DNA from: Microbacterium sp. SORGH_AS_0428
GTDB taxonomy: Bacteria > Actinomycetota > Actinomycetes > Actinomycetales > Microbacteriaceae
Assembly: GCF_031453615.1 (NCBI RefSeq)
Contig: NZ_JAVIZT010000001.1
Span: forward strand, 744,001 to 808,000
Direction: 5' to 3'
DNA length: 64,000 bases
This document shows positions 1 to 64,000 of the stretch, piece after piece. Both the position numbers and the translations under genes were made by a program. The notes beneath the pieces were generated by a model. The model did not search any database. It was not told the DNA's origin and saw only the letters and a program-made list of their open reading frames with translations. Positions within the stretch are counted from its first letter, which is position 1. Each line of letters starts with the position of its first letter.

Positions 1-345
1 GGTGCCGCGGGCCATCTCTTCGAGCCCCGCCTGCGCGTAGGTGCGCCAGACGATCGCCGCCACCTGGCGCTCGAGGACCCGCGCCGTGTCGGAGGGGGTC
101 TCCTTGCCGCCGAGCTGGCTGTTGGCGGTCGAGATGATCAGCGGGGAACCGCCGAGGTCGGCGATGCCGACGGCGAACGAGACGCGCGTACGCGTGGAGG
201 ACTTGTCGAAGATCACCGCGACGGTCTGCGGACCGGCGAGCGGCTTGGCCGCCCAGCGATCTGCCTTCAACTCCAGTGCCAGGTCGAGGATCTCCGCCTG
301 CTCGGCGCTGGTCAGGTCGTCGTCGCGCAGCAGGTGACGGGTCAT
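1..345 (-). CDS. argF: Ornithine carbamoyltransferase, N-terminal part (cut by window edge)
   Basis: The enzyme condenses carbamoyl phosphate with ornithine to give citrulline in arginine synthesis. Only the first 115 residues are in the window. They begin [16 protein letters not shown] and contain the carbamoyl-phosphate-binding motif SSTRTR (about residues 49-54), the hallmark of the transcarbamoylase family. The ATG overlaps the argD stop codon (ATGA), so translation is coupled and this is the fifth gene of the arg operon. The start is fixed by that overlap; the C-terminus lies beyond position 1. Confidence 0.95.
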
Positions 346-1586
346 GCGTGGGCCTCCGTGTCGGGCGATGCGCTCTTGAGCAGCAGCGCGTCGGCCACCG
401 TGGCCAACGCGGCGGAGAAGAGCCGGGTGAACTCGTCGATCTCGACATCGCCGATCGTGAGCGGCGGTGCGATGCGGATCGTCTGATCATTGGGTGCGTT
501 GACGACGAGCCCGTGCTGCTGCGCCGCGGCGACGACCGCCGGCGCGACGGGATGCGTGAGCGCCACGCCCAGGAGCAGTCCCTGCCCGCGCACGCCCTCG
601 ATGAGCTCGGACTCGATCCCCGCGATCGCCTCCCGCAGCTGTGCGCCGCGCACGGCCGCCGCCTCGACCAGACCCGCACGCTCGATCTCCTCGAGCACGG
701 CACCGGCCACGGCGGTGCCGAGGGCGTTCCCGCCGAAGGTCGAGCCATGGGTTCCGGGGTAGAAGAGGTCGCCGGCCGCGCCGAAGGTGATCAGCGCGCC
801 GATCGGGAATCCGCCGCCGATGCCCTTGGCGACCGTGATCGCGTCGGGGGTGATGCCGGCGTGCTGGAATCCGAACCACGCACCGGTGCGACCCGCACCG
901 GTCTGGATCTCGTCGACGATGAGCAGCGCTCCGTGGCGCGCGGTGATCTCCCGCGCCGCCTCGAGGTAGCCCGCTGGCAGCGGCAGGACGCCCGCCTCGC
1001 CCTTGATGGGCTCGACGAACAGGGCGGCCACGCGCTCGTCCATCGCCGCCTCCAGCGCCTCGATGGTCGAGTCGAGGAATTCGACGCCGGGAACCATCGG
1101 CAGGAAGGGCTCCTGCATGGCCGGCTTGCCGGTGAGTGCCAGGGTGCCCATGGTGCGGCCGTGGAAGGCGCCGTTGAGCGCCAGGATGCGGGGGCGCTCG
1201 GTACCACCGTGGAGGCGGGCGAGCTTGAAGGCCGCCTCGTTGGCCTCGGCGCCGGAGTTGCCGAAGTACACCCGTCCCGTCTCGCCCGCACCCGACAAGC
1301 GCTTCAACCGCGCTGCGAGCGCGAGCTGCGGCGGCGTCGCGAAGTAGTTCGACACGTGCGCCAGACGCGCCGCCTGCGCGGCCACAGCGTCGACGAACAC
1401 CGGGTGGGCATGGCCGAGGGCGTCGACCGCGATGCCGGCGAGGAAGTCGAGGTAGCGTCGGCCTTCGTCGTCCCAGAGATAGGCGCCCTCACCGCGCACG
1501 AACAGCGCCATACGGTCGCCGACGTTGCGGACGAGGTCGCGTCCGGCGTCGTCCTGCCACGGGGTCACAGTCTGTTCGGCCATCAC
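342..1586 (-). CDS. argD: Acetylornithine aminotransferase
   Basis: A class-III PLP-dependent aminotransferase that converts N-acetylglutamate semialdehyde to N-acetylornithine. It has the expected length (about 414 aa). Visible motifs are SGAEANEAA (substrate/PLP phosphate region), [12 protein letters not shown], and the PLP lysine in [11 protein letters not shown] (Lys254). The start is either GTG at 1586 or the ATG immediately after it at 1583, which overlaps the argB stop (TGATG). The AGAGG ribosome-binding site is 7 nt from GTG and 10 nt from ATG, so I keep GTG. It lies between argB and argF with overlapping ends. Confidence 0.96.
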
Positions 1587-2485
1587 GCCACCACCTCTGT
1601 TCCGATGCCTTTCTGAGTGAAGAGTTCGACGAGCACCGAATGCGGCACCCGCCCGTCGATGATCGCCGCGGTGGGCACGCCCCCCGTGACCGCGTCGAGG
1701 CAGGCCTGCATCTTCGGGATCATCCCCGACTCCAAGCGCGGGAGCATCTCCTCCAGCTCCGCGGAGGTCAGATGCGAGACCAGGGAATCCCGGTTCGGCC
1801 AGTCCGCGTAGAGGCCGGGCACGTCGGTCAGCACGACGAGCTTGACCGCACCCAGCGCGACGGCGAGAGCCGCCGCAGCCGCATCCGCGTTCACGTTGAG
1901 GGAGTGTCCGGTGTGGTCGAGATCGGGCGCGATGGAGGACACGACGGGGATGCGTCCGGCCTCGAGCTGGTCGATGATCGGCTGCGGGTCGACCGAGACG
2001 ACATCGCCCACCCGGCCCAGATCGTGCTCGACGCCGTCGACGACGACGCCGCGGCGGCGGCCGCCGAACAGCCCCGCATCCTCACCCGAGAGCCCCGTCG
2101 CGACCGGACCATGGGCGTTGATCTTGGCGACCAGCTGCGGGTTGATCTGACCGGTGAGCACCATGCGCACGACCGTGATCGCCTCGGTGGAGGTGACGCG
2201 GTAGCCGCCCTTGAACTCGCTCGGGATGGCGAGCCGATCCAGCATGTTGGAGATCTGGGGTCCGCCGCCGTGCACGACGACGGGCTTCACGCCGACGTAG
2301 CGGAGATAGGCGATGTCGGCGGCGAAGGCGTCCTGCAACTCGTCGGAGACCATCGCGTTGCCGCCGTACTTCACGACCACGATCTGCTCGCGGTAGCGCT
2401 TGAGCCACGGCAGCGACTCGATGAGCGTCTCCGCCTTGGCGCTCGCGGCGGCGGGGTCGGTGTCTTGCAGATCGATACCTGTCAT
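1583..2485 (-). CDS. argB: Acetylglutamate kinase
   Basis: This amino-acid kinase phosphorylates N-acetylglutamate, the committed and usually arginine-inhibited step. The 300-aa length is normal. KYGGNAM (about residues 39-45) is the ATP/phosphate-binding start of the fold, VVHGGGPQI is the second glycine loop, and [12 protein letters not shown] is the conserved acetylglutamate-binding region. The N-terminal helix before residue 35 is typical of the arginine-sensitive hexameric type. Its ATG overlaps the argJ stop by four bases. Confidence 0.97.
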
Positions 2486-3639
2486 GAGGAGTACGCGCTG
2501 TTCTCGTGGACGTAGTCGTGCGTGAGGTCGTTGGTGCGGATCGTCGCCTCGACGTCGCCGACCTTGAGGTCCACGACGAGGTCGGTCGCGCGCGGAGTCA
2601 GATCGACCTTTTCGCGCGGGGCGTCGGGGCCGCCGGCGGAGCAGACCCGCACGCCGTTCATCCAGACATCGACGTCATAGGGATCGAAGGCGGCCTCGGT
2701 CGTGCCGATCGCGGCCAGCACCCTCCCCCAGTTCGGATCGTTGCCGAAGATCGCCGCCTTGAACAGGTTGTTGCGGGCGATGGAGCGGCCCACCTCGACG
2801 GCGTCGTCCTCGGATGCGGCGTGTACGACGCGGATGGTGATGTCGTGACTCGCCCCCTCGGCGTCGCCCTGCAGCTGCCGCGCCAGGTCGTCGCACAGCG
2901 CGACCAGCCCCGCGCGGAAGGCCGCAGCATCCGGCTCGATCCCGCTCGCGCCGCTGACGAGCAGACTCACCTGATCGTTCGTCGACATGCACCCGTCGGA
3001 GTCGAGGCGGTCGAAGCTCACGTGGGTCGCGGCGCGCAGGTGCGCATCGGCGTCGGATGCGGTCAGCACCGCATCCGTCGTGATGACCACGAGCATGGTG
3101 GCCAGGCCCGGTGCGAGCATGCCCGCGCCCTTCGCGATGCCGCCGATCGTCCAGCCGTCGCCGGCGTACACGCTCGTCTTCGCGACGGAGTCGGTGGTCA
3201 TGATCGCGTGTGCCGCGTCCAGACCGCCGTCGGCGGACAGCGCGGCGACACCGGCCTCGACGCCCTCCAGCACCTTCGCACGGAACGTCTCGTCCCCGGT
3301 TCCGATCAGACCGGTCGAGCACACCAGGACGTCGCCGGGTGCGACACCGAGCAGCTCCGCCGCCTTCTCGGCGGTCTGGTGCGTCGTCTGGAACCCGAAG
3401 GCTCCCGTGAAGCAGTTCGCGCCGCCGGAGTTGAGCACGATGGCCTCGACGACGCCGTCGGCGATCACCTGCTCCGACCACAGGATGGGGTTGGCCTTGG
3501 CCCTGTTGGAGGTGAAGACTGCGGCGCCGATCTTGAGAGGTCCGCGGTTGACGACGACGGCCACATCCGACTTGCCGGTCGACTTCAGCCCGACGGCGAC
3601 ACCGGCCGCCTCGAATCCTGCGGGGGCGGTGACGGTCAC
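2482..3639 (-). CDS. argJ: Bifunctional glutamate N-acetyltransferase/ornithine acetyltransferase
   Basis: ArgJ recycles the acetyl group from N-acetylornithine to glutamate. The 385-aa protein contains the autocleavage motif [14 protein letters not shown]; Thr181 is the expected N-terminal nucleophile of the beta chain. The open frame continues upstream, but the GTG at 3639 is chosen because it overlaps the argC stop (GTGA) and gives a normal N-terminus ([17 protein letters not shown]). With argJ present a separate argE is not needed. Whether it is mono- or bifunctional cannot be read from sequence alone. Confidence 0.95.
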
Positions 3640-4682
3640 GGGGCGACTCCGTTCACGGTGAGCGCGCGGTGTTCGGGAAGGCCGAGCGCGATGTTCATGG
3701 ACTGCACGGCGGCACCCGCCGTGCCCTTGACGAGATTGTCGACGGCCGCGACGACGACGACACGGTTCGCCGCGCGGTCGATGGCGAGTCCGAGCAGCGC
3801 GGTGTTGGCTCCCAGAACGTCCGCCGTGCGGGGGAACGCCCCCTCCGGCAGCAGCTGCACGAACGTCTCGTGCGCGTACGCCGCCTCCCACGCATCCCGG
3901 ATCTCGGCGTCGGTGACGCCGGGCGCGATCGGCGCGGTGGAGGTGGCGAGGATGCCGCGCGACATCGGGACGATGACGGGGGTGAAGGAGATGCGCACAT
4001 CACCGCGGGCGCCGGCTGCGGCGAGCGCCTGCTGGATCTCCGGGATGTGACGATGGGTGCCGCCGACGGCGTACGGGTTCGCCGTGCCGAGGATCTCGCT
4101 CGCCAGCAGGTGCGGTTTGAGGCTCTTGCCCGCCCCGGAGGGGCCGACGGCGAGGACGCTGACGATGTCGCCCGGATCGATGACGCCGGCAGCGACGCCC
4201 GGGGCGAGGCTCAGGGAGACCGTCGAGGCGTTGCAGCCGGGAGCGGCGATGCGCGAGGCTCCGACGAGCCGCTCACGCTGCTTGGCGCCGCCGACGAGCA
4301 GCTCCGGCACGCCGTAGGTCCACGCTTCGTGGAACTCGCCGCCGTAGAAGGCGGCCCAGGCATCGGCGGAGGTGAGCCGGTGATCTGCCCCGGCGTCGAT
4401 GACCAGCGGGACGTCGGCGAGGGCATCGGTGTACTGACCCGACTGCCCGTGCGGCAGCGCGAGCACGACGATGTCGTGACCGGCGAGCACCTCCGGCGTC
4501 GTCGGCTGGAGCTCGAGGTGCGCGAGCGAGCGCAGGTGCGGCTGCTGCGAGATCAGCGGCGTTCCGGCATTCGAATGCGCGGTGACCGTGCGGATCTCGA
4601 CGTCGGGGTGCGCGGAGAGGATGCGGAGGATCTCGCCTCCTGCATAGCCGGACGCGCCGGATACGGCGACCGAATAGGGCAT
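3636..4682 (-). CDS. argC: N-acetyl-gamma-glutamyl-phosphate reductase
   Basis: ArgC reduces N-acetylglutamyl phosphate to the semialdehyde with [17 protein letters not shown] (residues 9-20) is the nucleotide-binding glycine loop and PGCNAST holds the catalytic Cys150. The 348-aa length is normal. The start ATG at 4682 follows AAGGTGG with 5-nt spacing. The reading frame stays open another 70 codons upstream, but that part looks non-homologous. It is the first gene of the argCJBDF operon; the promoter must be in the 237-bp gap upstream, where I could not see a convincing ARG box. Confidence 0.96.
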
Positions 4683-4919
4683 GGGTTCCACCTTAGAGTC
4701 TGGGAGCTGTGCGCTCGCGCGCACCGGCGGCATCGGCGACGCCCGCGCACCCGGACCGGTGCGGCACGCATCGCCTAGATTCGGCGGTCTCCCAGACGTC
4801 GGCGCACGACCACGCGCTGTGCGCTGTGGAACCGGGCCGAGGACATGCGCCGACGATAGCCGTGCGCACACCGCATCCGCAACTCGGCGCACGTCGGACG
4901 CTCCCGTCAGACTGGAGCG
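4683..4919. promoter_or_regulatory. Divergent arg operon / ATPase intergenic region
   Basis: This 237-bp gap separates argC (minus) from the ATPase gene (plus) and must hold both promoters. It contains a 9-bp inverted repeat, GTCGGCGCA at 4798-4806 and TGCGCCGAC at 4846-4854. No ARG-box-like TGAATN4ATTCA palindrome is evident. A possible -10 for the plus-strand gene is CAGACT ending 6 nt before its ATG. Confidence 0.35.
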
Positions 4920-6050
4920 ATGCTGCGCACCATCGCCGTCTCCGGGTACCGCTCGCTCCGCGACGTCGTCGTGCCGCTGGGTGGGCTTACGGTCGTCACG
5001 GGCGCGAACGGCACCGGAAAGTCGAACCTCTACCGCGCCCTGCGCCTTCTGGCGGGAGCCGCCACCGGCGGCATGATCGAGGCGGTCGCACGCGAGGGGG
5101 GACTGTCGTCGCTGCTGTGGGCCGGTCCCGAGGGCGGCGGCGATCAGGGCACCCTGCGGCGCGATCCCGTGGCCGTGCGGTTGGGCTTCGCGTCCGACGA
5201 GCTGGGCTACCTGGTGGATCTGGGTCTTCCCCAGACCGACGGTCGAAGCCTCTTCTCTCGTGACCCGGAGATCAAGCGCGAGCAGGTGTTCGCCGGCGCG
5301 GTCGCGAAGGCCTCGTCCCTGCTCATCGCTCGCCGGCGCAGCGCCACACGCGTGCGCGAGGATGCGTGGATCACGCTGGATCAGTCACTCGCCCCGTTCG
5401 AGAGCATCCTCGTCGACCTCGCCGACGGCGACACCGGCCCCGAGCTGCTGTCACTGCGACGGACGCTCGCGAGCTGGCGTTTCTACGACCACTTCCGTGT
5501 GGACGCCGAAGCCCCCGCGCGGTCTCCCCAGGTGGGCACCCGGGCGCGCGCCCTCTCGCACGGCGGCGAGGACATCGCGGCGCTCTGGGCGAGCGTGCGC
5601 GAAGCGGGCGCGGGCGACGCCCTCGACGGGGAGGTCGAACGTGCCTTCCCCGGAATGCGGGTGCAGATCGACGCCGAGGACGGGCGGCTCCGGATGCGGC
5701 TTCGTCAGCCCGGCCTGCTGCGCGCGCTCGACGTCGCGGAGGTCAGCGACGGCATCCTCCGCTATCTCCTGCTGTGCGCCGCCCTGCTTCCCGCAGCCCC
5801 CGGCCCTCTCATCGTCCTGAACGAGCCGGAGGCGAGTCTGCATGAGAGCCTGCTGGCGCCTCTCGCGCAGCTCATCGTCTCCGCGTCGCAGCGCACGCAG
5901 GTCATCGTGGTCACCCACGCGGCCGGGCTCGCTCGCCGACTCGAGGATGCCGGAGCCCTCGCGCACCGGTTGGGGCGTACTTCCGACGGCACCTTCGTCG
6001 AAGGACAGGGATTCTTCGACGCCCCCGCCTGGAACTGGGGCAGTCGCTAG
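4920..6050 (+). CDS. AAA family ATPase, RecF/OLD-like
   Basis: A 376-aa P-loop protein of the AAA_21/RecF/SMC-related class. It has Walker A GANGTGKS (residues 28-35), a family N-terminus ([10 protein letters not shown]-like) and a Walker B/signature region [18 protein letters not shown] near residues 296-313, followed by [10 protein letters not shown]. There is no TOPRIM nuclease domain and no adjacent partner gene, so it is an orphan rather than a full OLD or Gabija-type pair. The substrate is unknown; DNA repair or defence are possible roles, inferred only from family. It is monocistronic, between two oppositely directed units. Confidence 0.85.
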
Positions 6051-6051
6051 C

Positions 6052-7899
6052 TCAGGCGCGCACGAGCACGGATGCGGCCAGCGCACGCGCGCGTGCGCGG
6101 CGGATGGCCAGTACTGTGGCCAGCGCACCGACGGCGCCCCACAGCACCAACCCGATCGCGGCGTTCAGCACCGCATGCAGCGAGCCGCCGACGAGTGCTT
6201 GTGCCCCCTGCAGGGCGAGGCTCAGCGGGAGGCCGGCCAGCGGCCCCGTCGCGGCGGGCGTGGTTCCGGGCGCGGCGAGGGTGCCCGCGGCGATCACCTG
6301 CAGTCCGAGCAGCACGAGCGACACGACGAGTCCGGCGCGCGGGAAGAAGGCGACCAGCCCCTGGTGCACGAGAGCGAACGCGATGGCGGTGACCGCGGTC
6401 AGCCCCGCCGCCACCAGCGCGCGCTCGGGCGCCACCCCCGACAGCGCGACGGCACCCCAGACGAGAACGGCCTGCGCGAGCGCGACGGCCACGATGACCA
6501 CCGCCGCGGAGCGCGCGAGCCGCACGGCGGATGCGGCGGAGGTCAGCGCTGAACGGGCGAAGGGCAGCAGCGCGAGCATCACGCCGATGGCTCCGATCCA
6601 CAGCGCCACCGGCCCGAAGACGGCCATCGCCGAGGCGACGCCGCTGCGGGGTCCGGTCGTCGATGTGCTGTCGACGCCGATCGGTCTCGCAACCACCTGG
6701 GCGATCTGCTTCTGCTGGTCGGCGTCGTAGCGCGGAATCGCCGCCTGCGCCGAGTCCAGCCCGGCCGCGAGCTGCGCGCTCCCCTGCCCCAAGGTCCCGA
6801 GCGCCTCGGCGAGCTGGCCGTTTCCCTGCGCGAGTCCGTCCGCCCCGGATGCGGCGGCTCCGAGGGCGTCCGACAGCCGGCCGAGGCCGTCAGCCACGGG
6901 TCCGCTGACCGCCGAGATCGCGCCGGCACCGACGGCGACCGCCGCAGCGGTCTCCGCATCCCTGCCGAGTGCGTCGGCCTGGCCCACCAGCAGCGCCGAG
7001 ACGCCGTCGGCGGCATCCTTCGTGGGAGCGAGCAGTGCCTCGAACTCCTGCTGCTGAGCCGGCGTCAACTGCGCGGAGAAAGCGGCCAGCGCAGCGAGGC
7101 GGGTCTGCACATCCTGCTGTGCGCCCTCGGCCACGCCCGCATCGAGCGCGCGCTCCGCGAGACGCAGCGAGAGCTCTCCCGACGCGACGGCGCCCGCTGT
7201 CGTGAGCGCGCCGAGGCCTCGCGCGCCCTCAGGCAGTTCCGAGAGGACACCGTCCATGCTCCGCAGCCCGTCGGCCAGTTGGCCCGTGTACGTCTGCAGA
7301 GCGCCGGCACCGCTCTGCGCCTGAGACAGCCCACCGGTGATGGCGGAGGCGCCCTGGGCCATCTGATCCATGCCGGAACCGATCTGCGACATGGCCGACA
7401 GCGTTCCGGTGACGTACTGCTGGGTGAGCTGGGCTGCGACACCGGCAGGCAGACTCGCCGACAGCGCCTCGGCGACGATGCCGCCGAGGTAGCCGTGCTG
7501 AGTGCTCGTCTGCACCGTCAGCTCGGCCGCCTGCGGCGCGCCGGAGCCGATCGTCGACACGTGGGCCGAGAAGTCGGACGGGATCGTGACGGTGGCGAGC
7601 ACGTCGCCGTTCGCGAGCGACTCGCTCGCGGTCTGCGCATCCGTGAGCACCCACTTCACGGAGGGGACAGAGGTGATGAGGTTCTCGGTCAGGAGCTTGC
7701 CCGCAGCCACCGGCGTGGGTCCGGTGAGGATGGGCGAATCCTGGTTGACCAGCGCCACGGGCGGACGCTCATCGGTCGAGGGCACCAGGGTCAGAACGAT
7801 CGCGAGCGGCGCGAGCACCACCAGGACGAGCACGGCGGCGAGCTGCCAGCGCCGCTGGCCGCGGGCGGGGGCCGCGATCAGGCTCCACAACGTCGTCAT
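6052..7899 (-). CDS. YhgE/Pip family membrane protein (ABC-2-like permease fold)
   Basis: A 615-aa protein with one N-terminal membrane segment (about residues 19-40), a long extracytoplasmic Ala/Gly/Gln-rich helical region with many GALxxLxxG heptads, and five to six C-terminal membrane segments (from about residue 430). This is the architecture of YhgE/Pip proteins, which are related to ABC-2 permeases. VALVNQDSPI after TM1 is a family hallmark. Its ATG overlaps the stop of the upstream MMPL gene (ATGA), so the two are co-translated. The function is probably export of an envelope lipid or peptide, but this is inference. Confidence 0.88.
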   Translation of the reverse strand: MTTLWSLIAAPARGQRRWQLAAVLVLVVLAPLAIVLTLVPSTDERPPVALVNQDSPILTGPTPVAAGKLLTENLITSVPSVKWVLTDAQTASESLANGDVLATVTIPSDFSAHVSTIGSGAPQAAELTVQTSTQHGYLGGIVAEALSASLPAGVAAQLTQQYVTGTLSAMSQIGSGMDQMAQGASAITGGLSQAQSGAGALQTYTGQLADGLRSMDGVLSELPEGARGLGALTTAGAVASGELSLRLAERALDAGVAEGAQQDVQTRLAALAAFSAQLTPAQQQEFEALLAPTKDAADGVSALLVGQADALGRDAETAAAVAVGAGAISAVSGPVADGLGRLSDALGAAASGADGLAQGNGQLAEALGTLGQGSAQLAAGLDSAQAAIPRYDADQQKQIAQVVARPIGVDSTSTTGPRSGVASAMAVFGPVALWIGAIGVMLALLPFARSALTSAASAVRLARSAAVVIVAVALAQAVLVWGAVALSGVAPERALVAAGLTAVTAIAFALVHQGLVAFFPRAGLVVSLVLLGLQVIAAGTLAAPGTTPAATGPLAGLPLSLALQGAQALVGGSLHAVLNAAIGLVLWGAVGALATVLAIRRARARALAASVLVRA

Positions 7900-10772
7900 C
7901 GCCGTCCTCCTTCAGCGGTGGCCCGCGCGAGCGCGTCGACACGCACGACCGGCCTCTGCGGCGACGCATCCAGAACGGCTCCGCTGGAGCCGAGGACGAT
8001 CGTGGTTCCTGGCCCGATCGCCCTGACCACGATCTGCGCCAGATCCTGCGCACCGGCTCGGTCGCCGAGGTCGATCGCCACGAGTCCCAAGCCGCTGGTC
8101 GCAGCGACGGCCACGTCGGCGGCCCAGCGTTCGGCGTCGCTCAGCTGTCCCATCGGTGTCCTCTCACTCACGTCGTGCGCCGACGTCCCCGACACGACCG
8201 CCAGCAGTGCGTCGAAGGTCGCTGCGGCACGCATCACCGCCTCGTGCGCCCGGAGGACACCGACGCCCTCAGCGCGAAGGCTTCTACGCAGGTGCTCCGC
8301 CAACGAGCTCGCGTCCGCCCGCTCGGGGGCGGCGGGCACGTACGCGGCGTGCGCGGCCGCCGCCGCCCGTTCGAACGGCAGCAGATACCCGTGGACGACG
8401 AGATCGCCCTCGACATCCGCCGTACGCCCGGCGACGGCGGCCACGAAGCGTGCGGCGACCGCGGTGGGACCTTCCACCAGCACGACCGCTCCGCGCGGCG
8501 CGACGAGATCGGAGACGCCCTCGCCGCCGATGCGCACCCCGTGGGCGAGCACCCCCGCACCGGCGCTCCCGCCGTCCTCACGCCCCGCGAGCCAGGTGCG
8601 CTGCGCCCGCATCCGCTCGACGGCCTCGCCCTCGATGTCGGCGTCGGGCAGCAGCCGGCCGAGCCACGCCGGCAGCCACCATGCCCGGTGGCCGAGCAGC
8701 GCCATGATCGCCGGGATGAGGGTCATCCGCACGACGAAGGCGTCGATCAGCACACCGGCGGCGAGCGCGGTCGCCAGCGGCTGGATGATCGCGTTGCCTC
8801 CCGGCACGAACGAGAAGAACACCGAGAACATGATCAGCGCCGCGGCCGTCACGACCCGGGCCGAGGCGCTGAAACCGCCGAGGACGGCGCCGTGCGCGTC
8901 TCCCGTCGCGGCGTAGTGCTCCCGCATCCGTGAGACGAGGAACACGTGGTAGTCCATCGCCAGGCCGAAGAGCACGGCCATCACGAGGATGGGCAGGAAG
9001 CTGATGACCGGACCGACCTTGCCCACCCCCAGCAGATCCGCTGCCCAGCCCCATTCGAACACCGCGGAGGTCACCCCGAGGGCCGCGGCGACCGACAGCA
9101 GGTAGCCCACCGTGGCCGACAGCGGCACCGCGATCGAGCGGAACATGATCGTCAGCAGCACGAGGCACAGCCCGACCACGACGATGCCGAAGGGCAGCAG
9201 CGCTTCGCCCAGCCGATCGGAGATGTCGATCGCCAACGCCGTCTGCCCCGTGACGGCGTATCCGAAGCCGTGCGCGGCGGCGAAGGCGGGTTCGTCGTCG
9301 CGGAGCGTGCGCACGAGGTCCGTGGTCGCGTCGGAGGAGGGCGAGCTGGCCGGTGTGATGCTGAGCACGGCGAGGTCGACGGCCTCGTTCGTGAAGGCCT
9401 TCGAGACGGCCACGACGTCGGGGACGTCCGAGAAGGCGTCATCGAGTGCGTCGAGCGCGTCCTGCACTTCCAGGGTCCCGGAGATGTCGGCGGTGATCAG
9501 CAGCGGGCCGTTGAACCCGGGGCCGAAGCCCTCGTCGAGCAGGTCGTACGCGATCCGCGCCGGCGACGACGGCGGGTCGTAACCCGCATCCGGCAGGGTC
9601 AGTCGCAGGCTCAGCGCGGGAGTCGCGACCACCATCAGAGCGATCACGACCACCCCGATCGTGGCCACCGGCGTCCGGGTCGCGAGCCGCACCCAGCCCG
9701 CCGGTCGTGAGGAGCGCGTCCTCGAGCGGTGCCGCACCCGCGGACGCACCGCCCGGCCCAGAACCGCGAGCACCGCCGGGAGGAGCGTGACGGCGACCGC
9801 CAGCGCGGCGAGCACCGCACCCGCCGCCCCCAGGCCCATGACGGTGAGGAAGGGGATCCCCGCGACGGCGAGACCGAGCAGCGCGATCATGACCGTGAGC
9901 CCCGCGAACACGACGGCGGTTCCGGCGGTCGCGATCGCGACGGCGATCGACTCGCGCGCATCCATCCCCTCGGCCAGCTGCGCCCTGTGGCGCGAGACGA
10001 TCAGCAACGCGTAGTCGATGCCGACGGCCAGTCCGAGCATGGTCGCCAGCAGCGGCGCCGTGGACGAGACCGGGGCGAAGGCCGCGACGATGAGGATCGA
10101 GCTGGACGCGACGGTGACGCCGATGACGGCCGTCACCAGCGGTACGCCCGCGGCCACGACGGCGCCGAAGGTGATCGCCAGCACGACGAACGCGATCGCC
10201 ATGCCGGCGATCTCCGTCCAGTCCACACCGCCCTGCGCGCTCGCCACCAGCCCCGAATACGCCAGTGTCGCGCCGCCGGATGCGGCCGGCTGCGCGGCCT
10301 CCTCGATCGCCGCGACGAGGCTGTCGTCGATGTCGGTGGCGGCGACGCTCAGCTGCACGGTGATGAAGGCCATCTCGCCGGTGCGCGAGATCTGCGCGGG
10401 TTCGCCGGAGGATGCGGGGGTGGCACCGGATGCGGACATCGCGACCGGACACGTGACGCCCGCCACGTCCTCGACCGTCGCGAGGTGCTCGCACGCCGTC
10501 GCGATCGCGTCCGACTGGGCCGTGACCGGGGTCCCGCTGGGCGCGACGATCACGACGCGCGCGCTCGCGCCGCTCAGCTGCGGCAGGCGCTGCTGAAGCT
10601 GATCGAGAGCCTGCTGCGACGGCGTACCGGGGATCTCGAACGTCGATGCGAGCGTGCCGCCGAGCGCCTGCGACAGCGCCCCGCCGCCGAGCGCGAGCAC
10701 GAGCCAGGCCGCGATGACGGCCCAGCGCCAGCGCACGGCGAAGCGGCCCACGCGGAAAAGAAACGATGACAT
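7896..10772 (-). CDS. MMPL-family RND transporter with C-terminal degenerate ABC-ATPase-like domain
   Basis: The protein has 958 aa starting at MSSFLFRVGRF; the ATG at 10772 is preceded by a GGAAGG site, and further upstream codons look non-coding. Residues 1-720 form a standard MMPL permease: two 6-TM halves, each with a large periplasmic loop and the conserved GIDYALLIVSRHR and AMDYHVFLVSRMR segments. Residues about 721-958 are not part of normal MMPL proteins. They show an order resembling an ABC nucleotide-binding domain: VVLVEGPTAVAARFVAAVAG at the Walker A place without the GKS/T lysine, then GDLVVHGYLLP, then GQLSDAERWAADVAVA at the signature position, then LVAIDLGD at Walker B. It is probably catalytically dead. 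It is operonic with the YhgE gene. Confidence 0.9.
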   Translation of the reverse strand: MSSFLFRVGRFAVRWRWAVIAAWLVLALGGGALSQALGGTLASTFEIPGTPSQQALDQLQQRLPQLSGASARVVIVAPSGTPVTAQSDAIATACEHLATVEDVAGVTCPVAMSASGATPASSGEPAQISRTGEMAFITVQLSVAATDIDDSLVAAIEEAAQPAASGGATLAYSGLVASAQGGVDWTEIAGMAIAFVVLAITFGAVVAAGVPLVTAVIGVTVASSSILIVAAFAPVSSTAPLLATMLGLAVGIDYALLIVSRHRAQLAEGMDARESIAVAIATAGTAVVFAGLTVMIALLGLAVAGIPFLTVMGLGAAGAVLAALAVAVTLLPAVLAVLGRAVRPRVRHRSRTRSSRPAGWVRLATRTPVATIGVVVIALMVVATPALSLRLTLPDAGYDPPSSPARIAYDLLDEGFGPGFNGPLLITADISGTLEVQDALDALDDAFSDVPDVVAVSKAFTNEAVDLAVLSITPASSPSSDATTDLVRTLRDDEPAFAAAHGFGYAVTGQTALAIDISDRLGEALLPFGIVVVGLCLVLLTIMFRSIAVPLSATVGYLLSVAAALGVTSAVFEWGWAADLLGVGKVGPVISFLPILVMAVLFGLAMDYHVFLVSRMREHYAATGDAHGAVLGGFSASARVVTAAALIMFSVFFSFVPGGNAIIQPLATALAAGVLIDAFVVRMTLIPAIMALLGHRAWWLPAWLGRLLPDADIEGEAVERMRAQRTWLAGREDGGSAGAGVLAHGVRIGGEGVSDLVAPRGAVVLVEGPTAVAARFVAAVAGRTADVEGDLVVHGYLLPFERAAAAAHAAYVPAAPERADASSLAEHLRRSLRAEGVGVLRAHEAVMRAAATFDALLAVVSGTSAHDVSERTPMGQLSDAERWAADVAVAATSGLGLVAIDLGDRAGAQDLAQIVVRAIGPGTTIVLGSSGAVLDASPQRPVVRVDALARATAEGGRR
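7899..8570 (-). other. Pseudo-ABC nucleotide-binding domain (part of the MMPL protein)
   Basis: This marks the codons for residues about 735-958 of the MMPL protein. They follow the ABC ATPase order (beta strand-P-loop-alpha1, Q-loop region AAYVPAAPE, signature LSDAERWA, Walker B VAIDLGD, H-loop region TTIVLGSS), but the Walker A Lys, the catalytic Glu and the signature Gly are missing. Recognition is by eye and needs a profile or structure search. Confidence 0.55.
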
Positions 10773-10877
10773 CCCCAGACGCCCTTCCCCAGGCACGCGC
10801 ATCATCGCGCGCACGTGCTCAGGGTAGCGGCACCGTTTCCGTGCGCCACAGCATGTGACGCACGGGCGACGGGGAAC

Positions 10878-13397
10878 TCAGTCGCGCAGGACGGCTCCGA
10901 ACCGCTCAGCGGCCACAGCCACGCCCGCGAGCTTCGCGTCGGTGGCCTCCGCCGAGGTCAGCGTGCGGTCGTCCGCGCGGAACCGCAAGGCGAACGTCAG
11001 GCTCTTCGAGCCCTCGTCCACCCCCTGGCCCCGGTAGTCGTCCACGAGCCGCGCCGACTCGAGCAGGGCTCCGGCTCCGTCGACGAGCGCTGCACGCACA
11101 TCGGCGGCCGCGACGTCGGCGGGAACCACGAGCGAGACGTCCTGCGTCGCCGCGGGATAGCCCGACAGCGACGCGGCGACGACACGCGAGCCCGCGGTCT
11201 CGACGAGGAGATCGAGATCGAGCTCGGCCACCGTGATGCGGCCGGGAAGGTCGGCGGCCTCGGAGACGGCGGGAAGCAGCTCCCCCACGTACCCGACGGC
11301 GGTGTCTGCGACCGAGACGATGCCGGTGCGACCCGGGTGCAGGGCGGCACGCCGGCCTTGCGCGATCGTCACCTCGACACCCGCTGCGGCCGCGATCACG
11401 CGCACCGCGTCGAGCGCCTCGCTGAGTCCCGCGGCCTCCGCGGAACGCCCGGGCTGCTTGGGCGCGACGGCGCCCGCCACGAGGACGGCCACGTGGCGGC
11501 GCTGCGGCGGGATAGAGCCGTCCAGCTGCGCGAGCGTCGCCGCATCCGGGCGCACCGCCAGCGGCGGGACGAACGAGGTGCCATCGGTGACGCCGGGTTC
11601 GGGAAGGAACACCGACCCCGCCTCGAACAGGCTCAGATCCACCAGTCCGCGCGCGACGTTGCGGTGCGCGACCTGGAGCAGGCCCGGCACCAGGGAGCGG
11701 CGGAGATACGCCGCCTGCGAGTCGAGCGCATTGGCGAGCTTGATGCTCGGCACAGAGGACCCGTCGACGCTGCCGTGGAGGTCGTTCTGCTCACGCGCGA
11801 CGAACGGGAACGACGGCGTCTCGACGTAGCCCGCGGCGGCGAGCGCGTTCGAGACGCGGCGCCGACCCTGCTGCGCCGGTGTCCAGCCGCGTCCCGAGGG
11901 GGCGACCGGGAGCACGGAGGGAATGCGGTCGTATCCCTCGATGCGGGCGACCTCCTCCGCGAGCGTCCACGCGTCGGTCAGGTCGGGGCGCCACGTCGGC
12001 GCGTCGACGAACCACATCGAACCGGTGTCATGCACCGTGGCGCCGATCAGCTCGAGGGCGGCGACGATCTGCTCACGCGTGTAGTCGACGCCGATGAGGC
12101 CCGGCACGAAGTCGTACTCGAGCGCGATCGCCTCGCGCTCCAGTTCCGCCCCGAGCGCCGCGCCGGTCGCGTCGGCGGTGCCGCCGGCATACTGCACCAT
12201 GAGCTCGACCACGCGCTGGGCGGCCGCGTACGGGACCGCCGGGTCCACTCCGCGTTCGAAGCGGCGCGAGGCCTCCGACGGCAGCTTGTGGCGACGGGCC
12301 GTGCGGGCGATCGAGATCTGATCGAAGATCGCCGCCTCGATCAGCACGTTCGTCGTGGCATCGCTCATCTCGGTGGCGGCACCGCCCATGACGCCGGCGA
12401 GGCCGATGGGACCCGAGTCGTCGGTGATCAGCAGGTCCTCGGCGTCCAGCGTGCGAACGGTCCCGTCGAGGGTCTCGAGCTTCTCCCCCGCCTGAGCCCG
12501 GCGCACGGTGATCCCGCCGGTCAGCTTGTCGAGGTCGTACCCGTGGATCGGGTTGCCGAGCTCGAGCATGACGTAGTTGGTGATGTCGATCAGGATGCCG
12601 AGCGAGCGGATGCCGGCGAGGGTCAGACGCGTGATCATCCACGGCGGCGTGGGTCGCGAGGCGTCGACGCCCCGCACGACGCGGGCGACGAACTCCGTGA
12701 CACCCGCGCGGCCGCGGATCGGGTTCTCATCGGACACGGCGAGCGGGAAGCCCGTCCCCGGCTCGTCGAGCGGGCGCTCGGCGGGGTCGCGGAAGGCGGC
12801 GCCGGTCGCGTGCGAGTACTCGCGGGCCGCGCCGCGGATCGAGAGCGCGTAACCGCGATCCGGGGTCACGTTGATGTCGACGGCGATGTCGTCGAGACCC
12901 AGCAACGAGATCGCATCGGTTCCGACGGGCGCGTCGATGCCGAGCTCGACGAGGCGAAGGATGCCGGAGTGCTCGCTGCCGAGCCCCAGCTCCTTCGCCG
13001 AGGCGATCATGCCGTCGGACACGTGGCCGTAGGTCTTGCGTGCCGCGATCGGGAAGGGACCGGGAAGCACCGAGCCGGGCAGGGTCACGACGACCTTGTC
13101 ACCGGGGAAGAAGTTGCGGGCGCCGCAGACGATGCCATGGACATCGGCTCCGCCGTCGGCCGCCGTCTCACCCTCGGGCGCGACGCGCACCTGACACCAC
13201 CGGATCGTCTTGCCGTTGGACTGCGGCTCCTCCTCGAACGAGAGCACTTCGCCCACGACGATCGGCCCCTGCAGCTCGAACCGGTGGACGTCCTCCTCCT
13301 CGAACCCGACGCGCACGAAGGCGGCCAGCACGTCCTCGGGAGTGGCCTGGGCAGAAACCTCGACGAACTCACGCAACCACGACAGCGGAACGCGCAT
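10878..13397 (-). CDS. pheT: Phenylalanine--tRNA ligase beta subunit
   Basis: The beta chain of the alpha2-beta2 synthetase, 839 aa, which is normal. The N-terminus MRVPLSWLREFVE, the tRNA-binding (EMAP-like) domain with VGEVLSFEE, the B3/B4 editing region, the B5 domain and the C-terminal anticodon-binding ferredoxin-like domain (FAL RFRADDRTLT region) are all present. The start is the ATG at 13397, which overlaps the pheS stop (TGATG); a GTG one codon upstream is also possible. It forms an operon with pheS. Confidence 0.97.
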   Translation of the reverse strand: MRVPLSWLREFVEVSAQATPEDVLAAFVRVGFEEEDVHRFELQGPIVVGEVLSFEEEPQSNGKTIRWCQVRVAPEGETAADGGADVHGIVCGARNFFPGDKVVVTLPGSVLPGPFPIAARKTYGHVSDGMIASAKELGLGSEHSGILRLVELGIDAPVGTDAISLLGLDDIAVDINVTPDRGYALSIRGAAREYSHATGAAFRDPAERPLDEPGTGFPLAVSDENPIRGRAGVTEFVARVVRGVDASRPTPPWMITRLTLAGIRSLGILIDITNYVMLELGNPIHGYDLDKLTGGITVRRAQAGEKLETLDGTVRTLDAEDLLITDDSGPIGLAGVMGGAATEMSDATTNVLIEAAIFDQISIARTARRHKLPSEASRRFERGVDPAVPYAAAQRVVELMVQYAGGTADATGAALGAELEREAIALEYDFVPGLIGVDYTREQIVAALELIGATVHDTGSMWFVDAPTWRPDLTDAWTLAEEVARIEGYDRIPSVLPVAPSGRGWTPAQQGRRRVSNALAAAGYVETPSFPFVAREQNDLHGSVDGSSVPSIKLANALDSQAAYLRRSLVPGLLQVAHRNVARGLVDLSLFEAGSVFLPEPGVTDGTSFVPPLAVRPDAATLAQLDGSIPPQRRHVAVLVAGAVAPKQPGRSAEAAGLSEALDAVRVIAAAAGVEVTIAQGRRAALHPGRTGIVSVADTAVGYVGELLPAVSEAADLPGRITVAELDLDLLVETAGSRVVAASLSGYPAATQDVSLVVPADVAAADVRAALVDGAGALLESARLVDDYRGQGVDEGSKSLTFALRFRADDRTLTSAEATDAKLAGVAVAAERFGAVLRD

Positions 13398-14443
13398 CAC
13401 ACCACCATCCCGAACTGCTCGCTGAATCGCACATCACCCTCGGCCATGTCCCTCATGTCCTGGACGTCGCTGCGGAACATGAGGGTCCGCTCGATACCCA
13501 TGCCGAAGGCGAAGCCGGAGTACTCCTGCGGGTCGATGCCCGCCGCGCGCAGCACGTTGGGGTTGACCATGCCGCACCCTCCCCACTCGATCCAGCGCGC
13601 GCCGCCCTTGAAGGTCGGGTGCCAGAGGTCGAGCTCGGCGCTGGGTTCGGTGAAGGGGAAGTAGTTGGCACGGAAGCGCGTCTTGGCCTCCGGCCCGAAG
13701 AGCTGGCGCGCGACGTGGTCGAGCGTGCCCTTCAGGTGCGCCATCGTGATCCCCTTGTCGATGACGAGTCCTTCGAACTGGCTGAAGACCGGAAGGTGGG
13801 TGGCATCGAACTCGTCGGTGCGGTAGACCCGGCCGGGGCACACGACGTAGATCGGCAGCTCGCGCTCGAGCATCGACCGCACCTGCACGGGGCTCGTGTG
13901 GGTGCGCATGACGAGGTGGCGATCGACCGGGTCGACGAAGAACGTGTCCTGCATCTGACGCGCGGGGTGATCGACGTCGAAGTTGAGCGCGTCGAAATTG
14001 AACCACTCGTGCTCGAGCTCCGGCCCTTCGGCGATCTCCCACCCCATTCCGACGAAGATGTCGCCGATCTGCTCCTGCAGGAGGGTGAGCGGATGCCGCG
14101 CGCCCACGCGCGTGCGGGTGGGAACCGCCGTGATGTCGACCCGCTCGGCTTCGAGACGCGCCGCCGTCTCCGCCGTCTCGATCTCCGCCTCGCGGGCGGC
14201 GAGCGCCTGGTTCACCCGGCCCCGTGCCTGACCGACGAGCTTGCCGAACTCGGCCTTGCGCTCGTTCGGGACGTCGCGGAGACGGGCGTTCAGCCGCGCG
14301 AGCGGCGAGCCCTCCCCGGCGTGGGCACTGCGCGCGGCTTTGAGGGCGGCGGAGTCGGCGGCTGCGGCGATGGCGGCCAGGGCCTCGTCGACCGCGGTGC
14401 TCACCGCATCGGGAGTGATCTCGTTCTGGGGTGCGTCGGACAC
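13397..14443 (-). CDS. pheS: Phenylalanine--tRNA ligase alpha subunit
   Basis: The catalytic class-II alpha subunit, 348 aa. It has an N-terminal coiled-coil for tRNA binding (residues about 10-85), motif 2 (GRVYRTDEFDATHLPVF) and motif 3 (GFAFGMGIERTLM). The GTG start at 14443 has no Shine-Dalgarno sequence, but TAGACT at 14452-14457 (minus strand) lies 8 nt upstream and can act as a -10 for a nearly leaderless mRNA. The gene follows the bioQ-like regulator by only 11 bp, so read-through from there is also possible. Confidence 0.97.
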   Translation of the reverse strand: MSDAPQNEITPDAVSTAVDEALAAIAAAADSAALKAARSAHAGEGSPLARLNARLRDVPNERKAEFGKLVGQARGRVNQALAAREAEIETAETAARLEAERVDITAVPTRTRVGARHPLTLLQEQIGDIFVGMGWEIAEGPELEHEWFNFDALNFDVDHPARQMQDTFFVDPVDRHLVMRTHTSPVQVRSMLERELPIYVVCPGRVYRTDEFDATHLPVFSQFEGLVIDKGITMAHLKGTLDHVARQLFGPEAKTRFRANYFPFTEPSAELDLWHPTFKGGARWIEWGGCGMVNPNVLRAAGIDPQEYSGFAFGMGIERTLMFRSDVQDMRDMAEGDVRFSEQFGMVV

Positions 14444-14454
14444 GGTGATCGAGT

Positions 14455-15087
14455 CTACCGGCGCGCTGAGGGCTCCGAAGCGGCCGGGAGATCCGCTGCC
14501 GCGGTGATGAGTGCGAGCGCGGCGGCGAAGGGATCCGGTCGCCGGCTCGTCACGCCATCCGGTGTGAGAGCGGCCTCGCGGGCGGCGACCCCGAAGGCGT
14601 CGGCTGCGGTGCGCTGCTGCTCATGGAAGGTGTACCCGACGACGAAGTGCGTGACCGCGTCGGCCACGACCTGCGGCGCGTGCCCCGCATCCGGATAGCG
14701 CTCGGCGAGCACCAGGTGAAGGGGCGATTGCACCAGGCCGAGCGCAAGAGAGCTGGACACGACCTCGGCGCCGTCACGATGCGCGAGCAGACGGTCGTGA
14801 AGCCGCTCCCCCAGCACGCGCGCAGCCTCGCCCAGCTGCCGTGTCGCGCCGGTCTCACGGTCTGCGCCCACGGGAGCGAGGATGCGGGCGCTGACAGCGG
14901 CGAGCAGTTCCTGCTTGTTCTCCACGTGCCAGTAGAGGGCGCTGGGCTGAACGCCGAGCTCGTCCGCGAGCCGGCGCATCGACAGATCGGGCAGCCCGAC
15001 GCGATCCAGCAGCGCGAGAGCCGCATCCACGACGTCCGTCTTCGAGCGACGGGGCGCGCGCAGGGAGTTTGAGCCGTCGGCCGTCAT
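14455..15087 (-). CDS. bioQ: TetR-family biotin regulator, BioQ-like
   Basis: A 210-aa TetR repressor. The helix-turn-helix is in residues about 18-62 (LSMRRLADELGVQPSALYWHVENKQELL) and the C-terminal ligand domain is TetR_C-like. It is divergent from bioY with only 51 bp between the starts, and that gap holds two palindromes TGAAC-N3-GTTCA. The described BioQ operators of actinobacteria have this form, so BioQ is the best assignment; identity rests on context rather than a database match. The mRNA is probably leaderless: TACAGT (15094-15099) is 6 nt before the ATG and there is no Shine-Dalgarno sequence. Confidence 0.82.
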   Translation of the reverse strand: MTADGSNSLRAPRRSKTDVVDAALALLDRVGLPDLSMRRLADELGVQPSALYWHVENKQELLAAVSARILAPVGADRETGATRQLGEAARVLGERLHDRLLAHRDGAEVVSSSLALGLVQSPLHLVLAERYPDAGHAPQVVADAVTHFVVGYTFHEQQRTAADAFGVAAREAALTPDGVTSRRPDPFAAALALITAAADLPAASEPSARR

Positions 15088-15101
15088 GCGGGTACTGTAC
15101 C

Positions 15102-15129
15102 TGAACAGTGTTCACATGAACGCCGTTCA
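15102..15129. promoter_or_regulatory. Tandem BioQ-type operators
   Basis: Two perfect 13-bp palindromes lie side by side: TGAACAGTGTTCA at 15102-15114 and TGAACGCCGTTCA at 15117-15129, centred 15 bp apart. The second runs into the bioY Shine-Dalgarno AGGAGG, and the first sits next to the bioQ -10 element. One regulator bound here would shut both divergent units, giving autoregulation plus control of bioY-bioN. Confidence 0.85.
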
Positions 15130-15138
15130 GGAGGATCC

Positions 15139-15744
15139 ATGACCGCGCTCGCCCCTTCGGTGCGCCGCCGACTCGACGCCACCGACATCGCCAGAGCCGG
15201 CGTTTTCGCCGCCGTCATCGCCGTGCTCGGCGTGCCCGGCGCATTCACCATCTTCGGCGCGGTGCCCATCACCGCCCAGACGCTCGGTGTCATGCTCGCC
15301 GGCGCCATCCTCGGCCCCGCCGTCGGGGCGCTCTCGGTCACGGCGGTGCTGGCCCTGGTCGCCGCAGGCCTCCCGCTCCTCGCGGGCGGACGGGGTGGGA
15401 TCGGCGTCTTCTTCGGACCCACGGGCGGCTACCTGCTCGGGTGGATCGTCGGGGTCGTGATCATCGGACTCATCGTGCACGCCGCCGGACGCCGGCCGGT
15501 GTGGTGGCGCACCTTCCTCGGCACCCTGGTGGGCGGCGTGCTCGTGGTCTACGCCGTCGGCGTCCCGGTGCAGGCCCTCGTGCTGCGGATCGGACTCGGC
15601 GAGGCAGCGCTGTCGAGCCTCGTGTTCCTGCCGGGCGATCTCCTCAAGGTGGTCGCCACGACGTTGATCGTCGGCACCCTCGTGCGCGGATATCCGCGAG
15701 CCTTCCGGCGTCAGTGGCGCTCTCTGCCGGCCACCGCCGCGTGA
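15139..15744 (+). CDS. bioY: Biotin ECF transporter substrate-binding S component
   Basis: An integral membrane S-component of 201 aa with six predicted membrane helices. The N-terminal family pattern is a hydrophobic segment followed by PITAQTLGVMLAGAILGP, and GRGGIGVFFGPTGGYLLGW carries the conserved biotin-binding loop. A strong AGGAGG lies 5-6 nt before the ATG. It is the first gene of a plus-strand operon whose last two genes are the A and T modules, so this is a complete ECF biotin importer of the dedicated BioMNY type. Confidence 0.95.
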   Translation: MTALAPSVRRRLDATDIARAGVFAAVIAVLGVPGAFTIFGAVPITAQTLGVMLAGAILGPAVGALSVTAVLALVAAGLPLLAGGRGGIGVFFGPTGGYLLGWIVGVVIIGLIVHAAGRRPVWWRTFLGTLVGGVLVVYAVGVPVQALVLRIGLGEAALSSLVFLPGDLLKVVATTLIVGTLVRGYPRAFRRQWRSLPATAA

Positions 15745-16838
15745 GCGGCGTCGTCGTCCCGATCGAGGCGGGTGACGCCTCCTCGCGCCTCGAACAGCTG
15801 AGACGATCGGGCCAGGTTCCCCTCGTGCTCGATAAACGCTGGCCCGCACAGGTGCGCGCCGGCATCCTCTCGCTCCTCGCGCGCACTCCCCTTCCCGCGG
15901 GCGCAGAGTGGGCAGCTCTGACATCCGGCAGCTCGGCCGCGCCTCGCGTCGTGGTGCGCACGCATGCGTCCTGGGCGAGCTCGTTCCCCGCGGTGGAGCG
16001 GCTGCTCGGCACGCGGCCCGGAGACGCCGTGCTGCTGCCGGCGCCGCCGAGCTCGTCGCTCACGCTCTTCTCCTTGGCCCATGCTCTGGCCGGCGGCCCA
16101 GCACCCGAGTTTGCCGCCACCAGCTCCCGCGCGACCCTCTTCCACGGAACCCCCACCCACTTCGGCGCGATCCTCGCCTCGGACGGCGCCCCGCAGCTGC
16201 GTGCGGCGCTCGTCGGAGGGATGACGCTGCCGGCCGACATCCGCGCCGAAGCCCTTGCCCGCGGCATCCGCGTCGTGGAGTACTACGGCGCAGCGGAGCT
16301 GTCGTTCGTGGCATACGACGATGACGGGAGAGGTCTGCGCGCGTTCCCCGGCGTCGAGATCGCGGTGCGCGACGAGGTCATCTGGGCCCGCTCTCCGTAC
16401 AGCGCGCTCGGCTACCTCGGCGAGCCCGGTCCGCTCCGGCGCGATGGCGAGTGGGTCAGCGTCGGCGACCGCGGGGAGCTCGAGGATGGCAGGCTGCGGG
16501 TGGCGGGACGCGAGGACGAGGCGATCCAGACGGCGGGCGCCACGGTCATCCCGTCGGAGATCGAGCGGACCCTACGCACCCTGGACGGCGTCGCGGATGT
16601 CGCCGTGGTCGGCCTGCCCGCACCCGGCGTCGGCCGGCTCGTGGCCGCCCTCATCGAACCCGTGCGACCCGGCTGCCTGGATGCGGCGATGCTCCGCGCC
16701 GCGGCATCACACCTCTTCGCGCCGGCGCACCGGCCGCGTCTGTGGTTCGCGGGTACGATCGCCCGCACCTCGTCCGGCAAGATCGCCCGCGCCGAGGTGG
16801 AGCGACAACTGTCGTCGGGAGAGGTGCCCCGTGTCTGA
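15741..16838 (+). CDS. Compact MenE-like acyl-CoA ligase (AMP-binding)
   Basis: A 365-aa member of the ANL adenylating superfamily. The A3 P-loop TSGSSAAPR is already at residues 61-69, so about 100 residues of the usual N-domain are missing, as in short actinobacterial MenE. Later motifs are present: YYGAAELSFV (A5), GDRGELEDGRLRVAGREDEAIQTAG (A7/A8) and the A10 lysine in ARTSSGKIAR. The GTG start overlaps the bioY stop (GTGA). The substrate is unknown. Its place inside a biotin uptake operon suggests a biotin- or pimelate-related acid, which is inference. Confidence 0.85.
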   Translation: MSGVVVPIEAGDASSRLEQLRRSGQVPLVLDKRWPAQVRAGILSLLARTPLPAGAEWAALTSGSSAAPRVVVRTHASWASSFPAVERLLGTRPGDAVLLPAPPSSSLTLFSLAHALAGGPAPEFAATSSRATLFHGTPTHFGAILASDGAPQLRAALVGGMTLPADIRAEALARGIRVVEYYGAAELSFVAYDDDGRGLRAFPGVEIAVRDEVIWARSPYSALGYLGEPGPLRRDGEWVSVGDRGELEDGRLRVAGREDEAIQTAGATVIPSEIERTLRTLDGVADVAVVGLPAPGVGRLVAALIEPVRPGCLDAAMLRAAASHLFAPAHRPRLWFAGTIARTSSGKIARAEVERQLSSGEVPRV

Positions 16839-17955
16839 CGTGCTGATCGTGTCGGCGCGCCGCTCCGCACTCACGACGCGGGGCCGGGCGTTCGCGGGTG
16901 TGAGCGCCGATCGCCTGGCCGCACCCGTGCTGCGCGCTGCCGCCGATGACGCCGCGCGCACGATCGGCGCGCCGTTCGAAGTCGCTGATGTCATCCTCGG
17001 CAACTGTCGCGGCCCGGGCGGCAACACCGCCCGCCTCGCCGCGTTGGCCGCCGGCTTCGGCGCGCACACTCCCGGTGCGACGGTGGATCGGCAGTGCGGC
17101 AGCGGGCTGGCCGCGGTCATCGATGCCGCACAGGCGATCGCCGCCGGCGACGAGCGCCCCCGGGTGGCGGGCGGGGTCGAGAGCGCCTCGACGGCGCCGG
17201 AACGACGCATCGACGGGACGTCCTTCGCACGGGCTCCCTTCGCCCCCGCCGGCTGGCCGGACCCCGACATGATCGATGCCGCCGATGCGCTCGCCCGCCT
17301 CGACGGCATCGACCGTGAGCGTCAAGACGCGGCAGCCGCCCGCAGCCACCGGCGCGCAGCCGCGGCCCGCGAGTCGGGGCGTCTTGCGGCGGAGATCGTC
17401 CCGATCGACGGGGTGAGCGCGGATGACTCCGTCGGCGGCGCACTGGCCCTGCTCCCCCGGCTCACGCCCTTGCGCGAGAACGGCACCGTGACGGCGGGCA
17501 CGGCCACGCGCATCGGCGACGGGGCGGCAGCGGTCGCCCTCGTCGGCGCAGCGCGGCACGCACACGTACCAGGACTCCTGGTCCGCTCGCACGCCGTCGT
17601 CGGCGTCGACCCCGCCTACCCCGGGCTCGGTGCGGCACCGGCCATCGAGGCGGCGCTGGCCGCATCCGGCACCGAGCTCGCGTCTGTCGCGGCGTTCGAG
17701 ATCGTCGAGGCGTTCGCGGCGCAGTCGCTCGCGGTACTGGGGCGGCTCGGACTCGCCGACGACGATGCGCGGGTGTGCGCCGACGGCGGCGCTCTCGCGC
17801 TCGGCCATCCGTGGGGCGCGAGCGGCGCCGTCGCGCTCGTGCGGCTGTTCTCACGACTGGTACGCGCCGGGCGCCCGTCCGGGAGCATCGGTGTCGCCGC
17901 AGCATCCGTGGGCGGCGGCCTGGGGATCGCGATGGTCGTCGAGGTGGTGAGGTGA
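16831..17955 (+). CDS. Thiolase-family protein with altered catalytic residues
   Basis: A 374-aa thiolase fold protein. The nucleophile Cys89 (DRQCGSG) and the GHPWGASGA histidine (His326) are kept. However, the usual NEAFA motif reads VEAFA (Val292 in place of Asn) and the C-terminal CxGGG motif reads SVGGGLG (Ser359 in place of the second catalytic Cys). It may therefore not catalyse a classical Claisen or thiolytic reaction. The GTG start at 16831 is inside the end of the ligase gene (8-bp overlap) and follows GGGAGAGG. The role is unknown; the ligase partner implies an acyl-CoA substrate. Confidence 0.83.
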   Translation: MSDVLIVSARRSALTTRGRAFAGVSADRLAAPVLRAAADDAARTIGAPFEVADVILGNCRGPGGNTARLAALAAGFGAHTPGATVDRQCGSGLAAVIDAAQAIAAGDERPRVAGGVESASTAPERRIDGTSFARAPFAPAGWPDPDMIDAADALARLDGIDRERQDAAAARSHRRAAAARESGRLAAEIVPIDGVSADDSVGGALALLPRLTPLRENGTVTAGTATRIGDGAAAVALVGAARHAHVPGLLVRSHAVVGVDPAYPGLGAAPAIEAALAASGTELASVAAFEIVEAFAAQSLAVLGRLGLADDDARVCADGGALALGHPWGASGAVALVRLFSRLVRAGRPSGSIGVAAASVGGGLGIAMVVEVVR

Positions 17956-18638
17956 GCGTGATCCGACTCGACCGGCTCGGCGTGCGCCTCGGGGACATCG
18001 AGGTGCTCCGCGACCTCGATCTCGATCTCCACGCCCGCACGGTCGCCGTCGTCGGCGACAACGGCTCCGGCAAGTCGACCCTCGCGCGCGTGGTCGGCGG
18101 CCTGGTCGCGCCGTCCACCGGATCGGCCCGGGTGCTGCAGCTCGACCCTGTCCACGACGCCGCCGAACTCCGCCGCCGCGTGGCGATCCTGTTCAGCAAC
18201 CCCGACGCCCAGATCATCATGCCGACCGTCGCCGAGGACGTCGCCTTCTCACTACGCGGGCAGACGATGAGTCGCATCGAGCGAACGGACCGGGTGACGG
18301 CCGCTCTGGCACGTTTCGGGCTCGCCGAGCTCGGCGACCGCTCGGCGCACGACCTGTCGGGAGGGCAGAAGCAGTTGCTGGCGTTGTGCGGCGCGTTCGT
18401 GCGCGAGCCGGAGCTCGTCGTCGCCGACGAGCCCACCGCCTATCTCGACGGCCGCAACGCCCGGATCGTGGCCGACCATCTCCTCGCGGACACCGGGCAT
18501 CGTCTGCTGCTTGTCACCCACGACCTCGCCCTCGCCGAGCGTTGCGAGGCGGCCGTCCACGTGGCGGGCGGTCGCGTGGTCGCCGTCGGCGAGGCGCGGG
18601 ACGTCGTGCGCTCCTACGCGACGAGCCTCGGATGTTGA
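17952..18638 (+). CDS. bioM: Biotin ECF transporter ATPase (A component)
   Basis: An ABC ATPase of 228 aa in the ECF class. Walker A is GDNGSGKSTLAR, the Q-loop region is FSNPDAQIIMPTVAEDVAF (the NPDxQ pattern typical of ECF A components), the signature is LSGGQKQLLAL and Walker B is VVADEPTAYLD, followed by LLLVTHDLALAE. The GTG start overlaps the thiolase stop (GTGA). It powers the BioY/BioN complex at the inner face of the membrane. Confidence 0.93.
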   Translation: MSVIRLDRLGVRLGDIEVLRDLDLDLHARTVAVVGDNGSGKSTLARVVGGLVAPSTGSARVLQLDPVHDAAELRRRVAILFSNPDAQIIMPTVAEDVAFSLRGQTMSRIERTDRVTAALARFGLAELGDRSAHDLSGGQKQLLALCGAFVREPELVVADEPTAYLDGRNARIVADHLLADTGHRLLLVTHDLALAERCEAAVHVAGGRVVAVGEARDVVRSYATSLGC

Positions 18639-19228
18639 GCCTGTACCGACCGGGCACCGGGCCCTGGCACCGGATGCCGGCCGGACGCAAAACGCTCCTG
18701 CTGCTCGCGCTCGTGCTCGGGGTGTCACTGCTGCCCGCCACCTGGCTGTCGTGCGCCATCGCCGCGGGTCTCGTCCTGCTCTGCTATGCGGCACCCGGCA
18801 TGGGGTGGGCACGGCTGGGACGCCAGATCTGGGCGCTTCGGCTGCTCGTCGTGATGAGTTTCATCGGACAGGTGATCTTCCTCGGTCTCGAAGCGGCCTC
18901 GATCGGCACGGTGCGCATCGCTTCCGCCGTCGTGCTGGCAGCACTTCTGGCCCTGACGACGCCCGTCTCCGCACTGCTGGAGGTCTTCGAACGTGCACTG
19001 TCGCCGCTGCGCCTCGTCGGACGGGACCCGAGCCGCGCCGCCCTCCTGCTGGTCGTCGCGTTCGGCGCGGTTCCCACCCTCGTGCGCCTGGCGCATCAGG
19101 TCCGCGAGGCGCAGCGTGCGCGAGGGGCCGGCCGCGGCATCCGTCCCTTCGCCGTGCCCTTCCTCGTTCTCGCCCTCAAGCACGCCGACGACGTCGGCGA
19201 GGCGTTGACCGCGCGCGGCGTGCGCTGA
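18632..19228 (+). CDS. bioN: Biotin ECF transporter transmembrane T component
   Basis: A 198-aa T module with about five hydrophobic segments and a C-terminal EAQRARGAGRGI-type coupling helix (the family A-R-G motif pair contacts the ATPase). The start ATG at 18632 lies within the end of bioM (7-bp overlap). It is shorter than cobalt/nickel CbiQ, as usual for BioN. It closes the operon and converges with the glutamate permease gene, with 2 bp between the two stop codons. Confidence 0.9.
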   Translation: MLSLYRPGTGPWHRMPAGRKTLLLLALVLGVSLLPATWLSCAIAAGLVLLCYAAPGMGWARLGRQIWALRLLVVMSFIGQVIFLGLEAASIGTVRIASAVVLAALLALTTPVSALLEVFERALSPLRLVGRDPSRAALLLVVAFGAVPTLVRLAHQVREAQRARGAGRGIRPFAVPFLVLALKHADDVGEALTARGVR

Positions 19229-19230
19229 GT

Positions 19231-20142
19231 TCAGAGAGCGCTGGAGTCGTACTTGCCCGCCCCCCGCTGCGCCGCGATGACCTCCGTGTCGGTCGTGGCG
19301 CGGCCCAACGGGGCGGCCTGAGGCCCGCGACCCGCCCGCTGCGACGAGCGCATCCGGATCTCGACCCACTTGGCGATCCCGGCAAGCACCAGGCACAAGG
19401 CGATGTAGATCGCGGCCGCCACCATCCCCGCCTGCAGGATCGGGCGGTCGAACTGCGCCTGGGTGCCGATCAGACGGGCGTAGTACAGCAGCTCGTTGTA
19501 CGTGATGATGTAGCCGAGCGCCGTGTCCTTGAGCGTCACGACCAGCTGAGCGACGATGACGGGGAGCATCGCCCGCACCGCCTGCGGCAGCAGGATGAGG
19601 CGCATCACGCCCGCCTTGCGCAGCCCCAGTGCGTATCCGGCCTCGCTCTGGCCGCGCGGCAGCGACTCGACGCCGGCGCGGATCACCTCGGCGAGCACGG
19701 AGCCGTTGTAGACGGCGAGTGCGATCACCACGGCCCAGTACGCCTCGAGGCGCACGCCGACGACCGGAAGGCCGTAGTAGAGCAGCATCATGAGGATCAG
19801 CACGGGCACCGCTCGGAACAGCTCGATGATGGCCGTGGCGGGCCACCGCACCCAGGCGTGGTCGGACATGCGCCCCAGGGCCAGGACGAATCCGAGGACG
19901 ACGGAGGCCACCGCGGCGGCGGCGAACGCGGCCAGGGTGCGACCCGTGGCCGCGAGGATCTGCTCCCACACCGTCGTGAAAGTGAAGATGTACCACTTCT
20001 CGGCGGAGAACTGACCTGTGACGATGAGTCGGTAGACGACGAAGCCGCCGAGGCCGAGGATGACGAGGACCGTGATCGCCGCGATGATCCGGTTGCGGAT
20101 GATCGCGCGACGGCCCGGCAGGTCGTACAGAACGGAGCTCAT
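19231..20142 (-). CDS. gluD: Amino-acid (glutamate-type) ABC transporter permease, second subunit
   Basis: A His/Glu/Gln/Arg-opine family permease (303 aa) with an N-terminal membrane segment, a hydrophilic stretch, then a BPD_transp_1 domain including the EAA-like loop GQSEAGYALGLRKAGVMRLILLPQA. The chosen ATG (20142) overlaps the stop of the preceding permease (ATGA). An in-frame extension upstream would run into the neighbouring gene and is not used. C-terminal residues after about 270 are a cytoplasmic tail. It is the last gene of the importer operon. Confidence 0.9.
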   Translation of the reverse strand: MSSVLYDLPGRRAIIRNRIIAAITVLVILGLGGFVVYRLIVTGQFSAEKWYIFTFTTVWEQILAATGRTLAAFAAAAVASVVLGFVLALGRMSDHAWVRWPATAIIELFRAVPVLILMMLLYYGLPVVGVRLEAYWAVVIALAVYNGSVLAEVIRAGVESLPRGQSEAGYALGLRKAGVMRLILLPQAVRAMLPVIVAQLVVTLKDTALGYIITYNELLYYARLIGTQAQFDRPILQAGMVAAAIYIALCLVLAGIAKWVEIRMRSSQRAGRGPQAAPLGRATTDTEVIAAQRGAGKYDSSAL

Positions 20143-20786
20143 CGCGCCACCCTCCATCGGTTCTCGAGTCGTCGCTGCACCACCGAGAGCGCCAGCACCA
20201 TCACGACGAAGATCGCCGCGACCCACAACAGGACGACGAGCGCGTTCTCACCCCGCTCACTGAGGTTCGCTCGGATGACGCCGAGTTCGGCGACCGAGAA
20301 GCCGGCGGCGATGGTGGTGTTCTTGAGCAGTGCGATGAGCACGCTCATCATGGGCGGCACCACCGAGCGGAACGCCTGCGGCATGATCACGAGCGTCATC
20401 ACCTGCCCGAACGTCAGCCCGAGCGCGCGGGCCGCCTCGGCCTGACCGACCGGCACCGTGTTGATGCCCGAGCGCAGGACCTCCGCGACGTAGGTGGCGG
20501 TGTAGATCCCGAGCGCCCACATCGCGAGCACGGTGTAGCCCGGGTTCGGCAGATCCAGCGCGGGGTACCCGAAGGCGAAGAAGAAGAAGATGACCGTGAG
20601 GGGCGTGTTCCGCACGATGTTGACGTACACCGTGCCGACACCGCGGGCGATCGGCACCGGGGAGACGCGCATGGCACCCACGAGCGTCCCGAGCACCAGC
20701 GCGATCAGCGCGCCCGCGAAGAAGAGCAGCAGCGTGTTGCGCAGCGCGATGCCCCAGATGTCGAGGTTGTCGACGATCACGTTCAT
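20139..20786 (-). CDS. gluC: Amino-acid (glutamate-type) ABC transporter permease, first subunit
   Basis: A 215-aa inner-membrane permease of the polar amino-acid uptake family, with about five helices. The coupling loop VGQAEAARALGLTFGQVMTLVIMPQA is present. It pairs with the next gene to form the heterodimeric pore, an arrangement matching gluABCD of Corynebacterium. It is separated from the binding-protein gene by a 69-bp spacer that holds a strong hairpin. Confidence 0.92.
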   Translation of the reverse strand: MNVIVDNLDIWGIALRNTLLLFFAGALIALVLGTLVGAMRVSPVPIARGVGTVYVNIVRNTPLTVIFFFFAFGYPALDLPNPGYTVLAMWALGIYTATYVAEVLRSGINTVPVGQAEAARALGLTFGQVMTLVIMPQAFRSVVPPMMSVLIALLKNTTIAAGFSVAELGVIRANLSERGENALVVLLWVAAIFVVMVLALSVVQRRLENRWRVAR

Positions 20787-20810
20787 CTCAGAGGTCCTTA
20801 CCGTGATCCG

Positions 20811-20844
20811 GTGAGGGCGGTCCCGCGGCGGAGACCGCCCTCAC
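20811..20844 (-). promoter_or_regulatory. Intercistronic stem-loop between gluB and gluC
   Basis: A perfect 12-bp stem (20811-20822 pairing with 20833-20844) with a 10-nt loop starts 11 nt after the gluB stop codon, inside the operon. There is no U-tract, so complete termination is not expected. Such hairpins commonly protect or truncate the upstream mRNA so that the binding protein is made in excess of the permeases. Confidence 0.6.
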
Positions 20845-20855
20845 CTCAGGGTCTG

Positions 20856-21770
20856 TCAGCCGGCTGCGTCGACCGCGGGCTGCTCGACGGTGATCCCGGA
20901 CGCACCGAGGTTCTTGTCGAAGATGGCCTGCCAGATGTCGCCGCCGTCGGTGAACATCTCGTTGATGTGCTCCAGCAGGACGGTGTCACCCTTCTCGAGG
21001 CCGACGCCGTAGCGCTCCTCGCTGAACGGCTCGCCGACGACCTTGAGCTCGTCCGGGTAGAGGGCCGCGTAGCCGATCAGGATGGCCTGGTCGGTGGTGA
21101 CCGCATCCACCTGGCCGTTCAGCAGCGCCTCGACGCAGGCCGAATAGACGTCGAACTCCGTCGTGGGCACTCCCGGAAAGTTCGCCTTGATGTTCTGGAT
21201 CGGCGTGGAACCCGTGGCCGAGCACACGTTGGTGTCGGGGCCGAGATCCGCTTCGCTGGCGATGTCGCTGTCGCTGGCGACGAGCAGGCCCTGGCCCGTG
21301 ATGAAGTACGGGCCGGCGAAGTCGATCTGCTCCTTGCGCTTGTCGGTGATGGAGTAGGTGCCGACGTAGTAGTCGATGTCGCCGTTCACGATCGCCTGCT
21401 CGCGGTTCGCCGAGGCGATCGGCTGGAACGTGATGTCCTCCTCGCCGTAGCCCAGGGATGCGGCGATCCAGCGGGCGATGTCGATGTCGAAGCCGGTGCG
21501 CTCATTGGTGGTCACGTCGAGGAAGCCGAGACCCGGCTGGTCCTCCTTGACGCCGACGATCACGCCGCCGCGCTCGGTGATGCGGTCGAAGGTGGGGCTG
21601 CCCTCGAGCGAGACGTCGGTGGCGGTCTCGAACCAGACCGAGCTCTCGTCGGTGCCTTCCGAGCCGCCGGCGGCGCCCCCGGGCGTCGGCGATCCGCTGT
21701 TGCACGCGGTGAGGCCCAGGGTGGCGACGGCCGCGAGTCCCAGAAGGGCGGTCAGTCGTGTGGTGCGCAT
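20856..21770 (-). CDS. gluB: Glutamate/amino-acid ABC transporter substrate-binding lipoprotein
   Basis: A 304-aa type-III periplasmic-binding fold. A lipoprotein signal peptide ends in LTAC (Cys23 is the lipid anchor), followed by a Gly/Ser/Pro linker. The SBP_bac_3 domain shows GVIVGVKEDQPGLGF and RTGFDIDIARWIAASLG, typical for acidic or polar amino-acid binders. A good GGAGAG site lies just before the ATG. Order and similarity support glutamate, but the ligand is not proven by sequence. Confidence 0.92.
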   Translation of the reverse strand: MRTTRLTALLGLAAVATLGLTACNSGSPTPGGAAGGSEGTDESSVWFETATDVSLEGSPTFDRITERGGVIVGVKEDQPGLGFLDVTTNERTGFDIDIARWIAASLGYGEEDITFQPIASANREQAIVNGDIDYYVGTYSITDKRKEQIDFAGPYFITGQGLLVASDSDIASEADLGPDTNVCSATGSTPIQNIKANFPGVPTTEFDVYSACVEALLNGQVDAVTTDQAILIGYAALYPDELKVVGEPFSEERYGVGLEKGDTVLLEHINEMFTDGGDIWQAIFDKNLGASGITVEQPAVDAAG

Positions 21771-21819
21771 TTCTCTCTCCTTGCTGTGGGGGGATTGGTG
21801 CGGGAAATACGTGCGGGGG

Positions 21820-22608
21820 TCAATGGGTGATGAGCTTGGAGAGGAAGTCCTTCGCTCTCTCGCTCTTCGGGGAGGTGAAGAAGGCGTCGGGCGCGGCCTC
21901 CTCGACGATGCGTCCGTCGGCCATGAAGACGACCCGATCGGCGGCCTTGCGCGCGAATCCCATCTCGTGCGTCACGACGATCATGGTCATGCCGGACTCG
22001 GCGAGCGAGGTCATGACGTCGAGGACCTCGTTGATCATCTCCGGGTCCAGCGCGCTGGTGGGCTCGTCGAAGAGCATGACCTTCGGCGTCATCGCCAGAG
22101 CGCGGGCGATCGCGACACGCTGCTGCTGGCCGCCCGAGAGCTGGGCAGGAAGCTTGCTCGCCTGATGCGCCACGCCGACGCGCTCGAGCAGCGTCTTCGC
22201 CTCGCGCTCGGCGTCCGCCTTCTTCATGCCCTTGACCTTGATCGGGCCCAGAGTGACGTTCTCGAGGATCGTGAGATGGGAGAAGAGGTTGAACGACTGG
22301 AAGACCATGCCGACATCCGCTCGGAGCGCCGCGAGCTGCTTCCCCTCACTCGGAAGCTTCTCGCCGTCGATCGTGATCGTGCCGCTCGTGATCGTCTCGA
22401 GCCGGTTGATCGTGCGGCACAGCGTCGACTTGCCGGATCCGGACGGTCCGATGACCACGACGACCTCGCCGCGGTTGACGGTGAGGTCGATGTCGGTCAG
22501 CGCCTGGAAGTCGCCGTAGTGCTTCTGGACGTCGGTGAGCACGACGAGCGGGTCGCCGCGACGCACGGTGATGTTCGAAGTCGGGGGTGCGGCATCCGAG
22601 GGCGTCAT
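21820..22608 (-). CDS. gluA: Amino-acid ABC transporter ATP-binding protein
   Basis: A 262-aa ATPase of the GlnQ/HisP class. Walker A is [11 protein letters not shown], the Q-loop is [17 protein letters not shown], the signature is [16 protein letters not shown], Walker B is [13 protein letters not shown], and the H-loop is VVTHEMGFA. An N-terminal extension of about 20 residues precedes the core; an internal start is possible. It is the first gene of the minus-strand gluABCD-type operon. Confidence 0.95.
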
Positions 22609-22699
22609 CTGGACAGACTATGAATCGCCCGAGCGCACCCCGGGGGCTCTTGACCGATCTCTCACGGACTTCTAACGTTCGCCCGACGCGGGCGACGCG

Positions 22700-23500
22700 T
22701 CAGCTGCGCTGCGCGAAGGCGGACTCGTAGAGGCACACGCTCGCCGCCGTGGCGAGGTTGAGGGACTCGGCGCTGCCGTAGATCGGAAGCCGCAGGGCCG
22801 CATCGGCGAGCTCGAGCGCCGTGTCCTCGAGGCCTCGCGCCTCGTTGCCGAACAGCCACGCGGTCGGCTGCGCGAGCAGGCCCGCCGCCCGGGCCTCGAG
22901 CAGGTCGTCACCCTTGACGTCGGCGGCCACGACACGAAGTCCCGCCCCGCGGATGGCGGTGACGGCGCTCTCGAGCTCACCGGCACGAGACAGCGCGATG
23001 TGGAAGAGCGATCCGGTGGTGGCACGGACCACCTTGGGGTTGTAGGGATCGACCGTGCGGCCGGTCAGGATCACCGCGTCGGCGCCCGCGGCGTCGGCAG
23101 CGCGGATGATGGTCCCGAGGTTTCCCGGGTCGCGCACCTCCTCGCAGATCGCGAGCAGGCGCGGACCCGCGGCGAGCACATCGCGCAGCGAGGTGGGGAA
23201 CTGCCGAGCGACGGCGACGATTCCCTGCGGCGTCACGGTGTCGGCCATCGCCTCGAGCACCGGCTCGGCGGTGTACTCGATGTCGAGCCCGGCCTCGGCC
23301 GCGGCATCGCGCAGGTCCTGGTGACGCTCGAGAGCGGTCGGGGTCGCGAAGAGCTCGACGATGCTCTCGGGCCGGAAGGCGAGGGCTTCGCGGACGGCCT
23401 GCGGGCCCTCCAGAAGGAACAGGCCCGTCTCGTCGCGGGCTGCCCGCTTGGCGAGCTTGGCGACGGCGCGAACGCGTGGGGATCGGGGATTCTCCAGCAC
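22700..23500 (-). CDS. TrmH/SpoU-family RNA 2'-O-methyltransferase
   Basis: A 266-aa SPOUT methyltransferase. It has an N-terminal L30e-like RNA-binding domain (residues about 1-95) and a C-terminal knot with the motifs EEVRDPGNLGTIIRAADAAG, FGNEARGL and PIYGSAESLNLATAASVCLYE. It is probably a 23S rRNA guanosine methyltransferase, but the family also includes tRNA and antibiotic-resistance members. The GTG start has no Shine-Dalgarno sequence; TAGACT (23507-23512) lies exactly 6 nt upstream, so the message is probably leaderless. Confidence 0.9.
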   Translation of the reverse strand: MLENPRSPRVRAVAKLAKRAARDETGLFLLEGPQAVREALAFRPESIVELFATPTALERHQDLRDAAAEAGLDIEYTAEPVLEAMADTVTPQGIVAVARQFPTSLRDVLAAGPRLLAICEEVRDPGNLGTIIRAADAAGADAVILTGRTVDPYNPKVVRATTGSLFHIALSRAGELESAVTAIRGAGLRVVAADVKGDDLLEARAAGLLAQPTAWLFGNEARGLEDTALELADAALRLPIYGSAESLNLATAASVCLYESAFAQRS

Positions 23501-23531
23501 GTTCCCAGTCTAGGGTGACGCGGGTACGCCG

Positions 23532-23563
23532 AAGGGGCGCCCTCCGTGCGGAGGACGCCCCTT
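23532..23563 (-). terminator. Terminator of the infC-rpmI-rplT operon
   Basis: A 14- to 15-bp GC-rich stem begins 13 bp after the rplT stop. The arms start AAGGGGCG and end CGCCCCTT, with a TGC loop and one mismatch. No U-run follows, as is common in actinobacteria. Confidence 0.75.
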
Positions 23564-23575
23564 GGGGTGATCTGA

Positions 23576-23962
23576 TTACGCCGAGGCCTTGGCGGCGTTG
23601 ACGTCGGTCGGCAGAGCCGCCTTCGCCGTCGCCACGAGCGACGCGAACGTGGCGGGCTCGTTCACGGCGAGCTCGGCCAGGATGCGACGGTCGACCTGCA
23701 CACCCGCGAGGCCGAGGCCCTGGATGAAGCGGTTGTAGGTGATGCCGTTCTGGCGAGCAGCGGCGTTGATGCGCTGGATCCAGAGGCGGCGGAAGTCGCC
23801 CTTGCGCTTGCGGCGGTCACGGTACGCGTAGACCAGCGAGTGGGTGACCTGCTCCTTGGCCTTGCGGTACAGGCGCGAACGCTGACCGCGGTAACCGGAG
23901 GCGCGCTCGAGGATGACGCGACGCTTCTTGTGGGCGTTTACTGCCCGCTTGACTCTAGCCAT
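23576..23962 (-). CDS. rplT: 50S ribosomal protein L20
   Basis: A 128-aa basic protein starting [26 protein letters not shown], the classic L20 N-terminus. It binds 23S rRNA early in assembly. The C-terminal tail after about residue 115 is slightly longer and alanine-rich, as in other actinobacteria. It is the third gene of the infC operon, 29 bp after rpmI. Confidence 0.98.
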
Positions 23963-23991
23963 TTCTTTCCCTTACTTACGTGCGTCGGCGA

Positions 23992-24186
23992 TCAGAGGCC
24001 GAGGAGCTTCTTGGCCTGCTTGGCGTCACCGGGAGCCAGGACCTGCTCCTGGTTCAGGCGACGGGTGCGACGGCTCGACTTGCCCTCGAGGTTGTGACGC
24101 ATGCCCGCCTGCTGCTTCATGAGCTTGCCGCTTCCGGTCAGCTTGAAGCGCTTCTTGGCACCCGAGTGGGTCTTCTGCTTCGGCAT
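23992..24186 (-). CDS. rpmI: 50S ribosomal protein L35
   Basis: A 64-aa basic protein, [20 protein letters not shown] at the N-terminus, matching L35 in length and motif. It lies between infC and rplT in the universal order. The start is preceded by a GAAGAGAA ribosome-binding site. Confidence 0.97.
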
Positions 24187-24238
24187 CTTCTCTTCCTTCG
24201 TTGTGACTCCCGCGTGGCGCGGGATCAGGTGTGTGGCC

Positions 24239-24859
<621 letters not shown>

Positions 24860-24863
24860 GCGG

Positions 24864-24874
24864 AACTCCTCTGA
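24864..24874 (-). promoter_or_regulatory. Ribosome-binding site that fixes the infC ATC start
   Basis: The minus strand reads AGAGGAG followed by a 6-nt spacer and ATC. This is the best Shine-Dalgarno sequence in the 5' part of the infC frame and supports non-canonical initiation. Confidence 0.75.
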
Positions 24875-25101
24875 CGTAGCGGATGGGGCCACCGGGATGT
24901 CGACGACATTCCCGGGCGGAAGAAGACCACGCCACCCGGCACGACGCGAAGCGCCGGCTTTCTCGCACCCTGACTGCCCCCTCACGAGGAGGCGGAGTGC
25001 AATGACCCGGTAGCCTGGAGCGGCAAGCGCGGGTGGGATGTGATCCTCTTTCGATCGGAGCAGACGCTCCGGTGCTCGCCCACTTTAGCAGAAAGAGCAA
25101 C

Positions 25102-25512
25102 GTGGACTCGACTCCGTACGACCAGGCCGCCGACATCGACGCGCAGGCACGCGCCAACCAGGAGCGCTGGGAGCGTCAGGAGGCGGCGGCCACTGCCGCA
25201 TCCCGCGACATCGCAGACGTCCCCGCGGTGGAGGTCATCACCACGACCGCCGTGCACCTGCTCAGCGCCGCGGCCGTCAAGGTCGGCCTCGCCGACGACC
25301 CCGAGACGCAGACCGACCTCGACGAGGCACGCAAGCTCATCAACGCCCTCGCGGGTCTCATCACCGCGGGAGCACCCGAGATCAGCGACATGCACGCCCG
25401 TTCGTTGCGCGACGGCCTGCGCTCGGTGCAGCTCGCGTTCCGCGAGGCGTCCGTGATCCCCGACCCGATCGGCAAAGGCCCCGGCGAGAAGTGGACGGGC
25501 CCCGTCACCTGA
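25102..25512 (+). CDS. DUF1844 domain protein
   Basis: A 136-aa protein; residues 40-110 match DUF1844 (VEVITTTAVHLLSAAAVKVGLADD..., DLDEARKLINALAGLI). The N-terminal 35 residues are charged and Gln/Ala-rich. Function is unknown. In many actinobacteria it sits divergently next to infC, as here. GTG at 25102 is chosen because a -10-like TAGCAG lies 10 nt upstream and the upstream in-frame codons look non-coding. Confidence 0.85.
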   Translation: MDSTPYDQAADIDAQARANQERWERQEAAATAASRDIADVPAVEVITTTAVHLLSAAAVKVGLADDPETQTDLDEARKLINALAGLITAGAPEISDMHARSLRDGLRSVQLAFREASVIPDPIGKGPGEKWTGPVT

Positions 25513-25527
25513 GCGGAAGCGGTCCGC

Positions 25528-26304
25528 TCAGCGCGACCGGCGGAGCTTGACGGTCAACGAGTCGACGAGCACCGCGATGCGGTCATCGACCGACCAGCGG
25601 CGCGCGAGACGGGCCAGGACCGCATCGAGCTGCTCCTTGTCGAGGCCGTCGATGAGGTGGAGCTCGACGATCAGCTCGGGACCGCGCAGGCGGGCATCGG
25701 GGTCGCCCGCGGTGACCGAGAGGTCGAGCACGGCGAGTTCGCCGCCGATGCTCTCCTGCAGACCAGCGAAGACCTCGGGCGAGACGGGGCTCGGCTCCCA
25801 CGCGTGCCCCTGGCCGATGGCCCAGACGGCCGGCCGGCGCAGCACGAACTCCGTGGGCGATCCCGGGTCGATGACGATCAGATCGGTGTCGTCGCCTGCG
25901 GCAGCGAGAGCGGTGCGGATGCCGTCAGCCGGCACGGGCCTCGCGGTCCGATCCCACCGGGCCATGGTCTCGACGGAACTGAAGACCGGAAGGACGCGGC
26001 GGCCGTCGGGGCCTGCGACGGTCACGATCGACAGCTCCTGCGTCTTGTCCACGCGCAGTCCGCTGGGGGCCGTGCCCTCCTCCCCCTTCTCGGCGATGAG
26101 GGGGATCAGCAGGCGCGCACGGCGATAGGCGTCGACGACGGCGACGGCGTCGCCCTCGCCCGCACGGAAGGCCGTCAGGGCGGCCAGCAGCGCCGCATCC
26201 GCCGAGCCGTCGTCACCCGCGTGGTTGTTCGGCTGGAAGCGGCGCCCCTCCCAGGGGACCCCCGCGGAATCGTGTCCGCAGCTCGCGTCAGCGTCCTGCG
26301 ACAT
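25528..26304 (-). CDS. SseB-like protein
   Basis: A 258-aa protein with an SseB N-terminal domain (about residues 35-150, [30 protein letters not shown] then [14 protein letters not shown]) and an SseB-type C-terminal part ([12 protein letters not shown]). The ATG at 26304 lies 17 bp inside the end of priA, giving a tight operon. Its biochemical role is not established. The link with the his operon recurs in Microbacteriaceae, to my knowledge. Confidence 0.85.
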
Positions 26305-27034
26305 CCAGCGCCTCGGCCAGCGTGAACGCGCCTGCGTAGAGGGCCTTGCCCACGATGGCGCCCTCGACGCCCAGCGGCACCAGCTCGCGAAGCGCGGCGA
26401 TGTCGTCGAGGCTCGAGATCCCGCCCGAGGCGACGACCGGCTTCGGGGTACGCGCCGTGACCTCGCGCAGCAGTTCCACATTGGGCCCGCGCAGGGTGCC
26501 GTCCTTCGTGACGTCGGTCACGACATAACGGCTGCAGCCCGCATCCTCCAGGCGGTCCAGCACGGCCCAGAGGTCGCCGCCCTCACGCGTCCAGCCGCGC
26601 GCGGCGAGCGTCGTGCCGCGCACGTCCAGACCGACGGCGACAGCCTCGCCGTAGCGGCCGATGACATCGGCCGCCCATTCGGGGTTCTCCAGCGCCGCCG
26701 TACCGAGGTTGATGCGCGCCGCACCCGACTCGAGGGCGGCGTCGAGGCTCTCGTCGTCGCGGATCCCGCCCGACAGCTCGACCTGCACGCCCTTCACCTG
26801 CTTGATGACCCGACGCATCACAGCCGTGTTGTTGCCGCGTCCGAACGCGGCGTCGAGATCCACGAGGTGGATCCACTGCGCGCCCTGTCGCGCCCACTCC
26901 ACGGCGGCATCGACCGGGTCGCCGTAGCTGGTCTCGCTACCGGCCTCGCCCTGGGTGAGGCGGACGGCCTTCCCGTCGGCGACATCGACCGCCGGCAGAA
27001 GGATGAGTTCAGGGGTGGACGCGAAATCGTTCAT
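26288..27034 (-). CDS. priA: Phosphoribosyl isomerase (HisA / bifunctional PriA)
   Basis: A TIM-barrel isomerase of 248 aa acting on ProFAR in histidine synthesis. The N-terminal active Asp is in [18 protein letters not shown] and the C-terminal half has [16 protein letters not shown] with the second catalytic Asp. In actinobacteria lacking trpF the same enzyme also isomerises phosphoribosyl anthranilate (PriA). That dual role is inferred from lineage, not from a residue I can verify here. A 58-bp gap separates it from hisH. Confidence 0.93.
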
Positions 27035-27092
27035 GGCTCCTCGTGCGCTCGCGCACCCGGCGGATCCCCGGCGTGCGGCACGAGGTAAGAGA

Positions 27093-27737
27093 CTACTGGG
27101 GTCGCAGCGTGCTGATCCAATTGGCGAGCAGACGAATACCCGCGGCCCCCGACTTCTCGGGGTGGAACTGTGTGGCGCTGAGCGGTCCGTTCTCCACGGC
27201 GGCGAGGAACGGAGAGCCGTGCGTGGTCCACGTCAGAACCGGCTCGGCGAACGGCGCCTGCGGCGGCATCGTCCACTGCTGCGCCGCGAAGGAGTGCACG
27301 AAGTAGAAGCGCTCGTCCTCGAGCCCCGCGAACAGGCGCGAGCCCGCGTCCGGTGAGACCGTGTTCCAGCCCATGTGCGGCAGCACGGGTGCGTCGAGCT
27401 CGGTCACCGTCCCCGGCCACTCCCCCAGCCCGTCGGTCGCGTCACCGCGCTCGACCCCGTGCTCGAACAGCACCTGCATCCCGACACAGATGCCGAGCAC
27501 CGCTCGACCGCCGGCCAGCCGCCGACCGATGAGCTCGTCACCTCTGCTGGCGCGCAGCGCCTCCGCCACGGCTCGAAACGCCCCCACACCGGGCACGAGC
27601 AGTCCGTCCGCGTCCTGGATGAGGCCGCGGTCGGCCGTGAGCCGCGCGTCGGCGCCGGCTGCGGCCAGTGCCTTGACCGCGGAGTGGACGTTTCCCGACC
27701 CGTAGTCGAGCACTGCGACCAGAGGCGCGTCGGTCAC
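27093..27737 (-). CDS. hisH: Imidazole glycerol phosphate synthase, glutaminase subunit
   Basis: A class-I glutamine amidotransferase of 214 aa that supplies ammonia to HisF. The oxyanion/active-site segment [15 protein letters not shown] holds the nucleophile Cys, and FYFVHSFA and [26 protein letters not shown] carry the His/Glu of the triad. It overlaps hisB by four bases. HisF itself is not in the window. Confidence 0.96.
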
Positions 27738-28351
27738 AGGGCACCCTTCGTGCTCGGAATGCCGTCGACGAGGGGGTCGAGAGCCTTGGCCTGACGGAAC
27801 GCGCGTGCGAACGCCTTGAACTCCGCCTCCGCGATGTGGTGGGGGTCGCGACCGCCCAGAACGCGCACGTGAACCGTGAGTGCGGCGTTGTAGGCGATGG
27901 CCTCGAACGCGTGGCGCACCAGCGACCCGGTGAAGTGACCGCCGATGAGGTGGAACGCGTATCCTTCGGGTTCCCCGTCGTGGACGAGGTACGGACGACC
28001 GCTGATGTCGACGACCGCCTGCGCGAGCGCCTCGTCGAGCGGCACGAGGGCGTCGCCGTAGCGCGCGATGCCGCTCTTGTCTCCCAGGGCGGCGCGGATC
28101 GCCTGACCGAGCACGATCGAGACGTCTTCCACGGTGTGGTGGGCGTCGATGTGGGTGTCGCCCGTCGCCTGCACCGTCAGATCGGTGAGCGAGTGCTTGG
28201 CGAACGCCGTCAACAGGTGGTCGAAGAACGGGACGCTCGTCGAGATCGAGCTCTTCCCGGTGCCGTCGAGGTCGAGCGAGAGCTCGATCTGCGACTCGCT
28301 CGTGGCGCGGCGGAGCTCGGCGGTGCGGTGCGATGCGGGCTGCGCGGTCAT
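27734..28351 (-). CDS. hisB: Imidazoleglycerol-phosphate dehydratase
   Basis: A monofunctional Mn-dependent dehydratase, 205 aa. Two conserved metal-binding motifs are visible: [14 protein letters not shown] and [12 protein letters not shown] with DPHHIAEAE. There is no N-terminal phosphatase domain, as expected outside enterobacteria. It overlaps hisC and hisH, so the whole his set is translationally coupled. Confidence 0.96.
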
Positions 28352-29442
28352 GCCTGCGAGTCTATCGACGCCATGGCAGCCAGGAACGCCGTGGTCTCGG
28401 CCTCGGTCCCCGCGGTGACACGAAGGTGACCGGGGATGCCCACGTCACGGATGAGCACACCGCGCTCGTAGAGCGCCTGCCACACCGCAGCGGGATCGGT
28501 GACGCCGCCGAAGAGCACGAAGTTGGTCCACGATTCGTGTGGACGGTACCCCATCGTCGTCAGCTCGCGGCGGATGCGGTCGCGCTGGGCGACGATCTCG
28601 TCGACCATGCCGAGCATCGTGTGGGCGTGACGCAGCGCCGCCTCCGCGGCCGCCTGGGTCAGCGCGCTGAGGTGGTACGGCAGCCGCACCAGACGAAGCG
28701 CGTCGACGACGGCGGGATCTGCAGCCAGGTACCCGACTCGCGCACCAGCGAAGGCGAACGCCTTGCTCATCGTGCGGGAGACCACAAGTCGCTCGCGTCC
28801 GGGAAGAAGCGAGATCGCCGAAGAGGTGTCCCGCGGCGCGAACTCCTGATAGGCCTCGTCCACGATGACGATGCCGCGGCTGGCCGCGTACACCGCCTCG
28901 ATGACGTCGAGCGTCATGGGCGTGCCGGTGGGGTTGTTGGGCGCGCAGAGGAAGACCACGTCCGGGTCCGCCTGACGCACCTGCTGCGCGGCGGATGCGG
29001 CGCTCAGGCTGTAGTCGTCGGCGCGGCTGCCGGCGACCCAGTCCGCCCCCGTTGCCCGGGTGAGCAGCGGGTACATCGAGTACGTGGGCGCGAAGCCGAA
29101 CGCGGTGCGCCCAGGACCCGCGAAAGCCTGCAGGATGTGCTGCAGGACCTCGTTGGATCCGTTCGCCGCCCAGATCTGCTCCGCTGCGAGACCGCCGCCG
29201 AGGTAGCCGGCGAAAGCCTCGCGCAAGCGGGTGAACTCGCGGTCAGGGTAGCGGTTGACCTGTTCGAGAGCTCTGCCGATCGACGCGAGGATGTCGGACG
29301 CCACGTCTGTCGGGACGGGATGCGTGTTCTCGTTGACATTCAACGCCACCGGGAGCGGCGCTTGGGGGGCACCGTAGGGCTTGAGCCCGCGCAGGTCGTC
29401 GCGGATCGGCAAATCGTCGAGGCTGATCGTCACGCGGTCCAT
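28348..29442 (-). CDS. hisC: Histidinol-phosphate aminotransferase
   Basis: A 364-aa fold-type I PLP aminotransferase. Visible are NENTHPVP, the [13 protein letters not shown] loop, [11 protein letters not shown], and the PLP Lys in [18 protein letters not shown]. The ATG at 29442 is 19 bp downstream of the LysM gene stop and has only a weak, distant GAGGT. It may therefore be transcribed from the LysM promoter, from a promoter inside that gene, or both. Confidence 0.95.
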
Positions 29443-29461
29443 CGTAGAACCGCGCAGGACC

Positions 29462-29815
29462 TCACTCGCCCGAGGCGTACTCCGTCGGGATCGCCAGACG
29501 CTGACCCGCGCTCACCTGCGCGCCCGGCAGAGTGTTCAGCCGCATGATCGCGTCGACGACGTCGCGGGGGTCGTGCTGCGGGGCGACCTCCTCTGCGATC
29601 GACCACAGCGACTCCCCCGCCATCACGGTCACCATCTCGAACGACCCGGTGGCCGCGCCGGGCTCGCGGGAGGCGAGTGCGGATCCGCCGCTGATCACAC
29701 CGACGGCGAGCGCCGCGACGACGGGCAGAGCGACGAGCCAGGCGAGCACCCGACGACCGCGCGCCGTCAGGCGCAGGCGGGTGGCGACGGGGGCGGCGAA
29801 CTCGATCGTGCTCAT
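29462..29815 (-). CDS. LysM membrane protein, SOS division-suppressor type (YneA/DivS-like)
   Basis: A 117-aa protein with an N-terminal cytoplasmic basic stretch, one membrane segment (about residues 24-46) and a LysM domain (about residues 58-112, [18 protein letters not shown]). A small membrane-anchored LysM protein divergent from lexA is the arrangement of Bacillus YneA, Corynebacterium DivS and mycobacterial Rv2719c, which block division during SOS. A TTGACA-N17-TAGCTT promoter overlapped by a LexA-box-like palindrome lies upstream. The Shine-Dalgarno AAGGAG is 5 nt before the ATG. Confidence 0.85.
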
Positions 29816-29833
29816 GACGACTCCTTCAGGACG

Positions 29834-29890
29834 GGAAGAGATTCGTACCCGGCCCCCCGGCCGGGAGAGCCGGGTACGAACTTCTCTTCC
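29834..29890 (-). repeat. Long inverted repeat in the LysM 5' leader
   Basis: The arms 29834-29853 and 29869-29890 are complementary except for a 2-nt bulge: 12 bp of TTCGTACCCGGC plus GGAAGAG. The loop is GC-rich, about 15 nt. In the minus-strand transcript it would form a 5' hairpin ending about 6 nt before the Shine-Dalgarno sequence. The predicted transcription start (about 29885) lies inside the outer arm. Confidence 0.7.
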
Positions 29891-29920
29891 GAAGCTATCT
29901 TCGATTTACGGTACTGTCAA
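29889..29920 (-). promoter_or_regulatory. LysM gene promoter with overlapping SOS-box-like palindrome
   Basis: On the minus strand TTGACA (29915-29920) and TAGCTT (29892-29897) are separated by 17 nt, a consensus sigma-70-type promoter. The palindrome CCGAAGCTATCTTCGA (29889-29904) covers the -10. It fits the actinobacterial LexA pattern TCGAAC-N4-GTTCGA at 9 of 12 positions and shares CGAA-N6-TTCG with the recA site. Confidence 0.65.
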
Positions 29921-30064
29921 GCGATCGCGAAGCCGGTCGAGTTTCGAAGACGACACGCCCTCCATAAGGACGGGATCGCCGCCGATCCCCGCTACGGTTT
30001 CGCTGAAGAGACCGAATCACCGACCTCCGACATTCGAACGGAACAGACCCGACGGGAGTGCCGC

Positions 30065-30736
30065 ATGGCCACCAACCAGAAGCCGCAGACCCGCCGGCGC
30101 AAGAGCCTCAGCGACAAGCAGCTCGCGATCCTCGAGGTCATCCAGCACTCCATCGCGCGCCACGGCTACCCGCCGAGCATGCGCGAGATCGGCGACGCGG
30201 TCGGGCTGAAGTCGCTCTCGAGCGTCACGCACCAGCTCAACCAGCTGGAGCTCTCCGGCTATCTCCGTCGCGACCCCGGCAAGACGCGTGCGATGGAGGT
30301 CCTGATCGATCTGCCGGGAACCGCCGCCGAGAACCCGGCCGATACCGCGCCCGCCGTGGGCGATGCCGCGCTGGTGCCGCTCGTGGGCCGCATCGCGGCG
30401 GGTGTGCCGATCACGGCCGACCAGCACGTCGAGGAGATCTTTCCGCTGCCCCGCCAGCTCGTGGGCAAGGGAGATCTGTTCATGCTGAAGGTGTCCGGGG
30501 ACTCGATGATCGACGCCGCGATCTGCGACGGCGACTGGGTCGTGGTCCGTTCGCAGCCGACGGCGGAGAACGGCGACATCGTCGCCGCGATGCTCGACGG
30601 GGAGGCGACCGTGAAGACGTTCCGGCGCCGCGACGGACACGTCTGGCTGCTGCCGCGCAACACGGCCTTCGAGCCGATCCTCGGCGACGACGCCGTCGTC
30701 CTCGGAAAGGTCGTCGCGCTGATGCGCGCGGTCTGA
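30065..30736 (+). CDS. lexA: LexA repressor
   Basis: The SOS master repressor, 223 aa. The winged-helix DNA-binding domain is in residues about 12-75 ([23 protein letters not shown]). The self-cleavage site is Ala112-Gly113 (RIAAGVPI), the nucleophile is Ser147 (VSGDSMID) and the general base is Lys184 (ATVKTF). The ATG is preceded by GGGAG at 6 nt. It is divergent from the LysM gene. Confidence 0.97.
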
Positions 30737-30795
30737 CTCGCCGGCTCGCCTGATCCCCGCTGGGCGTGCCCGGAGCAGCCGCGTAGCGTGGGGGC

Positions 30796-32934
30796 ATGAC
30801 CGCCTCCAGCACCTATGGTTCCTGGCCCTCGCCCGTCTCGGCCGCCGACGTCGCGAGTTCCTCCACGCGCTTCGACGGTGCGCGGTTCGTGGGCGACGAG
30901 ATCTGGTGGGCGCAGTCGGTACCTGAGGAGGGCGGCCGCATGTCGGTGCGCCGCCGACAGAGCGACGGTCGGACGGTGGACGTCCTTCCCGCTCCGTGGA
31001 GCGCTCGGTCCCGGGTGCACGAGTACGGCGGCGGCGCGTGGTGCGCCGCCGAGGACGGCCGGCTCTTCTTCGTGGAAGGGAGCGATCAGCGCGTCTACAC
31101 CCTCGGCTCCGGCGGCGCTCCGACCCCGTTGACGCGGGAGGAGGACGGCACGGCGTTCGGGGGTCTCGTATGGGCGGCCGGCCGCCTGCTCGCGGTGCGC
31201 GAGCGCACTGCGACATCCGGCGGCGAACGCGCGATCGTCGAGATCTCGCTGGACGGCACCGGCGCGCGGGTCGTCGCACACGGTGACGACTTCGTCGCCC
31301 AGCCTGCGCTGTCTCCCGACGGGCGCCGTCTCGCATGGATCGGCTGGAACCACCCCGATCTGCCGTGGGATCGCGCCCGCCTTCATGTCGGGCGTCTGCG
31401 CGACGGCGTGGTCGCCGATGCGATCGACGTCACGGATGGCGCGACGTCGGCGCTCCAGCCGGTGTGGACCGGTGCCGACGAGCTGCTCTACCTCGATGAC
31501 ACGTCCGGCCGGTGGCAGGTGCAGCGCGTGGAACCGGACACCGGCGAGCGCAGTGCCCTGACCCACGACGACGCCGACACGGGCGGCGCACTCTGGACGC
31601 TCGGGATGCGGTGGTTCGCCCCGCTCGAGGACGGACGGATCGTCGCTGTGCGCACGAACGGGGAGGAGACGGTCGTGGTGATCGATCCCGCGGACGGCAC
31701 GACGCGCACCGTCGGGGTGGACGGCGCCTCCCAGACCTTCCTCGAGGATGCGCGCGGCACGCGTCTGCTGATCACGACGGCGTCCGCATCCGCCCCGCTC
31801 GGACTCTGGCTCGTGGATGCGGACGGCCAGGCGGCGCCGGAACGTCTCGCCGGCGACGATCTCTCCGCGCTCGCGCCGTGGTTGCCCGCACCGCGCGCGG
31901 TGACCGCCGACGGACCGCACGGCCCCGTGCACGCCTACTTCTACCCGCCGACCCATCCCGAGCTCCAGGGGCCCGAGGACGAGCTCGCCCCCTGCCTCGT
32001 GTGGGTGCACGGCGGACCGACCGCCCACGTGGGCCCCGCCGCGTCCCGCAAGATCGCGTACTTCACGAGCCGCGGCATCGGGATCCTCGACGTCAACTAC
32101 TCCGGCTCGACCGGCTACGGTCGCGCCTACCGTGAACGACTGCGCGGACAGTGGGGCGTCGCCGACGTGGACGACGTGATCGCGGCCGCCCGGCACGTCG
32201 CCGCAGCCGGTCTCGCAGACCCGGACCGGCTCGCGATCGAGGGAGGGTCCGCCGGCGGCTGGACGGTGCTCTCGGCGCTCACGCGCGGCGACGTCTTCGC
32301 CGCGGGGGTCTCGCGCTACGGCGTCGGCGACGCACGCGCGCTCGTGGCCGACACGCACGACTTCGAGTCGCGCTATCTCGACGGTCTCATCGGTCCGCTG
32401 CCGGAGGCGGAGCGGGTCTACGTCGAACGCTCGCCGCTGACGCACCCCGAGCGCTTCCGCGTTCCGTTGCTGATCCTGCAGGGCGCAGAGGACCGGGTCG
32501 TCCCGCCGGCGCAGGCGGAGGCCATCCGCGACGCCCTGCGCCGACAGGGCGTTCCGCACGCCTACGTCCTGTACGAGGGCGAGGGGCACGGGTTCCGGCG
32601 TCGGGAGACGACGATCGACGCGCTCGCCTCGGAGTTGGCCTTCCTCGGCCAGGTGTTCGGCTTCGCCGCGGACGCCCCCGAGATTCCGCTGTCGATCGGC
32701 GCGTTGCGCATCACGGACGGCCCGGACGGGCGGGAGCTGTTCATCGACCCCGAGGGCGATTCTGCGCACGCGGAGCGCGACGTCCGCGTCGCCGTCTCGC
32801 GCGAGCCGCTGCGCCCCCTCTTCGCCCGCCCCCGCACCGCCGAGTGGGCCGAGGCCCTGCGAGCGGCGGGGTTCACCGCGACGGCGGACGATCCGGACCT
32901 GTTCGTCCTGCTCCCCGCCCTCGACGGGGAATGA
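30796..32934 (+). CDS. S9-family serine peptidase (prolyl oligopeptidase / acylaminoacyl peptidase type)
   Basis: A 712-aa cytosolic peptidase, with no signal peptide. An N-terminal beta-propeller-like region (residues about 20-370) is followed by an alpha/beta-hydrolase domain. The catalytic triad is Ser485 (EGGSAGGW), Asp566 (GAEDRVVPP) and His598 (GEGHGFRR). After about residue 622 there is an extra tail of some 90 residues not needed for the hydrolase. TAGCGT lies 6 nt before the ATG (leaderless type), with a G-run that could also act as a ribosome-binding site. The substrate is unknown. Confidence 0.9.
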   Translation: MTASSTYGSWPSPVSAADVASSSTRFDGARFVGDEIWWAQSVPEEGGRMSVRRRQSDGRTVDVLPAPWSARSRVHEYGGGAWCAAEDGRLFFVEGSDQRVYTLGSGGAPTPLTREEDGTAFGGLVWAAGRLLAVRERTATSGGERAIVEISLDGTGARVVAHGDDFVAQPALSPDGRRLAWIGWNHPDLPWDRARLHVGRLRDGVVADAIDVTDGATSALQPVWTGADELLYLDDTSGRWQVQRVEPDTGERSALTHDDADTGGALWTLGMRWFAPLEDGRIVAVRTNGEETVVVIDPADGTTRTVGVDGASQTFLEDARGTRLLITTASASAPLGLWLVDADGQAAPERLAGDDLSALAPWLPAPRAVTADGPHGPVHAYFYPPTHPELQGPEDELAPCLVWVHGGPTAHVGPAASRKIAYFTSRGIGILDVNYSGSTGYGRAYRERLRGQWGVADVDDVIAAARHVAAAGLADPDRLAIEGGSAGGWTVLSALTRGDVFAAGVSRYGVGDARALVADTHDFESRYLDGLIGPLPEAERVYVERSPLTHPERFRVPLLILQGAEDRVVPPAQAEAIRDALRRQGVPHAYVLYEGEGHGFRRRETTIDALASELAFLGQVFGFAADAPEIPLSIGALRITDGPDGRELFIDPEGDSAHAERDVRVAVSREPLRPLFARPRTAEWAEALRAAGFTATADDPDLFVLLPALDGE

Positions 32935-32938
32935 GCCC

Positions 32939-34453
32939 TCAGGCGAGGAAGGCTTCGAGCCTGCCGGCCAGCGCGGCGCCGACGCGAGCGTGGAGGGCTG
33001 TGCCCTCCGCCTCGTGTGTCTCCTCGTAGATCATCCCGTGCTCGTGCACGGCCGAGACCAGATCGCCGCGATCGTACGGCAGCAGGACCCGCAGCTCGAC
33101 CTCCGGCAGCGGAAGCGCATCCTCGATGACCTGCCGGAGCTCGTCGATGCCCTCGCCCGTGCGAGACGACACGAACACCGCTGACGGCACGAGTCCCCGC
33201 AGCAGCAGCCGCGCGTCGTCGTCGATGAGGTCGGCCTTGTTGAACACGACGATCTCCCGCGTGTCCCGCGCCCCCACGTCGCCGATCACGTCGTGGACGG
33301 TGGCGAGCTGAGCGGCGGGATCGGGGTGCGAGCCGTCGACGACGTGCACGATGACGTCGGCGTCGCCCACCTCTTCGAGCGTCGACCGGAACGCCTCGAC
33401 CAGCTGGTGCGGGAGGTTGCGCACGAAACCGACGGTGTCAGTCAGCGTGTAGATGCGGCCGTCCTCGGTCACCGAGCGTCGGACGGTGGCATCCAGGGTG
33501 GCGAACAGCGCGTTCTCGACGAGGACGCCCGCGCGCGTGAGGCGGTTAAGGAGACTCGACTTGCCGGCGTTCGTGTACCCGGCGATCGCGACGGCGGGGA
33601 TCGTGTTGCGCTTGCGCTCGGCACGCTTGGCGTCACGGGCCGGTGCGAAGTCGCGGATCTGACGACGCAGTTGCGCCATCCGGGTGCGGATGCGGCGGCG
33701 ATCGAGCTCGATCTTCGTCTCACCGGGTCCGCGCGAACCCATGCCGGCGCCACCGGCGCCGACCTGGCCGCCGGCCTGCCGGCTCATCGACTCGCCCCAC
33801 CCGCGCAGACGCGGCAGCAGGTACTCGAGCTGGGCGAGCTCGACCTGCGCCTTGCCTTCGCGGCTCTTGGCGTGCTGGCTGAAGATGTCGAGGATCACCG
33901 TCGTGCGATCGATCACCTTGACCTTGACGACGTCTTCGAGCGCGCGCCGCTGGCTCGCGGCCAGCTCGGTGTCGGCGATGACGGTGTCGGCGCCGACAGC
34001 GGCGACGATGTCGCGCAGCTCCTCCGCCTTGCCGCGGCCGATGTACGTCGCGGGGTCAGGATGCGGTCGGCGCTGCAGCACGCCGTCGAGCACGACGGCG
34101 CCCGCCGTCTCGGCGAGGGCAGCGAGCTCGCGCAGCGAGTTCTCGGCGTCCTCGGTCGCGCCCTGCGGGTGCACGCCCACGAGGACGACGTTCTCGAGTC
34201 GCAGCTGGCGGTACTCGACCTCCGTGACGTCCTCGAGCTCGGTCGACAAGCCGCCGACGCGACGCAGCGCCTGACGCTCCTCACGGTCGAACTGGTCACC
34301 GTCGTCGAATCCGTCGGCGACGGTCGCCGCATCCTGCAGCGCCTGCGCTCCTGCCACGGGGCCGCGCATCCGTGCGCGAGAATCAGCTCGCGAGAGCACC
34401 CGGTCGACGTCGTCGAGCCGCTGCTCGTCGGTGGACGGGGGTGTTTCTGTCAT
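32939..34453 (-). CDS. hflX: Ribosome-associated GTPase HflX
   Basis: A 504-aa GTPase that binds and splits stalled 50S/70S particles in other bacteria. The N-terminal HflX domain (about residues 75-265) carries QRRPHPDPATYIGRGKAEEL. A Gly-rich linker with GAGGAGMGSRGPGETKIE follows, then the G domain with GYTNAGKSSLLN (G1), DTVGF (G3) and NKAD (G4). The ATG at 34453 has an AAAGGA ribosome-binding site. The first 70 residues are a charged extension common in actinobacteria. Confidence 0.95.
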   Translation of the reverse strand: MTETPPSTDEQRLDDVDRVLSRADSRARMRGPVAGAQALQDAATVADGFDDGDQFDREERQALRRVGGLSTELEDVTEVEYRQLRLENVVLVGVHPQGATEDAENSLRELAALAETAGAVVLDGVLQRRPHPDPATYIGRGKAEELRDIVAAVGADTVIADTELAASQRRALEDVVKVKVIDRTTVILDIFSQHAKSREGKAQVELAQLEYLLPRLRGWGESMSRQAGGQVGAGGAGMGSRGPGETKIELDRRRIRTRMAQLRRQIRDFAPARDAKRAERKRNTIPAVAIAGYTNAGKSSLLNRLTRAGVLVENALFATLDATVRRSVTEDGRIYTLTDTVGFVRNLPHQLVEAFRSTLEEVGDADVIVHVVDGSHPDPAAQLATVHDVIGDVGARDTREIVVFNKADLIDDDARLLLRGLVPSAVFVSSRTGEGIDELRQVIEDALPLPEVELRVLLPYDRGDLVSAVHEHGMIYEETHEAEGTALHARVGAALAGRLEAFLA

Positions 34454-34528
34454 CGTTTCCTTTCGGGGCGTCTCGCGCCCGCTCACTCTAGCCTCCCGCC
34501 TTCGGAGACTTACCGCTACGCTTCGTGT

Positions 34529-35170
34529 ATGGGGAGTGACCACTACTTCACCGCGTCACCCGCCAGTCCCGAGAACCTCCGCACCATTCGTGTCACCGTG
34601 GCCGGTCGCGACATCGACGTGACGACCGCCGGCGGAGTGTTCAGCCCGGATCGACTGGATGCGGGCACCGCCGTGCTGCTGAGCAACACACCGCCGCCCC
34701 CGGCCGGCGGCCACTTCCTCGACCTCGGATGCGGCTGGGGCCCGATCTCGATCTCACTGGCGCTCTCGTCGCCACACGCCACGGTGTGGGCTGTCGATGT
34801 CAACCAGCGCGCCCTCGATCTCGTCCGCCGCAACGCCCAGAACCTCGGCCTCACCAATGTCAACGCTGTGACGCCGGATGATGTTCCCGAGGACATCGCT
34901 TTCCGCACCATCCGCTCGAACCCGCCGATCCGCGTCGGCAAGAACGAGCTCCACGGCATGCTCGAGCGGTGGATCCCCCGGCTGGACGAGCGCTCCGACG
35001 CATGGCTCGTCGTCGCCCGCAACCTCGGCGCCGATTCGCTGCAGCGCTGGCTCGCCGCATCCTTTCCCGCCGGCTTCAGCGTGCACCGCACCGCGACGGC
35101 GCGCGGTTTCCGCGTGCTGAAGATCCGCCGCCACGGCGCCGAGGCGACCGCTCCCATCCCGCTGCCGTGA
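34529..35170 (+). CDS. RsmC-like class I SAM methyltransferase
   Basis: A 213-aa protein of the RsmC/RlmG small-domain family. The SAM-binding motif I is LDLGCGWGPI and motif IV reads NPPIR (NPPY-like, typical of N-methylation of bases in RNA). It likely modifies guanine in rRNA, but the site is unknown. TACGCT at 34517-34522 is exactly 6 nt before the ATG and no Shine-Dalgarno sequence exists, so it is probably leaderless. It is divergent from hflX (75 bp). Confidence 0.87.
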   Translation: MGSDHYFTASPASPENLRTIRVTVAGRDIDVTTAGGVFSPDRLDAGTAVLLSNTPPPPAGGHFLDLGCGWGPISISLALSSPHATVWAVDVNQRALDLVRRNAQNLGLTNVNAVTPDDVPEDIAFRTIRSNPPIRVGKNELHGMLERWIPRLDERSDAWLVVARNLGADSLQRWLAASFPAGFSVHRTATARGFRVLKIRRHGAEATAPIPLP

Positions 35171-35249
35171 CGGTGATACGCTCGGCTCACAACGACTGAT
35201 GGGCTGAGGGCGCAGTTCGGGCGGGGGATGCGCCGATCGGAGTTCCGTC

Positions 35250-36464
35250 ATGCCCGCTTCCTCCTCCGTCGGCATCCGCTCGTACCGTGCCCTGCCGCGC
35301 ATCGCCGGATGGGACTACCTCGTCGCCACGAGCCTGGGGCGTCTTCCCCTGTCGATGGTGCCGCTCGCCGTCCTGACCCTCGTGACCTCTGCCACGGGGT
35401 CGATCGCCGTCGGCGGTTTCGCCGCCGCCGCTGCCGCGATCGGTGAGGCCGTCGGTGCTCCGGCCTCCGGTGCGATCGCCGACCGCATCGGGCAGCGTCC
35501 GGTCCTCCTCGTCGGCGTCGTCGTGCACGTCGCGCTGCTGCTCGTCCTGACGTGGGGCGCAGGGCACGTCTCCGACGCCGGGACGGTCGCCCTTGCCGCC
35601 GGAATCGGGCTGAGCCTGCCGCAGGTCGGCGCGTTCTCCCGCACCCGATGGCTCTCCCTCGCGCCGGACGATCTGCCGACCGCCTTCGCCTTCGAGGGCG
35701 TCATCGACGAGATCTCGTACATCTTCGGTCCCGCCATCGTGGGCCTCACCGCCGCGTTCGTGTCGCCGCAGGCGGCGACGCTCCTCGCCGGGGCGCTCGT
35801 CGTCGCCTTCGCGACGCAATTCGCCGTGCACCGCACCCACCGAAGCGTGCCGCGACGGCGACAGGCGCCGCCCCGGACGGCAGCGCCCGCCGGACGCCGG
35901 ACGCTGCTGGTCACCGCACTCGTCGGAATGCTGGCGATGGGTACGTTCTTCGGCGCGAGCCAGACCGGTCTCACCGCTTTCGCGGAGCGCGTGGGCATCC
36001 CGGATGCGGGTGCGCTCCTGTACGCCGTGATGGCGGTGGGCTCGGCCATCACGACGCTGTCGATGGTGCTGATACCGGAGCGCATCGGTACCTGGACGCG
36101 ATGGAGCGTGGCCGCGTGCGGGATGACGTTGGGTGCGTCGCTCATGCTCTTCGCCGACGACGTCGTATGGATCATCGGCGCGGGACTCGTCGCCGGCGCG
36201 TTCCAGGGCCCGCTGCTGCTGACGATCTTCCGGGTCGTGGGCGACGCCGCCGATGAAGGGCGCGCCGGCATCCTGTTGACCCTCACCACGAGCGGCATCG
36301 TGCTCGGCATCGCCACGGGTTCCGCACTGTCCGGGCTGCTCGCGCAGAACCTGGGGGCTGCCGCGGGGTTCGCGCCCGTGCTCGCGGCGACGCTCGTCCT
36401 GCTCCTGATGGGCGTCGTGGGCGCCGCTTCCGCCAGGGGTGGAGCGCGCACCGCATCCCGCTAG
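35250..36464 (+). CDS. MFS transporter
   Basis: A 404-aa major-facilitator protein with about 12 hydrophobic helices. The loop 2-3 region reads [16 protein letters not shown], matching the MFS motif A (GxxxDRxGRR). It is probably a drug or metabolite exporter; the substrate is unknown. GGAG lies 7 nt before the ATG. Its stop codon overlaps the dapF stop in a shared CTAG (convergent). Confidence 0.88.
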
Positions 36465-37318
36465 GCGAGCGTCACTTCGCCGTGGAAGACCAGTGACGCG
36501 GGCCCCGAGAGCAGGACGTGCCCGTCGTGCATGCGCACACCCAGCGTGCCGCCGGGCACGTCCACGACCCACGCCTCGGGCGCGGCAGGGCCTGCCCAAT
36601 GACGCACGGCGAGTGCGGCGGCAGCCACACCGGTGCCGCAGCTGAGGGTCTCCCCGACACCGCGCTCGAAGACCCGCATCCGGATGCCGCCCACGCCACC
36701 CACGACGAGAGGGTCGCTCGGAACGACGAACTCGATGTTCGCACCGGCGGGCGGCTGGGGGTCCAGCAGGGGCTGCACCGTCAGATCGAGTGCTTCCAGC
36801 TCGGCCTCGGAGGACAGTGCCACGACGACGTGGGGATTGCCCACATCGACCGGCTGGCCCGGACGCGCCACGTCCAGGCCGCGGGCACGCACGAGAACAT
36901 CACTCTCGTCGACGACCCACTCCCCCAGGTCCACTTCGAAGCCGCGTTCGCTGCGCGTGAGCGTCTTGACGCCGGCGCGGGTGCCGATGTGCAACGGCGC
37001 GTCGAGCGTCGCGAGGTTCTGCTCCTCGAGGAAGCGCGCGAACACCCGCGTGCCGTTGCCGCACATCTCGGCCTTCGACCCGTCGGCGTTGCGGTAGTCC
37101 ATGAACCACTCGGCGCCGGCCCGAGCGGCGTCCGTGCCCTCGGGAATCCGGGTGGAACGCACGACACGCAGGAGTCCGTCTGCGCCGATGCCGAATCGGC
37201 GATCGCACAGGACCGCGATCTGATCGTCGCTGAGATCGAGCTCTCCGTCGGGATCGGAGAGGATCACGAAGTCGTTCCCGGTTCCGTGGCCCTTGGTGAA
37301 CGAGAGCGTGCGCGACAT
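36461..37318 (-). CDS. dapF: Diaminopimelate epimerase
   Basis: A cofactor-free two-cysteine epimerase, 285 aa, that interconverts LL- and meso-diaminopimelate for lysine and peptidoglycan. Both active cysteines are in their motifs: [14 protein letters not shown] and [13 protein letters not shown]. The N-terminal [12 protein letters not shown] is the family start. TAGACT (37325-37330) is 6 nt upstream of the ATG; no Shine-Dalgarno sequence is present. Confidence 0.97.
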
Positions 37319-37371
37319 GCCGCCAGTCTACGGGCGGGGCAGGGCCGGGCCGTCCGCGCGTCGAGGCGTCG

Positions 37372-38283
37372 TCACGCCTCGACGATATCCGCGACCGCCA
37401 TGCCCGCCGTGATGCGGCGGGCTGCCGTGTAGCGACGGAACCAGGAGACCTGACGCCGTGCGTACCGCCGGGTGAGCGCCTGCGTCTGCGCGATCGCCTC
37501 GTCGCGACTCAGCCGGCCGTCGAGCTCGCCGAGGGCCTGCGCGTAACCGATGGCCCGCCGCGCCGTGACCCCGGCGTCGAGCCCCCGGTCGCGCAGGGCC
37601 GCGACCTCGTCGAGGAGGCCGTCTCGCCACATCTGATCCACGCGAGCGTCCAGCCGCGGCACGAGCACGTCGCGCTCCTCGTGAGTGATCAGCAGGTGGG
37701 TGCGCGGGTGCCAGAGACGTGGGTCTTCGGGCAGCACCGCACCGTGCGTCGCGGCACCCTGTGCCAGAATCTCGAGCGCCCGCACGATCCGCCGGCCGTT
37801 GTGCGGATCGACGCGTTCCGCGGTCACCGGGTCCGCAGTGCGGAGGCGCTCGTACAGTGCTCCGGGGCCGAGCTCGTCCAACTCCGCCTCCAACGCCTGG
37901 CGCAACGCTTCGTCCCGCGGAGGGAAGCGGAAGTCGTAAGCGACCGCGGAGACATACAGCCCCGAGCCTCCGACGAGGATCGCGTCGGCGCCGCGCGCGT
38001 TGATCGCCTCGATCGCCTGCCGGGCGCGCGGCTGGTAGTCCGCCACGGCGGCTTCCTCGGTCACCTCGAGCACGTCGAAGAGGTGATGCGGGATTCCACG
38101 GCGCTCGGCGACCGGAAGCTTGGCCGTTCCGATGTCCATGCCGCGATACAGCTGCATGGCGTCGGCGTTGACGATCTCCGCCGCCAGCCCTCGTGCGCGA
38201 AGCTCCTCGGCCAACGCGAGCGAGATCCCGGTCTTTCCCGTGCCGGTGGCCCCGGCCACGATCCACAGCCGGGGCGCGGACAT
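37372..38283 (-). CDS. miaA: tRNA dimethylallyltransferase
   Basis: It transfers dimethylallyl to A37 of UNN-reading tRNAs, 303 aa. The P-loop is [12 protein letters not shown] (residues about 9-20), then [25 protein letters not shown] and [11 protein letters not shown]. The ATG at 38283 overlaps the miaB stop (TGATG). Together with miaB it makes ms2i6A. Confidence 0.97.
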
Positions 38284-39827
38284 CACTGCTCCCGGCGAAG
38301 CGACGGCAGCCCCAGGGAGACCGCCTTCGGGGCGGAGCCCGCGGGGGCGGGCACTCCGCAGGAGTCGGCTTCCGCGCGATCCCACGCGTCACCCGATCGG
38401 GTGCGACGGATCACGAGCGGAGCGCCGTCGGGCGAATCGGCCAGGAGGTGGAAGGGAGCCGCATGCGTCACCACGACCGAGACGACGTCGCCGGGGCGCG
38501 GCACCGGCGAGGCCTCAGGCACCTCGAAGTGCACGAGCCGGTTGTCTTCGGCGCGTCCGGTGAGACGGCGCGTGGCGGCATCCTTCTTGCCCTCACCGGC
38601 CGAGACGAGCACGTCGAGGCGGCGACCCACCTGCTTCTGGTTCTCCTCGAGGCTGATGCGCTCCTGAAGGGCGACGAGGCGCTCGTAGCGCTCCTGCACG
38701 ATCTCCTTCGGCACCTGCTCGTCCATCGTGGCGGCAGGAGTGCCCTCGCGGATCGAGTACTGGAACGTGAAGGCGCTCGCGAACCGCGCCTGTTCGACCA
38801 CTCGCAGAGTCTCCTGGAAGTCCTCTTCCGTCTCGCCCGGAAAGCCGACGATGATGTCGGTGGAGATCGCGGCGTGCGGAATCCGCGCACGCACCCGGTC
38901 GAGGATGCCGAGGAAGCGCTCCGAACGGTACGAACGGCGCATGGCCTTGAGGATGCGGTCGCTGCCGGACTGGAGAGGCATGTGCAGCTGCGGCATCACG
39001 GCGGGCGTCTCGGCCATCGCGTCGATGACGTCGTCCGTGAAGGCGGCGGGGTGAGGGCTCGTGAACCGGATCCGCTCGAGGCCCTCGATCTCTCCCGCGG
39101 CGCGCAGGAGCTTGCCGAAGGCCTGACGGTCACCGAACTCCACGCCGTAGGAGTTGACGTTCTGCCCGAGCAGCGTGACCTCGATCGCGCCGTCTTCGAC
39201 GAGCAGCCGGATCTCGCTCAGGATGTCGCCAGGGCGACGGTCCTTCTCCTTGCCGCGCAGGCTCGGAACGATGCAGAACGTGCAGGTGTTGTTGCAGCCT
39301 ACGGAGATGGAGACCCAGCCGCTGTAGACGCTGTCACGCTTGGTGGGCAGCGTCGACGGGAAGACGTCGAGGGACTCGAGGATCTCGAGCTCGGCCTCCT
39401 CATTGTGCCGTGCCCGCTCGAGGAGCTTCGGCAGCGACCCCATGTTGTGGGTACCGAAGACCACATCGACCCACGGCGCCTTGTCGACCACCGTCTGCTT
39501 GTCCATCTGCGCGAGGCAGCCGCCGACAGCGATCTGCATCCCCGCATGGGTGCTCTTGCGGGACTTCAGGTGCCCCAGGGTGCCGTAGAGCTTGCCCGCG
39601 GCGTTGTCGCGCACCGCGCACGTGTTGATCACGACCACGTCGGCTTCGGCGCCGGGCTCGACGGGGACGTACCCCGCCGACTCCAGCGACCCCGAGAGTC
39701 GCTCTGAGTCGTGCACGTTCATCTGGCAGCCGAAGGTGCGCACCTCGTAGGTCCGCGCGCGTCCGTCGGCGTCGAGCGCCGCGGGCGAGGCGGCGATGAG
39801 GGTCGGAGCGCTCGAGGGGATCGTCAT
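38283..39827 (-). CDS. miaB: tRNA-2-methylthio-N6-dimethylallyladenosine synthase
   Basis: A radical-SAM methylthiotransferase, 514 aa. The N-terminal UPF0004 domain ([29 protein letters not shown]) binds the auxiliary cluster. The radical-SAM cluster is CNNTCTFC, and a TRAM domain follows (about residues 395-460). The ATG at 39827 is chosen because a strong -10 TAGAAT (39838-39843) lies 10 nt upstream, which leaves a leader of only about 3 nt. An ATG four codons earlier overlaps that -10. The last about 50 residues after TRAM are low-complexity. Confidence 0.96.
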
Positions 39828-39863
39828 GATGGGAGCCATTCTACGTTCGCGCTCCCGGCCGGA

Positions 39864-39899
39864 GGGATGCGGGACACGTGGCGCCGTCTCCCGCATCCC
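39864..39899 (-). terminator. Terminator of the surface-protein operon
   Basis: An 11-bp perfect stem, GGGATGCGGGA (39864-39874) with TCCCGCATCCC (39889-39899), begins 5 bp after the stop of the choice-of-anchor G gene. The arms contain the octamer GGATGCGG and its complement. Confidence 0.7.
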
Positions 39900-39904
39900 C
39901 GCGC

Positions 39905-41683
39905 TCAGGGAGCGGCCACCGGTCCCGCCGATGCCGTGCCCAGGGTGACGGTCGCGATGCTCGCGGGGGTGGCGAACGGCGCGAACCCGAGGCGCAGGGC
40001 TGAGACGCGGTACTGCGCTGTCGACTCGGGTCCCGCGGCGGCGTAGCCGACGCCCGGAGGGGCGTTCGCCTGGTCGGGCTGCACGTTGACCATGATCGAC
40101 AACACGGAGGGCAGCGCATTGACGACACTCCCCAACGCCGTGAGGACGGCGTTCACCGCGGTGGAGAGCGTGGTGCCCAGCGTCGTGATCGCGGCGAGCA
40201 CCGTAGTCGTGATCGAATTCGCCGCTGCTGTCACCAACGTCGGCCCGAGCGCCGTCACGGTGGAGACGAGCGAGGACACCGTCGGCAGCCCCAATGCGGC
40301 GAGAAGCGTGTTGATCGGCCCTGTCACGCCCGCCGCAGCGGCGGACACCGTGAAGGCCGCCGTGCCGTCCAGCACGGCTCCGATCGTTCCTGTGAAGTCG
40401 ATGCCCACGTTGAGCACGTTCAGGCCGGGCAGCACCAGGGGAGGAAGAGGCGGAACCGAGGGGACGGTGACCCCCGGCGCTGCGACGACGGCATCCAGAT
40501 CGATGGTCACAGTGGCGGCACGCACGGCGGCGGTCACGGCGGCGACGACCTGCGAACTCCAGTTGTCCAGGAGAGTGCCGACTCTGGTCACGATGGGGTT
40601 GAGGACCGTGTTGTTCAGCACGATCTCGGTGTTGGGTGCCGCGTTGTTCAGCGAGGGCAGCAGCGCATCCAGATCGACATCGATCAGGCCGGACTGCAGA
40701 TCGACCGTCACGACACCATCGGTGAGGGGCGTCGTGAGCAAGGTGCTCACGGAGCTCGCGAGGTTCAAGCCCGTGATGGTCACCGCGCCACCGATGGATG
40801 TGGTGAGCACGGCCGGCAGCGCCAGATCGAGTCCTGCACCGAGGGTGTTCGACAGCACTCCCGACGATCCCGTCAGTGAATCCACTGCCGTCTGTATCGA
40901 GCTGACACCCGAGTTGACGTTCGTCACGAGCGCCGAAACCGCCGGCGAATCCAGTCGCAGCCCCAGCCCGGCGATGCCGTATGCACGCGTCACGATCGGC
41001 GCGGAGGGCGCGATCCCCCACAGCTGCTCCCGCAGCGCCGCGCAGCCGTCGAGCACAGAGCTGGCCGCCACGGCCCCCACCTGCAGTTGGGCGTCGGCGA
41101 TGCCCGCGATCGGCGGGAGCAACTGCCCGATGCGCACCGTGGCGGGCGACGGCAGATCCGCGGGAGGCGTCGTACCCGACACCTGGACGGCGCCGGAGTT
41201 GTTGATCAGACCGGACGCCCCCGCGGCCGAACCGAAAGTGTCGACGCGGGCATACTGATTCGCCGCGCCGAGCGCGGCCCCGGGGAGCGGGACGGAGAAT
41301 CCCGTCAGATTCACACCGACGATGCTCAGCAGCGAGAGGTCGAAGGGATTGGCGTAAACGTAGCTCGAGGGGGGCATGGAGCCGAGATCGGCTGCATCCG
41401 CGGGCGAGATGTCCGCCCCGTCCTCGTCGAGCGCCAGTGTCATCTGCTCGAGATCGGCCACCGGATCGAGGCTCGTTCCGAGAAGGCTTCCCGACAGGAA
41501 GCGTCCGTAGGAGGTCGATTCGAACCCGGTGTCCTGACCGCAGATCAGCGACGACGTGCCGACGTCGTCCGCGTGGACCCACTCGGCGTCCGTCCACGAC
41601 GCCGACGTCGCGGTGATGCTCGAAGGAATCAGAAGAGCGGCCGACGCAGCGATCGACAACGGCACCAGTTTCCGCGTGTTCAT
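39905..41683 (-). CDS. Choice-of-anchor G family surface protein
   Basis: A 592-aa secreted protein. After [20 protein letters not shown] comes a SipW-type signal with the [12 protein letters not shown] motif, then a long Ala/Val/Thr/Leu-rich region with repeated amphipathic beta/helix patterns. This resembles the actinobacterial choice-of-anchor G family. The name implies varied C-terminal anchors, but here the protein ends at [10 protein letters not shown] with no LPxTG-like motif or membrane helix. The ATG overlaps the preceding stop. It may be a matrix or fibre component; this is inferred from the operon. Confidence 0.8.
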
Positions 41684-42411
41684 GCCCCCACCTCCCGACG
41701 GCACAGCCGCAGCGCCGCGCCGAAGCCCAAGAGCCCTGCCGCGATGGCGCCGACGGCCAGCAGCATTCCCACATCCGTCCCGGTGGTGGCCAGACCTCCC
41801 GCGCCCGGGGAGTCAGCGGGCCGGTCCACCGCCACGGCGGTCAGACCGACGCCCATGCGCCCCGTCAGACCCATGAGACTCGTGTCCGCGCGCGCTGCCG
41901 CGTCGTCGTCGACCGACAGTGTGACGAGCAGGTACTCCGGCGAGGTGGGTGTGAGCGGGCGCAGCTCGAAGACAGGAGAGGAGGCGGTGAAGTCGTCCGC
42001 CGGAGTGGCGACAGCGACGGCTCGTTCGCCGGACGCGCAGACCGGCGCCGTGTCGAGGGAACTCCACGGCACGTCGCAGACGGCGACCGACATCGTCAGC
42101 CCGCGCGGATGATCCACCAGCTCGCCCTCCTTGCGCAGCTCCAGAGCGAGGGTCGCGCGCGAAGCATCCTCGAGACGTGCTCCCACCTGCCAGAACGCTG
42201 CTTCCCCGGGGCTGATGTCGAGGAACTCTGCGGGATAGGGCTCGCTCGACAGGACGAGGCGTCCGGGAGCGCCAGTGGGCGGAACATCGATCAGTGCGGC
42301 GTTGGCCTTGGCAGCCAGCAGCACTCCGCCGGCGACCATGAGCGCAGCGGACAGAACGGCGACGAGCACGCCGACCGATCGTCGCCACGCGGGTAGGAAG
42401 ACCTCTGACAC
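41680..42411 (-). CDS. LAxTG-anchored surface protein, sortase substrate
   Basis: A 243-aa protein with an N-terminal membrane or signal segment (about residues 8-38), an extracytoplasmic domain, and a C-terminal sorting signal: LATTG, a hydrophobic helix ([20 protein letters not shown]) and a basic tail RLCRRE. LAxTG is the recognition motif of class E sortases of high-GC actinobacteria. GTG at 42411 is preferred because GAGGAG lies 6 nt upstream. No sortase gene is in the window. It may anchor the fibre proteins to the wall (inference). Confidence 0.78.
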
Positions 42412-42421
42412 GGACAACTCC

Positions 42422-43042
42422 TCAGTCTCGAATGACGGCCGCATCCGGATCTCCGCGCGGCGGACGGGATGCGGAGGGCCACAACACCCAGGCGATCGCC
42501 GCGGCGAGACCGATGGCCAGGACGATGCTGACGAGAGGCGACTTGGCCCAGATGATGACCCACCCTGCGTACGGGGTGGAGACCAGGACGCGCGGCGCCT
42601 CCTCGACGATGTAGCGCGCGGAGTCCACGAACGAGTTCGCGTCTCCGCGGAGGGTGAGCTCCCGCGCGGACGGCCGTCCCGCGACGTCGTCGATCTCGAC
42701 GATGCGGTGGGTGACCGGCGTCACGCCGTCCTCCTTCAGGACCGTCACGACGTCGCCGACCTTCAGCTCGGCGGCGGCGACGCGCTGCACCACCGCAGCG
42801 GCTCCCGTGGGCATCGTGGGACTCATCGACCCCGTGACGAAGACGATGACCGACAGCGACAGGATCGAGGACACCGCGAGCCAAAGCAGCGTGAGAGCGC
42901 CGAGGACGCCGAGAGCGGCGAGCAGGGCATCACGGAAGCGGCGCGGCCGCTCCGGGGAGGAGCCCGCAGGCTCCGCCCCGGCCCCGTCGTCGCCGGCGGA
43001 GGCAATGAGTGTCGCGCGTGAGCGACGGGGTGCGGTCGTCAT
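42422..43042 (-). CDS. sipW: SipW-type (ER/archaeal-type) signal peptidase I
   Basis: A 206-aa membrane serine protease. Helix 1 spans about residues 40-65, ending VTGSMSPTMPTG with the nucleophile Ser. VTHRIVEIDD gives the His that replaces the usual Lys, so this is the Ser-His type, as in Bacillus SipW, which processes TasA. A second helix lies near the C-terminus (about residues 168-190). It is placed directly after the TasA-like gene, so the neighbouring proteins with AWTD signal peptides are its likely substrates. Confidence 0.9.
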   Translation of the reverse strand: MTTAPRRSRATLIASAGDDGAGAEPAGSSPERPRRFRDALLAALGVLGALTLLWLAVSSILSLSVIVFVTGSMSPTMPTGAAAVVQRVAAAELKVGDVVTVLKEDGVTPVTHRIVEIDDVAGRPSARELTLRGDANSFVDSARYIVEEAPRVLVSTPYAGWVIIWAKSPLVSIVLAIGLAAAIAWVLWPSASRPPRGDPDAAVIRD

Positions 43043-43062
43043 GACGGTCGTGTCCTGTTCGC

Positions 43063-43761
43063 TCAGGACTCGGCCTGGAACTCCCAGGCGGGCGCGATCG
43101 ACAGGCCCATGTAGTCGTCGATCGTCGTGCCGCCGGCCAGCGGAACCGGGTCGGGCAGGGTGACCTCGAAGCAGTAGTACTGGACGGAGCCCGCGGCCGC
43201 TGCCAGAGCCTGCGCGGCAGAACCGCCGGTGGTGGCGAGCGGGCCGTCGGCGATGAGGGCGGGCGCACCGGGGGCGCCGCTGAAGGCCGAGGCGTCACAG
43301 GTGAAGGCGGCGTCGTCCGTCACGACGCGAACGTCCAGCGCCGCGAACAGGAGTCCTGCCGGATCGTCCGCGGCGACGCCTGCGGCCGGAACGGCCGGCT
43401 GTAGGTCGACGTCGCCGGCGACGGATGTCGTGGACGTGCGCAAAGCCACCTGCGCGTACACGCTGTCTCCGGGCGTGAGCGCTGTCGCGTCGATGCCGGT
43501 GTTCTCGAAGACGATCTCACCGCCCGGGTTGTCCGCCTCATCGGTCCAGGTGCCCGCCCCGAACGGCGCGACGGTGTTCTGCTGGACGGAGAAGGTCGAT
43601 GTCCCCACGCCCGGACCACCCGCTCCATCGCCGCCGAACACCCACTCGGTGTCCGTCCACGCCGCGACAGTCGCGGTGACGCCGAGCCCGAGGGCCGCCG
43701 CTCCCGCCGTGATCGCGAACACCTTGCGCCGCGTGTGGCTGCGCTTGTCTTGCGTCTGCAT
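43063..43761 (-). CDS. SipW-dependent TasA-like surface protein
   Basis: A 232-aa secreted protein. RRKVFAITAGAAALGLGVTATVAAWTDTEWV is a SipW-dependent signal peptide in two parts: a basic/hydrophobic stretch and the A-W-T-D/E box. A Gly-rich linker and an all-beta domain of about 170 residues follow (two Cys, in FTCDAS and YYCFEV, that could form a disulphide). TasA/camelysin-like proteins build fibres in firmicute biofilms; here the role is inferred. ATG at 43761 is chosen from the signal peptide position. First gene of the operon. Confidence 0.82.
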   Translation of the reverse strand: MQTQDKRSHTRRKVFAITAGAAALGLGVTATVAAWTDTEWVFGGDGAGGPGVGTSTFSVQQNTVAPFGAGTWTDEADNPGGEIVFENTGIDATALTPGDSVYAQVALRTSTTSVAGDVDLQPAVPAAGVAADDPAGLLFAALDVRVVTDDAAFTCDASAFSGAPGAPALIADGPLATTGGSAAQALAAAAGSVQYYCFEVTLPDPVPLAGGTTIDDYMGLSIAPAWEFQAES

Positions 43762-44086
43762 TTCGACCCCAACCTCTTCGTGTGTGCGCCGGAAGCGTCG
43801 TCGCGTCCGGGAGACCCGCAGATCCACTCCGGACGCTAGGACGCGTCTTGCGGGCTGTCGCCCGGAGCAGGTGGATGTCGGTACCGGGCTGCGCAGTCCG
43901 CCGGTAGCCGGGAGGTCTCGGCTACCGCCCCACAGATCTGCTCTGCGTAGTACCGGCACGACAATTGCGTAGTGGCCTCAGCGACACCCCGTTGCCGAGG
44001 CCGCCGGCCTCGGTATCGTGGAGGGCGAGCGTCGGAGTTGATGCACCCCCGGCGCCCGCCTTATCCGGTGTCCTGGGGGGAGAGCC
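43762..44086. promoter_or_regulatory. Divergent control region of surface operon and LuxR regulator
   Basis: This 325-bp gap must carry the promoters of both units. It contains a direct repeat TGCGTAGT at 43944-43951 and 43966-43973, 22 bp apart (two helical turns), a plausible activator site. A weak -10-like TAGCGT for the operon is at 43833-43838 on the minus strand. The G-run GGGGGGAGAG just before 44087 is the LuxR gene ribosome-binding site. I see no coding potential. Confidence 0.45.
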
Positions 44087-46681
44087 GTGCGAGACGAGAC
44101 AGCGGATGAGGCCGCATCCGGACCGGACTCCGGGGATCGGCGAGAACTGCAGGAGGCGGCGGAATCGATCGAGGCCGGGGTCAGCGTCGTCGTCGCCGGC
44201 CCGCTCGGCACCGGGAAGACCGTGCTGACGCGTCGACTGGGGGAACGCCTGACCGAGCGAGGCTGCCAGCCGTTGTTCCTTCACCCCGCCCCTCTTCCCG
44301 GCGAGGCTCCCTTCGAGGCGCTCGATGCGGCGAACGACGAGCGGGCTGAACTCGTCCGCCGCGGCGCAACGCCCGCGGGCACCGTCGTGCTGGTCGACGA
44401 TGCACAGGATCTGGACGAGGCATCGGTGACGGCCCTGTCCCGCGCCGTCTACGCACGGCGAGCAGTCGTGCTGTTCGCGCTCTCGGTCCCGCGCGTCGCC
44501 GATGCGGCGGGTGCGGGTGTCGCGACGACGACCATCCTCGATCTCTGGCTGCGCGGCTTCGCGCAGCGCATCGACCTCACGCCCGTCTCGGAGCGGCGGG
44601 CGCGCATCATCGTGGACCGCCTGTCCCGTGGACTGCTGGATCGGATCACGACGGAGGCGATCGTCTGGCAGGGAAACGGCTCGCGCACTCTCCTGCGCGA
44701 GCTGACCCGGACGGCCGTGGCCGCCGTCGAATCCGACGTGGACCCGCTTGAGGCGATCCGATCGGCCCCCGCGCAGGGTGGTCTCTCCGCGGCGACCGAC
44801 GCGCACATACGTGAGCTGGACGTGGACCGAATGCGCACGCTCGTCCTCATCGATCGCGCGCCGGGTCTCCCCTACGGCGACGCCGTACGCTGCGTCGGAC
44901 GATCCTCGCTCGACGGCCTGCTCGCCAGCGGGTTCCTGACCGAGGACGGATCGGCCATGCGTCGTCTGCACGCCGTGACGCCTCTCGCCCGCGCGGCAGC
45001 GCGTCGATTGGGCGGGGAGTACGCGATCGCTCTCGCCGACCGCAGCGTCGCGGATCTCCTACCCCGCGCGGGAGAGCCGGTGGACGAAGCACTCGCCAAT
45101 GCCGTCGCGTCTCAACTGTTCCTTCATCCGCACGCGGCAGCCGCGCTCGCCTCGGAGACCAGGGAAGAGGTGCTCGTCGGCGCGGCGCGCAGCGCCAACG
45201 ATCACGAGGACTACGGAATCGCCGCGGCGTACGCTGCACTGGGGCTGGAGGGAGGTGACTCGGAACGGCTGCGGGTCGAGCACTTCTATGCGCGGACGAT
45301 GCTCGCCGATGCCGTGAGCGCCCCGCGCTCGGTCGGCGGCCTGTCAGGTGCGGCTCGCGTCCGCGCGGCGATGCTCCGGACTCGCCTTGCGACCCGCAGC
45401 CGGCACGCGCCCGCGGAGGAACTCGAGCGAGCTCTCGCGGATACGATCGCCGGCGCAGAGAGCTCCGCCGGGGAGCACCTTGAGCATCAACTCCTCGAGG
45501 CGCAACGAGCGACCGCCGAGATGCGGTGGGAGGACGGGGTCCGCGCAGCCGAAGCAGTCATCACCGATGCGCCTGCAGAGGTCGGAGTCCGTGTCCGTGC
45601 CCTAATGACTCTCGTCGTGACCACGGCCATGCGCGGCGACGGCGGCGCGACGCGGCGCGAGCTGGAACGCGTCCGACTGGTCCTGGACACGGATCACGAC
45701 GGGCCGGTCGACGGGATCGCCCGCGCCTCGCTTCTCTGCGGCGCTCTCATGGCCGCACAGATCGTGGGCGAGGACCCGTCACCCCTCGGGCCGCATATCG
45801 CCGAACTGAGACGACTGGCCGTGCGCACCGGTTGTCGGCGGCTCACCGCGCTCACCGGGCTCGCGACCTCGCTGGCCCTGGCGCTCGATGCCGACACCGA
45901 CGCGGCGGTGACGGAACTGCGGATGGCGCGGCGTCGACTCCACCCGGCTCCGCAGGATCCACTGGTTCCCTTCCTGAAGCTGTGCATCGCGTATCTCCTG
46001 GCGTTGCGCGGTCGAGCCGACGTGGCGGAGGAGATCCTCGCCCGGATCGGCGCGGTGTGGGGCACGGCCTCGCCCGTTCTCGAGCAGTCCTTTGCGGCGA
46101 CCGAGAGCGTGGTCTCCCTCGTGGCGGGGCGTACCAATCTGGCGCGCGACGCGGCACGACGCGCCCTCGAGCTCTCTAGCCGGCTCGACGCTCCACCCGT
46201 GCGTGTGAGAGACCTCTACCGCGCGATCGTGCTGGGAATCGAACCCGATCGGATGCGACACGAGATCACAGCTGCGGCGGCGGAGTCGGACGCCGCCATT
46301 GTCGAGAGTCTCGTTCTGCTCGCCCTCGGCTCCGACGAGGGGAACACCACGGACGCTCTCGAACTCCTGCGACGCACGGTCGCGTGGGCCGGCTCGACGC
46401 CGGGCTCCTCCGGGCCGACGACGGCGCCCGCAATGTCGAGCACGAAGAGGACCCTCGCCGTCCTGACCCGACGTGAGCGCGAGATCGCCCATCTGATCGA
46501 CGAGGGGATGAGCAATCGCGAGATCGCGAGCCGGTTGTTCCTGTCGGTGCGAACGGTCGAGTCCCATATCTTCCAGGCGCGGCGGAAGATTGGTGCGCGC
46601 ACGCGTCGCGAGCTCGGCCGTTTCGTCACGCGCGGGCTGTCGCCGCAGAACGATCGGTGGCGCGCGGCACCGACCGCCTAA
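44087..46681 (+). CDS. Large ATP-binding LuxR-family transcriptional regulator (LAL type)
   Basis: An 864-aa regulator. It has an N-terminal P-loop ATPase (GPLGTGKT, residues 38-45; Walker B VVLVDDAQDLDE), a helical, TPR-like middle region of over 500 residues, and a C-terminal LuxR helix-turn-helix (about residues 794-850, LTRREREIAHLIDEGMSNREIASRLFLSVRTVESHIFQARRK). LAL regulators such as MalT are activated by a ligand plus ATP. It is divergent from the surface operon and is its likely activator (inferred from position). GTG start with GGGGGAGAG. Confidence 0.9.
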   Translation: MRDETADEAASGPDSGDRRELQEAAESIEAGVSVVVAGPLGTGKTVLTRRLGERLTERGCQPLFLHPAPLPGEAPFEALDAANDERAELVRRGATPAGTVVLVDDAQDLDEASVTALSRAVYARRAVVLFALSVPRVADAAGAGVATTTILDLWLRGFAQRIDLTPVSERRARIIVDRLSRGLLDRITTEAIVWQGNGSRTLLRELTRTAVAAVESDVDPLEAIRSAPAQGGLSAATDAHIRELDVDRMRTLVLIDRAPGLPYGDAVRCVGRSSLDGLLASGFLTEDGSAMRRLHAVTPLARAAARRLGGEYAIALADRSVADLLPRAGEPVDEALANAVASQLFLHPHAAAALASETREEVLVGAARSANDHEDYGIAAAYAALGLEGGDSERLRVEHFYARTMLADAVSAPRSVGGLSGAARVRAAMLRTRLATRSRHAPAEELERALADTIAGAESSAGEHLEHQLLEAQRATAEMRWEDGVRAAEAVITDAPAEVGVRVRALMTLVVTTAMRGDGGATRRELERVRLVLDTDHDGPVDGIARASLLCGALMAAQIVGEDPSPLGPHIAELRRLAVRTGCRRLTALTGLATSLALALDADTDAAVTELRMARRRLHPAPQDPLVPFLKLCIAYLLALRGRADVAEEILARIGAVWGTASPVLEQSFAATESVVSLVAGRTNLARDAARRALELSSRLDAPPVRVRDLYRAIVLGIEPDRMRHEITAAAAESDAAIVESLVLLALGSDEGNTTDALELLRRTVAWAGSTPGSSGPTTAPAMSSTKRTLAVLTRREREIAHLIDEGMSNREIASRLFLSVRTVESHIFQARRKIGARTRRELGRFVTRGLSPQNDRWRAAPTA

Positions 46682-46691
46682 CCCGAGCCGA

Positions 46692-47392
46692 TCAGTCGAA
46701 GCGCGGGCCGCGGGCCGCCGGGCGACGCGCCTCCGCGAGCGCCTGGCGCGCCGCGGTCATCGCGACCGACGAGGGATAGCCTCGGCGAGCGAGCTGACCG
46801 ACGAGCCTGCGCAGGGCGGCGTCGTCGTCGCGCCCTCCGATCGAGGTCGCTTTGCGCCGCGCGAACTCGAGAGCACGCTTGGCATCATCGTCGCCCACCG
46901 CACCCAGTGCGGCATCGGCGACGTCGCGCGGAACGCCGCGGCGCGCCATGGCCTGCGCGATCGCGACGCGCCCCTCACCCTTCCGGGAGACGCCGATGTG
47001 CACCAGCTGTTCAGCCAGGGCCGCATCGTCGAGATACGACAGGCGGAGGAAGTCCGTCACGATCTCCTCGACGGCGTCGCGCGACAGATCGCGCTGAGCG
47101 AGGAACGTGCGGGCTTCTCGTTCGGAGAGCGAGCGCGACCGGAGCTTGCGCAGGAGCGCATCGGACGCCGCCTGCGCGAGGGCCGCGTCATCCACCTCGG
47201 TATCGGTGTCGACGTCGTGCGACGCATCGAACGGCGAGGCGTCGCGCACACCGTCGGAATCGGGGGCGAAGAACGGACCGCTCCCCCGCGGGACCGACTC
47301 CTCGCGGGACCTCGCGGCGTCCGCCGCGCGTGCCCCGAAGAGCGGGATCACCGGGGCGAGGGCATCCGCCTCGCCCCGGTCGTCCTCGTGGG

Positions 47393-47396
<4 letters not shown>
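46692..47396 (-). CDS. recX: Regulatory protein RecX
   Basis: RecX binds RecA filaments and limits their activity. The RecX three-helix repeats occupy residues about 75-225 ([39 protein letters not shown]). The first about 75 residues are acidic and low-complexity, longer than in E. coli RecX but usual in this lineage. Its ATG overlaps the recA stop by four bases, so it is co-translated with recA. Confidence 0.93.
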
Positions 47397-48439
<1,043 letters not shown>

Positions 48440-48623
48440 GAGGGTTCCTTCTGCTCGATGTCGGTCGCCTGTAGGCTGCCGCGTCCACCCGGCACAGTGT
48501 CCGGCTTCGGCGGCAAGGCGTACGTGTCGTTGCGACATCTCCCACGGTAGGCAGGGCCTCCGACATCGCGTCGGAACACTCCGCATCCGTGGACAGACAT
48601 CCCTCGGACGCCGTCTGTGCAGA

Positions 48624-48653
48624 ACACTACGCGTGAATCGAACAGATCTTCGA
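48624..48653 (-). promoter_or_regulatory. recA promoter with LexA (SOS) box
   Basis: The palindrome TCGAACAGATCTTCGA (48638-48653) matches TCGAAC-N4-GTTCGA at 11 of 12 positions. On the minus strand a -10 TAGTGT (48624-48629) follows it, so the box covers the -35 place. The resulting recA leader is about 180 nt. Confidence 0.75.
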
Positions 48654-48666
48654 CGACACGCCGTCG

Positions 48667-48888
48667 TTATCGACGCGGTTCGAGCCGCCCCACTCCGTAC
48701 CGCCGGTTCGGCGGGACATCCATCTCCGCGCACAGGGCGAGCCAGACGTCGCGCGTCGACTCCCCCGCGGCCAACGCCTGCGCCGCGGTGCGATCGCCCG
48801 CACCGGCGAGCACCAGATCATCCACCAGATAGCCGCCGCGCGAGCCGAACTCGTCCCGGACGGCGCGATCGAATTCGCTGCGGCGCAT
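48667..48888 (-). CDS. DUF3046 domain protein
   Basis: A 73-aa protein matching DUF3046 ([29 protein letters not shown] ... [20 protein letters not shown]). It is a small actinobacterial family nearly always found just upstream of recA. Function is unknown. The start follows the clgR stop without a gap. Confidence 0.88.
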
Positions 48889-49197
48889 TCAGCGCAGCGA
48901 GAGTTCGGGGGATGCCATCGCGACCAGCTCGTCCGGAACCACGTCCGGGAAGGAGTTGATGCCTTCCAGAACCGACAGCCGGTCCGAGACCTCGCGCATG
49001 ATCGTGGAGATGGGAACATCCAGCGCCTCGGCGACGGCGCCGAGGATCTCGCTCGAGGCTTCCTTCTGCCCGCGCTCGACCTCGCTCAGGTATCCCAGCG
49101 CGACACTCGCGCGACTGGCGACCTGTCGAAGGGTGCGGCCCTTCTGCTGACGGAGCTCACGAAGGACTTCGCCGATCTCATGACGTACCAGGATCAT
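48889..49197 (-). CDS. clgR: XRE-family regulator ClgR-like
   Basis: A 102-aa helix-turn-helix protein. The XRE domain is in residues about 8-62 (LRELRQQKGRTLRQVASRASVALGYLSEVERGQKEAS), followed by a dimerisation tail. In actinobacteria ClgR activates clp protease and stress genes and lies next to pgsA and cinA, exactly as here. AAAGGAGGG lies 6 nt before the ATG. The C-terminus ends SPELSLR; I did not verify the LAA-like degron known in Streptomyces. Confidence 0.85.
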   Translation of the reverse strand: MILVRHEIGEVLRELRQQKGRTLRQVASRASVALGYLSEVERGQKEASSEILGAVAEALDVPISTIMREVSDRLSVLEGINSFPDVVPDELVAMASPELSLR

Positions 49198-49226
49198 TTC
49201 GAGCCCTCCTTTTACCGAATCCGTCG

Positions 49227-49239
49227 TGCACCGGGTGCA
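49227..49239. promoter_or_regulatory. 13-bp palindrome upstream of clgR
   Basis: TGCACCGGGTGCA is a perfect 13-bp palindrome 30 bp upstream of the clgR start. On the minus strand it immediately follows a possible TTATGC -10. It is a candidate operator, with no known match that I can name. Confidence 0.4.
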
Positions 49240-49337
49240 TAACGCTACAACAGTGCGTGCGGCCAATCTAATCCCGCGCCGCTGGGTGACGGATGAGAAT
49301 CGCACAACGTAACCCAGTGGTAACCCGATCTGTTCCC

Positions 49338-49880
49338 TCAGAGCGCCTCGAGCACCATCCGCAGCGCGCGCCGCGCGGTGCGCTGACGGATCTGCTCCCG
49401 GTCGCCGTCGAGCTGCAGCAACTCGACTCTCGTGCCCAGCGGCGTCGACACCGCCACGAACACGGTTCCGACGGGTTGCCCGTCGGAGGACGTGGGCCCG
49501 GCGATCCCGGTCGTCGCGACACCGACATCCGCACCGGCGCCGTCCACCGCGACCGCCTCCCGCACGCCCTCGGCCATCTGACGCGCCACCTTCGCCTGAA
49601 CCGGTCCCCCGAGCTCCAGCACGAGCGGGTCGACGCCGAGCAGGCTCTGCTTGAGCGCGGTGGCGTAGGCGACGATCCCGCCGCGCACGACCTTCGATGC
49701 ACCGGCGACCGCGACCAGCTGGCTGCACACCTCACCGCCGGTCAGCGATTCGGCGATGCCGATGGTCCAGCCCAGCTCGCCGAGACGCTGGACGATGTGC
49801 TCCGCGTCCGTACGTCGCCCGCCGACGATCGAGGTCTGCTCATCGAGCGTGCTGTCGTCCATGAAGCGCTCAGCCGACAT
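49338..49880 (-). CDS. cinA: CinA C-terminal-domain protein (nicotinamide-nucleotide amidase)
   Basis: A 180-aa stand-alone CinA_C domain, deamidating NMN to NaMN in the pyridine nucleotide cycle (PncC type). Motifs: TIGIAESLTGGEVCSQLV, VRGGIVAYATALKQSLLGV and VGVATTGIAGPTSSDGQPVGTVFVAV. The N-terminal MoeA-like domain of full-length CinA is absent. ATG at 49880 follows a G-run and lies inside the end of pgsA (11-bp overlap); another ATG six codons later is possible. Confidence 0.92.
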   Translation of the reverse strand: MSAERFMDDSTLDEQTSIVGGRRTDAEHIVQRLGELGWTIGIAESLTGGEVCSQLVAVAGASKVVRGGIVAYATALKQSLLGVDPLVLELGGPVQAKVARQMAEGVREAVAVDGAGADVGVATTGIAGPTSSDGQPVGTVFVAVSTPLGTRVELLQLDGDREQIRQRTARRALRMVLEAL

Positions 49881-50454
49881 GGGCGCCCCCCGCACGACGT
49901 GCTCGGCGCCCCCGCACCTCGCTGACCACGTAGTCGATTCCGCTGGCGATCGTGAGGATGACGGCGATCCACATGGTGACCGTGTTCACGACGTGGATCC
50001 ATTCCCCGACCAGCGGAGCCAGCGGCGCGAGCGCGAGCGAGAGCGCGATGGCCTGAGCCACCGTCTTGAGCTTTCCCATCCAGGCCGCAGCGAGGACGTG
50101 GTCGCTGACGACCGCGAACCGGTACACGGTGATGCCGACCTCGCGAACCAGCACCACGATGGTCACCCACCACGGCAGCTCGCCGAGAATCGACAGGCCC
50201 ACGAAGGCGCATCCGGTGAGCGCCTTGTCGGCGATCGGATCCAGAAGCTTGCCGAGGTCTGTGACGATCTCGTAGCGCCGGGCGAGGTAGCCGTCGATGC
50301 CGTCCGTGGCGATCGCCACGACGAACAGCACAGTCGCCGCCCATCGCATCGCACCGCCCTCACCGGCATCGGCCAGCAGAAGCCAGAGGAAGACCGGCGC
50401 ACACAGGATGCGCACGATCGTGATCGCGTTGGGAAGCTGTCGGGGAACCGCCAC
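49870..50454 (-). CDS. pgsA: CDP-diacylglycerol--glycerol-3-phosphate 3-phosphatidyltransferase
   Basis: A membrane CDP-alcohol phosphatidyltransferase, 194 aa. The signature DG-x2-AR-x8-G-x3-D-x3-D is present as DGIDGYLARRYEIVTDLGKLLDPIADK. It makes the phosphatidylglycerol precursor. The GTG start at 50454 has TAGGCT exactly 6 nt upstream (50461-50466) and no Shine-Dalgarno sequence, so it begins a leaderless pgsA-cinA unit. Confidence 0.93.
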   Translation of the reverse strand: MAVPRQLPNAITIVRILCAPVFLWLLLADAGEGGAMRWAATVLFVVAIATDGIDGYLARRYEIVTDLGKLLDPIADKALTGCAFVGLSILGELPWWVTIVVLVREVGITVYRFAVVSDHVLAAAWMGKLKTVAQAIALSLALAPLAPLVGEWIHVVNTVTMWIAVILTIASGIDYVVSEVRGRRARRAGGAHVG

Positions 50455-50481
50455 GATGCGAGCCTAGCGAGCGGGGAGCAT

Positions 50482-53181
50482 TCAGTCGCGCCCGGTGAGG
50501 CTCCAGGCGTCTTCGGAGCCCTCTTCGCCGTCGACCACCTCGAGTCCGTCGAACTGCGAGTCCACCGCATCCGGTCCGTAGCGGTCGTCGACGGCCCCGC
50601 CGGCGGGCGGGTCCTCGCCGCGGAGGCGAGCGAGGACGCCGGGCAGCTGCTCGGGCGTCACCAGCACGTCGCGGGCCTTGGAACCTTCGGACGGACCCAC
50701 GATCTCGCGGGACTCCATGAGGTCCATGAGGCGTCCCGCCTTGGCGAAGCCGACGCGCAGCTTTCGCTGCAGCATCGAGGTCGATCCGAACTGCGTGCCC
50801 ACGACGAGTTCCGCCGCCGCGAGCAGGAGCTCGAGGTCGTCGCCGATGTCGGCGTCGATCTCCTTCTTCTCGGTGACGGCCGCCACATCCGCCCGGTACT
50901 CGGGACGGGCCTGGCCGGTGACGTGCTGCACGACCTTCTCGATCTCGGGCTCGCTGACCCAGGCGCCCTGCACGCGGATCGCCTTCGAGGCGCCCATCGG
51001 CAGGAAGAGGCCGTCTCCCTGACCGATGAGCCGGTCGGCGCCGGGCTGGTCGAGGATGACGCGGGAGTCGGTGACGCTGGTGACGGCGAAGGCGAGGCGC
51101 GACGGCACGTTGGCCTTGATAAGGCCCGTGACGACGTCGACGCTCGGGCGCTGGGTCGCCAGCACCAGGTGGATGCCGCTCGCACGCGCCAACTGGGTGA
51201 TGCGAACGATGGAGTCCTCGACGTCGCGCGGCGCGACCATCATGAGGTCGGCGAGCTCGTCGACCACGACGAGGAGGTAGGGATACGGCTTCAGCACGCG
51301 CTCGCTGCCCGCGGGCAGCTGGATCTGACCCGCCACGACCGCCTTGTTGAAGTCGTCGATGTGTCGGAATCCGAACGACGCGAGGTCGTCGTAGCGCATG
51401 TCCATTTCCTTCACGACCCACTGCAGCGCCTCGGCGGCCTTCTTGGGGTTCGTGATGATGGGCGTGATCAGGTGCGGGACTCCGGCGTAGGACGTGAGCT
51501 CGACGCGCTTCGGGTCGATGAGCACCATCCGCACCTCGGACGGCTTCGAGCGCATGAGCAGGCTCGTGATCATCGAGTTGACGAAGCTCGACTTTCCGGA
51601 GCCGGTGGAGCCCGCGACCAGGAGGTGAGGCATCTTCGCGAGATTGGCGACGACGAAGCCTCCGCCGACGTCCTTTCCCACACCGATCGTCATGGGATGC
51701 GTGGACTGCAGCGCGTTCTGGGAGCGCAGCACGTCGCCCAGCGTCACGATCTCGCGGTCGGTGTTGGGGATCTCGACGCCGATGGCGCTCTTGCCGGGGA
51801 TCGGCGCGAGGATGCGCACCTCGTTGGAGGCGACGGCGTAGGCGATGTTGTTGGTCAGCGCGGTGATGCGCTCCACCTTCACGCCCGGTCCGACCTCGAC
51901 CTCGTACTGCGTGACGGTCGGCCCGCGCGAGAAGCCCGTGACCTTCGCGTCGACCTTGAACTGCTCGAACACGCCCATGATGGCGCGCACGACCGCATCG
52001 TTCGCCTCGGAGCGCGTCTTCGGTGCCGATCCCGCGGCGAGGGCCGCGACCGAGGGCAGAGAGTAGGAGGCGGCAGGCGGAACGCGATCGCCGCTGCCGC
52101 CGAAGCCCTCGATGCCGTCGAGAGTCGGCTGGGGACCGGAGTCGCCGTCGTCCTGCAGGCCCGCAGCGGCGCGGCTGTCCGCGACCGCTCGTTCGGCCGC
52201 GGCGATGACCGAGGGATCGATGACCTCGGTGAGCGCCTCCGGCGCCCCCGGCAGCGGCGGTGCGGGACGCGCGGGCTCGAGGGCGTTGTCGAAACCGCCG
52301 GCGACCGGGCTGTCGGTGAACAGGAGCTCGGTCAGATCCTGCGAGCCGGCGCCCTCGTCGGGGTCCTGCTCACGTCCGGTCTTGTTCCGACGCCACCACG
52401 GCATGGCCTCTGTCGCATCGTCGTCTCCGGCGACAGAGCCGGCTGCGTCCTTCGAGCGCTCGGCCTTCTCGGCCGGGTCCTGCCGCTCCGCTCCGAACAT
52501 CCATGCGTACAGGTCGCCGAGGCGACGACCGATGCGGTTCGGGGGCGTACGGGTGAGGATGAGCACGCTGAGCACGGCCAGCAGGGTCAGCACGATGCCC
52601 GCGCCGACCGGCTGGAGCAGCAGCGCGAGAGGCTCCCCCGCCATCCAGCCGAAGAGGCCACCCGCGGTGCTGAGCGCGGGAAGGCCGGCCGACGGCTGCG
52701 GGCGCCCGCCGAGAACGTGGCAGAAGCCCGCGATGGTCAGGACGAAGAGCGCGAAACCGATTCCGATGCGGCCGTTGTCGTGCACCGATGCGGGATGGCG
52801 GAACAGCCAGCCGGCCAGCAGGACCAGGAAGACGGGCAGGATGAAGGAGACCCGGCCGACCAGCCCGCCGATGGAGTAGGCGCTGATGGCCGCCGAGACC
52901 TCGGTGCCGATGAAGAACCACTCGATCACGGCCCCGGCGACGGCGAGAAGGACGAGCAGGAACGGGAACCCGTCGCGACGCTGATCCTTCTCCAGCGTCT
53001 CGGGCCCGAACGTGCGGAACAGCCCGCCCGTGAGGTGCGCGAGTCCCATCCAGGCGCGGACGGCGACCGAGGGCCGATCGTCCTCTCCCACGTAGCGCTT
53101 GGGAGCGGGTTCCGGTTTGCGCGCGCGCGACGAACCGCCCTTCGCGGGGGCGCGACGCGTCGAGGCGGTACTGCGTGCCAT
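50482..53181 (-). CDS. ftsK: DNA translocase FtsK
   Basis: An 899-aa FtsK/SpoIIIE protein. Four to five N-terminal membrane helices (about residues 50-220) are followed by an acidic/proline linker, then the motor with Walker [12 protein letters not shown], Walker [14 protein letters not shown] and the conserved [29 protein letters not shown] segment. A C-terminal gamma winged-helix (about residues 795-855) reads KOPS-like sites. The ATG at 53181 has GGGAG close by; the upstream in-frame extension is not used. Confidence 0.97.
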
Positions 53182-53237
53182 GCTCCCACGGTAGATCCGA
53201 CCTGCGACAGCGGTCGGTAGCCACGCGGCGAAGCGCC

Positions 53238-53732
53238 TCAGCGCAAGCGACGCACCATGGTGTCGCGCCCCTGGGCGGGAGAGGTCACGGCGAAGCCCTC
53301 GGAACGGTAGAGGGTCGCGGCGAAGTTGTCGCGCTCCACGCTGAGACTGAGGCGCGCGTAGCCCTCGGCCCGTGCCGCCGCCACCAGCTGCTGCAGCAGA
53401 GCGCGCCCCACCCCGTGGGCGCGCCACAGGGGGCGCACCCCGATCACGAGCTCCGGCACTCCCGTGCCGATGTACCCGAACCCCGGCTCGGTTCGCGGCA
53501 GCATCCGGTACCAGGCGGCGCCGATCCCTTCACCCTCCGGGCTCACCGCGACGAGACCCGTGTCGCCCGGCCGCTTCCACCCCGAGATGTATCGGGCGTG
53601 CTCCGGGGCCGCGAGGATCTCATGCCGCGGACGTGCCGCACCGGGCCGCCAGTTCGCGGCCTCGACCACCATGTCCGCGAGCAACACGCCGTCCGCCTGT
53701 TCGGCGGGGCGGATCCGGAAGCTCGCGGGCAT
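53238..53732 (-). CDS. GNAT family N-acetyltransferase
   Basis: A 164-aa acetyltransferase with the acetyl-CoA motif [20 protein letters not shown] (Q/RxxGxG/A) and a C-terminal [20 protein letters not shown]. The substrate is unknown. TATGAT (53739-53744) lies exactly 6 nt upstream of the ATG and is a near-perfect -10, so the mRNA is probably leaderless. Confidence 0.87.
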
Positions 53733-53756
53733 GCCCGGATCATAGCGATGAAGCGG

Positions 53757-55433
53757 TCAGGCCTCGATCACCAGCGGCACGATCATCGGGCGCCGACGCA
53801 GACGCTGGTTCACCCAGCGGCCGATCGTGCGGCGGACGACCTGCGAGAGGGCGTGCGTGTCGCGCACGCCCGAGCCCGCCGCCTCCGCGAGCGCCGCGGC
53901 GATCTTGGGCTTGACGTCCTCGAACACCGAGTCGTCCTCGGCGAAACCGCGCGCGTGGATCTCCGGTCCGGTGATGATGCGCCCCGTGGAGGCGTCCACC
54001 ACGACGATCACGGAGATGAAGCCCTCTTCCCCGAGGATGCGGCGGTCCTTGAGGTCTGCATCCGTGATCTCGCCCACGGTGGAGCCGTCGACGTAGACGA
54101 AGCCGATGTCGCGCTGACCGACGACGCGAGCCTCGCCGTCCTTGAGGTCGATGACCGTGCCGTTCTCGGCGAGGATCGTCCGTTCGGCGGGGATGCCGGT
54201 GTCCTGTGCGAGCTTGGCGTTGGCCATCAGATGGCGGTGCTCGCCGTGCACGGGCAGCACGTTGCGCGGCTGCAGGATGTTGTAGCAGTACAGCAGCTCG
54301 CCCGCGGCTGCGTGGCCCGAGACGTGCACCTTCGCGTTGCCCTTGTGGACGACGTTGGCGCCGAGCTTGGTCAGCCCGTCGATCACGCGGTAGATCGCGT
54401 TCTCGTTGCCGGGGATCTGGCTGGAGGCGAGGATCACGGTGTCGCCGGGGCCGGGCTCGATCTCGTGGTCGAGATTGGCCATCCGCGAGAGCACCGCCAT
54501 GGGCTCGCCCTGAGAACCGGTCGACATGTAGACGATGCGATCGTCGGGCAGGTCGCGCGCCTTCTTGTAGTCGATGAGCACACCGTCCGGCACCTTGAGG
54601 TAGCCGAGGTCCTGGGCGATCGTCATGTTGCGCACCATGCTGCGCCCGAGGAAGGCGACCCGACGCCCGTGGGCGGCCGCCGCGTCGATGACCTGCTGCA
54701 CGCGGTGTACGTGGCTCGAGAAGCTCGCCACGATCACCCGGCGCGGTGCACGACCGATGACCTGGTCGAGCACGGGACCGATGGAGCGCTCCAGCGGGGT
54801 GAACCCGGGGACGTCGGCGTTGGTGGAGTCGACGAGGAAGAGGTCGATTCCCTCCTCGCCCAGGCGCGCGAAGGCACGGAGGTCGGTGAGACGGCCGTCC
54901 AGGGGGAGCTGGTCCATCTTGAAGTCGCCGGTGGCCAGCGCCATGCCTGCGGGCGTGCGGATGGCGACGGCCAGGGCGTCGGGGATGGAGTGGTTCACCG
55001 CGACGAACTCGAGATCGAAGGGCCCGACCTGCTCGCGCTGACCCTCCGCGACCGTCAACGTGTACGACTTGACCCGGTGCTCCTTGAGCTTCGCCTCCAC
55101 GAGGGCGAGCGTCAGCCCCGAACCGATGAGGGGGATGTCGTTCTTGAGCTTCAACAGGTACGGCACGGCACCGATGTGGTCCTCGTGGCCGTGCGTCAGC
55201 ACGATTCCCACGATGTCGTCGAGCCGGTCGCGCAGGGGCGCGAAGTCGGGGAGGATCAGGTCCACGCCCGGCTGATGCTCCTCGGGGAAGAGCACGCCGC
55301 AGTCGACGACGAGGATCTTCCCGTCGTACTCGAAGATCGTCATGTTGCGACCGACCTCGCCCAGTCCTCCCAGGGGCGTGACGCGCAGCGTCCCCTGAGC
55401 GAGTGCGGGCGGATCGTAGACAGTGTTGGCCAT
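53757..55433 (-). CDS. rnj: Ribonuclease J
   Basis: A metallo-beta-lactamase/beta-CASP RNase of 558 aa for 5'-3' decay and rRNA maturation. The zinc site is LTHGHEDHIGA, with further motifs ATGDFKMD, SHVHRV and PVHGEHRHL. The C-terminal domain is complete. ATG at 55433 has GAGAGG upstream. The open frame extends another 59 codons upstream, but that includes a hairpin and is unlikely coding. It is downstream of dapA, as in many actinobacteria. Confidence 0.96.
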   Translation of the reverse strand: MANTVYDPPALAQGTLRVTPLGGLGEVGRNMTIFEYDGKILVVDCGVLFPEEHQPGVDLILPDFAPLRDRLDDIVGIVLTHGHEDHIGAVPYLLKLKNDIPLIGSGLTLALVEAKLKEHRVKSYTLTVAEGQREQVGPFDLEFVAVNHSIPDALAVAIRTPAGMALATGDFKMDQLPLDGRLTDLRAFARLGEEGIDLFLVDSTNADVPGFTPLERSIGPVLDQVIGRAPRRVIVASFSSHVHRVQQVIDAAAAHGRRVAFLGRSMVRNMTIAQDLGYLKVPDGVLIDYKKARDLPDDRIVYMSTGSQGEPMAVLSRMANLDHEIEPGPGDTVILASSQIPGNENAIYRVIDGLTKLGANVVHKGNAKVHVSGHAAAGELLYCYNILQPRNVLPVHGEHRHLMANAKLAQDTGIPAERTILAENGTVIDLKDGEARVVGQRDIGFVYVDGSTVGEITDADLKDRRILGEEGFISVIVVVDASTGRIITGPEIHARGFAEDDSVFEDVKPKIAAALAEAAGSGVRDTHALSQVVRRTIGRWVNQRLRRRPMIVPLVIEA

Positions 55434-55444
55434 ACGTACCTCTC

Positions 55445-55468
55445 CGGATGCGGCCTGCGCCGCATCCG
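55445..55468. repeat. Hairpin made of inverted GGATGCGG octamers, rnj leader
   Basis: A perfect 10-bp stem CGGATGCGGC/GCCGCATCCG with a 4-nt loop sits 11 bp upstream of the rnj start, next to its ribosome-binding site. A second 7-bp stem-loop is at 55475-55498. It may act as dapA terminator and/or rnj leader structure. Confidence 0.6.
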
Positions 55469-55527
55469 TGTTCTGCCCGCTGAAATGAAGGAGCGGGCTA
55501 TGGGGCTCGCCTCGTGGCGAGCGGTTG

Positions 55528-56505
55528 TCAGCGTGTGGTTCCGTGCACCTTCGGCAGCGCGCCGCCGGCAGCGGCGTTGCGGTCGGGACGGAAGTTGGAG
55601 AAATCGGCACCGGGGACGTCGCGCACCAGGGCGAGCTCGTCCTCGATGATGGCGGCCTCCCACTCCTCCGGCCCCACGAGAGGCAGGCGGACGCGGGGGC
55701 TCGAGATGCGGCCGAGGCCGTGGAGGATGTACTTCGCGCTCACGGTGCCCGGCACGTGCGTCATGACGGCCCGAACCAGCGGCTCGAGTCGCTTGTGCTC
55801 GGACGTCGCCGTGGCGAGGTCGCCGCGGTTCACCGCATCCACGATCGCACGGTAGGGGGCCGCCGCGATGTTCGCGGTGACGCCGATGAGACCCGACGCT
55901 CCGATCGCGAGGTGCGGCAGCACGTTCGCATCGTCGCCCGAGAAGTACATCAGGTCGGTCTGGTTGAGCACGCGGCTCACCTCGCTGAAGTCGCCCTTCG
56001 CATCCTTGATCGCCAGGATGTTCGGATGCTTGGCGAGGCGCAGGATCGTCTCGTACTTGATCGGCACGCCGGTACGGCCCGGGATGTCGTAGAGGATGAC
56101 GGGCAGATCCGTCGCGTCCGCCACGAGGCGGAAGTGCGTGAGGATGCCGGCCTGGGTCGGCTTGTTGTAGTACGGCGTGACGATCATGATGCCGTCCGCG
56201 CCGGCCTTCTCGCTCGCCCGGTACAGCTCGATCGCGTGAGCGGTCTCGTTCGAACCGCCGCCGGTGATGATCTTCGCTCGGCCGGACGCGACGCTCTTTC
56301 CGACCTCGACGAGACGGAGCTTCTCCGGGTCGGTCAGCGTCGAGGTCTCCCCCGTCGTACCGGTGACCACGATGCCGTCGGCTCCCGCGGTGATGACGTC
56401 GTCCATGTGCTTCTCGACGGCGGGCCAGTCCACCTCGCCGTCGGCGGTCATGGGAGTGACCAGCGCGACGAGCACCTGTCCGAAGGGGTTGCCCGTGTGC
56501 GTCAT
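55528..56505 (-). CDS. dapA: 4-hydroxy-tetrahydrodipicolinate synthase
   Basis: A 325-aa class-I aldolase for lysine/diaminopimelate synthesis. GTTGETSTL binds the pyruvate carboxylate; the Schiff-base Lys is in ILAIKDAKGD and the catalytic Tyr in VILYDIPGRTG. TAGCCT (56512-56517) is exactly 6 nt before the ATG, with no Shine-Dalgarno sequence (leaderless type). It lies 94 bp upstream of rnj on the same strand. Confidence 0.96.
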   Translation of the reverse strand: MTHTGNPFGQVLVALVTPMTADGEVDWPAVEKHMDDVITAGADGIVVTGTTGETSTLTDPEKLRLVEVGKSVASGRAKIITGGGSNETAHAIELYRASEKAGADGIMIVTPYYNKPTQAGILTHFRLVADATDLPVILYDIPGRTGVPIKYETILRLAKHPNILAIKDAKGDFSEVSRVLNQTDLMYFSGDDANVLPHLAIGASGLIGVTANIAAAPYRAIVDAVNRGDLATATSEHKRLEPLVRAVMTHVPGTVSAKYILHGLGRISSPRVRLPLVGPEEWEAAIIEDELALVRDVPGADFSNFRPDRNAAAGGALPKVHGTTR

Positions 56506-56585
56506 GTTCCCAGGCTATCGGTTCCGGCCGCCGCGACCCCACCGCATGAGCGCCGATCACCTTTCGCAGGCGGCGCGCGGATGCT

Positions 56586-56670
56586 GCGACATCTGCACGA
56601 CCGCTGGGGCTGGTGCGACCCCGCGCGGCATGTGGGGCAACGGGAGACTCAACGACCGTGCAGATGTCAC
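56586..56670. repeat. 85-bp inverted-terminus element, copy 1
   Basis: It starts GCGACATCTGCAC and ends GTGCAGATGTCAC, near-perfect terminal inverted repeats of 13 bp. It has the same length as copies 2 and 3. It ends 1 bp before the stop codon of the DUF559 gene and fills the gap to the dapA start. The interior shares CTGGGG and CCCGCGCGGC-like blocks with the other copies. Confidence 0.8.
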
Positions 56671-56671
56671 G

Positions 56672-57508
56672 TCACCGAAGGGAGGCGATCCGCATCCGTG
56701 ACAACGTCGCCGAGATCGCGCGCTGCACGCGCTGCCAGTCGTGCACGACGAGCGCATAGTCGAAGCGCAGCGTCTCGTACCCCTGGGCAGCCGCCTCGGC
56801 ATCACGCACCAGGTCCTTGTGGCGCAGGCTCGCGCCGTCGTGGTTGAGGCGGCCGTCGACCTCGATGATGAGCCTGCCGTCGACCAGGAAGTCCACGACG
56901 CCGACCCCTCGGACGAGGACCTGGCACTCCAGCGAGACGCCGAGCAGACGCAGTCGCAACCGGAGGAGCGATTCCAGCCCGCTGTCGGCATCCGGACGAG
57001 CGAGGTCGACGAGCCAGCGGAAGCGGGCAGGGAGACGCCTTCGCACCTCGTCCCTGTCCGCCCGGTCGAGCAGCCCGAGGCGCCACGCCGACTCGAACGC
57101 GGCGAAGAAGCTCTCTCCGCCGCAACAGGCCGCCAGATGGACGAGCGCCTGCACGATCGGCACGATGCCGAACGCAGACGCGCCCGCATCCCGGTGCACG
57201 ATGCAGGCGCAGGACGGATGCGGGTGCGCGCGACCGTCGGGGCCGAGCCAGACGTGCAGTGCCGGCCGGTCCTCCAGCACCCACACACCGAGGACGCGGA
57301 GCGCCGCGGCACACGCGAGCTCCCCGCCGTGGGCTGCAGCGTCTCGGACATCGGGGTGCGCACCCAGCGCGTACACGCCTTTGCGCACCCGCTCGATCGC
57401 ACCACGATCGGCGGCGCGAGCCAGCATGCTGCGCGACGCACCGATCTGGCCGGCGCGCGCGACTCCGCCGAGTGCGCGCAGCCTGTCGGCGATCGATGCG
57501 GAGTCCAT
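56672..57508 (-). CDS. DUF559 endonuclease-like protein with AbiEi-type N-terminal helix-turn-helix
   Basis: A 278-aa protein. The C-terminal third (about residues 180-275) matches DUF559, a PD-(D/E)XK fold related to very-short-patch-repair endonucleases: VVDFLVDGRLIIEVDGRLNHDG holds the D and ExD catalytic residues. The N-terminal 60 residues (IADRLRALGGVARAGQIGASRSMLARAADRGAIERVRKGVYAL) resemble the winged-helix of AbiEi-type antitoxins. Function is unknown; DNA binding and cleavage is a family-based inference. It is flanked on both sides by 85-bp repeats. Confidence 0.8.
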   Translation of the reverse strand: MDSASIADRLRALGGVARAGQIGASRSMLARAADRGAIERVRKGVYALGAHPDVRDAAAHGGELACAAALRVLGVWVLEDRPALHVWLGPDGRAHPHPSCACIVHRDAGASAFGIVPIVQALVHLAACCGGESFFAAFESAWRLGLLDRADRDEVRRRLPARFRWLVDLARPDADSGLESLLRLRLRLLGVSLECQVLVRGVGVVDFLVDGRLIIEVDGRLNHDGASLRHKDLVRDAEAAAQGYETLRFDYALVVHDWQRVQRAISATLSRMRIASLR

Positions 57509-57635
57509 CCGTCCACCCTGTGCGTCCGCGCCCCGGACATGACGCTCCTCCGGCGGATGCGGGACGACTCACCGTTCGAGGCGCCGTGGGGAGGTTCGAT
57601 CGAGCTCGCACCGCGGGGCGGCACGCCGCGCCCAT
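57509..57635. other. Non-coding spacer upstream of the DUF559 gene
   Basis: Part of a 407-bp gap between the DUF559 gene and the divergent NUDIX gene. This part must contain the DUF559 promoter. I see no ORF with coding character and no clear -10/-35 pair. The rest of the gap is occupied by repeat copies 2 and 3. Confidence 0.4.
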
Positions 57636-57720
57636 GCGACATCTGCACGGAGCGTGGTGTCAGAGTCACCTCGCGGGGCACCGAGAGCACTCGCAGCGCG
57701 TCCCGTCGTGCAGACGTCGC
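57636..57720. repeat. 85-bp inverted-terminus element, copy 2
   Basis: It starts GCGACATCTGCAC and ends GTGCAGACGTCGC (12 of 13 positions complementary). Length 85 bp. The interior has CGTGGTG and CCTCGCGGGGCAC, which align with GTGGTG and CCCACGGGGCCC of copy 3. Confidence 0.85.
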
Positions 57721-57788
57721 GGTACCCACCGCCGGCACCGTGTCGACGGCGTGCGGCCGGCGCCTTCGCGGATTCGCCTCCAGGTGCG

Positions 57789-57873
57789 GCGACATCTGCA
57801 CGACCTGTGGTGCGCCTGTCGTCCCACGGGGCCCATGCGACTCTCGGTCACCGATCCGTCGTGCAGACGTCGC
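57789..57873. repeat. 85-bp inverted-terminus element, copy 3
   Basis: Same termini as copy 2 and the same 85-bp length; it starts 153 bp after copy 2 in the same orientation. It ends 42 bp before the NUDIX start codon. The left end reads GCGACATCTGCACGACC, identical over 17 bp to copy 1. Confidence 0.85.
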
Positions 57874-57915
57874 GGTGGCGCGGGTTCGCCGTGGGCGCCG
57901 CCGTAAGGTGGCCGC

Positions 57916-58455
57916 ATGGTCTGGCATACGTCCGCAAGCCGCGTCGTCTACGAGAACCGCTGGATCCGGGTGAGGGAGGACGACGTGACCGGCCCGGACG
58001 GCGAGGGGATCTACGGCGTCGTCGAGATGCAGCATCCCGCCGTGTTCATCGTGGCACTGGACGACGAGGACAACGTCTGTCTCGTGTCGATGCAGCGCTA
58101 CACCACCGGCCCCTCGTGGGAGGTGCCGGCGGGAGGCAGCGACGGCGAGGATCCGCTCCTCGCCGCTCAGCGGGAGCTCGCCGAGGAGACAGGCCTGGTC
58201 GCGGCGGAATGGGAGCATCTCGGCACCATGAACGCGCTGAACGGGGTCGCCGTCGCGCCCGAGCACGTGTTCCTCGCGCGCGGCCTCGCCCCCGCACCCG
58301 ACAGCGCCCTCGCGCAGGACGAGGAGGGCATCGACGAGGTCGCGCGCGTCTCGTTCGCCGAGGCCCTCGCGATGGTCGCGGACGGCCGCATCAGCGATGG
58401 CGAGACCGTCGCAGCGCTCGCATACGCGGGCATCCGGCTCGGCCGTTTCGTCTGA
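57916..58455 (+). CDS. NUDIX hydrolase (ADP-ribose pyrophosphatase-like)
   Basis: A 179-aa protein with a full Nudix box from GGSDGEDPLLAAQRELAEET on (GX5EX7REUXEEXGU), Mg-dependent. The N-terminal ENRWIRVREDDV and the beta-strand with VEMQHPAVFIV match ADP-ribose/NDP-sugar pyrophosphatases. The exact substrate is not determinable. TAAGGT is 6 nt before the ATG and could serve either as a -10 (leaderless) or, as AAGGTGG, a ribosome-binding site. Confidence 0.9.
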   Translation: MVWHTSASRVVYENRWIRVREDDVTGPDGEGIYGVVEMQHPAVFIVALDDEDNVCLVSMQRYTTGPSWEVPAGGSDGEDPLLAAQRELAEETGLVAAEWEHLGTMNALNGVAVAPEHVFLARGLAPAPDSALAQDEEGIDEVARVSFAEALAMVADGRISDGETVAALAYAGIRLGRFV

Positions 58456-58456
58456 C

Positions 58457-59221
58457 TCAGCGGCCCCGCCGACCGAGTTTCGCGGCGAGTCGATCAGGGG
58501 CCACGCTCGCCAGCGCGGCGAGCGCGCGGTAGCGAACAGTCGGCACCGACACGGCCTTGCCGCGTGCCGCATCGCGCAGCGAAGGCGTCACCACGTCGGC
58601 GGGGTTCAACCACATCCAGCCTGCGATCCCCTCCTGTCCGCGGGCGAGACCGAGCCGCTCGTGGAAGTTCGTGTGCGTGTAGCCCGGGCACACGGCGGTG
58701 ACCGTCACGCCGCGCGCCGCATAGGACGCATCGGCCCAGCGGCTGAACGACACGAGCCACAGTTTTGAGGCGCCGTACGTGGAGCGCGGGATGAACGCGG
58801 CGATGGAGGCGATGTTCAGGATGCGGCCGCTGCCGCGCGCGAGCATCGGGCCGAGCGCCGCGTGCATGAGCCGCATCGGCACCTCGACGTGCACGGCGAG
58901 GTGCCGCACCTCGTCCTCGATGTCGTTGCGCTCGAAATCGAGGGGAAGACCGAATCCGGCGTTGTTGACGAGGATCTCCACGGGCCGGTCCTGATCCGTC
59001 AGCCGGTCGATGACCGCGCGCCGCTCCTCCGCGTCCAACAGGTCTGCGACCAGCACCTCCGCCGCGACGCCGGATGCGGCGCGCACCTCGCGGGCGACCG
59101 CCTCCAGTGCCTCGGCGTCGCGGCCGACCAGCACGACGTCGGCGCCGCGCGCGGCGAGCTGCCTGGCGTACTCCGCGCCGAGTCCGGAGCTGGCACCGGT
59201 GATGAGAGCCGTCTTCGCCAT
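58457..59221 (-). CDS. Short-chain dehydrogenase/reductase
   Basis: A 254-aa Rossmann-fold oxidoreductase. The cofactor loop is TGASSGLGAEYARQLA, NNAGFGLP follows, and the active site is STYGASKLW (YxxxK). The substrate is unknown. It resembles classical SDRs annotated as short-chain dehydrogenases of the DltE type. TAGGCT (59228-59233) lies exactly 6 nt before the ATG (leaderless type). It converges with the NUDIX gene (1 bp between stops). Confidence 0.9.
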   Translation of the reverse strand: MAKTALITGASSGLGAEYARQLAARGADVVLVGRDAEALEAVAREVRAASGVAAEVLVADLLDAEERRAVIDRLTDQDRPVEILVNNAGFGLPLDFERNDIEDEVRHLAVHVEVPMRLMHAALGPMLARGSGRILNIASIAAFIPRSTYGASKLWLVSFSRWADASYAARGVTVTAVCPGYTHTNFHERLGLARGQEGIAGWMWLNPADVVTPSLRDAARGKAVSVPTVRYRALAALASVAPDRLAAKLGRRGR

Positions 59222-59257
59222 GGGCCGAGCCTACGCGCCGGCGCCTATCGTGAACCC

Positions 59258-59749
59258 ATGGTGGACGTGCTGCTCTGGGAATGGGAATGGGCGTGCTGCG
59301 GCGAGCCTTTCGCCGTGGGCGACCGCGTCGGGTTCGGGGTCGTGGAGGCGGACGAAGGGGTGCGCGAGCTCTGTGCGCCGGCGGCCGCCCCCGAGTTCGT
59401 CGAGACACACCACGAGCGCGAACCCGAGCTGCAGATCTCCGGCGTCGTGCGCGCCGTGTCCGCGCTCACGGTGGCGCACCGCACGACGCGCGTTCCGCGC
59501 CGGGGACGGGCATCGGAGACGGCGCGTTTCTCGGCACCGGGCGCGGAATGGGCGATCGAGGTGCGACCGACCCCGTACGTCCTGACATCCGAACGGTGTC
59601 CCGGCACGGCTCGGCTCGACCCGCTGCCCGGCGTCGGCCGCACGATCGACGAGGATGGCGACGAGAGCGCGGCCCCCGGACCGGATCCGGCGGACGGCGA
59701 GATCCGCCGCCACCTCGACGGCTATCTCGTCACGATCGACGAGGACTGA
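59258..59749 (+). CDS. DUF6578 family protein
   Basis: A 163-aa hypothetical protein, MVDVLLWEWEWACCGEPFAVGD at its start; the WEWACCG block and a C-terminal acidic region are typical of DUF6578, to my recollection. Two adjacent Cys near residue 14 and another in SERCPG might bind metal. TATCGT lies 6 nt before the ATG. Function is unknown. It ends adjacent to the thyX stop (convergent). Confidence 0.7.
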   Translation: MVDVLLWEWEWACCGEPFAVGDRVGFGVVEADEGVRELCAPAAAPEFVETHHEREPELQISGVVRAVSALTVAHRTTRVPRRGRASETARFSAPGAEWAIEVRPTPYVLTSERCPGTARLDPLPGVGRTIDEDGDESAAPGPDPADGEIRRHLDGYLVTIDED

Positions 59750-60490
59750 TCACGGCGCGACGCGGCCGTTGGCGTTGAAGGCGGCGTGGGTGAGCGGCAT
59801 GAGCTCGGTCCAGAACGCCTCCATCTTCTCGGCGCACATCTCGATCTCGCGCTGCGGGAACGACGGGAAGTGGGTTCCCTCCACCTTGGTGCGCAGCGAG
59901 AGGAAGTTCATGAGCGCACGGGCGTTCATGGTGACGTACATCGAGGAGTAGATGTTCAGCGGCAGTACGATCCGCGCAACCTCGCGGGCGACACCGGCGT
60001 CCAGCATCCGCTGGTAGGCCTCGAAGGCCTGGATGCTGGCGGCGCGGGTGGTCTCGTCGACCAGCTCGAACTGCTCGTCGGTGCCGGCGAGGAACTCGTA
60101 CGCGCCGGGCTTGCCCACCTGGATGAGGTTGCGCTCGCGGGCCGGCACATAGAAGACAGGGCGCAGCTCGCGGTAGCGGCCCGACTCCTCGTTGTACGAG
60201 GCCATCCGGTGGCGCATGAACTCGCGGAAGACGAAGATCGGCGCCTGCACGTAGAACGTCATCGAGTTGTGCTCGAACGGTGAGCCGTGACGGTCGCGCA
60301 TCAGGTAGTTGATGAGTCCGCGATCGCGCGCGGTCGCCTGGTCGCCGGATGCGGCGGACTCGAGCGTCTGCTCCCCCTGCGTCGACACGCGCGCGGCGAA
60401 GAGCACGTCGGAGTCGGAGGCGCTGGAACGGACGAGCTCGACCGTCACGTCGCTGCGGAACTGGATCTCGGCACTGGACGCGTCACTCAC
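59750..60490 (-). CDS. thyX: Flavin-dependent thymidylate synthase
   Basis: ThyX methylates dUMP using FAD and methylenetetrahydrofolate. The signature RHR-x7-S is present as RHRMASYNEESGRY. The 246-aa length matches the family. The GTG at 60490 (VSDASSAEIQF) is chosen because TACGCT at 60497-60502 is a -10 exactly 6 nt away; an ATG 14 codons earlier (60532) lies upstream of that promoter. Confidence 0.94.
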   Translation of the reverse strand: MSDASSAEIQFRSDVTVELVRSSASDSDVLFAARVSTQGEQTLESAASGDQATARDRGLINYLMRDRHGSPFEHNSMTFYVQAPIFVFREFMRHRMASYNEESGRYRELRPVFYVPARERNLIQVGKPGAYEFLAGTDEQFELVDETTRAASIQAFEAYQRMLDAGVAREVARIVLPLNIYSSMYVTMNARALMNFLSLRTKVEGTHFPSFPQREIEMCAEKMEAFWTELMPLTHAAFNANGRVAP

Positions 60491-60583
60491 CCCCTCAGCG
60501 TATCCCGGCGCTGTGTTACGTACATGCGTCATCTTCGGCGGAATCGATGCCCGCGCATGCAGGCAGGTCTAGCCTGGGATGTC

Positions 60584-61021
60584 GTGGACCCCCTCATCGC
60601 CGTCGCCGTGCTGGCCGCGCTCCTCGCGGCGACCGTCGGCCTCGGTCTCGCCCTCCGCTGGCGTCAGAACCGGCCACGTCGCGTGGACCCGGACGAGGTG
60701 GTGGACCCGGCGCGTCTCGGCGCTCCCGCCCTGGGCGAGGTGGCCACGCTGCTGCAGTTCAGCACCGAGTTCTGTGCCCGTTGCCCCGGCGTGCACCGCA
60801 CGCTCTCCGACATCGCCGCGGATCTACCCGGTGTGGTGCACCTCGACGTGGATCTCACGCACCGCACCGACATCGCCCAGCACTTCCGCGTCCTGCAGAC
60901 GCCGACGACGCTCATCCTCGATCACCGGGGCACCGTGCGCACGCGGTTCGGCGGAACACCGCGCCGCGACGTGGTGGAGTTGGAACTCGCCCGCGTGACC
61001 GAGGAGTCGACCCGTGTCTGA
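60584..61021 (+). CDS. Thioredoxin-like membrane-anchored protein
   Basis: A 145-aa protein with one N-terminal membrane helix (about residues 4-26) and a thioredoxin-fold domain with an active-site-like CARC (LLQFSTEFCARCPGVHRTL) and a cis-Pro region VLQTPTTLIL. GTG at 60584 is chosen because TAGCCT lies 8 nt upstream. It overlaps the DUF4395 gene by 8 bp, a recurrent pair in actinobacteria. It probably acts in thiol redox at the outer face or on the DUF4395 partner (inference). Confidence 0.85.
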   Translation: MDPLIAVAVLAALLAATVGLGLALRWRQNRPRRVDPDEVVDPARLGAPALGEVATLLQFSTEFCARCPGVHRTLSDIAADLPGVVHLDVDLTHRTDIAQHFRVLQTPTTLILDHRGTVRTRFGGTPRRDVVELELARVTEESTRV

Positions 61022-61583
61022 CCGTTCGCCCGCCCGGATCGATGTGCGCGGCCCCCGCTTCGCCGCCTCCCTCACCGCCGTGCTCCTGCTGATCGCGGTG
61101 CTTCTCGGCCTCACCGGCGCCTCGGCTGCTCCCTCTGCGGGAGCGTACGGGTGGTTCGCCTACCAACCGCTTGCCGAAGGAACGCTCACCTCTGCGCCCC
61201 TGGGAGCGGTGCTGACCCACCGGGCGGCCGATCCGGGCTTCATCCTTCTGGCCGTGATCGCCGCTCTCTTCCTGTGGGGTGTGGTGTCGCCGCGGACCGC
61301 ACCGTGGGGCGTGCTGTACCGCAGACTCGTGCAGCCTCGCCTGCGCCCGGCGACCGAGTTCGAAGACCCGCGCCCGCCGCGATTCGCCCAGGGCGTGGGG
61401 CTGTTCGTCACGGTGATCGGACTGGTGCTGCATCTTCTCGGGGTGCCCTGGGCGCTCCCGATCGCCGCCGCGGCCGCGTTCGTGGCCGCCTTCTTGAATG
61501 CTGTGTTCGGCCTCTGCCTCGGCTGCCAGCTCTACCTGATCCTCGCCCGCGCGGGCATCATCCGCACCGCCCGCCCGGTCTGA
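61014..61583 (+). CDS. DUF4395 membrane protein
   Basis: A 189-aa integral membrane protein with about four helices and the family motif FLNAVFGLCLGCQLYL, containing a CxxC pair. Starts with GTG inside the end of the thioredoxin-like gene. In several actinobacteria DUF4395 proteins are encoded beside thioredoxins and sulfurtransferases, so a redox or sulfur role is likely but unproven. Confidence 0.88.
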   Translation: MSDRSPARIDVRGPRFAASLTAVLLLIAVLLGLTGASAAPSAGAYGWFAYQPLAEGTLTSAPLGAVLTHRAADPGFILLAVIAALFLWGVVSPRTAPWGVLYRRLVQPRLRPATEFEDPRPPRFAQGVGLFVTVIGLVLHLLGVPWALPIAAAAAFVAAFLNAVFGLCLGCQLYLILARAGIIRTARPV

Positions 61584-61588
61584 GCACA

Positions 61589-61608
61589 CGCCGGTGTCAA
61601 GACCGGCG
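61589..61608 (+). terminator. Stem-loop after the DUF4395 gene
   Basis: A perfect 7-bp stem CGCCGGT/ACCGGCG with a 6-nt loop starts 6 bp after the stop codon. It is a candidate terminator, without a U-tract. Confidence 0.55.
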
Positions 61609-61674
61609 CCTTCGCAAAGTTCCGACGGTTACGCTGTGCCCCGAGGGCCGAAACGCGGCCGGAGGGAGACGACC

Positions 61675-62100
61675 ATGAGTGTCACCAGCGAAGCCAGCAC
61701 CAGCTGGAAGGGAAGCCTCGCAGAGGGATCGGGCGAGGTCGCCCTCGAGTCCTCCAACCAGGGTCCCCTGGCCGTCAACTGGAAGGCTCGCAGCGAGGGC
61801 TCGACCTCGGTGACAACGCCCGAGGAACTGCTGGCCGCCGCGCACTCGTCGTGCTTCAGCATGGCCCTCTCCCACGCGCTGACCGAGAACGGCACTCCTC
61901 CGGAGAGCATCGAGACGACCGCATCCGTCACCTTCGTTCCTGGCACCGGGATCAGCGGCAGCCACCTGAACGTCAACGCGAGCGTGCCGGGCCTGTCGTC
62001 CGAGGACTTCGCCCGCATCGCCGCTGAGGCGAAGACCGGATGCCCGGTCTCGCAGGCGCTCGCGGGTATCGAGATCACGCTCGAGGCGACGCTTGCCTGA
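61675..62100 (+). CDS. OsmC/Ohr family peroxidase
   Basis: A 141-aa OsmC-type peroxiredoxin reducing organic hydroperoxides. The two reactive cysteines are in AAAHSSCFSMALSHAL and KTGCPVSQALAG. It has a GGAGGGAG ribosome-binding site. It overlaps the following epimerase gene start (8 bp). Confidence 0.93.
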   Translation: MSVTSEASTSWKGSLAEGSGEVALESSNQGPLAVNWKARSEGSTSVTTPEELLAAAHSSCFSMALSHALTENGTPPESIETTASVTFVPGTGISGSHLNVNASVPGLSSEDFARIAAEAKTGCPVSQALAGIEITLEATLA

Positions 62101-62999
62101 GCCCCGTCACGTCGTCGTCGGCGGCGCCTCCGGGCTCATCGGCGGCGCTCTCGTGAGGTCGCTGCGCGCGGACGGGGTGCGGGTGAGAACGCTCGTGCGC
62201 CGTCCGGCGCAGAACGCCGACGAAGTGCCGTGGCTGCAGGACGCCGCCCCGCTCGATCCGGCGGTCCTGGAGGGGGCGGATGCGGTGGTGTCCCTCAGCG
62301 GGGCCAGCGTCGGGCGGTTCCCCTGGACTCGCTCGTACAAGAGCACGCTGCTGTGGTCGCGGCTCACCCCCACGCGCACGCTGTCGCGGGCACTGCGTGC
62401 TCTGGGCGCGGGCGCTCCGGCATTCGTGTCAGCATCCGCCGTGGGCTACTACGGCTCGGCGCACGGGGTCCGCCAGGACGAGACATCGGGCCCCGGCGAG
62501 CGGGTTCCTGTCGCGACTGACCGTCGACTGGGAGCATGCCGCCCGCGAGGCCGGCGACGAGGCCCGCGTGACGCTGTTGCGAACCGCCCCGGTGGTGCAC
62601 GAGCAGGGTGTGCTCAAGCCCCTTCTGCTGCTCACCAGACTGGGCCTGTCGGGACCGATCGGCCGCGGGACGCAGGTCTGGCCGTGGATCTCGCTCGACG
62701 ACGAGGTGGGGGCGATCCGCCACATCCTCGCCGAGCAGATCACCGGACCGGTCAACCTGACGGGACCGACTCGCGCGACCGCCAACGATCTCGGCTTCGC
62801 GCTCGCCCGACGCATGAACCGGCCCTACGCCCTGCGGGCGCCGGTGTGGGCGGTGCGCGCGGCCCTCGGAGCGGACGCCACCGAGGCACTGCTCACCAAC
62901 GATGTCGATCTCGTGCCGCAGGTTCTGCTCTCGACCGGCTACCGCTTCACGCATCCCACGGTGGAGGATGCGGTCGCCGCGGCGGTTCCCGCCGCCTGA
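62093..62999 (+). pseudogene. NAD-dependent epimerase, TIGR01777 (YfcH-like), frameshifted
   Basis: The gene starts with TTG at 62093 (GAGG ribosome-binding site 6 nt upstream) and encodes HVVVGGASGLIGGALV (Rossmann loop) up to SASAVGYYG. In this family a P-P-G-S-G-F-L segment follows. Here the frame reads TSGPGERVPVATD, while removing one base near 62497 restores TSGPGSGFLSRLTVDW, which continues correctly to ...FTHPTVEDAVAAAVPAA at 62999 in the other frame. So a single-base insertion breaks the gene; without it the protein would be about 301 aa. It could be a sequencing error. Confidence 0.85.
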
Positions 63000-63002
63000 C
63001 GC

Positions 63003-63449
63003 TCAGCCGCGGTCGCGCCGCTCCAACCGGATCGCGGTGCGCACCGCGGCGCGAGCGCGCCGCCGGTCGCCCGATCCGTCGTAGGCGAGTCCGAGCCGGT
63101 ACCAGGCGCGCCAGTCGTCCGGCGCCTCCTCGACGTCCTGGCGGTAGGCGGGGAACACCGCGTCCGCCTCGTCGCGCAACACGCGCCCGCTCGGCCGCGT
63201 CTCCAGCGCCTCCGTGGGCAGCGCGTCGTCGGCCTCCAGCCGGCGGCCGAGCGCCTGCGCGCGCACGCCGAACCACAGTTCCCTTCCCACGGCCCACACG
63301 GCGATGACCGGCAGGACCAGCAGGGCGACACCCGCGGCGACTCCCAGCGGCATCCCGCTGGTCAGCAGAAGCCAGGCGCGCTGGCCGACGAACACGGCGT
63401 AGAGCGCGAACGCCGCCACCATGACGGCGACGCCGATGCGTGCGCTCAT
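63003..63449 (-). CDS. Tetratricopeptide-like membrane protein
   Basis: A 148-aa protein with two N-terminal membrane helices (about residues 4-25 and 36-56) and a C-terminal soluble region with a TPR-like unit DDWRAWYRLGLAYDGSGDRRRARAAVRTAI. Function is unknown. The ATG overlaps the dapB stop by four bases, so it is co-translated downstream of dapB, an arrangement seen in related actinobacteria. Confidence 0.82.
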   Translation of the reverse strand: MSARIGVAVMVAAFALYAVFVGQRAWLLLTSGMPLGVAAGVALLVLPVIAVWAVGRELWFGVRAQALGRRLEADDALPTEALETRPSGRVLRDEADAVFPAYRQDVEEAPDDWRAWYRLGLAYDGSGDRRRARAAVRTAIRLERRDRG

Positions 63450-64000
63450 GGAGTCGTCGCAGCGATCTGACCGGAGGCGGCGCCGTCGGTCACCCCGGCG
63501 CCCGTGGTGCGCGTTCCAGGCAAGCGGATGCCGATGTCGAGGAAGCTGTCGAGTCCCACGCGCACGCCGCGGGCGTCGCGGGCGGCGGCGAGCGCGATGC
63601 GGATGCCGGGGGCGTAGGCCAAGGCCGGCTCGATCGTGTCGTGCACGATCGAGAGCGACTCACCCGGTCCCGACAGGACCACCTCCTGGCGCGCGACGAC
63701 GCCGGGGCGACGGAGCGAATGGATCGGGACGCTGGCGACCTGCTGTCCGCGTGCCCGCTGGTCGACGTGCGGCGCCTCGACCGGGCCGGTGCTCTGGCGG
63801 GCGGCGGCGATCATCTCGGCCGTGCGGACCGCGGTGCCGCTGGGCGAGTCGATCTTCGTCTCGCGGTGGGCTTCGACGATCTCGATCGAATCGAAGAAGG
63901 GCGCCGCGGCGGCGGACAGAGCCGAGCCCATCACGGAGCCGAGAGAGAAGTTCGGGATGAACACGACGCCGACGTCGGCCGCATCCGCCAGGGGACGCAC
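63446..64000 (-). CDS. dapB: 4-hydroxy-tetrahydrodipicolinate reductase, C-terminal part (cut by window edge)
   Basis: DapB reduces the DapA product in diaminopimelate synthesis. The visible 184 residues include IPNFSLGSVMG and the catalytic/substrate block VEAHRETKIDSPSGTA (Lys kept; the usual second His of the HH pair is Arg here), then the C-terminal LSIVHDTIEPALAYAPGI. The start and NAD(P)-binding domain lie beyond position 64000. Confidence 0.93.
   Translation of the reverse strand: MRPLADAADVGVVFIPNFSLGSVMGSALSAAAAPFFDSIEIVEAHRETKIDSPSGTAVRTAEMIAAARQSTGPVEAPHVDQRARGQQVASVPIHSLRRPGVVARQEVVLSGPGESLSIVHDTIEPALAYAPGIRIALAAARDARGVRVGLDSFLDIGIRLPGTRTTGAGVTDGAASGQIAATTP

What the first reader, a model, noticed from the sequence alone, without database searches (positions are those of the whole stretch)
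56586..57873. Three 85-bp elements with 13-bp inverted ends around a DUF559 gene
At 56586-56670, 57636-57720 and 57789-57873 the sequence starts GCGACATCTGCAC and ends with (nearly) its complement; each unit is exactly 85 bp. Ends are conserved, interiors diverge but keep blocks such as TGG-G and CG-GGGC at the same offsets. Constant length with conserved ends and partly conserved core suggests a structured, transposed or RNA-forming unit (REP- or MITE-like), not chance. All copies are intergenic and bracket one endonuclease-like gene. I know no described family matching this.
Basis: partly seen in the sequence, partly recalled or inferred. Interest (0 to 1): 0.8.

Follow-up and report, generated by a model that had tools for sequence, protein, structure and literature searches.

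The report
Nuclease genes with matching dispersed repeats
The three 85-base repeats belong to a family scattered through the bacterium's chromosome and appear to be the private DNA sites of the DNA-cutting-enzyme-like gene they bracket, an arrangement that recurs with different repeat sequences around many related genes in other actinobacteria.

Summary
The own genome holds at least 20 copies, 19 exactly 85 bp. The bracketed gene encodes an AbiEi-type winged helix plus a DUF559 (Vsr/PD-(D/E)XK-like) domain. Its two paralogs in the genome are flanked by their own elements with unrelated arms: CCCGAACTCCTGC (71-73 bp, 21 complete copies) and GTCGGAG-based elements (read by eye). Among named relatives, not chosen for elements, 52 of 77 genes have length- and arm-matched inverted-repeat elements on both sides, against 0 of 77 displaced windows; class-wide 13 of 29 against 0 of 29. 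The link does not depend on the genomic neighbourhood. No RAYT-type transposase was found in 10 of 10 genomes searched. The arms behave as DNA half-sites rather than an RNA stem. Most likely reading: REPIN-like repeat families whose cognate partner is a restriction-fold nuclease. The gene-element association is shown; recognition, cutting and dispersal by the nuclease are inferred. Ten searches of an open-paper library found nothing that describes it.

The parts
56586..56670 (-). 85-bp element 1, directly downstream of the DUF559 stop codon (one base between)
57636..57720 (-). 85-bp element 2, upstream of the DUF559 gene
57789..57873 (-). 85-bp element 3, starting 153 bp after element 2 (doublet), 42 bp before the NUDIX gene
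56672..57508 (-). presumed cognate gene: AbiEi_4 winged helix (residues 10-48) + DUF559 nuclease-like domain (residues 181-269), 278 aa

Best explanation
The 85-bp units are non-autonomous, fixed-length inverted-repeat elements that are the cognate DNA sites of the AbiEi-DUF559 protein they flank. SHOWN: the elements are dispersed; genes of this family are very often flanked on both sides by an element pair with the same arms; arms differ between gene lineages and between the three paralogs of this genome; each of the three own paralogs has further copies of its own element type elsewhere; arms and total length are conserved while the interior drifts. INFERRED: the N-terminal winged helix reads each arm (and inner half-sites) as double-stranded DNA, so that an oligomer spans the element at a fixed distance; the PD-(D/E)XK-like domain nicks or cuts there; repair and recombination then copy the element or duplicate it in tandem with some flank. 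By organisation it works like a REPIN/RAYT unit (REPtron), with a restriction-fold nuclease in place of the HUH transposase.
For: Not selected for elements: named loci 52 of 77 at score <=5 against 0 of 77 displaced windows and 14 of 300 swapped flanks; class-wide 13 of 29 against 0 of 29 and 4 of 300; outside the own family 7 of 20. Gene-level null: of 224 called genes in the fetched stretches of four genomes, 5 score <=5: three are the DUF559 genes and two are one orthologous gene that happens to lie between family-1 elements. Not the neighbourhood: 14 of 22 with dapA in the flank, 38 of 55 with neither dapA nor NUDIX. Selected because element pairs were seen: homologs at 58-92% identity between two elements about 1 kb apart in G060, G310, G040, G249, G281, G147, G345. 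Own paralog 2: 71-73 bp, 21 complete copies, six doublets; arms in the reverse order give 3. Own paralog 3: GTCGGAG elements on both sides and at other places; reversed pattern 0. G506, another family: four 73-bp copies, two flanking the gene, one 32 kb from it and one 16 kb from another homolog; reversed pattern 0. At orthologous sites arms are 88-93% identical, interiors 75-77% with gap fraction 0.000-0.001, 60-bp flanks 72-75% with 0.07. E179, D206, D218, H223 invariant in 24 homologs. AbiEi and Rv2827c bind inverted repeats (PMC7319586, passages). PF01797 in 0 of 10 genomes.
Against: No binding or cleavage has been observed. At least 17 of 20 own copies have an element at the matching place in another of four species, so recent movement is not seen. 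At three presence/absence sites 136-198 bp in the bearer face 0-15 bp, not a clean 85, without visible target duplication, and gain cannot be told from loss. 25 of 77 named and 16 of 29 class-wide genes scored above 5. Displaced windows fall largely in coding DNA and are an easy control; one search is the harder one but covers four genomes. In G290 the gene is a remnant and in G310 it is broken into two frames near codon 52, yet 13 and 22 elements with intact arms remain. Pfam's AbiEi_4 is over its cut-off in the window protein but in only 1 of 10 more distant homologs, seven of which show none, so the winged helix is not established family-wide. Paralog 3 has Q for E216, and the script did not match its two elements in length (60 vs 79).
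Confidence: 0.6

Rival explanations
1. Regulon model: the protein is an AbiEi-like regulator and the elements are its operators, upstream of its own gene (autoregulation) and at dispersed target genes; the nuclease-like domain is secondary.
For: AbiEi and Rv2827c bind paired 23-bp inverted repeats in their own promoters (PMC7319586, passages); an element lies upstream of the gene; arms behave as DNA half-sites; family-3 elements show four half-sites (my reading); arms persist where the gene is broken or lost.
Against: The other flanking element lies downstream of the gene. The 20 own copies lie in 4 convergent, 7 divergent and 8 codirectional spaces and one ORF by my gene calls, not mainly before genes. 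Near-identical tandem doublets that include flank look like duplication.
Confidence: 0.2
2. Domesticated or extinct system: the elements once spread with the nuclease and are now kept for chromosome organisation or recombination control.
For: Vertical conservation at most own sites; arms conserved in G290 with only a gene remnant.
Against: Doublets and presence/absence differences between species show turnover.
Confidence: 0.1
3. Ordinary MITE-like elements moved by an unrelated transposase; the gene is an insertion hot spot.
For: Inverted ends, constant length, dispersal; no search for DDE transposases was made.
Against: Arms track the gene lineage and recur on both sides of it in different neighbourhoods and families; no target duplication seen at three sites.
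Confidence: 0.06
4. Structured RNA or transcription terminator.
For: Single strands fold better than shuffles (z -2.7 to -5.0 for the 11 elements folded).
Against: 0 of 14 stem pairs with a two-sided change; positions 6/80 independent (Fisher p 0.61) and 8/78 pair in only 35 of 66; no Rfam match.
Confidence: 0.04

Closest known systems
REPIN / RAYT (REPtron; REP-associated tyrosine transposase)
   Same: Dispersed elements of two inverted sequences at a fixed distance; repeats flank the cognate gene; several families in one genome, each tied to its own gene; tandem copies that include flank (passages of PMC3116915).
   Different: The gene is DUF559-type; PF01797 (Y1 transposase) is absent from 10 of 10 genomes. 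Family 1 and 2 ends carry no GTAG tag and their arms are not hairpins of their own.
TIRtron / TIRYT (RAYT-like genes flanked by terminal inverted repeats)
   Same: A gene between inverted repeats that in some species also form dispersed families (passages of PMC3733652).
   Different: Those genes are tyrosine transposases; 'Actinobacteria' and 'Microbacter-' do not occur in that paper's main text.
AbiEi / Rv2827c antitoxin-regulators
   Same: Winged-helix head and inverted-repeat DNA partner.
   Different: The C-terminal part is nuclease-like, the elements are dispersed and also lie downstream of the gene, and the neighbours are dapA and NUDIX, not a toxin gene.
Vsr-like DUF559 (PF04480) and MTES_1575 (PF18741) nuclease domains
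   Same: Domain family of these proteins; MTES_1575 was introduced as a Vsr-family REase domain from Microbacterium testaceum (passages of PMC3710099).
   Different: The two passages shown there concern fusions in conflict systems and mention no repeat elements; the rest of that paper was not read.

Membership tests
REP/RAYT (REPIN) | Y1 HUH transposase gene in the genome | tested here: not met
   PF01797: 0 of 10 genomes; the same search rings in 5 of 14 control genomes
REP/RAYT (REPIN) | Repeat ending in GTAG (or CGTC) | tested here: not met
   Families 1 and 2 end GCGAC..GTCGC and CCCGAAC..GTTCGGG. Several family-3 copies begin CGTCGGAG, others GGTCGGAG; that resemblance was not pursued
REP/RAYT (REPIN) | Repeats flank the cognate gene and also occur dispersed | tested here: met
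MITE of a DDE transposon | Target-site duplication at insertions | tested here: inconclusive
   Three presence/absence sites aligned, no duplication visible, but gain or loss is undecided
MITE of a DDE transposon | Autonomous transposon with the same ends | not tested
   No DDE family was searched for in the genomes
DUF559 / PD-(D/E)XK nuclease | Domain over Pfam cut-off with conserved acidic residues | tested here: met
   35 bits against 20.6; E179, D206, D218 invariant in 24 rows. Catalytic role is inferred
DUF559 / PD-(D/E)XK nuclease | Nuclease activity | not testable with these tools
   needs purified protein
AbiE type IV toxin-antitoxin | AbiEii toxin gene beside the AbiEi-like gene | tested here: not met
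   Neighbours are dapA and a NUDIX gene
Structured RNA family | Covarying stem or Rfam match | tested here: not met

The most novel reading that the evidence does not exclude
A class of selfish or domesticated repeat systems across Actinomycetes in which a restriction-fold (DUF559/MTES_1575) nuclease with an AbiEi-like DNA-reading head, not a transposase, recognises, spreads and maintains its own fixed-length inverted-repeat elements; gene lineages change element specificity, so each paralog owns a private repeat family in the same chromosome.
Probability: 0.45. Interest if true: 0.9.

Novelty: categorically new. Interest (0 to 1): 0.78.

Why it matters
If the nuclease reads its elements, a large family of DUF559-type proteins in actinobacteria gains a target and a role, and REP-like repeat families gain a second, unrelated enzyme type, which makes the question of how short repeats spread without a transposase directly testable. 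The natural variety of gene-element pairs would also be a ready-made record of how a restriction-fold nuclease changes specificity. Counted by organisation alone one could call it a new variant of the REPtron kind; because the enzyme and the element ends fail that kind's defining features, I rate it as new.

Tried and rejected
RNA element: not supported, for lack of covariation, although single strands fold well. RAYT-driven REP: rejected, no Y1 family in 10 of 10 genomes. Plasmid or phage origin of the gene: no match at E 1e-10 (plasmids) or 1e-8 (phages). Regulatory placement: contexts mixed;'s tally line 'co' lumps codirectional with convergent spaces, so I counted from its row list. A gene lying between two family-1 elements at G000 1985806/1986874 is not DUF559 and I take it as coincidence. 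One search's first flank test had no length constraint and separated less well (score <=3: 16 of 32 real, 14 of 300 swapped); one search replaced it. One search counted 'dapA-NUDIX locus' only where both genes were found (6 of 8, against 46 of 69), which left 14 loci with dapA alone in the second group; one search recounts this. Structure prediction was never accepted, so no fold comparison was made; the fold assignment rests on Pfam and one PDB match, 3hrl, E 0.00028.

Selection and bias: the seven homologs were fetched because element pairs had been seen there; some of the same genomes recur among the named loci (judged by equal contig lengths). The named set is the best 80 of 253 confirmed relatives, several from one strain or close pairs, so loci are not independent. 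Three of the 80 (L243, L256, L267) were dropped because a contig end cut a flank; L300 (the window's own gene) was left out of the class-wide set and the own paralog L324 kept. The 17 orthologous groups were chosen by hand and hold only elements that the model had found, which favours intact arms and near-85 lengths. The 66 elements are related copies.

Full report
Observation. The three 85-bp units are as described. The own genome (3.30 Mb, one contig) holds at least 20 full-length places, 19 of 85 bp and one of 84. The elements have an orientation; the consensus of 15-16 own copies is about GCGACRTCTGCACGRCCG...GGCGCC.CATCCGCC...CACATCNGCACCAC...TCGTGCAGAYGTCGC. A CATCNGCAC-like word recurs inside it (my reading). 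A genus search with the covariance model found matches at E <= 1e-4 in 54 of 366 genomes, own genome included, with 12 candidates scored per genome, so this is a lower bound.

What the gene is. The bracketed gene (56672-57508, minus) has an AbiEi_4 winged helix and a DUF559 domain, both over Pfam's cut-off. In 24 aligned homologs E179, D206, D218, H223 and D232 are invariant; that they form a PD-(D/E)XK-type active site is inference from the family. Of ten further homologs, five pass the DUF559 cut-off, one passes that of MTES_1575, and one has no Pfam match at all; AbiEi_4 passes in one, is weak in two and is absent in seven. 285 of 366 genus genomes have a homolog at E <= 1e-30. The plasmid and phage collections have none at the limits used.

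The link. In seven other same-genus genomes in which element pairs lay about 1 kb apart, the gene between them is a homolog at 58-92% identity; in G310 it is broken into two frames near codon 52. To test the link without choosing on elements, I took the best 80 named homologs (77 usable) and 29 class-wide ones. I asked for an inverted-repeat element in each 420-bp flank with the same length and arms; the score is the sum of mismatches. Score <=5: 52 of 77 and 13 of 29, against 0 of 77 and 0 of 29 for windows displaced outward, and 14 of 300 and 4 of 300 for flanks swapped between loci. Outside the window's own family it is 7 of 20. Of 224 called genes (the DUF559 genes included) in the stretches of four genomes, 5 score <=5: three DUF559 genes and one orthologous pair of another gene. 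The pairs do not depend on the neighbourhood: 14 of 22 with dapA in the flank, 38 of 55 with neither dapA nor NUDIX.

Private repeat families. The own genome has two more paralogs (38% identity). One matches MTES_1575 rather than DUF559 and is flanked by 71-bp CCCGAACTCCTGC elements; 21 complete copies of 71-73 bp exist genome-wide, twelve of them in six doublets 131-194 bp apart, against 3 for the arms in reverse order. The other is flanked by elements that I read as two nested inverted pairs of GTCGGAG, with further copies elsewhere and in one case extra 19-bp iterations. In G506, of another family, four 73-bp elements with arms GATCGTACTGACC exist: two flank the gene, one is 32 kb away, and one is 16 kb from another homolog. 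Among 42 confident loci arm similarity rises with protein identity (Mantel r 0.49, 0 of 2000 permutations), from 0.52 below 60% identity to 0.87 above 80%; shared ancestry can give part of this.

How the element is built. Across 17 hand-picked orthologous groups in four species, arms are 88-93% identical, interiors 75-77% and 60-bp flanks 72-75%; the gap fraction is 0.000-0.001 inside and about 0.07 outside. Length thus looks constrained although the inner sequence drifts, with the caveat that only model-found elements entered. Position 6 and its opposite vary independently (16 A-T, 13 A-C, 22 G-T, 13 G-C, two others, of 66; Fisher p 0.61), and 8/78 pair in only 35 of 66. This fits two DNA half-sites read separately at a fixed distance better than a stem.

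Dynamics. At least 17 of the 20 own copies have an element at the matching place in another of the four species. Three sites lack the element in one species; there 136-198 bp in the bearer face 0-15 bp and no target duplication is visible. In G290 the gene is reduced to two pieces (codons 36-101 and 202-258, 91% identical) and the upstream element ends within its right arm, while 13 elements remain. So elements outlive the gene, at least for a time.

Reading. The organisation matches what the passages of PMC3116915 report for REPINs and RAYTs: paired inverted sequences, a cognate gene flanked by them, several families per genome, tandem copies with flank. The Y1 transposase is absent (0 of 10 genomes). 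AbiEi-type proteins are known to bind pairs of inverted repeats (passages of PMC7319586). The simplest account is that the AbiEi-like head reads the arms and the nuclease domain acts there. Binding, cutting and spreading are inferred, and the regulon model stays open.

Literature. Ten searches of the open PMC library showed no paper linking DUF559 or MTES_1575 genes with repeat elements. Of the 14 papers naming DUF559 I saw titles and abstract starts only; of the 371 held, 20 were listed. Passages were seen of PMC3116915, PMC3733652, PMC7319586 and PMC3710099; no paper was read whole. Subscription papers and preprints are not covered.

Noticed in passing
G000:C1:1095944-1097289 (L159, L367; outside the window): Second paralog (MTES_1575-type) flanked by 71-bp CCCGAACTCCTGC elements, with 21 complete copies genome-wide.
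   Followed up: yes
G000:C1:1150000-1151100 (L160, L330, L331; outside the window): Third paralog flanked by elements with four GTCGGAG half-sites; further copies elsewhere, one with extra 19-bp iterations (L341/L342).
   Followed up: partly
L364:16739-17321 (G290): Remnant of the DUF559 gene with an internal deletion; the upstream element ends inside its right arm at TCGTGC, possibly a break point.
   Followed up: partly
L099:3332-4166 (G310): The DUF559 gene is split into two frames near codon 52, while 22 elements remain in that genome.
   Followed up: partly
L108:3494-3856 (G204): Three near-identical tandem elements 139 bp apart with quite different arms (GGTCCGTCTGTCGGACC).
   Followed up: no
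G000:C1:2629709-2629793 (L151): One own copy falls inside a called ORF, as does its G290 ortholog; the gene call may be wrong.
   Followed up: no
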